The notes beneath the pieces are model-generated. The model saw only the letters and a program-made list of their open reading frames with translations. It did not search any database and was not told the DNA's origin. This document shows, in pieces, positions 1 through 33,592 of a stretch of DNA of 33,592 bases; position 1 is the stretch's first letter, and the number at the start of each line of letters is the position of its first letter. The stretch is from Alicyclobacillaceae bacterium I2511 (GTDB taxonomy: Bacteria > Bacillota > Bacilli > Alicyclobacillales > Alicyclobacillaceae). The stretch is taken from positions 1-33,592 of the forward strand of contig QXHL01000028.1 in assembly GCA_003584005.1 (NCBI GenBank). Direction: 5' to 3'. The translations under genes were made by a program, and so were the position numbers.

Positions 1-26
1 GCCCCGGGAAAACTAGACGTAAGGGG

Positions 27-59
27 TCGTCGGCAGCGTCAGATGTGTATAAGGGGCAG
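27..59 (+). other. Nextera adapter-like sequence at contig end
   Basis: These 33 bases match the Illumina Nextera read-1 transposase adapter (begins TCGTCGGCAGCG, then the Tn5 mosaic end AGATGTGTATAAGAGACAG) at 31 of 33 positions. The two differences are A to G within the last nine bases. This is almost certainly library or assembly residue, not genome. Everything left of about position 60 should be ignored, and the reading frame of the first gene should not be extended through it. Confidence 0.9.
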
Positions 60-71
60 GGGATGGGGGTC

Positions 72-587
72 ATGGTATCGCGGGGGGACCCAAACGGGGG
101 GGATTTGGCCATATCAGACAACGAGCGGAAACAACAAGTCTGGAAGGCGTTGGAGGATGTGTATGATCCCGAATTGCCCGCGCTTAGTTTGGTGGAACTG
201 GGGATGGTGCATGATGTCGCGGTGCTGGGTCCACAGGTCCATGTGAAATTAATCCCCACTTTTGTCGGCTGTCCGGCACTGGAAATTATGCGTCATCAAG
301 TGCAGCGCAAGCTGCAGGAGGAAACGGGGCTGGAGGCCATCCAAGTAGAGTTTGTGTTTGATACCCCATGGACCTCCAATCACATCCAGGCCTCTGGGCG
401 AGAAAAACTGAAGCAGCTTGGGATTGCTCCACCGCCCTCCAGATTTTCGCCTACAACGGCGCCAGATTGTCCCTATTGTGGGGCACCGGGGGCAGAAGTG
501 GTCAGTGTGTTTGGCCCCAGTGCTTGCCGTTCCGTATTTTACTGTAAAATCTGTCAACAGCCCTTTGAGGGCATCAAGTTTGTTTGA
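72..587 (+). CDS. paaD: PaaD-like phenylacetate-CoA epoxidase maturation protein (MIP18 family with C-terminal zinc ribbon)
   Basis: PaaD belongs to the MIP18/DUF59 family and is thought to help mature or insert Fe-S clusters for the PaaABCE phenylacetyl-CoA epoxidase. The N-terminal half carries the family pattern VYDPELPALSLVELGMVHDV and the Cys of FVGCPALE. The last 40 residues hold two CxxC pairs (CPYC and CKIC) typical of the PaaD zinc-ribbon tail, and the protein stops at the usual place. The start is uncertain: the frame is open into adapter sequence, and ATG 63 and ATG 72 are the first candidates outside it. The N-terminus is longer and glycine-rich compared with the family. It is directly followed by paaK, which supports a paa operon whose epoxidase genes lie upstream, outside the window. 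Confidence 0.85.
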   Translation: MVSRGDPNGGDLAISDNERKQQVWKALEDVYDPELPALSLVELGMVHDVAVLGPQVHVKLIPTFVGCPALEIMRHQVQRKLQEETGLEAIQVEFVFDTPWTSNHIQASGREKLKQLGIAPPPSRFSPTTAPDCPYCGAPGAEVVSVFGPSACRSVFYCKICQQPFEGIKFV

Positions 588-640
588 AGCGGGGGTACAG
601 GGATAGCGTGCACCGAATGGGAACAGGGGGTGGGACAGGG

Positions 641-1990
641 ATGATTTGGCAGGAGGAAATTGAAACCATGAACCGCACTGGCTTGGAGAAATTGCAGTTG
701 GAGCGGTTGCAGGCCACAGTAGCAAGGGTCTATCAGCGGGTCCCATTTTATCGCCAAAAACTGGATGCCGCAGGTTTAAGGCCTACAGAGATTCGCAATC
801 TGGAGGACATTCATAGATTGCCCTTTACACGCAAAAGTGATTTGCGGGAAAACTACCCGTTTGGCTTGTTTGCGGTGGACAAAAAAGAGGTGGTTCGGAT
901 ACACGGTTCCTCAGGAACCAGGGGCAAGCCCACGGTGGTTGGGTACACGCGCAACGACCTCGCCCGTTGGAGCGAGATTGTCGCGCGGGCCATCACCATT
1001 GCTGGTGGGAGACCGGGGGATGTGTTTCACAATGCCTATGGATATGGGCTGTTTACAGGGGGATTGGGATTACACTACGGGGCAGAGCGCCTTGGTATGT
1101 CGGTGGTTCCTATTTCGGGGGGCAACACCCCTCGGCAGATTATGATTCTCGAAGATTTCCAACCGCGGGGGATTGCGGGGACCCCATCTTACATTTTGAA
1201 CATTGCAGAGACCATGGAGCAGATGGGTCGAGATCCGCGACAAACGAGTCTGGAGTATGGAATCTTTGGGGCAGAGCCCTGGTCTGAAGAGATGCGCAGA
1301 ACCCTGGAAGACAAGTTCCACCTGCGTGCACTCGACATTTACGGCCTGTCTGAGGTGATGGGACCTGGCGTGGGCATGGAGTGTTTTGAACGGCAGGAGG
1401 GAATGCATGTGGCCGAGGACCACTTTTACGTGGAGGTTATACATCCCTTGACAGGTGAAAACATGCCTCCGGGTGAATTAGGGGAACTGGTGTTTACTTC
1501 ATTGACCAAAGAGGCGTTTCCTGTTTTACGTTACCGCACAGGGGATATTGCCTTTTTGTACCCGGGAAAATGTGGTTGTGGGCGTACGCATCTACGCATG
1601 TCTCGCATTAAGGGACGGATTGATGACATGGTGATTGTCAGAGGGGTAAATGTTTTTCCCTCCGAAATTGAATCTGTGGTGATGAACCACCCCATTTTAA
1701 GCCCTTATTACCAAGTGGAGGTCACCCGCCAGGGGACCCTGGATGAAATCACCGTGCTTGCCGAGGTGTCAGACGCTGTAGCCAAAGACCAGGGTGGCTT
1801 TAATCCAGAGGCGGACCTGTTTCGCCGGGCCCGCAATGAATTGAAAGCAGCCTTGCGCAACACACTGCTTATCTCCACAGAAGTCACTTTGCTGGCACCC
1901 AATACGTTGCCGCGTAGCACAGGCAAGGCCACGCGGTTGGTAGACCATCGACACTTGTACGAGGACTCCGGTGAAGGATTGCCAGTTTAG
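641..1990 (+). CDS. paaK: Phenylacetate-CoA ligase
   Basis: A cytosolic adenylate-forming enzyme that activates phenylacetate to phenylacetyl-CoA using ATP and CoA, the first step of the aerobic paa pathway. Visible motifs are the phosphate-binding loop GSSGTRGKPTVVGYT (about residues 88-102), the acidic YRTGDIAFL motif, a zinc-like CGCGRTHLRM segment and the C-terminal ACT-like lobe with RIKGRIDDMVIVRGVNVFPSEIE. At 449 residues it has normal family length. The start at ATG 641 (MIWQEEIETM) was chosen because family members begin with a similar sequence. An upstream in-frame start at 584 would add 19 unconserved residues overlapping paaD. It lies 53 bp after paaD and is followed by a thiolase, consistent with one transcript. 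Confidence 0.93.
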   Translation: MIWQEEIETMNRTGLEKLQLERLQATVARVYQRVPFYRQKLDAAGLRPTEIRNLEDIHRLPFTRKSDLRENYPFGLFAVDKKEVVRIHGSSGTRGKPTVVGYTRNDLARWSEIVARAITIAGGRPGDVFHNAYGYGLFTGGLGLHYGAERLGMSVVPISGGNTPRQIMILEDFQPRGIAGTPSYILNIAETMEQMGRDPRQTSLEYGIFGAEPWSEEMRRTLEDKFHLRALDIYGLSEVMGPGVGMECFERQEGMHVAEDHFYVEVIHPLTGENMPPGELGELVFTSLTKEAFPVLRYRTGDIAFLYPGKCGCGRTHLRMSRIKGRIDDMVIVRGVNVFPSEIESVVMNHPILSPYYQVEVTRQGTLDEITVLAEVSDAVAKDQGGFNPEADLFRRARNELKAALRNTLLISTEVTLLAPNTLPRSTGKATRLVDHRHLYEDSGEGLPV

Positions 1991-2027
1991 TAGAGAAGAC
2001 GAATTTGTTGGCTAGCTAAGGAGGACC

Positions 2028-3233
2028 ATGATGGCGGATGCGGTGATTGTGGACGCGGTACGAACGCCCTTTGGTCGTTACCGCGGCGGACTAAAATCGG
2101 TGCGGCCAGATGATTTGGCCGCTGCCGCGATTGCTGGGTTATTGCACAGACACCCTAACCTGCCCCTGACAGAGGTGGAGGATGTGGTGCTTGGGTGTGC
2201 CAATCAAGCGGGCGAGGACAATCGTAACGTGGCTCGCATGGCATTGCTGTTGGCAGGCCTGCCAGAAACCGTGGCTGGGGCCACGGTCAATCGATTGTGC
2301 GGATCGAGCCTGGATGCGGTTCATACGGCGACTGCCCATATCTTGGCAGGCGCGGGCCAGGTATATGTGGCCGGGGGTGTGGAAAGCATGTCCAGGGCCC
2401 CTTTGGTGATGCAAAAGCCAGAGGAGGAATTGGCCAGAGGGGACCGGGAATTGGCGGACACTACGATTGGCTGGCGTTTCATCAACCCCCGCTTGGCATC
2501 CGAATATCCTCCCTACAGCATGGGGGAGACGGCGGAGAATGTGGCGCAGCGATTTCATATCGCCCGGGAACAGCAGGATGCTTTTGCACTGGAGAGCCAG
2601 TTACGGGCCGCTCGGGCGTGGCGGGAAGACCTGTTTTCGGACCACCTTATTCCTGTTCAAGTCTCTGCCAAAAGCGGTCAGACCGCTTGGTTTACTAAGG
2701 ATGAACATATGCGACCAGACACCACGTTGGAGAAATTGTCCCAGTTGGCCCCAGCTTTTCGTGTGGGTGGCAGTGTGACGGCAGGGAATTCCTCCGGAAT
2801 CAACGATGGGGCTGGGGCGTTGCTACTGATGGAAAAGGAATATGCTGTCCACCACGGGTATAAACCTTTGGCCCGCATTGTGGCCTATGCAGTGGCGGGT
2901 GTGGACCCTGCTTACATGGGATTAGGGCCGATTTACGCCACGCGCAAGGTGTTGTCACGCAGCGGCTTGTCGGTGTCAGACCTGGACTTAGTTGAACTGA
3001 ACGAGGCCTTTGCAGCCCAATCGTTGGCTTGCATCGGTGTATTGGGGCTGGACCCAGAAAAGACCAATGTCCATGGTGGGGCCATCGCTTACGGTCACCC
3101 GTTGGGGGCCAGTGGGGCGCGAATTTTGGGCGAACTGGTGCATGAACTGGTGCGTCGGAAAGGTCAATATGGTCTTGCTACCATGTGCATTGGCGTCGGT
3201 CAAGGCATCGCCACCCTGGTGGAACGGCTGTAA
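2028..3233 (+). CDS. Acetyl-CoA acyltransferase (thiolase), PaaJ/PcaF-like
   Basis: A degradative thiolase that cleaves 3-oxoacyl-CoA with CoA. In a paa operon the expected substrates are 3-oxo-5,6-dehydrosuberyl-CoA and 3-oxoadipyl-CoA, as for PaaJ. The catalytic triad is visible: nucleophile C91 in NRLCGSSLDAV, H357 in GGAIAYGHPLGASGAR and C387 in CIGVGQG. The protein is 401 residues, the usual length. A strong AAGGAGG lies at 2018-2024 just before ATG 2028; a second ATG follows immediately. The role is inferred from neighbours, and a general acetyl-CoA acetyltransferase cannot be excluded from sequence alone. Confidence 0.9.
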   Translation: MMADAVIVDAVRTPFGRYRGGLKSVRPDDLAAAAIAGLLHRHPNLPLTEVEDVVLGCANQAGEDNRNVARMALLLAGLPETVAGATVNRLCGSSLDAVHTATAHILAGAGQVYVAGGVESMSRAPLVMQKPEEELARGDRELADTTIGWRFINPRLASEYPPYSMGETAENVAQRFHIAREQQDAFALESQLRAARAWREDLFSDHLIPVQVSAKSGQTAWFTKDEHMRPDTTLEKLSQLAPAFRVGGSVTAGNSSGINDGAGALLLMEKEYAVHHGYKPLARIVAYAVAGVDPAYMGLGPIYATRKVLSRSGLSVSDLDLVELNEAFAAQSLACIGVLGLDPEKTNVHGGAIAYGHPLGASGARILGELVHELVRRKGQYGLATMCIGVGQGIATLVERL

Positions 3234-3269
3234 GACTGTGGGGACTGTGGGGACTGTGGGGACTGTGTG
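3234..3269 (+). repeat. Four tandem 9-bp units GACTGTGGG
   Basis: Immediately after the thiolase stop codon the sequence GACTGTGGG occurs three times perfectly and a fourth time as GACTGTGTG. It is intergenic, and the rest of the gap up to the aldehyde dehydrogenase contains related degenerate pieces (TGGGGACTT, TAGGGACTT). No function is evident. Two other intergenic spots in this window also carry 9-bp tandem arrays. Confidence 0.9.
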
Positions 3270-3349
3270 GACTTCATTAGTGGGGACTTAATTTAGTAGG
3301 GACTTGGTATGTGGAGACTCGTCATTGACAAAAGGAGAGATGGAAATTT

Positions 3350-4876
3350 ATGAAGGAAACTCTGACGAAGCAAACACTGATGGAAACCAACACGCGTCTC
3401 CAATTAAAAACTCGCTATCCGCTATACATCAATGGCAAATATGTGGACAGCAGCAGCGGACAGTGGTTTGATACGTATAATCCAGCAACTGGGGAAAAGA
3501 TTGCTGTAGTGGCGAAGGCCAATCGAGCGGATGTGGATATTGCCGTGACTGCTGCACGTCAGGCTTTGGATGGCAAATGGGGTCGCTACAGCGCCGCACG
3601 CAGAGCCCAGGTGTTGAATCGAATTGCCAGCTTGCTACGCGATCGTTTTGATGAGATCTGTGAGTTGGAGGTTTACAACAGCGGCAAATCTCTAGCCAAC
3701 GCCCAAGGCCAGGTGATGCAGGCCATTGAGGATTTTGAACTGTTTGCGGCGGCAGCCCTTGTACACGAGGGGAGCACCAAGCCTGTTCCTAATGGTTTTT
3801 TCAATTACACCCTAAAAGAACCAGTGGGAGTGTGTGCCCAAATCATCCCTTGGAATTACCCGCTGATGATGGCCGCATGGAAAGTGGCTCCCGCTTTGGC
3901 TGCGGGCTGTTCTGTGGTGCTCAAGCCCGCCAGTCTCACCCCCATCACCGCTTACGTATTGGCCGATATTTGTCAAGTGGCAGGGTTACCAGAGGGGGTT
4001 CTCAATGTCGTTACAGGCAGTGGGGCGGACATTGGGGCTTACTTGGTGGAACATCCCGGGGTGGACAAGGTAGCCTTTACTGGCGAAACCAGCACAGGCA
4101 AAGACATCATGGCAAGGGCCTCGCAGACGTTAAAGCGGATTACCTTGGAGTTGGGGGGCAAGTCACCCAATATTATATTTCCAGATGCGAACTTCAACGC
4201 TGCGATTGACGGGGCACTGTTTGGCATTTACTACAACACGGGTCAGTCCTGTGAAGCAAGGTCTCGCTTGTTTGTGCACGAGTCGATTTATGATAAGTTT
4301 GTGCAGGCGTTTGTGGAAAAGGCCAATCGACTGGTGATGGGCAATCCCTTGGATGTGCAGACCCACATGGGCGCCATCATCTCTGAGGCGCAGGTACAGG
4401 TGATTGACGGATATGTGCAGTCTGCGCTGGAAGCGGGTGCACGGGTGGTTTACGGGGGGAAACGTCCCGAGGGCTCAGAGTTTGCCAAGGGTCACTGGTA
4501 CATGCCCACAGTGATTGTGGATGTCACCAATGATATGAAAGTGGCCCAAGAAGAAATTTTTGGTCCGGTGATTGTGGTGGTAAAGTTTAAAGATGAAAAA
4601 GAGGCTGTAAAGCTGGCCAATGAATCGGTGTATGGTTTGGCCGCATCCATTTGGACGCAAGACTTTGGCCGCGCACATCGCGTGGCGGCACAATTGAAAG
4701 CCGGAACAGTCATGATTAACAGCCCGTTCTCTGCTCTGCCCGGATTGCCTTTTGGCGGCTATAAGCAATCTGGATTCGGCCGCGAACTGGCGGCAGAATC
4801 GTTGGAGTTGTACACGGAGACTAAGAGTGTGCTTGCCTATATTGGTGAGAAACCACTCAACCCATTCGGGGTGTAG
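3350..4876 (+). CDS. NAD(P)+-dependent aldehyde dehydrogenase
   Basis: A cytosolic aldehyde dehydrogenase oxidising an aldehyde to the acid. Next to paaK, phenylacetaldehyde to phenylacetate is a reasonable guess but is not shown by the sequence. All class hallmarks are present: IIPWNYPLMMAAWK near residue 165, the Rossmann motif FTGETSTGKDIM, general base E267 in LELGGKSPN, nucleophile C301 in GQSCEARSRL and EEIFGPVIVV near the C-terminus. At 508 residues it is slightly longer than usual because of about 20 N-terminal residues before TRYPLYINGKY. AAAGGAGA lies about 12 bases before ATG 3350. It sits 116 bp after the thiolase, so it may be co-transcribed or have its own promoter. Confidence 0.92.
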   Translation: MKETLTKQTLMETNTRLQLKTRYPLYINGKYVDSSSGQWFDTYNPATGEKIAVVAKANRADVDIAVTAARQALDGKWGRYSAARRAQVLNRIASLLRDRFDEICELEVYNSGKSLANAQGQVMQAIEDFELFAAAALVHEGSTKPVPNGFFNYTLKEPVGVCAQIIPWNYPLMMAAWKVAPALAAGCSVVLKPASLTPITAYVLADICQVAGLPEGVLNVVTGSGADIGAYLVEHPGVDKVAFTGETSTGKDIMARASQTLKRITLELGGKSPNIIFPDANFNAAIDGALFGIYYNTGQSCEARSRLFVHESIYDKFVQAFVEKANRLVMGNPLDVQTHMGAIISEAQVQVIDGYVQSALEAGARVVYGGKRPEGSEFAKGHWYMPTVIVDVTNDMKVAQEEIFGPVIVVVKFKDEKEAVKLANESVYGLAASIWTQDFGRAHRVAAQLKAGTVMINSPFSALPGLPFGGYKQSGFGRELAAESLELYTETKSVLAYIGEKPLNPFGV

Positions 4877-4877
4877 A

Positions 4878-5666
4878 ATGTTTCCTTCGAGTCTATCCAA
4901 TAAAGCATCCTTGTCCGTACAACGGGTGCAAAGGTTTCGTGATTTGACTTTGATTTTTTCAGCAGACGCACAGGTCTGGGTGGTGGCCTGTGATGGGGTG
5001 GGCGGGATTGGCCAGCAACCAGCGGATGCTGTGGCAGCCCACCCCACCCTGGTGGGCCACTTTGCCCTGCGCGTTCCCTTAATGGAAGTGCTGGCAGCGG
5101 GGGCATGGCCAGTGGCGGTGACGAACACGTTGACAAGCCCACGCGGAGATTACAGTGCGGCCATTGTGGCGGCCCTGCGTGACCTAGGTGCACAGGTGGG
5201 GCTGACAAATCCAGAGGCGTTCAACGGCAGCACAGAGGACAATGTGCCCACCGTGCAGACAGGGGTTGGCGTCACGGTGTTGGCTGTGGCCACCCGCGCA
5301 GACCTAGCTCTGGGATCCGCTCACAGCGGCCAACAGTTGGGACTGGTGGGATTGCCTAAGAGTGCTCCCAAACACACCATCATTCTGGACGATCCGGAGA
5401 TGGTTTCGTTGCCGGAGTTGTTGGCATTGCGCCAGCTACCGGGTGTCAGCGACATTGTGCCCGTGGGTTCCCGAGGCATTTACGCCGAGGTCGAGGACTT
5501 GGCTGCGTCGGCGGGACTAGGCTTTGAGGTGTCTGGTCCACGCGGGGATTGGACAGATTCCGGGGGGCCCAGCAGCTGTGCAGTATTCGCTTGCGACTCA
5601 TCTGCCGTAGCCGCTGTGGGACAGATTTTGCATGCGCCCCTGGCGTGGTTGGGAACGCTGCGTTGA
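4878..5666 (+). CDS. AIR synthase/PurM-like kinase, similar to CblS alpha-ribazole kinase
   Basis: A 262-residue protein of the PurM-like fold (ThiL/HypE/SelD/PurM superfamily). The N-terminal lobe shows VWVVACDGVGGIGQQPAD, resembling the ACDxxGxIG metal/nucleotide site of CblS. It is followed by FALRVPLMEVLAAGAWPVAVTNTL and, at about residue 112, GSTEDNVPTVQTGVGVTVL, which parallels the GSTExN motif of CblS. CblS phosphorylates alpha-ribazole in Firmicute cobamide salvage; that activity is inferred here. The start at ATG 4878 is one base after the aldehyde dehydrogenase TAG, so translation is probably coupled. Why a cobamide-type kinase closes a phenylacetate operon is unclear; a different PurM-fold kinase is possible. 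Confidence 0.62.
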   Translation: MFPSSLSNKASLSVQRVQRFRDLTLIFSADAQVWVVACDGVGGIGQQPADAVAAHPTLVGHFALRVPLMEVLAAGAWPVAVTNTLTSPRGDYSAAIVAALRDLGAQVGLTNPEAFNGSTEDNVPTVQTGVGVTVLAVATRADLALGSAHSGQQLGLVGLPKSAPKHTIILDDPEMVSLPELLALRQLPGVSDIVPVGSRGIYAEVEDLAASAGLGFEVSGPRGDWTDSGGPSSCAVFACDSSAVAAVGQILHAPLAWLGTLR

Positions 5667-5703
5667 TCCATATAGGGTTTCTTCGGCAAATTAACCCCCC
5701 CAT

Positions 5704-5955
5704 CTAGGATTCTTTTGGCGACTGATTCGCCAGTCTCAAATAAGCGACCCTAGGTCGCTTATGGGCCTTTTCAAGCCACGTTTCGCATAAATAGGCGTCC
5801 GCCAGGCCCTTATTTCAGCAAAATCGGTGCAAACACGGTGGGGAAACGTGCAATAGACGACTTTCACACCCTTATTTGCGGTTCATCGCTCGCTATTTGA
5901 TGATTTAGCGACTGGGGGACCCTTATTTCCAGAACCGAAAAATCAGCCCCCTCCT
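5704..5955 (+). repeat. Dispersed structured repeat, copy 1 (about 250 bp)
   Basis: This non-coding segment is strongly similar over its whole length to 31981-32230, 26 kb away in the same orientation. It begins CTAGGAT, then a GACTG/CAGTC hairpin, then a 10-bp hairpin (ATAAGCGACC, loop CTA, GGTCGCTTAT at 5740-5762). It contains three CCCTTATTT motifs, one facing an AAATAGG arm around GGCG-TC-CGCC, and ends in a GGGGG...CCCCC arm. It fills the gap between two convergent genes (CblS-like and permease). No open frame is shared by the copies. It could be a miniature mobile element or a structured RNA. Confidence 0.85.
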
Positions 5956-6002
5956 CCACCCCGGTTATTTTCAGCCTGTGCTTCCAGCCTGTGCTTCAAG
6001 TC

Positions 6003-7457
6003 TCAGGGACTGTCTGGTGTGCTGTTGGTTGCGGGGGAGGCGTTTTTTTTGACCCAAAGGTAACTGGCTGCCAGTAGGAACACAAGAACTACAAAACCGT
6101 AAAAGGCAGTTCGCTGTTGCGGCTGTATCAGAGCATAACCGGTGACGGCCAAGAGGACCCCCATGGTCAGGATACTGCCGTAAGGGGCGGCGAATGCGAG
6201 GATGGATGCCTTGGTTTGCCGTCCTTCGGCGGTATTTCGCCAGCGTAGAAAGGTCCACAGAATGCCAAACCAATAAAAGAAACTTAAAAAGCCGGTGGCA
6301 CTGATGAGCAGGTCATAGATGCGACCAGGCAATAGGAAGGAGGCCAGAACCACCACGCCAATGCCGATGGCAGTAAAGGCCAATGCGCCATAGGACAGTC
6401 CCTGCCGAGAAACATGGGCAATCCGGTGCGGAGCTTCACCACTTTGTGCCAAGTTGGTTAGAATCTGATTGGCTGAAAATACGGAACCGGCCATTACACT
6501 GAAGGAAGCTACCAGGATAACCGCGTTGAGGGCCTGTGCGAGCAGGGGCCAACGCTGGTGTTGCAAGGCCAGAACAAAGGGACTGACGGTGGTGCTGACC
6601 GTGTACCAGGGTTGTATCAAGAGCAGAGATCCAATAGATAACAGGTATAACAGGCTAAGTATGATAAGGGTCCACAGGGCGCCTTGCTGGATGGTCCGCG
6701 GCCGGTCTACCTCGGCGGCGGCGGTAGCAAACACGCCGATGCCAGCATAAGCAAACACCACTACTAGCATCGCTTGCAACACCCCAGAAAACCCGTGCGG
6801 AAAGAAGCCATGGAGGGGTGCACTGGCCATGGTAGTTGTGTGTGTTGTCAGACCTGGGGTGGACACAGGACTGCCACCAGACAGCAAAAAGAGCGCCACA
6901 AAAAGGATGAATCCTGTTAAGGCCGCAATTTTGACCAGACTCATCAACGACTCAATGGCGCCAAAACTTTTCACCCCAAAGGCGTTGATGGCGAGAATCA
7001 GAATTGAGTAGGTGAGGGTAGGGACCCACAGAGGCAGGGTGGGTAACCAAACACGGGTGAATACCCCCATCGCGACGGCCTCACTGGCAATGGTTAACAC
7101 ACTGGCGATGTAGTACACCCATCCTTGCATGTACCCGGCAAATTTTCCTAGGTATAACTCCGCAAAGACCTTGAATGACCCCTCTACGGGATGTTGGATG
7201 GCCAGCGTGGTGAGTGCACCTGTCACCTGTGCCGTCAACAGGCCGCCAATCACAAAAGAAATCAGTACCGCAGGTCCCGCCGTTTGAATGGGGAGCCCAC
7301 TACCGAGGAAAAATCCGGCCCCTATAATGCCTCCGACCCCAATTAAAATGAGCTCTTGCAAACTGAACCCCTTGTTTGGGACGGTGGCACTGCGGATGAT
7401 TTTCCCAGCCGTCCTGTTTTGGAATACAGGCTTTTTACCGGCTCTTGCACGTGTCAT
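6003..7457 (-). CDS. APC-superfamily amino acid permease
   Basis: A 484-residue, roughly 12-segment inner-membrane amino acid/polyamine transporter. The first membrane helix carries the diagnostic ELILIGVGGIIGAGFFLGSG unwound substrate-binding motif, followed by QTAGPAVLISFVIGG and a helix-rich remainder. The start was set at the ATG ending at 7457 because GGAGGAATTGG stands directly upstream on the minus strand; 19 more upstream residues are open but lack a ribosome binding site. It diverges from the deacetylase lipoprotein gene across a 217-bp gap. The substrate cannot be told from the sequence. Confidence 0.88.
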   Translation of the reverse strand: MTRARAGKKPVFQNRTAGKIIRSATVPNKGFSLQELILIGVGGIIGAGFFLGSGLPIQTAGPAVLISFVIGGLLTAQVTGALTTLAIQHPVEGSFKVFAELYLGKFAGYMQGWVYYIASVLTIASEAVAMGVFTRVWLPTLPLWVPTLTYSILILAINAFGVKSFGAIESLMSLVKIAALTGFILFVALFLLSGGSPVSTPGLTTHTTTMASAPLHGFFPHGFSGVLQAMLVVVFAYAGIGVFATAAAEVDRPRTIQQGALWTLIILSLLYLLSIGSLLLIQPWYTVSTTVSPFVLALQHQRWPLLAQALNAVILVASFSVMAGSVFSANQILTNLAQSGEAPHRIAHVSRQGLSYGALAFTAIGIGVVVLASFLLPGRIYDLLISATGFLSFFYWFGILWTFLRWRNTAEGRQTKASILAFAAPYGSILTMGVLLAVTGYALIQPQQRTAFYGFVVLVFLLAASYLWVKKNASPATNSTPDSP

Positions 7458-7632
7458 TCCAATTCCTCCTCGCACTGCTTGGGTCTGACCTAACCCCTTT
7501 CCGGACATGCCCACAGAGTCTCAAATTTTGCCCAGCCATTCCGGTATTATGGGAAATCAAGCGGCATTCTATGAATGGAGATGGATGGCTCTCTGAAGTA
7601 CGAATTTGCAGTTTCTTAGGATTGCGGCTATG

Positions 7633-7670
7633 ATCCCCCCTAAGGGGTAGTGTCGGAAATTAGGGGGGAT
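7633..7670 (+). promoter_or_regulatory. 11-bp inverted repeat that would hide the ribosome binding site of the deacetylase gene
   Basis: ATCCCCCCTAA at 7633-7643 is perfectly complementary to TTAGGGGGGAT at 7660-7670. The right arm contains the only G-rich ribosome binding site, 6 bases before GTG 7675. The left arm can alternatively pair with the nearer AAGGGG (7642-7647), giving a local CCCC-TAA-GGGG hairpin that frees the binding site. Two exclusive folds are therefore possible. Regulation by this switch is an inference. Confidence 0.5.
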
Positions 7671-7674
7671 AGGG

Positions 7675-9207
7675 GTGCCAAACGAGGACCGGAGACACCG
7701 GTTTGGCAAGGCCGGTGTGCTTGGGTGGGTGGTATCGGCCATCGCATTGGTAGCGGTTGCAGGGTGCAGTGTGTCTGGTGCGGGATTGGCGACAAATCAA
7801 GTTACTGGAACTGCAAATTCTGGACCAGACGGTGCAAACACAGCCCACTCAAACGGGGGGAACGCGGGCAAAGGGACGGCCGTGACCGTCGCGGCCAAGA
7901 CTCTACGCACCGGCCCACAACCGGAAAATCCAGTGGGCATTCCACTGCAGGACCCACAGTGGCCTGCAGATGTGAAAAACTATGAAACTACGTCCAGCGT
8001 GATTGTAAATGCACAGGTGAATGTGCCCATATTGGAATACCATGAGGCCAACTATTTGCCTGGGGATGTGGCCACGCTACGCCCAGGACAATTAGATCAA
8101 GAAATTCAGTGGTTGGGGACGCATGGGTTTCACACGATTAATATTGGACAACTTTACGACGCATTTTATCATGGCTATGTGCTACCACCAAGACCTGTTT
8201 TATTGACCTTTGATGACGGGTATGAAAGCGTTTATTTTAAGGTGTTCCCCTTACTTAAAAAGTACCACCTACAAGCCACGCTGTTCATTGTCAGCGGCTA
8301 TACGCATGTTCAACCGGATCGAAAGAAAGAGTTTCCCACGCTGACGGTTTCCGAACTTCAGCAGATGCAGGCCAGTGGGCTGGTGGATGTGGAGGACCAC
8401 ACGGTGACACACCAGGACTTGTCCACACTGACCTTGAGTCAAGATCAGCAAGAAATTGTCGACTCCAGCCAAGCGTTGTCAGGCTGGGTGCACCACCCAA
8501 TGAGGGCCATCTGCTATCCCTATGGGGGATACAACGCTAAAATTTTAGCCATGGCCCAGTCTGCTGGTTTTTTGCTGGGTACCACTGAACACCAGGGATA
8601 TGCCAACTTGTCCCAAGGGGTCATGACACTAGACCGGATTGCGGTGTTGGTGGATACCTCTGCAGGGCAGTTTGCCAATTTGCTCTCCCCGTCTTTGCAA
8701 CAATCGGAGTTAACAGTAGCAGCCCTGGTGCAACAGGGTGCGAAGGATTTTGCGCAGCATCAGTATGGGCAAGCCATCAGCTTGGAAACACAGGCCATTA
8801 ATCGCAATCCCCTGGACGGTTCGGCTTACAATGAACGGGGCATTGCACGTGCCTTTGGGGGAGATTACTTGGGCGGCATGCGGGATATTGATAGGGCATT
8901 ATCACTGAATCCGGAAGATGGCTACGCGAAATTTAATCGGGCGTTAACGTTGGAGTTGTATGGTCATTACGAGGCAGCCATCGCGGCCTACCAATCCACA
9001 CTGCAAACTCCCGGGAGCGGTTGGTGGAAGGCCTGGTGTGACTATGGCATTGCCAGTATTTATGGACGTCGCGGAGATGTGACAGACACTGTATCGTTTT
9101 TACGCAAGGCGATTGCGATGAATCCTGCCACTAAATTGGCGGCCCGAACAGAAAAAGATTTTAACCCAGTGCGCACAAGCACAATTTTCCAACAGACCTT
9201 GCGGTGA
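7675..9207 (+). CDS. Lipoprotein polysaccharide deacetylase with C-terminal TPR repeats
   Basis: A secreted, lipid-anchored carbohydrate esterase 4 (NodB) domain protein of 510 residues. The N-terminus has basic residues, a hydrophobic stretch and the lipobox VAGC, then a Gly/Thr/Asn-rich linker to about residue 90. NodB motifs are intact: TFDDGY (D180-D181 region), HTVTH (H242, H246) and a YPYGGYN motif. After about residue 340 come three TPR-like helical pairs (for example AINRNPLDGSAYNERGIARA and ALSLNPEDGYAKFNRALTLE). The family removes acetyl groups from peptidoglycan or exopolysaccharide GlcNAc; the substrate here is unknown. The next genes (glycosidase and partner) also look extracytoplasmic and envelope-related. 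The start is GTG 7675, set by the G-rich ribosome binding site. Confidence 0.88.
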   Translation: MPNEDRRHRFGKAGVLGWVVSAIALVAVAGCSVSGAGLATNQVTGTANSGPDGANTAHSNGGNAGKGTAVTVAAKTLRTGPQPENPVGIPLQDPQWPADVKNYETTSSVIVNAQVNVPILEYHEANYLPGDVATLRPGQLDQEIQWLGTHGFHTINIGQLYDAFYHGYVLPPRPVLLTFDDGYESVYFKVFPLLKKYHLQATLFIVSGYTHVQPDRKKEFPTLTVSELQQMQASGLVDVEDHTVTHQDLSTLTLSQDQQEIVDSSQALSGWVHHPMRAICYPYGGYNAKILAMAQSAGFLLGTTEHQGYANLSQGVMTLDRIAVLVDTSAGQFANLLSPSLQQSELTVAALVQQGAKDFAQHQYGQAISLETQAINRNPLDGSAYNERGIARAFGGDYLGGMRDIDRALSLNPEDGYAKFNRALTLELYGHYEAAIAAYQSTLQTPGSGWWKAWCDYGIASIYGRRGDVTDTVSFLRKAIAMNPATKLAARTEKDFNPVRTSTIFQQTLR

Positions 9208-9283
9208 ACCTTTGCCCACTGTCTAGAGTCTATGGGTAACGGAATGGTTGAGAGACAACTCGCCTTCCTGTGATTCATTGACA

Positions 9284-9309
9284 TTGACAGGGAACAAAGG
9301 CCCTGTCAA
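9284..9309 (+). promoter_or_regulatory. Perfect 9-bp inverted repeat before the glycosidase gene
   Basis: TTGACAGGG (9284-9292) and CCCTGTCAA (9301-9309) are perfect inverted repeats with an 8-base loop, between the deacetylase gene and the glycosidase gene. No T-run follows on the plus strand, so a plain terminator is unlikely. The left arm contains TTGACA, with CAAAAT 17 bases downstream, so an operator or promoter-overlapping element is possible. Confidence 0.4.
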
Positions 9310-9390
9310 AATGGGGATAGATACCATAGACTTGGGGGTATCCTTCTGCGGATCCTATCGAGAATACTAAAACGAAGCCTATTTTTCCTA

Positions 9391-10329
9391 GTGTACATCT
9401 ATGTCTCCACATCGGTGTTGTTGTTTCACGGACCATTTCCGACGCTCACACACTATGTCATTGAAATTTTCACCACATCTATGCACGGATATCTTTTACG
9501 TCCCATGTCTATGTATACACTGTCCCAAGCGGAAATAGACCAGTATGCACCGAAACTCGTAATTGCGCCGATCACGGCGGCAGACCGAATGCACGCCCAG
9601 GCGAATTACAGCAATATCCACAATTCCTCCATTACAGTAAGCACCTACACGCAACCAATGTTCACCGCTAACGTGATGCTGATACGTAATCCTACGAGAT
9701 TGACTGTGGCGGTCACGAAGTTTAATGGCAGTGTGGGGCAGACGGTTTCGGAATTGGTGGCGCAAGCGCATGGGGTGGCCGGGGTCAACGGTGGGGCTTT
9801 TAAAGACAATGCCCAGACCTGGCAGGGCACGGGCGGAATTCCTCTGGGCATCACGATTACCAATGGTCAGGTGGTCAATGGCAGCAATTTGGGCAGCAGT
9901 TATCCCACCATTGGGTTGACGCAAAATGGGGCGTTGATTGTCGGTCCCTACAACCTGGAGCAGTTGCAGTCTTTGCATGTGGACCAAGCCCTCAGCTTTG
10001 GACCTGTGTTGGTTGAGGGTGGCAACGACATGATTCAAGGCGACGGGGGCTGGGGGTATGCACCGCGTACAGCCATCGGCCAACGGTCGGATGGGACCAT
10101 CATTCTGGCAGTGACAGATGGTCGGTACATCCACGGGCCCAATAATATGGGCGCGTCTTTACAAGACATGGCACAACTGATGCTTCACTACGGGGCTGTT
10201 GTGGCCGCCAACTTAGACGGAGGTTCTTCCACTACCATGGTCAATAATGGACAACTTGTCAATCAGCCCTCGGATCCCTTGGGTGAGCGAGAAGTGGCGA
10301 CAGCTCTCGTCGTCCAACCGGAGAAGTGA
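9391..10329 (+). CDS. Phosphodiester glycosidase (NAGPA domain) exported protein
   Basis: A NAGPA-domain protein, related to exopolysaccharide-associated phosphodiester glycosidases. Recognisable blocks are VAGVNGGAFKDN, SFGPVLVEGGND, RTAIGQRSDGTIILAVTDGR and ANLDGGSSTTMVNNG near the C-terminus. GTG 9391 is the first standard start, but it falls inside the membrane anchor. The frame is open upstream with basic residues (RILSRILKRSLFFL) that complete a signal-anchor ahead of VYIYVSTSVLLFHGPFPTL. The true start is therefore probably earlier, perhaps CTG 9346, 7 bases after GGGGG. The downstream gene begins 4 bases after the stop, suggesting the two products act together at the cell surface. Confidence 0.83.
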   Translation: MYIYVSTSVLLFHGPFPTLTHYVIEIFTTSMHGYLLRPMSMYTLSQAEIDQYAPKLVIAPITAADRMHAQANYSNIHNSSITVSTYTQPMFTANVMLIRNPTRLTVAVTKFNGSVGQTVSELVAQAHGVAGVNGGAFKDNAQTWQGTGGIPLGITITNGQVVNGSNLGSSYPTIGLTQNGALIVGPYNLEQLQSLHVDQALSFGPVLVEGGNDMIQGDGGWGYAPRTAIGQRSDGTIILAVTDGRYIHGPNNMGASLQDMAQLMLHYGAVVAANLDGGSSTTMVNNGQLVNQPSDPLGEREVATALVVQPEK

Positions 10330-10333
10330 AGAT

Positions 10334-11437
10334 ATGAAAAGACTGACGAGAAACCTCATCTATTTGGGTCTCATTACTGCCATCGAGGTGGGCGTGTTTC
10401 AGCACTATGACCACCTGTTGGTAGACGCCTCAAAGACAACGGCCAGTACCGCGCTCAATGCAACGGTGCAGCCAACGGTCTTGCGCAATATTCAACTTTT
10501 GCAAAACAACCTTGCGGCAGTTTCAGACACCGGGCAGAGCTTTGCCTATGTCGATCCGCATGAGGTGTTGCATGTGGTGGATCTGCAAACAGGACAAGAA
10601 ATCTATCACCTGCAGCTCCTCTATCAACCGGTATACCTCAGTTGGATTCGGGACGACAGCCTATTTATTGGAACCACGGCCCCTGACGGACAGTTACAGG
10701 ACTTGCGGTTGTCCACCATCAGCTTGATTGGTGGCGGTAGTTCAGCCAATACGACGGGGAATGGCAGTAGTGCGCAGACTGCTGGGAGCACAGGGGCTAC
10801 GGCCAATGCAAATTCTGCTACAAGTGCTGCCGACAATGCGGTACGACTGTTGCATGTATTTACGGGCTATGGGACAAATGCCACGTTTAAGCAGATTGCT
10901 TTCAGTCCCTACACGAATGATGTGTACATCTTAATTGCCAGTTCATCTGCCTCGCTGGTCTACCATTACGGGACCAATGGCAATCTAGAAAATATTGATT
11001 TGGGGGGACGATATGTGACAGATGTGGGGATGACCCGCACTGCCGGAGTGATGTATTTTCAAGATTTATCTTCCGGTACACCGAATGTGTGGTTGTTTAG
11101 CCGCATCAATGGTTCCAGTTTGGTGCAACGCAATGCGGTGATTGTTCGGGTGCTCGGCAATGACTTGTACTATGGCAGTGTGGATAGCAGTGGTAATGTG
11201 ACGGCTGTTTACAAGGATGTCAATGGGAAATCGTCTCTGGTGTCCAGCCTCACCACGCCAATGCCCCAACAAGACGTGTTTGTTAATGACGAGGGTCAGG
11301 TAATGACCGTTAGCAACGGCCAGGAGACGAATGTCACCACAGGTCAAACAAACTCCCTCAATGGGGCGCAGGTTGTGCATAGGGAGGACGCCCTCATCTT
11401 CTTGTCACCGAATGGCACAGCTAAATTTGTACTGTAA
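10334..11437 (+). CDS. Unknown membrane-anchored extracellular protein, possible beta-propeller
   Basis: A 367-residue protein I do not recognise. It has an N-terminal signal-anchor (MKRLTRNLIYLGLITAIEVG) and an otherwise hydrophilic body. Repeating short strands with a cadence of SFAYVDPHEVLHVVDLQTGQ, FKQIAFSPYTNDVYILIASS and DVFVNDEGQVMTVSNGQE suggest a beta-propeller-like fold. An insertion of about 50 residues rich in Gly, Ser, Thr, Asn and Ala interrupts it near residues 130-170. The start ATG 10334 follows the glycosidase stop by 4 bases, with GAAG upstream, implying translational coupling and a shared role outside the membrane. Confidence 0.75.
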   Translation: MKRLTRNLIYLGLITAIEVGVFQHYDHLLVDASKTTASTALNATVQPTVLRNIQLLQNNLAAVSDTGQSFAYVDPHEVLHVVDLQTGQEIYHLQLLYQPVYLSWIRDDSLFIGTTAPDGQLQDLRLSTISLIGGGSSANTTGNGSSAQTAGSTGATANANSATSAADNAVRLLHVFTGYGTNATFKQIAFSPYTNDVYILIASSSASLVYHYGTNGNLENIDLGGRYVTDVGMTRTAGVMYFQDLSSGTPNVWLFSRINGSSLVQRNAVIVRVLGNDLYYGSVDSSGNVTAVYKDVNGKSSLVSSLTTPMPQQDVFVNDEGQVMTVSNGQETNVTTGQTNSLNGAQVVHREDALIFLSPNGTAKFVL

Positions 11438-11468
11438 GCAAAAACCTCAGGCAAGTTTTACAGGACAA

Positions 11469-11497
11469 TTGCACAAACTGTGGATGAAATTGTGCAA
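11469..11497 (+). promoter_or_regulatory. Perfect 8-bp inverted repeat upstream of the VTT-domain gene
   Basis: TTGCACAA (11469-11476) and TTGTGCAA (11490-11497) are perfect inverted repeats with a 13-base spacer, just upstream of the G-rich ribosome binding site at 11535-11540. It could be a protein-binding operator or an mRNA hairpin. No regulator can be named. Confidence 0.35.
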
Positions 11498-11548
11498 GGG
11501 TTGGTTATAAGTGTGGGCCAACGTCTGTTAAACTGGGGGGTTCCAAGT

Positions 11549-12220
11549 GTGAAGACACGTTCTTCTGAAAGAAGTGACCGTCGCGGAGTGTGGGGGGTTG
11601 TACTCATTTTTACCCTCGGGGTGGCCCTTCTTGGCCTGTTTTTATACTTGGATCGCAATGGTCAGATTTCTCGCTGGATTCAATCCGCCGGGTCCTGGGC
11701 AATTCTGCTGTCCATATTTTTGATGGCCCTGTTTTGCATCATCCCCGTTCCTGCAGAGTTCTTGATGATTCTCAATATGCAGGTATTCGGGATTTGGTGG
11801 GGTATTTTGTACAGTTGGGTGGGATCCATGACAGGTTCCATTGCTGTTTTTCTGTTGGCGCGTTATACTGCCGGAAACTTCATTCGGCGTTTCATCACGC
11901 CGGACCGATTGGCCCAGGTGGACCATTGGGTAGAAAATCGCGGCAATATGGGATTGCTGTTGGTACACCTGATTCCGTTACCCTTTATTGTTGTTAATTA
12001 CGCGGCAGGTATCCTTAGATCTGTAAAATTGTGGGGTTTTATCTGGACCTCGGCGCTTGGCGGGGTACCTTACTATTTGGGAGCAGCTTTCATTTTCCTG
12101 GGTGTCTCCCATCGATACATGGTGTGGCTGATGGTGGGAGGAGTGGTGGTAGGAATTGTTTGGGGGCTAGGTTACTTGTACAATCGTAGGGTGAGCAAGC
12201 TCGCACGCTGGGCCCATTGA
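11549..12220 (+). CDS. VTT-domain (TVP38/TMEM64, DedA-like) membrane protein
   Basis: A 223-residue integral membrane protein of the VTT/SNARE-associated family. It has about six hydrophobic segments and the family core: IIPVPAEFLMILNMQVFGIWWG (re-entrant region), WVGSMTGSIAVFLLARYTAG, then VHLIPLPFIVVNYAAGILR. Relatives (DedA, YtxB-like, TVP38) are linked to lipid scrambling or undecaprenyl-phosphate recycling; the specific role here is unknown. GTG 11549 was chosen as start because GGGGGG lies 8 bases before it. An ATG at 11480 would add 23 residues but sits in the inverted repeat without a ribosome binding site. Confidence 0.85.
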   Translation: MKTRSSERSDRRGVWGVVLIFTLGVALLGLFLYLDRNGQISRWIQSAGSWAILLSIFLMALFCIIPVPAEFLMILNMQVFGIWWGILYSWVGSMTGSIAVFLLARYTAGNFIRRFITPDRLAQVDHWVENRGNMGLLLVHLIPLPFIVVNYAAGILRSVKLWGFIWTSALGGVPYYLGAAFIFLGVSHRYMVWLMVGGVVVGIVWGLGYLYNRRVSKLARWAH

Positions 12221-12328
12221 CTTGCAAAAAGAGATGGTTACCAATTCCTGTGTTCCGTATTCTGTTTCGTAAGTGATAGACAATGCGGCTACATCGGTTT
12301 GGCCAAGCCGGTGGAAGGAGACGCGGGC

Positions 12329-13273
12329 ATGCAGGTGCAGGCTTTAAATTCTCGAGTTTTTCGCTGTGTTGAAAGGCGGCGGCCCTTCATCTTCAAACGT
12401 CTCCTGAGCCCTTCCTCTGTTGTAAATGAACGCTGGTTACAGGAACAAGTTTTTCCTGCCTTGCAACCAGAAGTCCGCTGTCCCCGACTTCTGGGTCATG
12501 GGGACGGGTGGGCTGTCTATGAAGATTGTGGACCCTTGACAGGGTCTTTTGCAGTATCTACGCGTCAGCAGGTGGCCCGAAACTTGGCGCGGCTGCACAC
12601 CCTCACTACCCATCCGCTGCCGATGGACGGGTTGTCCCATACGCCAGCCATCCAAGAAATTGTTTCTTTTGACCAATCAGAATCGTATTTTTCAGCGGGC
12701 TTTCCCGTCCAGACGTCACAGGTAGATTGGTTGCAGAGGGCTTTTCAAAGCCATCCCCTAGCGCTTGCGTCGCCAGTGTTGTGCCATGGCGATATGCACC
12801 CGGCCAACAGCGGGTACGCTGCCAACCAACTGGTTCTCATCGATTGGGAGTATGTGCATTATGACCTGCTTTATTGGGACTTGTATTGCTTACTAGACAT
12901 GACTTCTCCGGATTTTGCGATGGCGCCAAACACACATATGCGCCGCCAGGTCCTGCAAGCTTACAGGGCGGAACGGACTGCACTGGGATTTCCACTACCC
13001 AATGTTTTTGTGACGGATTACTTTCTGTATGCTGCCCTATACTCAAGGTGGATTCTTGGCTTGATTAAACAGGATTTGACTGTGGGTAGACATGAAGCAA
13101 CAGCATTGCTAAGACAAGAGCAAGAGACGCGGGCGGTTTTGGCGGATTGTCGGCTTTTCTTTTTAAGCCAAGCCTCAATAAATGGGCTCGCCGACAGAAA
13201 GGAGTCTCTCAATAGAAAGGAGTCTCTCAATAGAAAGGAGTCTCTCAATAGGAAGGAGTCCCTCGATGGGTAG
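12329..13273 (+). CDS. Aminoglycoside phosphotransferase-fold kinase
   Basis: A cytosolic small-molecule kinase of the APH/choline-kinase superfamily (314 residues). The catalytic loop VLCHGDMHPANSG and the metal-binding LIDWEYVHYDLLYWDLYCLL are both intact. The N-terminal lobe is short, with FIFKRLL as the probable ATP-lysine strand. The family phosphorylates antibiotics, sugars or choline, or acts in spore-coat assembly (CotS/YsxE-like), and the sequence does not decide which. AAGGAG at 12315-12320 selects ATG 12329. The last 24 residues are RKESLN repeats produced by an 18-bp tandem duplication that also carries the next gene's ribosome binding site. The gene overlaps the MFS gene by 8 bases. 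Confidence 0.8.
   Translation: MQVQALNSRVFRCVERRRPFIFKRLLSPSSVVNERWLQEQVFPALQPEVRCPRLLGHGDGWAVYEDCGPLTGSFAVSTRQQVARNLARLHTLTTHPLPMDGLSHTPAIQEIVSFDQSESYFSAGFPVQTSQVDWLQRAFQSHPLALASPVLCHGDMHPANSGYAANQLVLIDWEYVHYDLLYWDLYCLLDMTSPDFAMAPNTHMRRQVLQAYRAERTALGFPLPNVFVTDYFLYAALYSRWILGLIKQDLTVGRHEATALLRQEQETRAVLADCRLFFLSQASINGLADRKESLNRKESLNRKESLNRKESLDG
13196..13267 (+). repeat. Four tandem 18-bp units, each with an AAGGAG ribosome binding site
   Basis: The unit AGAAAGGAGTCTCTCAAT occurs three times perfectly and a fourth time as AGGAAGGAGTCCCTCGAT. It encodes RKESLN repeats at the end of the kinase. Only the fourth unit is followed by G so that its last two bases form the MFS start codon ATG (13266); in the other units the same place reads ATA. 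The array thus ends exactly at the start of the next gene. Confidence 0.93.
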
Positions 13274-14468
13274 ACTTGCGTTTGGCTGGTCTCTGGGCGT
13301 GATGCTTTTATTTGGCGCCTTGGACATGTTTCGAGGGGTGGCCGCACCTTACCTGCAACAAGATTTTCATCTGTCCTATTGGTTGCTGGGGGTCTTATTC
13401 TCAGCCAGCTCAATGGGGTACCTGGTAGGAACACTGCTCACAGGCTTTATAGTAGAAAAAGTTGGACTCAAATCGGTGAAACTTGCGGGTCTCTTGGTTA
13501 CGGCTGGAGGATTGACCCTGATGACTTTCGGGCGTAGCTTTTCTCTGCTGCTAGTGGGGTTTGCAGTGTCCGGTGTAGGCAGTGGCGGGTTGGAGATTGG
13601 CGTGAATGGCACGGTCCCAGCCATTGTGAGGGGCCAGCGCCTCCAGTCTAAATATTTTAATTGGCTACACGGGGTCTATGGAATTGGAGCTTTTGCCTTT
13701 CCAATTTTGGCTGCCCTGATGATACAAACACTGCACGGCTGGCGACCTGTCTATGGCGAACTGACGGGGGTTGCAGTGGTATTGGCGGTGGGCGTAATGC
13801 TGACTTCTTATGCGGGCTTAACGGTGGTTCACAAAGACTTGCAGATAAACAGCCGGGCTATTCCTCCAGGGTTTTGGTCGCAACCCGTTTTGTACGGGTT
13901 GTTAGCGTCCATCTTAGCCTATGTAGTGGCTGAAATGGGGGTGGGGTCTTGGCTACTCACCTATTTGGTGCATACCCATGGCATGTCCGTGGACCGGGCT
14001 TCCATCTATTTGTCCGGATTTTACCTGTGTTTCACCGTCAGCAGGCTGTTGGCACATTTGTGGGTGGACCGCTTAGGCAACGTACGAGCCATCTTTGTTA
14101 GTTTGCTGGTTGCCATCGTCTGTGTGGTTGTCGGCATGGCGACCGGGGGTGTAGGGACTGTTTTGTTAATGGTCGCCGGATTCGGATTTGGTCCTGTATT
14201 TCCCACGCTTACAGCCACAGCCAGTTTCCGATTTGCACATGTGGCAGGCAAAGTGTTGGGGTTGTTGTTTACGGCGGCTGGGGTGGGCAGTCTATTGTCG
14301 AATGCCCTTATTGGGGCGGTGGCCAATACCTATGGTTTGACGCTTGGGTTCGGGCTGGTGGTGCTATTTTTAGCCCTCGTCGCGGTGGCGATGAGCGTGG
14401 TGGCTGTTGCTTCAAGAACAAGGCCCGTGTTTCCGGACGATGTCGGTGCAGTTTGTTCGCACCGATAG
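13266..14468 (+). CDS. Major facilitator superfamily transporter
   Basis: A 400-residue, 12-helix MFS permease resembling the FucP/YfkF type. After helix 1 come DMFRGVAAPYLQQDF and WLLGVLFSASSMGYLVGTLLTGFIVEKVGLKSVKLAG, the helix 2-3 signature. WLHGVYGIGAFAFPILAALM, AEMGVGSWLLTYLVH and FGPVFPTLTATASFRF follow. The substrate is unknown. ATG 13266 follows GAAGGAG of the last 18-bp repeat unit, and the gene overlaps the kinase stop by 8 bases, so translational coupling is likely. Confidence 0.88.
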   Translation: MGRLAFGWSLGVMLLFGALDMFRGVAAPYLQQDFHLSYWLLGVLFSASSMGYLVGTLLTGFIVEKVGLKSVKLAGLLVTAGGLTLMTFGRSFSLLLVGFAVSGVGSGGLEIGVNGTVPAIVRGQRLQSKYFNWLHGVYGIGAFAFPILAALMIQTLHGWRPVYGELTGVAVVLAVGVMLTSYAGLTVVHKDLQINSRAIPPGFWSQPVLYGLLASILAYVVAEMGVGSWLLTYLVHTHGMSVDRASIYLSGFYLCFTVSRLLAHLWVDRLGNVRAIFVSLLVAIVCVVVGMATGGVGTVLLMVAGFGFGPVFPTLTATASFRFAHVAGKVLGLLFTAAGVGSLLSNALIGAVANTYGLTLGFGLVVLFLALVAVAMSVVAVASRTRPVFPDDVGAVCSHR

Positions 14469-14540
14469 TTTGTAAGAAGTTTGCAAAATTGTGGGTCCTT
14501 TCGACACCTGTTTGTACGGACCGCATTGTCCGCGTTGTGT

Positions 14541-17162
14541 TCACAAAAGCCCAAGTTTACGCGCTTGTGCAATGGCCTCTGTGCGGTTGCGTACAGCCAA
14601 TTTGCCGAAAATGTGGTGGGTATATCCCTTCACGGTTCCCAAGGAGACCTGTAAACGTTGTGCAATTTCCGCATTTTTCAATCCGGAAGCCATTAAGTCG
14701 AGTGTTTCCATTTCTCGGGCGGTCAACGGTTCAGGCAAGATTGCCTGTGGGTTCTGCAATCTTTTGGGTTGCGGTAAACTGAACCATGTTTCCCCCAGCA
14801 GGGCTTTCGTGTAACTGGGTAAATTCGGGAATAAGGGTTCTGTCTCCGTAGTCGCTTGGGCTTTCGGGTTTTCTTTGTGAGTCATCTGCCAGGTCTGCAA
14901 TAGTTCTTGCAGTACCGGGCCCTCGTCGAGAAAGGTGCGACGATATCCCTCAGGCATCCCCAGTGTGAGGGCCTCTGTGAGGTTGGCAAGGGCGGCCGGA
15001 AAATTTTTGGCTTGTTGGAAGGCGAGCGCTTGCAGGCACAAAACTTCAATTTTTGAGCCCAACCGATCTGTCGCCTGGGCAAATCGCAACAGTCGGGTGA
15101 GCAAGTGTAAGACCTCAGTTTGTTTTTCCTGTGCCAACCAGACGCGAGCCAAGGTTATCAACTCAAATTCATTGGTTTCTTGGATAGTGGTGTAATGGGC
15201 TACTCGTCTGTCCGCAACCCACTGTTCTGCACCCGCCAAATTGGCTTCTTCCAGCCATTTGCGCGTTTTGAAAGCTTCCAATACTATCGTCCAGCGGGAG
15301 TGGTTTTTAGAATCGCGTAAAAGTTGTTCTGCCTGGGAAATGGCTTCCCACATTTCTGCCCGCCGGCCTTCGGCCCGCAAGACTCTGGCGTGCAACAGAT
15401 GCGCAGGCACGAGGATACCCAAATCTTTGCTGCGGAAGCCCAACTCTAGCGCTCTCGGGATGAAATAGGTTAATTGTGTCACATCATTCCACTCATAGTA
15501 CAATTCCCCCAGGGTGATAGATCCGTATCCCAACACACCTAGCCCGCTGTGTTTCAGTAAATCTCGCAGTGTGGTGTACAGGTTCTGCAGCCGTCGCAGG
15601 TAGCCTCGTTGTCCCAGGGCAGTGCGCAGAAAATAGGGTTCTCCAGAATTGAGTTCCAGTCCGGCCTGAAAAAACTGACTGTGGCCAGGGTTGTGTATCG
15701 CAGATTGCTGCATGTGGTGGATAGCCTGTTGGGCGTCCTGGCCAATCATGGCCAGGTACCCGCGCAGTGTGTGGTATTCACCCCACAGTGTGGAATCACT
15801 TTCCCCCTGTTCGTCCATTTTAAGTAGAACTTGGCGGACCAGTGCAAGCTTCCGTTCAGCCAAGTTGTGCTGGTTTTGCAAGCTGTAAATCCATGCAGAG
15901 AGTAGGGCCGCCTTGGGATTGGCCTGTAGTGTTTGTGAAGTTAATTGGTTCAACCAATGATGCAGAGTCGAGCGTTCTCCACGATGCAGCAGATTAGGAG
16001 CCAGTTCGTAAATCCAGGTGACGGCCCGTGTCTCGTCAGCGGCCTGCAGAATGTGATGGATGGCTTGGTGTGTCATGCCATGTTCCATCAGCCAGTCGGC
16101 CGCTTTGCGGTGGAGCGAAATCACCCAGTCTGGATGCGTGTCCGCTAGCCTTGTGCGCAGGACATCGGCAAACAAGTGATGATACCGAAACCATGTCTTT
16201 TCTGGATTAAGGGCCACTAAAAAAGCGTTCTCAGCATAGAGACGAGACAATTGCTTGGGTGTATCTGAAAGGCCTGTGATGGCCTGGCATAAAGCGGCGT
16301 TGAATTGCTCTAAAACACAAGTTTTAAGTAAAAATTCTTTTATTTCTGAAGGCTGATTTGTCCACACCTCTTCTGTCAGATACTCTGTCACGAAGGTATG
16401 ACTACCTTCAACACTTTCCAGAAGTTTGGTACACTCGCAGCCTTCGTTCACGGCCATTCCCAAAAGGTGCATTCCCACCATCCAGCCCTCAGTTTTGCTA
16501 TGAATGCGGGCCAGAGAGTCCACATCAGGATGCCAATCAAACACTTCTCGACAAAATTGCCCCACTTCATCTAACGTACAACGCAGGTCCTCAATTCTTA
16601 ATTCCTGTACTTTTTCTTCCGTGCGTAGGCGGCCAATGCGCAAAGGGGGGCGGTTGCGGCTAATGAGGATGAGGTGAAATCGTTCTGGGACGTATTGAAA
16701 CAGGTGCTCAAGTTGATGATGAATCAGTTCCAAATGAATTTGGTGGTAATCGTCTAACACCAACCAAATATCCGCAGATAGGAGAGCAAGTTGGGTTTCT
16801 AAGCTGAGTGTAAACGATTCTGCATCGGCTCCGGACACCGCAGAAACAAACTCTAAGGGGTCTTTAATCAAGTCTTCATTAACCTGGGCAAGTGCTCCAA
16901 GCACGGAAATCCAAAAACGGTGGGGGTCATTATCTCCTGGGTCAAGCGACACCCAGGCTACAGATGTAGACATACTTTGAGCCCAGTCGGCCACAAGCGA
17001 GGTTTTTCCGTACCCGGCAGGTGCATGAACCATTGTCAGCGGGCTGGCACACGCCTGAGCAAGTTTTTGCATTAAGACGGGTCGAAAAACTCGTTGCATC
17101 CGTACGGGTGGACGGGTGATTTTAGTCAGTGGCAATTGCATTCTTAACAGAGAGGACATCAT
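14541..17162 (-). CDS. MalT/LuxR-type ATP-dependent transcriptional activator
   Basis: An 873-residue STAND-family regulator. The N-terminus has a Walker A APAGYGKTSLV (residues 48-58) and a hydrophobic Walker B ending WLVLDDYHQIH. The middle is a long helical repeat (TPR-like) sensor region. The C-terminus is a LuxR helix-turn-helix: LTAREMETLDLMASGLKNAE, then QRLQVSLGTVKGYTHHIFGKLA. Such proteins bind an inducer through the repeat domain, oligomerise with ATP and activate nearby genes. It diverges from the SinI-like gene and converges on the MFS gene. The inducer is unknown. Two ATG codons stand at the start and no strong ribosome binding site is visible; a later Met near residue 8 is possible. 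Confidence 0.9.
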   Translation of the reverse strand: MMSSLLRMQLPLTKITRPPVRMQRVFRPVLMQKLAQACASPLTMVHAPAGYGKTSLVADWAQSMSTSVAWVSLDPGDNDPHRFWISVLGALAQVNEDLIKDPLEFVSAVSGADAESFTLSLETQLALLSADIWLVLDDYHQIHLELIHHQLEHLFQYVPERFHLILISRNRPPLRIGRLRTEEKVQELRIEDLRCTLDEVGQFCREVFDWHPDVDSLARIHSKTEGWMVGMHLLGMAVNEGCECTKLLESVEGSHTFVTEYLTEEVWTNQPSEIKEFLLKTCVLEQFNAALCQAITGLSDTPKQLSRLYAENAFLVALNPEKTWFRYHHLFADVLRTRLADTHPDWVISLHRKAADWLMEHGMTHQAIHHILQAADETRAVTWIYELAPNLLHRGERSTLHHWLNQLTSQTLQANPKAALLSAWIYSLQNQHNLAERKLALVRQVLLKMDEQGESDSTLWGEYHTLRGYLAMIGQDAQQAIHHMQQSAIHNPGHSQFFQAGLELNSGEPYFLRTALGQRGYLRRLQNLYTTLRDLLKHSGLGVLGYGSITLGELYYEWNDVTQLTYFIPRALELGFRSKDLGILVPAHLLHARVLRAEGRRAEMWEAISQAEQLLRDSKNHSRWTIVLEAFKTRKWLEEANLAGAEQWVADRRVAHYTTIQETNEFELITLARVWLAQEKQTEVLHLLTRLLRFAQATDRLGSKIEVLCLQALAFQQAKNFPAALANLTEALTLGMPEGYRRTFLDEGPVLQELLQTWQMTHKENPKAQATTETEPLFPNLPSYTKALLGETWFSLPQPKRLQNPQAILPEPLTAREMETLDLMASGLKNAEIAQRLQVSLGTVKGYTHHIFGKLAVRNRTEAIAQARKLGLL

Positions 17163-17364
17163 AACTCACTGTACACCGCCTCGACACAATTCCACAGACG
17201 CTGGTGATCTTATCATACTCCTTTCATGGTTATTTCATAAGAGTACTAACTTTAGTTAGGTGTTTTCCGTGTCACATTTCTGTAGCGTAAATATTGAAAA
17301 ATGTGTGTCTAATATCACAAAACCCCGGGGAATTGTGGCGGGGGTGGGGTAAGGAGGAAACCGC

Positions 17365-17568
17365 GTGTCCAGGTACAAAAATCGGGTAGGGGTTCCCAGA
17401 AATAAGAACCACAAAGCGGACATTCATTCCCATTCTAAGAACCAGATGTTGGATAAGGAGTGGGTGGACCTAATATTAGAAGCGAAGTCAATGGGTTTGA
17501 CAATAAATGAAATTCGTGCTTTCTTTGAAACAAAAGTTCTTTCCGCGCCCGTCGAGTTGTTCCAGTGA
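17365..17568 (+). CDS. SinI-family antirepressor peptide
   Basis: A 67-residue protein whose residues 29-57 match the SinI domain: LDKEWVDLILEAKSMGLTIN followed by EIRAFFE. In Bacillus, SinI forms a heterodimer with the repressor SinR and releases biofilm and matrix genes. The 28 N-terminal residues are basic, and no DNA-binding helix-turn-helix is present, so this is an antirepressor without its own repressor domain. TAAGGAGG at 17350-17357 precedes GTG 17365. No SinR partner is seen in the window. The 200-bp upstream gap, shared with the LuxR gene, holds short inverted repeats (CTAAC-TTTA-GTTAG; CACATTT...AAATGTG). Confidence 0.8.
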   Translation: MSRYKNRVGVPRNKNHKADIHSHSKNQMLDKEWVDLILEAKSMGLTINEIRAFFETKVLSAPVELFQ

Positions 17569-17634
17569 TATTCAATAGCGTTTTGTAAAGTTCGCCTGTT
17601 TAACAGAAAATGGATTTGAGAGGGTGGGGACTGC

Positions 17635-18228
17635 GTGCAGACGCGAGACCAAGACCTCGGAGCCGATGTATTGGACCAACCGCAGTGGGTGGAATCAGCC
17701 CTTCTACAACTGGAAAAGTGGCAGCAGGTGATTGAAAGTAGTTTGGCTTTATTGCAGACGGGTAAGTTCGCGCAACCTGCTTTGCTGGTTCAAAGGCTTT
17801 CATCCCCCACAGATCAACAACTGCTGTCTATGCTTATGGGCGTGGAGAATCTGGGGGAAGGGGATGTGCCTGAACAGAACCGCTTGTCAGAGCCTCCAAC
17901 CCGTCCTGTTTCTGAATATTTGACGGGCCAGTTTGTGCTTGGATTCCCCCCCGAATCTGTGGCCTTTGCCCCCGTACCCATTGCGATGGCACTGCAAGAA
18001 GTATCACTAATACAAGAATCGTTCCCAATAGATGGATTACCATCAATACAGGAATTGCCACAAATAGAGGAAACAATAGAAACACATGAGACGATTGAAA
18101 ATTCAATCTTGACGATTGGGGCCGCCTTTCGTTTTGCAGATTTACCCTTGGCACCAAGGCGCCGCAGTCGCAAGCGGCGGCGCCAATTGCAGCGACATTC
18201 TAGCCATGCAGCGTCAACAGATTCTTGA
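17635..18228 (+). CDS. Unknown acidic protein with basic C-terminal tail
   Basis: A 197-residue protein I do not recognise. Residues 17-75 look helical (VESALLQLEKWQQVIESSLA and following). The middle is rich in Pro, Glu, Ile and Thr, with many short IQE/IEE segments. The last 30 residues are strongly basic (RRRSRKRRRQLQRHSS). There is no signal peptide or membrane segment. The start is GTG 17635, after a purine-rich GAGAGGGTGGGG. It is 66 bp downstream of the SinI-like gene, so it may be co-transcribed with it. A reverse-strand frame is also open across part of it, so the coding call is moderate. Confidence 0.55.
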   Translation: MQTRDQDLGADVLDQPQWVESALLQLEKWQQVIESSLALLQTGKFAQPALLVQRLSSPTDQQLLSMLMGVENLGEGDVPEQNRLSEPPTRPVSEYLTGQFVLGFPPESVAFAPVPIAMALQEVSLIQESFPIDGLPSIQELPQIEETIETHETIENSILTIGAAFRFADLPLAPRRRSRKRRRQLQRHSSHAASTDS

Positions 18229-18280
18229 GCAGTTTCCTGGGCGTGGGTATTCCCAAGCCCCATTAGAGGTTGTGCCCCCC

Positions 18281-19771
18281 TTAGAGGTTCTTTGCAACCG
18301 CACTGGTACGGTTAATTCGCTTGGCCGCAGATAGGAGCAGGGCAATTGCGGCCATTCCAGCAACGGTCATGTAGCTGTCTCGAAAGGAGGGCACCATTTG
18401 GGCCACAGTGGCCGAACGTTCTGAAGTGGCTCCGTGCACCATGAGAAACACTTGATAGGACAGCCCGCCGAGAGTGACCCCCAACTGCATTCCTAAAGTT
18501 CGGGACATATTCAGAATTCCCCCGGCCACACCCAGCCGTGTCCGTGGCGCACTACCCATGATGCTGCTGTTGTTGGGTGGGGTAAACAACCCTAAAGCAA
18601 GCCCGACAAAAAATAGTCCAGCCATGTAGCCAATCATTGCCGTCGCGGGATTAGATACAAAGGCCAAGACAACACAACCAACAATCGCCATTGTCATTCC
18701 AGCAGAGGTGAGCATGCGGGTGCCAAAATGGTCTGCCAAAGCCCCTGCAACTGGCGTGAAAATGGCCATTCCGATGGGAATCATGGTCATGTATAAGCCG
18801 CTTTGGAAAGGGTCGAGCCGACGCACATATTCGAGGTAAAAGGGTCCCAATAGGGTCACGGCGTACATGACGGCAAAAGACAACACGCCCGTAATGTTAC
18901 CTGTTGTGAATACAGGAATGCGAAACAGACTGAGATCTACCAAAGGTGAAGTAGACCGCTTTTCCACCCATCCAAAAGAGGCCAAGCCAAGCAGGGTAAT
19001 GGCCATGCCAGTCAACACCAACGGAGACCCCCAGCCACTCTTGATTCCAGTGTTTAGCACGTAGATAAAGGCAACCAGCGTAGGGGCTAAAATTGCTGTG
19101 CCCAGGAAGTCAAACGGCTCCCGGTGTTTTTTCCCGGCGTCTGCAGGCAAAATTAGAATTCCCAACAGGGTACCTATAATACCGACAGGGAGGTTGACAA
19201 AAAAGATCCAGCGCCAACCTGCAAATGCCACCAGTGCACCACCAATGGCGGGACCTAGACTGAGCCCCACAGCCTGTGCGCTCCCTTGGATGCCAATGGC
19301 TTTGCCGCGGTCTTTGGCTGGGGTCACCGCTGTGATGATGGAGACACTGTTGGCTTGCAGCATGGCGGCACCGATGGCCTGAAGAACTCGGGCAGCCAGT
19401 AAAAACCATAAGGGAATGGCAATGCCGCACAGTAAGGATCCAATAATGAAAACGGTGAACCCAATGGCATACATCCAACGCCTGCCGAGCATGTCCGCCA
19501 GGCGACCTAAGGGAACAATGAGGGAGGCTAGGGTGAGTAGATAGGTGAGGCTCACCCATTCTACAGTCGCAAGAGAGACATTGAAAGCGGATTCCATTTT
19601 TGGTAAGGCAATGTTGACGATGCTGGCGTCCAGTGCTGCCATAAAGGCACCTACGCAAACAGTGGCCACCACATACCAGTGGTAGCCAGGACGTTTACGA
19701 ACAGTGGGAAGCGGCAACCTGGACCCAAGCGTGGCTTTGGAGGTTGAAGGAACTTGAGAGGATAAAGGCAT
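18281..19771 (-). CDS. DHA2-family (EmrB/QacA-type) multidrug efflux transporter
   Basis: A 496-residue drug:proton antiporter with about 14 membrane helices. Motifs are FMAALDASIVNIALPKMESAF (helix 1, DHA2 signature with the membrane-embedded Asp), LGRLADMLGRRWMYAIGF (helix 2-3 motif A), AAMLQANSVSIITAVTP and GPAIGGALVAFAGWRWIFFVNLP (motif C region). TAAGGAGG lies 9 bases before ATG 19771. It lies 103 bp downstream of the GntR gene on the same strand; a regulator-target pair is likely. Substrates are unknown. Confidence 0.92.
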   Translation of the reverse strand: MPLSSQVPSTSKATLGSRLPLPTVRKRPGYHWYVVATVCVGAFMAALDASIVNIALPKMESAFNVSLATVEWVSLTYLLTLASLIVPLGRLADMLGRRWMYAIGFTVFIIGSLLCGIAIPLWFLLAARVLQAIGAAMLQANSVSIITAVTPAKDRGKAIGIQGSAQAVGLSLGPAIGGALVAFAGWRWIFFVNLPVGIIGTLLGILILPADAGKKHREPFDFLGTAILAPTLVAFIYVLNTGIKSGWGSPLVLTGMAITLLGLASFGWVEKRSTSPLVDLSLFRIPVFTTGNITGVLSFAVMYAVTLLGPFYLEYVRRLDPFQSGLYMTMIPIGMAIFTPVAGALADHFGTRMLTSAGMTMAIVGCVVLAFVSNPATAMIGYMAGLFFVGLALGLFTPPNNSSIMGSAPRTRLGVAGGILNMSRTLGMQLGVTLGGLSYQVFLMVHGATSERSATVAQMVPSFRDSYMTVAGMAAIALLLSAAKRINRTSAVAKNL

Positions 19772-19874
19772 GAAACAAGGCCTCCTTATTAGGATACTTT
19801 AAAATTGTTCTGTGCATGATGTAGTCAGAGTTTGCACACTCTTTTGCAACCACGCGAGTCCATTCGGCTTCCCA

Positions 19875-20609
19875 CTACATTTCTTCTCTGCGTAAACGTA
19901 CTTCATACTGGTACCTGTCTGCCGGGTATCGGACTTGAGAGTATTCCACAGGCGATCCGGACTCGTCTTGAGTGATGCGTGTAATCACCAGCACAGGTTG
20001 ATTTTCGGACATGGCTAAACTTTGGATGTCCTGAGGTGTCGCCGCCTCAGCGCGAATATATTGACTACCCAAAGCAATCCGAATTCCACTGCGTTCGAGA
20101 AAGTCGTAAATATGGTCAAATTCTTCTGGATGTGCTGCCAGTTCGGCCACTGAAGCATGAAAAGGTGCAATAATATAAGAACGTTCTACAAACATGGGTA
20201 CCCGGTTGTCCACATAGGCGGTTCGCGTTAAAGACAGCACCTGTGTGGAGGAAGTCACGTGCAGCTTCTCGGCAATGAGGGGTGGGCATGCACATACTTC
20301 GAGGTGATCGAGTTCTACGTTGACCTCTTGTCCCTGTTGGTGCAATTCTTCAGCAAACCCATACAGTCTAGAGGCCGAGTAGGACCTCGAACGTGTGGCC
20401 ACAAAAGTACCTTTGCCCTGTTGTCGCACTACGTATCCAGCGGAGACCAAATCACCAATGGCCAGTCGGACGGTGGTGCGACTAACTTGAAAGTGTGCCG
20501 ACAGTTCGTGTTCTGAGGGCAGCAGCGCCCCTTCCGGCCAGTGTCCGGATTGAATCGCCGCCAGCAGTTCAGATTTAAGCTGGTGATACAGAGGAGTGCT
20601 TTCCTTCAT
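19875..20609 (-). CDS. GntR-family (HutC subfamily) transcriptional regulator
   Basis: A 244-residue regulator with an N-terminal winged helix (PLYHQLKSELLAAIQSGHWP, LLPSEHELSAHFQVSRTTVR, then GYVVRQQGKGTFV) and a C-terminal UTRA ligand domain (SASRLYGFAEELHQQGQEVN onward, VFVERSYI-type and SGIRIALGSQYIRAEAAT motifs). UTRA domains sense sugar phosphates or other small metabolites; the ligand here is unknown. ATG at 20609 was chosen, with GGGTGAT just upstream; a GTG three codons earlier is the alternative. The efflux gene follows on the same strand, so it may be its target. Confidence 0.9.
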   Translation of the reverse strand: MKESTPLYHQLKSELLAAIQSGHWPEGALLPSEHELSAHFQVSRTTVRLAIGDLVSAGYVVRQQGKGTFVATRSRSYSASRLYGFAEELHQQGQEVNVELDHLEVCACPPLIAEKLHVTSSTQVLSLTRTAYVDNRVPMFVERSYIIAPFHASVAELAAHPEEFDHIYDFLERSGIRIALGSQYIRAEAATPQDIQSLAMSENQPVLVITRITQDESGSPVEYSQVRYPADRYQYEVRLRREEM

Positions 20610-20635
20610 AAGGATCACCCAAATTCTGTAAACTT

Positions 20636-20643
20636 GTTATAAC
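20636..20643. promoter_or_regulatory. Possible GntR/HutC operator GTTATAAC
   Basis: A perfect 8-bp palindrome GTTATAAC within ACTTGTTATAACGT, 27 bases upstream of the GntR start. HutC-type regulators bind GT-N-TA-N-AC-like palindromes. It could equally be the promoter -10 of the regulator gene. Assignment is tentative. Confidence 0.3.
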
Positions 20644-20705
20644 GTCATCATATGAAAGTATAAGGGAGAGTATTGCGAATGACAACTGCACTCGTGACAT
20701 GGCGC

Positions 20706-20729
20706 ACACCCCGAAATGATGTGGGGTGT
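20706..20729. promoter_or_regulatory. Inverted repeat upstream of the MIP18-Crp operon
   Basis: ACACCCC (20706-20712) and GGGGTGT (20723-20729) form a perfect 7-bp stem with a 10-base loop in the 200-bp gap between the divergent GntR gene and the MIP18 gene. No T-run follows. It may be an operator or leader hairpin. I see no clear Crp/Fnr box in this gap. Confidence 0.3.
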
Positions 20730-20819
20730 TACCATCGGTTACGAGTGGCGGATGCCCATTGTGGGGTAGTCTATAGCACATCCTCCAATCTGCCTGGTCC
20801 GTAAAGGAGATGAATCAAC

Positions 20820-21122
20820 GTGATTGATTTAGAACAAGTTCGCTCGGCATTGCAAGAGGTATATGACCCAGAACTAGGGCTAAATGTTGTTGAATTGGGG
20901 TTAGTGTATGATATTTCTGAACCTGCCGACAGAGATTTGGTAATCCGGATGACCATGACCACACCGGGGTGTCCAATGCATGACAATATTAGCGATGCGG
21001 TCGAGTGGGCTGCACTGCAGGTCCCCGATGTCGCTTCTGTGAAAGTTGATGTGGTTTGGGATCCTCCGTGGTCTCCTGAGAGGATGTCTGTGCAGGCCAG
21101 GATGAAGTTGGGAATGGTTTAG
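20820..21122 (+). CDS. MIP18/DUF59-family Fe-S assembly protein
   Basis: A 100-residue stand-alone MIP18 (SufT/PaaD-core) protein. It shows VYDPELGLNVVELGLVYDI, the conserved Cys in TTPGCPMHDNI and the C-terminal VVWDPPWSPERMS motif. Family members assist Fe-S cluster assembly or delivery. Unlike PaaD at the left edge of the window it has no zinc-ribbon tail. AAAGGAGA precedes GTG 20820 by about 10 bases. An ATG nearer the binding site is out of frame. It is the first gene of a likely five-gene transcript; the next gene follows after 13 bases. Confidence 0.87.
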   Translation: MIDLEQVRSALQEVYDPELGLNVVELGLVYDISEPADRDLVIRMTMTTPGCPMHDNISDAVEWAALQVPDVASVKVDVVWDPPWSPERMSVQARMKLGMV

Positions 21123-21135
21123 GGAGGAAATAGAA

Positions 21136-21807
21136 ATGAAAATGGAATCCTTGCGGAGCATTGAATTATTTCGCGATTTGTGCGAGGGAGAATTACAGGA
21201 CGTACGTGCGGTGGCCACCAAACGCGAGTATGGGCGTGGGGAGTATATTTTTATGGAAGGGGAAACCCGGGAGGCTGTGTTTTTTGTTCAACGTGGGTTA
21301 ATCAAAATTTTCAAAGTGGACCCAGAGGGCAGAGAACATATTGTGAATGCCTTAGGAACGGGTCAAATGTTTCCCCATATGGGTTTTTTTAATCACGCCC
21401 CCTATCCGGGCACGGCAGAGGTTTTGTCGCCAACAACCCTGTGGTTAATTGGCACCAACAAATTTGAAGAATTGTTGACATCCCATCCAGCCCTGGTACG
21501 CAAAATGATTGCGATTATGGGGCAAAAAATTAGCCAGTTGCAAGCCAAGCTGCAAGAGTTGGCTTTATTTGATGCACATGAGCGGGTGGCTGCCCTGGTT
21601 CGCCACTTTGGTGAGGAACACGGGGTTGTGGCGCAAGACGGGATTCACATTCATTTACCCATTACACATGGCGAGATGGGGCGAATGATTGGAATGAGCC
21701 GGGAATCAGTGAGTAGAATATGGAACGAATTTCGCCGCGAGGGCATTCTCACTGGGGATAAAGACGATTGGATTTTGGATAAGGGTTGGTTTGAACGCGG
21801 AACCTAG
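21136..21807 (+). CDS. Crp/Fnr-family transcriptional regulator
   Basis: A 223-residue regulator with an N-terminal cyclic-nucleotide-binding-like beta-barrel (GEYIFMEGETREAVFFVQRG, GTGQMFPHMGFF), the long dimer helix (KISQLQAKLQELALFDAHER) and a winged helix ending HGEMGRMIGMSRESVSRIWN. It has only one Cys (C17), so it cannot hold an Fnr-type [4Fe-4S] cluster. Sensing would have to use another ligand such as haem/NO, or a partner. Its place inside the operon suggests it controls the neighbouring redox genes, which is an inference. GGGAGGAAAT precedes ATG 21136. Confidence 0.9.
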   Translation: MKMESLRSIELFRDLCEGELQDVRAVATKREYGRGEYIFMEGETREAVFFVQRGLIKIFKVDPEGREHIVNALGTGQMFPHMGFFNHAPYPGTAEVLSPTTLWLIGTNKFEELLTSHPALVRKMIAIMGQKISQLQAKLQELALFDAHERVAALVRHFGEEHGVVAQDGIHIHLPITHGEMGRMIGMSRESVSRIWNEFRREGILTGDKDDWILDKGWFERGT

Positions 21808-21896
21808 TACACACGTTGTCATGGTGCCAGGGATGGGTCAGAAACGGGTTGGAGACCCAGTGTATTTGGGCATACAGTGCAAAGGAGATGTGCGGG

Positions 21897-22364
21897 ATGG
21901 GCCGTAAGATTGTGGAATTGGATGTGCGGGAAATTTTACGTCGCAAAGAAGAACCTTTTCAGGGAATTATGCAGACGGTGAATGCGTTAGATCCGCAGGA
22001 TGTGTTGGAACTGCGCGCTACTTTTGAACCCGCGCCACTGCTCCGGGTTTTAGGCAAACAGGGCCTGCGTAGCATTGTCAACCGCAATGGCGAGGACGAC
22101 TTTACGCTTCAGTTTTATCGTGACGAGGCTTCGGCCTTGCCTTACTGGCACTTGGACAATCGTGGCTTAGAGCCGCCCCAACCGATGGTTCGCGCGTTAG
22201 GGTTGCTGGATGGTGTGGACGCCTATGGGCATGGGGAACGGGGACTGGAAATTTGGAATGAACGGGTGCCGGCACTGCTACTGCCTGAGTTAGAGGAACG
22301 AGGCTACCAGTATGAATTTGAGGATGTGGGCCATCAAACGGTAGTCATTCGCATCCATCGCTGA
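21897..22364 (+). CDS. Double DUF2249-domain protein
   Basis: A 155-residue cytosolic protein with two successive DUF2249-like halves. Half one (residues 1-80) is KIVELDVREILRRKEEPFQG, NALDPQDVLELRATFEPAPL and DFTLQFYRD. Half two (about 90-155) is the degenerate copy DAYGHGERGLEIWNERVPALLLPELEERGYQYEF. DUF2249 proteins are often encoded near nitric oxide and denitrification genes in genomes; their biochemical role is not established. AAAGGAG at 21881-21887 sits 9 bases before ATG 21897; another ATG at 21888 abuts the binding site. The 90-bp gap after the Crp gene may hold a secondary promoter. Confidence 0.75.
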   Translation: MGRKIVELDVREILRRKEEPFQGIMQTVNALDPQDVLELRATFEPAPLLRVLGKQGLRSIVNRNGEDDFTLQFYRDEASALPYWHLDNRGLEPPQPMVRALGLLDGVDAYGHGERGLEIWNERVPALLLPELEERGYQYEFEDVGHQTVVIRIHR

Positions 22365-22404
22365 CTGGAGCTGCAATGCCAGCAGAGAAAGGAAGTGGGT
22401 GTAG

Positions 22405-23703
22405 ATGGCAGCGCCAATCACCAGCCAAGCTCCGTCCTTTGCCTTGCCAGCCCGCTATATGCTTACCGGGATGGTGGGCCTAGTGTTGTTTGCCGTGGAC
22501 TTGGTATGGCAAGTGAAGTTGTTGGCACAAGGTCAAACTTTTAGTCCGCACGTGATCGCACTTACCCACTTATTGACACTGGCAGTTTTGCTCAGCTTTG
22601 TCATGGGTGCAGTGTACCAATTACTTACGGTTGCCTTTTTAATACCGCTGAAAGCTGAGAAGGCTGGGCGTTTAAATTTTTGGCTTTATTTATGTGGAGT
22701 AATCGGTCTGTGGTATTCCATGAGTTCTTGGTGGCCACTAGGGCTTACGATTTTTGGCACTGTAGTGATGGTGTGTTTGTATCTCTATGCCGGGCTAATT
22801 ATTTGGTCCTTGTCCGACACTGGCGTGTCTGGGGCAATGCGGGGATTTGTCCTGTCCGCACACATTTATCTGATACTTGCAGTGACGGCCGCATGGCTAT
22901 TGGTTTTGTCTTTTACCGTGCCAAGTTTAGCCGTTTGGCAAACAGACCTATTGGCTACACATATTGTGCTGGCGGCGGGGGGCTTTTTTAGTTTCCTGAT
23001 TATTGGATTTTCCTACAAATTATTGCCGATGTTTACGCTCGCACACGGTTACACCACATCCCATCAGAAATACACACAGGCGCTGTTACATCTGGCGTTG
23101 TGGAGTTTGCTGACAGCGGTTTGGCTGCATGGGGCCACCTGGGTCACAGTGGGGGGACTGCTGGCCTTGGCGGGATTTGGCGTACAGGTGTGGGATGTGC
23201 GAGACATTTTCAAGAAACGAATGCGGAAAAAAGTTGACTTGCCAATTCGCGGCGTAGCGACAGCGTTTATCTTGGCGTGTGTGGGAATGTCGGCCATTGC
23301 TGTAATTCCCTGGACGGGTGCCGGGCTGGTTGCTTGGCAAGACCTGATTACCTTTTATCTGTTGGGGGTTGTGGCCCTTGTGCTGATGAGTTACGCCTAT
23401 AAAATTGTTCCGTTTTTGATTTGGACAGAGCGTTATGGAAAACACGTCGGCAAGTTAAAAATCCCACTCATGGCTGACCTGTTAAACCTCCAGCACAGCC
23501 GTTGGGTGTACAGCTTATTTGGCAGTGGACTACTGATTTACCTGGTAAGTTTTGCACGATTGTGGCCATTGGGAGTATGGGCTGGGGCAGGATTGCTGTC
23601 CATTGGGGTATTAATCTTTGTGTGTCAAATGTTTTATGTACTCGACCTGCGCAAACTGCCTAAAGAACTGCGTGCGGGAAAGCCTTCCGGACAGGAACAA
23701 TGA
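22405..23703 (+). CDS. 12-TM haem-copper-oxidase-subunit-I/NnrS-like membrane protein
   Basis: A 432-residue integral membrane protein with about 12 helices. Conserved-looking intramembrane histidines occur in HVIALTHLLTLAVLLSF, LSAHIYLILAV, DLLATHIVLAAGGFFSFLII and FTLAHGYTT, as expected of a haem-binding relative of cytochrome oxidase subunit I or NnrS. It lacks the full oxidase ligand set by eye, so a catalytic oxidase is unlikely. NnrS-type proteins are linked to nitric oxide tolerance. GGAAGTGGGTGTAG precedes ATG 22405. It is flanked by the DUF2249 and radical SAM genes in the same direction, with 21-40 bp gaps. Confidence 0.65.
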   Translation: MAAPITSQAPSFALPARYMLTGMVGLVLFAVDLVWQVKLLAQGQTFSPHVIALTHLLTLAVLLSFVMGAVYQLLTVAFLIPLKAEKAGRLNFWLYLCGVIGLWYSMSSWWPLGLTIFGTVVMVCLYLYAGLIIWSLSDTGVSGAMRGFVLSAHIYLILAVTAAWLLVLSFTVPSLAVWQTDLLATHIVLAAGGFFSFLIIGFSYKLLPMFTLAHGYTTSHQKYTQALLHLALWSLLTAVWLHGATWVTVGGLLALAGFGVQVWDVRDIFKKRMRKKVDLPIRGVATAFILACVGMSAIAVIPWTGAGLVAWQDLITFYLLGVVALVLMSYAYKIVPFLIWTERYGKHVGKLKIPLMADLLNLQHSRWVYSLFGSGLLIYLVSFARLWPLGVWAGAGLLSIGVLIFVCQMFYVLDLRKLPKELRAGKPSGQEQ

Positions 23704-23724
23704 CTGCTAACGGAGCGGAGGAAA

Positions 23725-24897
23725 ATGACAATGGACATGACCATACCGGTAGCCCAGGCACCAGGAACGGTAGATTTTCACCAAAACCCCTTTATTGTCA
23801 TCTGGGAAATAACCCGAGCTTGTCAGTTACACTGCTTACACTGTCGGGCAGAAGCCCAGCGCCATCGGGATCCTAGCGAGTTGAGCAAACAAGAGGGGCT
23901 GCATCTGATTGAACAAATTGCAGCCATGGATCACCCGCTGCTGGTATTCACGGGGGGAGATCCGTTGGAGCGTGAAGACCTGTTTGATTTTATTCGTTAC
24001 GGTCGGCAGCAAGGCTTGCATGTGGCCATCACGCCCAGTGCCACACCGCGAGTTAGCCGCGAAGCGATTGCGCGGGCTAAAGAGGCTGGATTATCCCGCT
24101 GGGCTTTTAGTCTGGATGGCTCTACGGCGGAAATTCACGACCGCTTTCGGGGCACTCGCGGCTCTTATGACCTCACATTAAATGCACTCCATATTCTCCA
24201 AGAATTACAGATTCCAATTCAGCTTAATACGTCCCTGTCACGTTACAATAAAGACGACCTGGGCAAAATAGCCGACTTAGCTGAAACCTATGCAGCAATG
24301 ACCTGGAGCGTATTTTCTCTTGTGCCCACGGGTCGGGCACGGCAAGGGGACATGCTGAGTGCAGGGGAACATGAACAGGTTATGGAGTGGCTCTATCGTC
24401 AGTCCTTGGTGCGTCCATTTGTGATTAAAACCACTGAAGCCCCCGAATACCGGCGGGTACAGTTGCAGCATGTCCGGGAACGAGACCAGGGGCCACAAGC
24501 CCAGAATTCTGCGGGGGTTGCCCATGCGTTTAGGACTGCTAGAGTTTTCTCATCAGACCCGCTACGCGCCCGTCAAGGTGTCGGGGATGGCAATGGGTTT
24601 GTTTTTGTTTCCCACACGGGTGAGGTTCACCCCAGTGGGTTCTTACCAGTTTCAGCGGGCAATGTGCGTCACACACCCCTGGCTGAAATCTATCGAAACT
24701 CCCCGGTATTTCAGCAGTTGCGCAATCCGAATTTGTTGAAGGGGAAGTGTGGGAAGTGCGAGTTTCGACAAACCTGCGGGGGTTCGCGAGCCCGTGCTTA
24801 CGGTGTGACTGGTGACTATTTAGAGAGTGACCCCAGTTGCCCCTATGAACCGGGTACAGCGCTGTTCACCTCTTCTCACACCACCGATGGCAAGTAG
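23725..24897 (+). CDS. Radical SAM/SPASM enzyme, haem-modification-like
   Basis: A 390-residue radical SAM protein. The [4Fe-4S]/SAM motif is C33, C37, C40 in ITRACQLHCLHCRAEAQ, followed by VFTGGDPLERED and a TIM-barrel core. The C-terminal SPASM-type cluster region is CGKCEFRQTCGGSRARAYGV plus DPSCPYEPG. The overall pattern (WEITRACxLxCxHCRAEA, SRARA) resembles the NirJ/AhbC/AhbD haem d1 and alternative haem branch, and related enzymes of unknown substrate. A role in tetrapyrrole or peptide modification for the adjacent membrane protein is possible but inferred. GCGGAGGAAA precedes ATG 23725. Confidence 0.85.
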   Translation: MTMDMTIPVAQAPGTVDFHQNPFIVIWEITRACQLHCLHCRAEAQRHRDPSELSKQEGLHLIEQIAAMDHPLLVFTGGDPLEREDLFDFIRYGRQQGLHVAITPSATPRVSREAIARAKEAGLSRWAFSLDGSTAEIHDRFRGTRGSYDLTLNALHILQELQIPIQLNTSLSRYNKDDLGKIADLAETYAAMTWSVFSLVPTGRARQGDMLSAGEHEQVMEWLYRQSLVRPFVIKTTEAPEYRRVQLQHVRERDQGPQAQNSAGVAHAFRTARVFSSDPLRARQGVGDGNGFVFVSHTGEVHPSGFLPVSAGNVRHTPLAEIYRNSPVFQQLRNPNLLKGKCGKCEFRQTCGGSRARAYGVTGDYLESDPSCPYEPGTALFTSSHTTDGK

Positions 24898-24992
24898 TGT
24901 GATGGGATGGTGCGTCTATGTTCAGGCATCACATTCATAATAATTTTCTTGACAATCCTCTAAAAGCTTGTTTAGACTGAAAACATCTTGTT

Positions 24993-25008
24993 ATACGGAT
25001 GTGGGTAT
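24993..25008. promoter_or_regulatory. Putative CstR operator in front of ccdA
   Basis: ATACG-GATGTG-GGTAT, a 16-bp inverted repeat of the form ATAC(C/G)-N6-GGTAT shared with four other sites in 24.9-29.7 kb. It overlaps a possible -10 TTATAC (24991-24996) that is 17 bases from TTGTTT. A second -35, TTGACA, lies at 24949-24954. CsoR/CstR repressors bind such inverted repeats across promoters. Confidence 0.6.
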
Positions 25009-25103
25009 GCCTGGTAAAGTAGCTGTAAAGACTGTGCCGGGACTGTGGCCTGTCTGCCGTTGAAATGTATTTATGAAATTTTTGGAATGAAGGGTGTGTA
25101 CTG

Positions 25104-25814
25104 ATGACCGCACAACCTACCTTATGGTTGGCTTTCGTGGCGGGTCTGTTATCTTTTGCTTCCCCCTGTGTGCTTCCCCTGTTTCCATCTTATATTTCTT
25201 ACATTTCCGGGGTGGCCTATGCGGGGGGTGGGTCCCATACATTGCAAGACCGTATGCAGGCCCTTTCGCATACTTTTTTTTTCGTCATGGGATTTGCTGT
25301 TGTATTTTTTGCCTTGGGACTGTCTGCCAGTCTGATTGGCAGGCTATTCACTGATTATCGAAATGTCATTCGCATGGCTGGAGGTATCGTCGTGATTGCC
25401 ATGGGGGTTGTCCTTTCAGGTCTGTATGAACCCAAATGGTTGATGATGGAGCGCAAGTGGGAATACCGCAGGGGGAGGGTCAGTTACCTGGCTTCTTTAT
25501 TCGTGGGTGTCAGCTTCGCAGCGGGCTGGACTCCGTGCATTGGCCCTATTCTGTCCGCTATTTTGTTATTGGTGGCCGCCCAGTCGGCCCAGGGTATTCC
25601 CTTGATTCTAGCCTACATTGTTGGCTTTGCACTGCCCTTTTTTGTGCTTGCAGGGACACTTACATCGGTTCGGGGATTGGCCCGCTATGGGTCTGTAATT
25701 TCCAAGGTGGGGGGATACCTGATGATTGTCATGGGAATTCTTCTGGTGACCAATTGGATAGCGCGGATTACCACCTGGCTTATCCAGCTTTATGGGGGAG
25801 TGACAATTTTTTAG
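25104..25814 (+). CDS. ccdA: CcdA-type thiol-disulfide membrane electron carrier
   Basis: A 236-residue, six-helix inner-membrane protein that passes electrons from cytosolic thioredoxin to extracytoplasmic thioredoxin-like proteins, as in cytochrome c maturation. The two redox cysteines are in FASPCVLPLFPSYISY (helix 1) and AGWTPCIGPILSAILLLVAA (helix 4), with the helix-flanking prolines conserved. The start is ATG 25104, after GAAGGGTGTG. The ResA-like thioredoxin and a membrane protein follow on the same strand, so these three form a probable operon under the CstR-like site. Confidence 0.93.
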   Translation: MTAQPTLWLAFVAGLLSFASPCVLPLFPSYISYISGVAYAGGGSHTLQDRMQALSHTFFFVMGFAVVFFALGLSASLIGRLFTDYRNVIRMAGGIVVIAMGVVLSGLYEPKWLMMERKWEYRRGRVSYLASLFVGVSFAAGWTPCIGPILSAILLLVAAQSAQGIPLILAYIVGFALPFFVLAGTLTSVRGLARYGSVISKVGGYLMIVMGILLVTNWIARITTWLIQLYGGVTIF

Positions 25815-25957
25815 TAAAATTTACACTTATAGTGTGTGTCCGGAAAGAAGTCTGGTCAGACCCCTTTTTGGACATCCTCTTATAACTTGCGTCAGAACAT
25901 CGTTGGGCGCGGCGATACCCACCCTTCGGGATTGGAAACAGATTGGGAGATGTAGTG

Positions 25958-26503
25958 ATGAAAGGGAAATTGACCAAGTGGGTTGTAATTTTAATTGGCA
26001 TGGGGGTCGCCATTGCGGCCGTGGCATGGAGTACGCAACAGTCTGGTCAAGGAAGTCAATCCAGGGTACCTATGGGGGTGACCACAGGGTACCATTTACC
26101 TTCATTCACCCTGACCAATTTGGCTACACAGCAGGCGGTGACTGTTTCCGGCCAATCCGGAAAACCGATGCTCATTAACTTTTGGGCTTCTTGGTGTCCG
26201 CCTTGTCAGGAGGAAACACCAGATTTAGTTGCGGCCTATAAACAGTATGGTAAAAAGGTAGAATTCATTGGAGTAGATCTGACGGTGCAAGATTCTTTGT
26301 CAAATGTGAAAAACTTTGTTCAACAGTATGGTGTCCCTTACACGGTTTTGTTAGATCAGAACGGCAGTACGGCACAACAGTTTCAAGTGGTGGGGATTCC
26401 AACCTCACTGTTTGTGGACTCAGCTGGACAAATTATTGACCGCTACACGGGGGCCGTGCCCCCACAGGTGCTACACATGGATTTACAGAAGATTAGCGGC
26501 TGA
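25958..26503 (+). CDS. ResA/TlpA-like membrane-anchored thioredoxin
   Basis: A 181-residue extracytoplasmic thiol-disulfide oxidoreductase. The N-terminus is a signal-anchor (WVVILIGMGVAIAAVAW). The AhpC/TSA-thioredoxin domain carries the active site C80-P-P-C83 in MLINFWASWCPPCQEETPDL and the cis-Pro loop VVGIPTSLFVD. It would receive electrons from the CcdA encoded just upstream and reduce apocytochrome or other exported thiols. ATG 25958 was chosen, with GGGAGA before it; the frame is open five more codons upstream to a TTG. Confidence 0.9.
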   Translation: MKGKLTKWVVILIGMGVAIAAVAWSTQQSGQGSQSRVPMGVTTGYHLPSFTLTNLATQQAVTVSGQSGKPMLINFWASWCPPCQEETPDLVAAYKQYGKKVEFIGVDLTVQDSLSNVKNFVQQYGVPYTVLLDQNGSTAQQFQVVGIPTSLFVDSAGQIIDRYTGAVPPQVLHMDLQKISG

Positions 26504-26505
26504 AT

Positions 26506-27150
26506 ATGAGCATTCTTGAACTTCTGCAGCGCATTCCTGAAGGGTATTGGGCCGTGCTGGGGGGATTTTTTTTGGCGTGGGTGAGCACCCTTCTATTCAA
26601 TAGGACTAGGCGTGGAGAGGTTACGGATAGGCTGTGGGGCGGGCTTGTTCTGCTGCTTTTATCAATGCGCTATGCAGGGTTGATTTTACATCCAAATTGG
26701 CTGTTTCAGCTTAACGTGGCCATGTTGCCAGGGGTTCCAGTGCCCAATGGATGGGTGGCCGCCGTAATTTTGTGCGCGCTTTATTTTGCTTTCTCTGTTC
26801 TGAAACTGCGCCGGGTTGACGGGTTTGGGAGTGATTTGACAAGCACTGTGGTAGCAGGGATGGCTGGTTTCTACGGGGTTCGCGCCCTGTGGGACCCAGC
26901 CCAACTTGCGTTTGTGGAGGGGTTGTCCGCAGTAGCGATGGCCTTTGTGTTTGTTCTTATTCGTTTAAAATTGCCCCTGCTTGCACCCTTTCATCGAGTC
27001 TTTGGTGTTGTTGGATTGCTGATTTTTGTATTTGCAAGCATTGCACCGACTACACTGCATTTTGGCCTTTCCTATGTGCAGTGGTTGGCCTTAGTGGTGC
27101 TGTTGACTTCAGTGGCAGGGGAGGCTTGGTGGGATTTGCATCAAAACTAA
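26506..27150 (+). CDS. Unknown six-helix membrane protein
   Basis: A 214-residue hydrophobic protein I cannot assign. It has about six to seven membrane helices (AVLGGFFLAWVSTLLF, AAVILCALYFAFSVL, VFGVVGLLIFVFASIA, YVQWLALVVLLTSVAG) and short basic loops. There is no obvious catalytic motif, and a distant resemblance to lipid-modifying membrane proteins is only an impression. ATG 26506 follows the ResA-like stop by 2 bases, so translation is coupled and the product probably works with CcdA and the thioredoxin. The 277-bp gap after it holds a T-rich stretch and the next promoter. Confidence 0.7.
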   Translation: MSILELLQRIPEGYWAVLGGFFLAWVSTLLFNRTRRGEVTDRLWGGLVLLLLSMRYAGLILHPNWLFQLNVAMLPGVPVPNGWVAAVILCALYFAFSVLKLRRVDGFGSDLTSTVVAGMAGFYGVRALWDPAQLAFVEGLSAVAMAFVFVLIRLKLPLLAPFHRVFGVVGLLIFVFASIAPTTLHFGLSYVQWLALVVLLTSVAGEAWWDLHQN

Positions 27151-27336
27151 CGCTTTTTTCTTGCCGTTTTTGCCGTTCTGGTCACAGGAGATGTGTACTT
27201 CAATAACAGCAAACTGATGCTGACTCCCTTGTCAGGGAAATAACATGGACTGCACAGGTGCATTGTTGCATTTATGCCACAAAGTTCAATGAGCGAAATG
27301 GGCAGTTGGGAGTACCCTAGAACTAGAAATTTCTGA

Positions 27337-27365
27337 TTGACAATGTATGATACCTATAGAGGTAT
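27337..27365 (+). promoter_or_regulatory. Promoter with CstR-like operator for the HesB-like selenoprotein/tauE operon
   Basis: TTGACA (27337-27342) is followed 17 bases later by AGGTAT (27360-27365) as a likely -10. The perfect inverted repeat ATACC-TATAGA-GGTAT (27350-27365) fills the spacer and covers the -10, so a bound repressor would block RNA polymerase. Confidence 0.7.
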
Positions 27366-27426
27366 TTTAATTCATTTGGAATGACCAGGTGCAAACAGAG
27401 ATCTTCGTAGACAGAATGGAGGGCAC

Positions 27427-27720
27427 ATGTTGGTTGTGGTCACTGATGCAGCACAGGCTTATCTTGAAAATGCCCTCGTTGAGGAACCTTCGGGCACAAA
27501 GTTGCGGGTTTACTTTGCGGCCGGGTGAGGCGGTCCTGAATTTCATCTGGCTCTGGAGGAGTCAGTGGGAGAGGAAGACAGTTCTATTAAAGTTGGAAAT
27601 TTGGAATTTGTATACTATCGACGTTTTGGAAATTTACTTGAAGGGTTAAAAATTGACTATGTGAAAACCTGGTTTGGGAAACGTTTAGTCATCCAATCCC
27701 CCCTGGCTGGACAGTGCTAG
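27427..27720 (+). CDS. HesB/IscA-like selenoprotein (in-frame TGA = selenocysteine)
   Basis: A 97-residue HesB/IscA-fold protein read through TGA at 27526-27528 as Sec34. The frame gives VTDAAQAYLENALVEEPSGT, then KLRVYFAAG-U-GGPEFHLALEE and on to KRLVIQSPLAGQC. HesB/IscA proteins have a cluster-binding Cys in this loop (GGCSG-like), and Sec-containing HesB-like proteins with GUGGP are known. Without read-through neither half is a plausible gene. A 7-bp hairpin starts 19 bases after the TGA. GGAGGG at 27418-27423 is only 3 bases from ATG 27427, so TTG 27430 is an alternative start. The CstR-like operator upstream and tauE 58 bp downstream place it in a sulfur-response operon. Confidence 0.88.
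27547..27565 (+). promoter_or_regulatory. Candidate bacterial SECIS hairpin of the HesB-like gene
   Basis: CTGGCTC (27547-27553) pairs with GAGTCAG (27559-27565), seven pairs with one G-U, and a 5-base loop TGGAG. It lies 19-37 bases after the TGA, within the distance expected for a bacterial SelB-binding element, and its loop contains the typical G residues. Confidence 0.6.
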
Positions 27721-27778
27721 CCGCAGAGATAGGACTTCATGGTGGTTTCTGGACAACAGACAGGACGGAGGAGTCATT

Positions 27779-28720
27779 GTGACAGAGTTGCAGGTCATTT
27801 TGTCGATTATATCGGGCGGCATTGTTGGCTTTACCTTAGGGCTACTGGGCGGTGGGGGTTCGATTCTTGCGGTTCCGCTGTTGCTGTACGTAGTGGGAAT
27901 TCACGATGCGCACGTTGTTATTGGGAGTACTGCGCTGGCAGTGGCGCTCAATGCCTTTTTCAATCTATTTGCACACTGGCATGCGGGTCACGTCGATTGG
28001 AAAGCGGCGGTGGCGTTCGCCTTTCCTGGAGTAGCGGGGGCATGGGTTGGTGCCGATTTGGGGAAATCGGTGAATGACAAGGAACTGCTGTTTTTATTTG
28101 CGATTGTCATGATGCTGATTGCTGTACGAATGATTCTCCCAGCCAAGGGATTGAGTACACCGCATCAACACAAGCCACATACGGTTACACAGGGTGTCGA
28201 GGAAGGGTGGCTGGAGGCCGCAGCGGTGCAAGAAGTTGCCAATGGCACCACCGGGGTGTCCGTGCAATCTCTGCGGCCTAATTTTGTCCGGGAAATCAAG
28301 AAAAGTGAAATCCCAAAATCCGCAGAGGGTGCAAAGATATCGCTGTGGAGGGTGATTCCCACTGGTTTTGCTGTTGGTGGGCTTTCTGGCTTTTTCGGGA
28401 TTGGTGGCGGATTTTTGATTGTGCCGGGACTGATGTTTGCTGCCCGGATGTCCATGATTATGGCGGTGGGGACCTCCTTATTTTCCGTGGGCATGTTTGG
28501 TTTGACTACGGCGGCCAGCTATGCTCTATCCGGACTTGTGAATTGGTGGATTGTGTTAGAATTCGTGGGGGGTGGGGCCGTGGGTGGATTGTTTGGGACG
28601 TGGGCCGCGACTCGTTTGGCTGGCAAGAAGAGAGCGTTAAACACTATTTTTTCTGTCATGGTAATGGGAGTGTCCCTTTACATGCTGTACATTAATGCCC
28701 AGGCGATGCATTGGTTGTGA
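27779..28720 (+). CDS. TauE/SafE-family sulfite/organosulfur exporter
   Basis: A 313-residue inner-membrane protein of the TauE/SafE (DUF81) family. It has two homologous halves: GGIVGFTLGLLGGGGSILAV and GGLSGFFGIGGGFLIVPGLM are the duplicated signature. The halves are separated by a hydrophilic loop of about 55 residues (KGLSTPHQHKPHTVTQG onward). TauE proteins export sulfite, thiosulfate or sulfoacetate and are regular members of CstR-controlled operons, as in Staphylococcus. GGAGGAG precedes GTG 27779. A bidirectional terminator lies 110 bp after the stop. Confidence 0.9.
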   Translation: MTELQVILSIISGGIVGFTLGLLGGGGSILAVPLLLYVVGIHDAHVVIGSTALAVALNAFFNLFAHWHAGHVDWKAAVAFAFPGVAGAWVGADLGKSVNDKELLFLFAIVMMLIAVRMILPAKGLSTPHQHKPHTVTQGVEEGWLEAAAVQEVANGTTGVSVQSLRPNFVREIKKSEIPKSAEGAKISLWRVIPTGFAVGGLSGFFGIGGGFLIVPGLMFAARMSMIMAVGTSLFSVGMFGLTTAASYALSGLVNWWIVLEFVGGGAVGGLFGTWAATRLAGKKRALNTIFSVMVMGVSLYMLYINAQAMHWL

Positions 28721-28754
28721 GGGAAGGAGATTCCTCCAGTATGCAAGGAGTACA

Positions 28755-28790
28755 CATGTAGGGCATGTAAGACGTGTAGGACATGTAAGG
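28755..28790 (+). repeat. Four degenerate 9-bp tandem units (CATGTARGR)
   Basis: CATGTAGGG, CATGTAAGA, CGTGTAGGA and CATGTAAGG follow one another between the tauE stop and the terminator. The period is again 9 bp, as in the arrays at 3234 and 31850, but the sequence differs. No function is evident. Confidence 0.8.
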
Positions 28791-28832
28791 CGCGAGGTAA
28801 AACATGGTAGATCTGTAATGCCTTTTAAGTCT

Positions 28833-28864
28833 AAAAAAACCCCTTCACGGGGCTTTATTTTATT
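28833..28864. terminator. Bidirectional intrinsic terminator between tauE and cstR
   Basis: CCCC (28840-28843) and GGGG (28849-28852) form a stem with loop TTCAC, flanked by AAAAAAA on the left and TTTATTTTATT on the right. On the minus strand the A-run becomes a T-run after the stem. It therefore serves both convergent genes. Confidence 0.88.
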
Positions 28865-28958
28865 GCGCAAGCCATTATCCTATGGGTAGGTGGGCATAAT
28901 TAAATAGAAGTCGACTTTACTCGACCCTGTGACCTGAATGCTACGCGGAATTAGTCCT

Positions 28959-29222
28959 TTAACGACTACGAATAAGTAGCTGAATCGCTTCTTGAATTGC
29001 AATGTGAGAATGAGAACTTCCGGACTCTACTTCAGCACGAATGCAAGTCTCCAAGTTTTCTGCCACAATGGTAGCAATGGCTTTGTCGACCGCACTTCGA
29101 ACGGCGGTTAACTGTGTAATCACATCTCCGCATTCTTTCGTTTGTTCCATCATAGCGAGAACGCCGCGAACTTGGCCCTCGACGCGACGCAGACGATTTT
29201 TTGCGGCGTCTGAGTAATCCAT
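28959..29222 (-). CDS. cstR: CstR-type persulfide-sensing repressor (CsoR family)
   Basis: An 87-residue all-helical repressor of the CsoR/RcnR/FrmR family: NRLRRVEGQVRGVLAMMEQT is the DNA-contacting N-terminus. It has C31 (TKECGDVITQL) and C60 (ENLETCIRAE), the same numbering as the two reactive Cys of CstR. The Cu(I)-binding His of CsoR, four residues before the second Cys, is replaced by N56. This fits a persulfide sensor rather than a copper sensor. AGGTGAG precedes ATG 29222 on the minus strand. Its own promoter carries the inverted repeat at 29258-29273, implying autoregulation. Neighbouring tauE and rhodanese genes match the known cst gene context. Confidence 0.87.
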   Translation of the reverse strand: MDYSDAAKNRLRRVEGQVRGVLAMMEQTKECGDVITQLTAVRSAVDKAIATIVAENLETCIRAEVESGSSHSHIAIQEAIQLLIRSR

Positions 29223-29257
29223 TGTTTCTCACCTGCCTTTACGAATAATCGCCGATG

Positions 29258-29273
29258 ATACCTTACATGGTAT
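29258..29273. promoter_or_regulatory. CstR-like operator in the cstR promoter
   Basis: A perfect inverted repeat ATACC-TTACAT-GGTAT. Read on the minus strand, TATAAT overlaps its first bases and TTGACA lies 19 bases further upstream, so it covers the cstR promoter. It has the same form as the site in front of the HesB-like gene. Confidence 0.75.
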
Positions 29274-29410
29274 TATAACCTGAGGGATTGTAAAGATGTC
29301 AATGTGTCGAAAGAACCATGTTTGCAAATTAACATGTGAAAACAGACTATATTCAGACTAAAAATAGACTAGAAATGTAATCAAATGAACTATGCGGAAT
29401 GGACGTATCC

Positions 29411-29429
29411 ATACGGGTAAGGGTATAAT
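29411..29429 (+). promoter_or_regulatory. CstR-like operator overlapping a TATAAT, no gene assigned
   Basis: ATACG-GGTAAG-GGTAT (29411-29426) fits the shared operator pattern and is immediately overlapped by a perfect TATAAT (29424-29429) on the plus strand. The -35 position reads GGACGT, so the promoter would be weak or activator-dependent. Within the 460-bp cstR-rhodanese gap no convincing gene follows it; it may give a leader or a small RNA, or be an auxiliary repressor site. Confidence 0.5.
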
Positions 29430-29618
29430 GGACAGAAAGTGTTCTAACGGGAAGACTTGGTTGTCTAGTTTGACAAGGGGTTTTCCACTGACGGGGCTGA
29501 CTGCATTTGGAAGAAAGGCGAAAATGCATGAATTTACGATATAGACTATAAAAACGTTTGTGGGCAAGTTTGATGCCGAGAACTCACCAAATCAACGATT
29601 TATGGTCAAATATGCTCC

Positions 29619-29646
29619 TTGACAAATACGGTCTGGGGTATATAGA
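29619..29646 (+). promoter_or_regulatory. Promoter with CstR-like operator for the rhodanese-PDO operon
   Basis: TTGACA (29619-29624) and TATAGA (29641-29646) are spaced by 16 bases. The inverted repeat ATACG-GTCTGG-GGTAT (29626-29641) fills the spacer exactly. It lies 40 bases upstream of the first rhodanese start. Confidence 0.72.
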
Positions 29647-29685
29647 ATTTGTATTGTAACACTTAAATCGGGAAGGTGACGTTGA

Positions 29686-30072
29686 ATGCAGTCGTGGATT
29701 TGGGTTGTGGGTCTGCTGGCAGCCGTGGTGGCGTACTACGTTTGGCAAAAAAGGTCTAATGCGGGAATTCAACACATTGATGCGGCGTCCTTACATGAGA
29801 AGATTAAAAAAACGTCTAACCAAATGGTTATCGTGGACGTCCGTGAACCTGTTGAGTTTGCCGGGGGGCACATTCACAAAGCCAAGAATATTCCCTTGGG
29901 TCAGTTGCCAAAGCACATTCATGAGTTGCCGACTGGCAAAGAACTGGTGTTTGTTTGCCGAAGTGGGAGCCGCAGTTTGCGGGCCTCACGGCTTGCCATG
30001 AAACACGGACACACAGCGGTTTATAACATGGCTGGTGGAATGTCACGTTGGGCTGGCCCAGTGAAACGCTGA
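29686..30072 (+). CDS. Membrane-anchored single-domain rhodanese
   Basis: A 128-residue sulfurtransferase with an N-terminal membrane helix (SWIWVVGLLAAVVAYYVWQK), so the catalytic domain probably faces the cytosol. The rhodanese core shows VDVREPVEFAGGHIHKAKNI and active-site C91 in VFVCRSGSRSLRASRLA, then YNMAGGMSRWAG. It would carry a persulfide on C91, matching control by a persulfide sensor. GGGAAGGTGA precedes ATG 29686. A soluble rhodanese follows 54 bp downstream. Confidence 0.92.
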   Translation: MQSWIWVVGLLAAVVAYYVWQKRSNAGIQHIDAASLHEKIKKTSNQMVIVDVREPVEFAGGHIHKAKNIPLGQLPKHIHELPTGKELVFVCRSGSRSLRASRLAMKHGHTAVYNMAGGMSRWAGPVKR

Positions 30073-30126
30073 ATTCAGCTGTACGTTGTGGCTGTATGGA
30101 ATATCTAGGAGGAGGAAGAGAGAACA

Positions 30127-30435
30127 ATGTCTGTTAAACAGTGGTTGCCTGTAGACTTAAAAGAGCACATTAAATCTGGCAAACCCCTTCAAATTGTGGA
30201 TGTGCGTGAACCCATGGAATTTCGCGGGGGTCATATTCCGGGGGCACAGTTGATTCCCTTGGGACATATTCAGGTGCGCCATCAAGAGATTGATCCAAAC
30301 GTGGATACCGTGGTGGTTTGCCGTAGTGGTGCCCGCAGTTCAATGGCCGCTCGATTTTTGGCTCAGATGGGGCATGGGAAAATTAGAAACCTGATGGGTG
30401 GCATGAATCATTGGGATGGGGAAGTGCATTTTTAA
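30127..30435 (+). CDS. Cytosolic single-domain rhodanese
   Basis: A 102-residue sulfurtransferase: VDVREPMEFRGGHIPGAQLI, active-site C65 in VVCRSGARSSMAARFL and NLMGGMNHWDGE at the end. The active-site Cys is encoded by TGC, so it is not a Sec position. AGGAGGAGG lies in front of ATG 30127. It is about half identical by eye to the membrane-anchored rhodanese upstream, suggesting duplication with one copy soluble. A Sec-containing PDO follows 52 bp downstream, likely on the same transcript. Confidence 0.93.
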   Translation: MSVKQWLPVDLKEHIKSGKPLQIVDVREPMEFRGGHIPGAQLIPLGHIQVRHQEIDPNVDTVVVCRSGARSSMAARFLAQMGHGKIRNLMGGMNHWDGEVHF

Positions 30436-30487
30436 TCCGCATGGTCCCCTAAAATAGGGTAATATAAAGTGTGAGGGGGGACACACG

Positions 30488-31138
30488 TTGTTGATTTCCG
30501 AAAGTAATCAACAGGCTATTCGCAAACGATTTGCTGGATTGGTGAATCCGGTAGTCCTGCAGTATTTTGAATCTTCCTTGAATTGCCCCATGTGTTCTGA
30601 AGTCAAGACATTGCTACAAGAACTCACTGGTTTATCCGACTTACTGACTTTGGAAGTGGTCAATGTCTATGCGGACGAGGCACGGGCAAAGGAAGCACAG
30701 GTGGATAAAGCACCTACAATTATTTTGACCGATGACACTCGCAAAGATTATGGTATTCGCTACCATGGGGCACCTAGTGGTTACGAGTTTGCCGCCTTGT
30801 TGGAGGATATTTTGATGGTATCCAAAGGCGATTCTGGATTGCAAAAGGCGACTCGGGAAATGCTCGCAAGTTTGGTTAATCCCGTACATCTTGAGGTTTT
30901 TGTCACACCCACTTGACCCTATTGTCCGGCCGCGGTGCGGCTCGCGCATCAGTTTGCGTATCAGTCTGAACAGGTGACTGGCTTCATGGTTGAAGCGTCG
31001 GAGTTTCCAGAGTGGTCTGAACAGTTCAGCGTATATGGGGTACCTAAAACTGTAATCAACCGTACAGAGGAGCATTCGCTGGAGGGTGCTGTTCCAGAGC
31101 AGATGTTCTTGGATGCTGTCATGGAAGCGGCAAAGTAA
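30488..31138 (+). CDS. Two-domain protein disulfide oxidoreductase, selenoprotein (in-frame TGA = Sec143)
   Basis: A 216-residue tandem thioredoxin/glutaredoxin-fold protein of the PDO type. Domain 1 has C33-P-M-C36. Domain 2 reads EVFVTPT, then TGA at 30914-30916, then PYCPAAVRLAHQFA, so the usual VTPTCPYCP active site becomes U143-P-Y-C146. After the TGA the frame stays open for 73 codons with full PDO homology (VEASEFPEWSEQFSVYGVPK) to TAA 31138. Sec in the N-terminal position of a CxxC motif would lower the redox potential and raise reactivity. The start is TTG 30488 (or TTG 30491), after GAGGGGGG. A hairpin follows the TGA by 11 bases. It is the last gene of the rhodanese operon, before a strong terminator. 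Confidence 0.9.
30928..30942 (+). promoter_or_regulatory. Candidate bacterial SECIS hairpin of the PDO gene
   Basis: GGCCGC (30928-30933) pairs with GCGGCT (30937-30942), six pairs with one G-U at the base, around a GGT loop. It begins 11 bases after the TGA codon. The GGT loop resembles the G/U-containing apical loop recognised by SelB. Confidence 0.6.
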
Positions 31139-31157
31139 AATAACTGCAACTGTGTGA

Positions 31158-31210
31158 CCCGTGTGTTGAAGTCCAGTCTGTTGCCTGGGTTTCAATGCGC
31201 GGGCTTTTTA
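31158..31210 (+). terminator. Intrinsic terminator after the PDO gene
   Basis: CCCGTGTGTTGAAG (31158-31171) can pair along its full 14 bases with TTTCAATGCGCGGG (31190-31203), with several G-U pairs. The loop has an inner CCAG/CTGG stem, and CTTTTTAT follows directly. It closes the rhodanese-PDO operon. Confidence 0.85.
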
Positions 31211-31434
31211 TAAACGGCTGTCGCGGAAATAAACATTACAATGAGACCGTCGAGACCATCGAGTCCCGTTCTTTGAGGCCAGAGTTTATGGGGCCATACG
31301 ATGTGGCAACTTGGTCCTGGCTACGCGAACGCACGGCACAGTATTATGAGATTGAAGTGGTGGAAAACGTGAAGAACGCAGTGTTCTGGAGGGGTGTTAT
31401 GTCATAGAAGCCTCTACCTGTCATGCAGAGTTGA

Positions 31435-31826
31435 ATCCTAAAGGAGATTTGGGCGCTGCATAAGACCCTGCGGCGGGTAGAGGATTTGTTTAGGGAACTG
31501 AAGACAGACTTGGGGATACGTCCTGTGCAGCCTCAAACCGCCAAAAGAACACAAGCGCACCTATTTATCTCTGTTTTGCGTATCATTTTCTGGCCGTAAC
31601 AGAGCGGCATCTCCGAGAAGTAAGTGACACCAGACGGTGGTTCCCCATTCGGGACGTGCTGAGTACACACCAAAAAATGACCATGGGGTTAGAAGATCAG
31701 GCAGATAACGTGCACTCCGTCCGAGTGTCAGGGAAGCCCGAGGCAAAGCACAGGGATATTTATAAAAAGTGGGGCATTGCAGACCTCCTCAAACCAGAAC
31801 ACAGAATTGTCGCACGAAGGTTGTAG
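31435..31826 (+). pseudogene. Remnant of an IS1634/IS4-type transposase, frameshifted
   Basis: Two adjacent frames give the C-terminal part of a DDE transposase. Frame one reads LKEIWALHKTLRRVEDLFRE, then LKTDLGIRPVQPQTAKRTQA and HLFISVL, and stops at TAA 31597. Shifting by one base near 31578 continues AYHFLAVTERHLREVSDTRR and then WFPIRDVLSTHQKMTMGLED to TAG 31824. The YxxLxRVExxFRxLK and IRDVLSTHQ patterns are typical of IS1634-like elements. The N-terminal two thirds and any terminal inverted repeats are missing, so the copy is dead. It lies between the PDO operon and selD. Confidence 0.8.
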
Positions 31827-31849
31827 TGCCGTAAGAAAAATGACTTTCC

Positions 31850-31948
31850 AAACCTGGCAAACCTGGCAAACCTGGCAAACCTGGCAAACCTGGCAAACCT
31901 GGCAAACCTGGCAAACCTGGCAAACCTGGCAAACCTGGCAAACCTGGC
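31850..31948 (+). repeat. Eleven perfect tandem copies of AAACCTGGC
   Basis: A 9-bp unit repeated eleven times without error, followed by AA and GGCTTCTC. The length is a multiple of three in every frame, so long spurious frames such as repeated Gln-Thr-Trp appear, but there is no ribosome binding site or gene homology. It sits between the transposase remnant and the second structured repeat. Copy number is likely to vary between strains, or it may have been compressed in assembly. Confidence 0.95.
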
Positions 31949-31980
31949 AAGGCTTCTCGGGCATTAAATCGAAAGTTGGG

Positions 31981-32230
31981 CTAGGATCTTCTTAGGAACT
32001 GAATCGACAGTCTCAAATAAGGTACCCCAGGACGCTTATAGGCCTTTTCAAGCCACTTTTCGCATAAATAAGCGTTCGCCAGGCCCTTATTTCAGCAAAA
32101 GCGGTGCAAACATGGTGGGAAAACGTGCAATAGACGACTTTCACACCCTTATTTGCGTTTCATCGCTCGATATTTGATGATTTAGCGACTGGGGGACCCT
32201 TATTTCCAAAATCGGAAATTGGTCCCCCTC
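31981..32230 (+). repeat. Dispersed structured repeat, copy 2 (about 250 bp)
   Basis: Homologous throughout to 5704-5955. The ends fold well here: ACTG-AATCGA-CAGT near the left end, AAATAAG facing CTTATTT in the middle, and a right end with GGGGGACC pairing to GGTCCCCC around an inner ATTTCC/GGAAAT stem. The second hairpin (ATAAG...CTTAT) is partly degraded compared with copy 1. A shorter related head (ACTGATTGAATCGACAGT) recurs at 32328-32345. The gap from here to selD holds only that head and the hairpin before selD. Confidence 0.85.
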
Positions 32231-32498
32231 ACACTAGGGATGTCCATCGCAATCCTTCGGGCAGTGGGGGGCACGCTACTCTAAAAAGCCTTCAAAAACT
32301 CGCAGGGCGTGTCAAGGGTCTAGAGAAACTGATTGAATCGACAGTCTCCTGTTAGTCCCTATCGGAGGTCAAAGGGCCGTTTTTCTCCCATATTTCAACT
32401 AGAATTGGTGAAATAGGGTCTCAAAGTGGACGCTATTGCTGGAATCCAGTGACTGGATATGTCATGATGAAAGTGGCAGCGATGGTGTGTGTGGACTT

Positions 32499-32545
32499 CC
32501 CCCCCGGCTTTTGTCTGCGCTTAGAGAGGGGCTGCCGAAAGGGGG
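32499..32545 (+). promoter_or_regulatory. Possible hairpin hiding the selD ribosome binding site
   Basis: CCCCC (32499-32503) and CGGC (32505-32508) face GCCG (32534-32537) and GGGGG (32541-32545), nine pairs with a small internal loop. GGGGG is the probable selD ribosome binding site, 8 bases before ATG 32554. The fold could limit selD translation. It is only a base-pairing observation. Confidence 0.35.
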
Positions 32546-32553
32546 CGGTGATA

Positions 32554-33592
32554 ATGTACGAAATTCAACGGGATTGGTCCCATTTAACGGCTTTTACTTC
32601 CTGCTCTGGGTGAGCTGCTAAGATGGGTCCGGGGGACCTAGCAAAACTGGTGGAACCTTTAGTAGGAATGCAAACTTTTGATCCCCGCCTATTGGTGGGG
32701 CTGGACCATCCAGATGATGCTGCGGTATACCAAGTCAGTGACGACGTCACCCTGGTGTTTACAATGGATTTCATTACGCCTGTAGTGGATGATGCGTGGA
32801 CATGGGGCGCAATAGCGGCCACCAACGCAATGAGTGACATCTGGGCCATGGGTGGACGTCCGATTTTAGCGTTGAATATGGCGGCCTTTCCGAAGGACAT
32901 GCCTGTCCAGGTGGGTAGTCAAGTCATCGGTGGTGGCGTGGATGCGTCGCGCAGAGCAGGTGCCTTGGTGGTGGGCGGCCATTCTGTGGAAGATGAAGAG
33001 CCTAAATACGGGTTGGCGGTGGTGGGCCTCGTAAATCCGCACCAACTCATTCGTAAAAATGGGGCTAAGGTTGGAGATCGGTTGGTTTTGACCAAACCTG
33101 TGGGCGGTGGGTTGCTAGTTAAACTGGGTAAAAGCGCAACAACAGGTGTGGACGGGATGGCTATGGCCATCGAGAATATGTTGCGGTTAAATCGTGTTGC
33201 ATCAGAATTGGCCATCCAAACGGGAGTTTTTGGGGGGACGGATGTTACGGGGTTCGGAATTCTTGGCCATGGGGTAGAGATGGCTCGGGAAGCGGGTGTA
33301 CAATTCCGCCTTCACTATGGGATGTTACCCGTGTTGGATGGGGCCGTGGAAGAGGCCAAAGCAGGCCGCAATTTTCCAGGAAAAACATGGCAAAATAAAG
33401 AGTACTTTGCCACGAGCGTGGATTTTGACGAAGCATTGCCACAGCATCTGCAAAATCTGCTGTGGTCCCCTGAAACTTCGGGTGGACTGCTGCTGAGCGT
33501 TCCTCCAGAGCGCACAGAAAAATTTGTGCAAGCGCTACGAGTTTTGGGGGAAGAGGCGTGGGTTGTCGGGGAAGTCGAATCTGGGGCGGGCC
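32554..33592 (+). CDS. selD: Selenophosphate synthetase, itself a selenoprotein (Sec20); 3' end outside window
   Basis: SelD makes selenophosphate from selenide and ATP, the selenium donor for Sec-tRNA synthesis. From ATG 32554 the frame reads MYEIQRDWSHLTAFTSCSG, TGA (32611-32613, Sec20), AAKMGPGDLAKLV and onward. The TSCSG-U-AAK-G segment is the glycine-rich active-site loop, where SelD enzymes have Cys or Sec followed by the catalytic Lys (K23). Later motifs are intact: AATNAMSDIWAMGGRPILAL, GGTDVTGFGILGHGVEMA and SPETSGGLLLSVPPE. Starting instead at ATG 32623 would remove the catalytic loop and is wrong. A 7-bp hairpin lies 11 bases past the TGA. The gene runs off the right edge. Confidence 0.95.
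32624..32640 (+). promoter_or_regulatory. Candidate bacterial SECIS hairpin of selD
   Basis: TGGGTCC (32624-32630) pairs with GGACCTA (32634-32640), seven pairs with one G-U, around a GGG loop. It begins 11 bases after the Sec codon, as in the PDO gene. Confidence 0.62.

Follow-up and report, generated by a model that had tools for sequence, protein, structure and literature searches.

The gene at 30488-31138 of the window (the whole analysed stretch of 33,592 nucleotides) most probably codes for a protein disulfide oxidoreductase (PDO) with two thioredoxin folds, in a selenoprotein form; judging from the sequence, we put the probability of this reading at about 0.9. The earlier note on this DNA had placed selenocysteine (Sec) at the attacking position of the second PDO active site. 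That placement was supported by a match to family TIGR02187, by an alignment column holding either TGA or Cys, by a downstream hairpin and by the Sec machinery of the genome. The gene and its putative Sec codon are:

30488-31138, plus strand: Sec-PDO gene, 216 residues, two predicted thioredoxin folds, motifs CPMC (residues 33-36) and UPYC (residues 143-146)
30914-30916, plus strand: in-frame TGA, predicted selenocysteine 143, placed by codon position and homologue alignment

The translated frame contained a single TGA, at codon 143 in the context VFVTPT-U-PYCP, followed by 73 codons. When C was substituted for U, the read-through product scored 268.4 bits against TIGR02187 (cut-off 185) and covered profile positions 2-209 of 209; the family is named protein disulfide oxidoreductase, with the short name PDO_seleno_TRX. 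An AlphaFold2 model built from 28 related sequences had a mean pLDDT of 94.6. The best solved-structure match to the model was Pyrococcus furiosus PDO chain 1a8l (TM 0.94), in which residue 146 paired with codon 143 (phmmer; counted along the alignment row). Two thioredoxin folds were predicted, each with a CxxC-type site (CPMC, UPYC), consistent with membership of TIGR02187. The archaeal and Aquifex PDOs (1a8l, P. horikoshii 1j08, A. aeolicus 2ayt, A. pernix 2hls and the S. solfataricus PDO) share this two-fold layout, and their structures were 32-43% identical to the Sec-PDO over the structural alignment. However, the two archaeal/Aquifex chains shown aligned carried Cys in the second site, where the window protein has Sec. 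The N-terminal domain of AhpF has the same double thioredoxin-fold arrangement (TM 0.75-0.89, normalised by query length; ranks 9-14), but AhpF carries a fused flavin domain that is absent from the Sec-PDO. Classification as AhpF itself was rejected at 62.5 bits against a cut-off of 502.9, the match being confined to the N-terminal region of the AhpF model.

PDO was searched for in 61 genomes, comprising the window's own and 60 relatives. A match of some kind was obtained in 45 of them and a full-length PDO in 36, as 42 copies. Filtering by identity across 270 bases took the PDO rows from 61 down to 41. The Cys copy L034, with 8 differences from L032 in 636 bases, was lost in this thinning as well; it was included in the neighbourhood count (19 Cys loci) and is absent from the tree, folding, pairing and codon counts (18 Cys). 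Alignment A1 comprised 28 of the 41 rows and A2 13 of 23, while A3 and A4 held all 23 Sec and all 18 Cys rows, respectively. An alignment with Cys homologues and a search for Sec/Cys pairs, both proposed in the earlier note, gave a clear outcome: codon 143 was TGA in 23 of the 41 distinct homologues and Cys in 18, and TGA occurred at no other position in any of them.

If the TGA were a true stop, the product would be a truncated protein or the gene a decaying pseudogene. A 142-residue ORF ending at 30916 with domain 1 complete is present, as that reading expects. Against it, the TGA was kept at the same codon in a genome of the same genus (G001), whose PDO was 89% identical to that of the window. 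The dN/dS between the two was 0.039/1.52 (about 0.026) past the TGA and 0.060/1.12 before it, so strong purifying selection acts on the PDO frame beyond the stop-like codon. The confinement of TGA to one catalytic codon across many genera also argued against termination.

The same codon recurred in wider samples. All 12 further TGA copies fetched from Bacillota had TGA at this PDO codon. In a draw of 299 genomes from the phylum (own included), 20 matched the PDO with an E-value no higher than 1e-30. These yielded 25 PDO matches, not all of them full-length, of which 13 contained one TGA. A contig scan with the PDO protein as single query returned no relatives; with the PDO alignment as query, 584 were returned, and the best 80 of these were inspected. 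Nine of the best 80 were Sec loci, including those of Alicyclobacillus tolerans and A. mengziensis, and some of the nine were genomes already among the 61 searched. This fraction probably underrates Sec because one of the two search patterns, TPTCPYCP, is Cys-specific. Two loci came from a viral scan, and one of them encodes a complete Cys form; among the 82 loci inspected (the best 80 of 584 and the two from the viral scan), the PDO motif pattern was unmatched in L134 and L159. A sequencing or assembly error in a Cys codon had in its favour that the genome is a 232-contig draft with adapter-like DNA at the window start. Its probability is negligible, given the same TGA in G001 and 21 more of the 61 genomes, in the 12 further Bacillota copies and in nine of the best 80 relatives. 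An in-frame UGA, conserved coding sequence beyond it and Cys homologues in that column, which mark bacterial selenoproteins, were all found for this gene.

The proposed recoding element lies just after the TGA:

30928-30942, plus strand: predicted SECIS hairpin, six-pair stem of 30928-30933 with 30937-30942, loop GGT at 30934-30936

This hairpin, GCCGC-GGT-GCGGC with a closing G-T pair, begins 11 bases past the TGA; it had been pointed out in the earlier note, and we found that Sec genes keep it whereas Cys genes do not. Across the Sec set (23 genes, 22 distinct rows), 92.4% of cells in the six-pair stem were paired, compared with 22.7-54.5% when the stem was slid by 1-3 columns, and the covariation score exceeded all 500 shuffles. 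By contrast, pairing in the Cys set (18 genes, 17 distinct rows) was 55.9%, and a slid version did better (62.7%). RNAalifold recovered the hairpin from the Sec set at -7.3 kcal/mol, with two pairs changed on both sides, and found nothing comparable in the Cys set (-0.25 kcal/mol). Synonymous codon diversity in the four stem codons (pairs with the same residue) was 0.21 in Sec genes and 0.73 in Cys genes, while the other codons gave 0.50 and 0.55, respectively. Stem codons that are constrained in TGA genes and unconstrained in Cys genes also count against a true stop.

Over the 60 bases beginning with the TGA, folding energy showed no excess over shuffles (mean z -0.40 for Sec, -0.05 for Cys), so the SECIS case rests on the codon-level constraint and the pairing counts. 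The Rfam scan of the window gave no family at gathering score. All double-compensated stem pairs fell within one clade of four sequences and perhaps reflect a single event; their count was not beyond chance, being reached by 181 of 500 shuffles. Just 2 to 5 of the 6 stem pairs formed in the near-group register in the 12 distant Bacillota copies. Predicted folds in 11 of the 12, made with no shuffle control, placed the onset of the apical loop 17-20 bases after the UGA, and the hairpin of these distant genes is predicted to lie in another register than in the near group. By pairing and codon evidence, a SECIS hairpin close downstream of the UGA, a further mark of bacterial selenoproteins, was found in the window gene.

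The genome from which the window comes is 98% complete and holds selA, selB, selD and tRNA-Sec. In profile searches selA scored 549 bits, above cut-off, and selB was also above cut-off, as a 655-residue frame that included the C-terminal part. The tRNA-Sec scored 70.3 bits and was named tRNA-SeC with anticodon TCA by ARAGORN. The earlier note had held that a lack of selA, selB and tRNA-Sec would speak against its proposal; all three were present. Taken with the evidence above, this Sec machinery leaves the pseudogene or true-stop reading largely refuted, and we consider it very improbable. The UGA could also be read as another amino acid (e.g., Trp) through a changed code or near-cognate suppression. 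We found no evidence in support of this, and the Cys at this position in other homologues, the tRNA-Sec with anticodon TCA and the termination of the neighbouring rhodanese 1 gene in TGA make it more improbable still.

Across the 61 genomes, 23 have a TGA copy, and 21 of these showed a clear tRNA-Sec, as did 9 of the 38 that lack a TGA copy (Fisher p 2e-7, kinship uncorrected). "Clear" meant 53 bits or more, a line set after viewing the score gap (30 genomes); at the Rfam cut-off of 47, 35 of the 61 genomes had one. The best tRNA-Sec of G045 (98% complete, TGA copy) scored 49.7 bits, above the Rfam cut-off and below 53. G054 (60% complete, TGA copy) had no clear tRNA-Sec at the 53-bit line.

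The earlier note could not tell whether a Sec-PDO had been described before; it had been predicted (PMC1794560, PMC9312934, PMC13188914). In the available sections of a 2006 survey, a "homolog of AhpF, amino-terminal domain" is given with two Sec genes, from Carboxydothermus hydrogenoformans and Symbiobacterium thermophilum (PMC1794560). In excerpts of reviews from 2022 and 2026, TIGR02187 appears as a predicted selenoprotein with a UxxC motif (PMC9312934, PMC13188914), and an Asgard paper, in the portion available, adds four archaeal sequences (PMC11227280). The proteins listed since 2006 resemble the window protein in belonging to the TIGR02187 profile family with one Sec in UxxC. The likeness is at the level of family and motif; the available text of these sources does not specify whether the Sec lies in the first or second site. 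The window Sec-PDO differs from listed members in its lineage (near Alicyclobacillus by protein similarity), its Cys paralogue and its rhodanese/CstR-like neighbourhood. No characterised Sec-PDO was found in the literature searched, which covers few subscription journals and is weak evidence of absence. What is new here is the Cys paralogue in the same genome, the selD with an in-frame TGA and the recurring rhodanese/CstR-like neighbourhood. The Sec-PDO has thus been predicted since 2006, with no role stated in the available sections of these sources, and its neighbourhood now offers a testable one.

The Cys paralogue lies on another contig of the same genome, has the motif VTPTCPYC and is 62% identical to the Sec-PDO. 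Both Sec and Cys copies were present in 6 of the 61 genomes, and these six form a natural experiment on what selenium gains a thiol reductase. A tree made without the Sec/Cys letter requires four changes between Sec and Cys, two of them forced by starred branches; bootstrap trees gave 3-4. One genome (G055) has two paralogues, L054 and L057, whose second sites carry Cys in one and Sec in the other. Since domain 1 of both lacks CxxC, the second site alone seems catalytic in this pair.

Upstream of the Sec-PDO gene, the window contains:

27779-28720, plus strand: TauE/SafE-family permease (PF01925, 166 bits)
28959-29222, minus strand: CsoR-family repressor (PF02583, 80.9 bits) with Cys31, Cys60 and Asn56, a CstR-like pattern
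29686-30072, plus strand: rhodanese 1, one rhodanese domain preceded by a hydrophobic N-terminal segment, active-site loop CRSGSR
30127-30435, plus strand: rhodanese 2, 102 aa, single domain, CRSGAR

The two rhodaneses that the earlier note had seen beside the PDO are both single-domain and lie upstream on the same strand; the repressor is oriented divergently from the rhodanese-PDO genes. A same-strand rhodanese was present within 1.5 kb at 15 of the 23 Sec loci and 4 of the 19 Cys loci. The repressor combines a CsoR-family fold with two Cys residues, Cys31 and Cys60, which by their numbering we take to be the sensing Cys of S. aureus CstR; it lacks a His between them, presumably the feature of copper CsoR. 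A CsoR-family repressor with Cys31/Cys60 was also sought in the fetched 5 kb around other PDO genes: 10 of 22 Sec loci had one, as did 1 of 8 Cys loci, several contigs ending sooner than 5 kb. Matches of the repressors in NCBIfam were to copper, formaldehyde and nickel/cobalt families only, all under cut-off. Two relatives had CoA-disulfide reductase-like genes with a rhodanese tail near PDO, under the family cut-off. Beside the Cys PDO of one relative was a rhodanese/metallo-beta-lactamase protein with a weak match to the sulfurtransferase/dioxygenase Blh. The S. aureus cst operon is, we assume, a sulfane-sulfur operon of the CstR/YrkD type that the window locus resembles. In comparison with CstR/YrkD-controlled operons, the window locus has a Sec-PDO in place of a plain thioredoxin, and no sqr or persulfide dioxygenase was noticed among the window ORFs annotated. 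A described parallel in the excerpted literature is the B. licheniformis yrk cluster, which handles sulfane sulfur and, like the window, has a CsoR-family two-Cys, CstR-like repressor, a rhodanese, TauE and a thioredoxin-fold protein; the two-Cys mechanism of CstR-like persulfide sensing is described in the same source (PMC9918477).

The role of the Sec-PDO may be the reduction of persulfides and related disulfides, a proposal to which we give about even odds. It derives from the rhodanese/CstR-like neighbourhood together with the activity of the S. solfataricus PDO, for which thiol-transferase activity at the C-terminal site is reported in the available part of PMC7465337; the C-terminal site is the Sec-bearing one in the window protein. 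In the proposed mechanism, SelB would deliver Sec-tRNA to the UGA, guided by the downstream hairpin, and the ribosome would read past it, yielding a product of about 24 kDa. Domain 1 would act through an ordinary CxxC, and in domain 2 Sec would attack and Cys146 resolve, with a selenenyl-sulfide presumably forming between Sec143 and Cys146 during the cycle, by analogy with the thioredoxin mechanism. Going by the neighbourhood, electrons would most likely come from a thioredoxin-reductase-like flavoprotein, and the substrates would be persulfides and disulfides, on proteins or small molecules, that the neighbouring rhodaneses produce. The Sec-PDO would then supply the reductase function in a CstR-type locus that responds to sulfane sulfur. 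Near Sec-PDO genes (L066:5669-6259 and L064:7621-8184) we observed short (188-197 aa) thioredoxin-reductase-like FAD proteins that match the first third of the thioredoxin-reductase family only; these are possible partner flavoproteins.

The same selenoprotein could instead serve mainly in general thiol redox balance or peroxide defence, acting as electron donor to peroxiredoxins as archaeal PDO does for Bcp, with the rhodanese linkage incidental. The Sulfolobus PDO passes electrons from thioredoxin reductase on to Bcp peroxiredoxins, according to the available part of PMC7465337, and the N-terminal domain of AhpF is structurally related. A same-strand rhodanese within 1.5 kb is also lacking at 8 of 23 Sec loci and at 15 of 19 Cys loci. 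However, no peroxiredoxin was noticed beside the PDO among the part of the window ORFs that was annotated, and rhodaneses and CstR-like repressors recur beside PDO genes. We regard this alternative as plausible yet somewhat doubtful. The earlier note had suggested a persulfide or peroxide reductase. The persulfide half is indirectly supported by the neighbourhood (CstR-like repressor, rhodaneses and TauE, and in relatives the CoA-disulfide reductase/rhodanese fusions and the rhodanese/metallo-beta-lactamase protein), while nothing specific was found for peroxide, which is the less supported of the two. Extending the persulfide proposal, the Sec-PDO might be a dedicated Se-dependent persulfide reductase, with the Cys paralogue as a selenium-poor stand-in and the selenoprotein SelD tying the supply of selenophosphate to the locus. 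We consider this rather unlikely; if true, the cell would switch between its two PDOs, Sec and Cys, as the availability of selenium and sulfur changes.

Downstream of the Sec-PDO gene are:

31849-31950, plus strand: perfect 9-bp tandem array (CAAACCTGG x 11.3), lying in the additional PDO-selD spacer DNA
32554-33592, plus strand, cut by the window end: selD (selenide, water dikinase; TIGR00476, 299 bits for the part from 32623)
32611-32613, plus strand: in-frame TGA of selD, SCSGUAAK, then hairpin GGTCC-GGG-GGACC

The selD frame extends upstream of the ATG at 32623 to an ATG at 32554 through the TGA (LTAFTSCSG-U-AAKMGPGD), and the same in-frame selD TGA was present in G001. Like known Sec-containing SelD proteins, the window SelD is predicted to carry Sec, here in the motif SCSGUAAK; SelD already appears in the selenoprotein list of the 2006 survey, as excerpted (PMC1794560). 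The earlier note had called selD a near neighbour of the PDO gene. It does lie downstream on the same strand, but it starts 1.4 kb away, past DNA that is absent from G001. The gap was about 0.2 kb in G001 and 1.4 kb in the window (compared stretch 229 and 1422 bases). The window spacer, 31139-32560, is about 1.2 kb longer than that of G001, and our impression is that the spacer may include mobile-element remnants. An ATG-to-stop ORF call placed the start of selD downstream of its TGA, and gene prediction that ignores Sec would truncate or shorten both PDO and selD in the window. Elsewhere in the genome, a formate dehydrogenase alpha-like gene (L160, G000:C207:5348-7213), just under cut-off, has an in-frame TGA in NRTUHAPSVVGL, which we take to be the usual Sec place of formate dehydrogenase. 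With the in-frame TGA codons of PDO, selD and this gene, the predicted selenoprotein genes of the genome number at least three.

Two minor features were seen elsewhere in the window. At the contig start (27-59), a near-match to an adapter sequence, presumably the Nextera transposon adapter, reads SSAASDVYKGQ in an ORF and is a probable adapter remnant in the assembly. At 13196-13264, an 18-bp tandem array of 3.8 copies lies in the overlap between the end of ORF 12299-13273 and the start of ORF 13182-14468, adding repeats to both.
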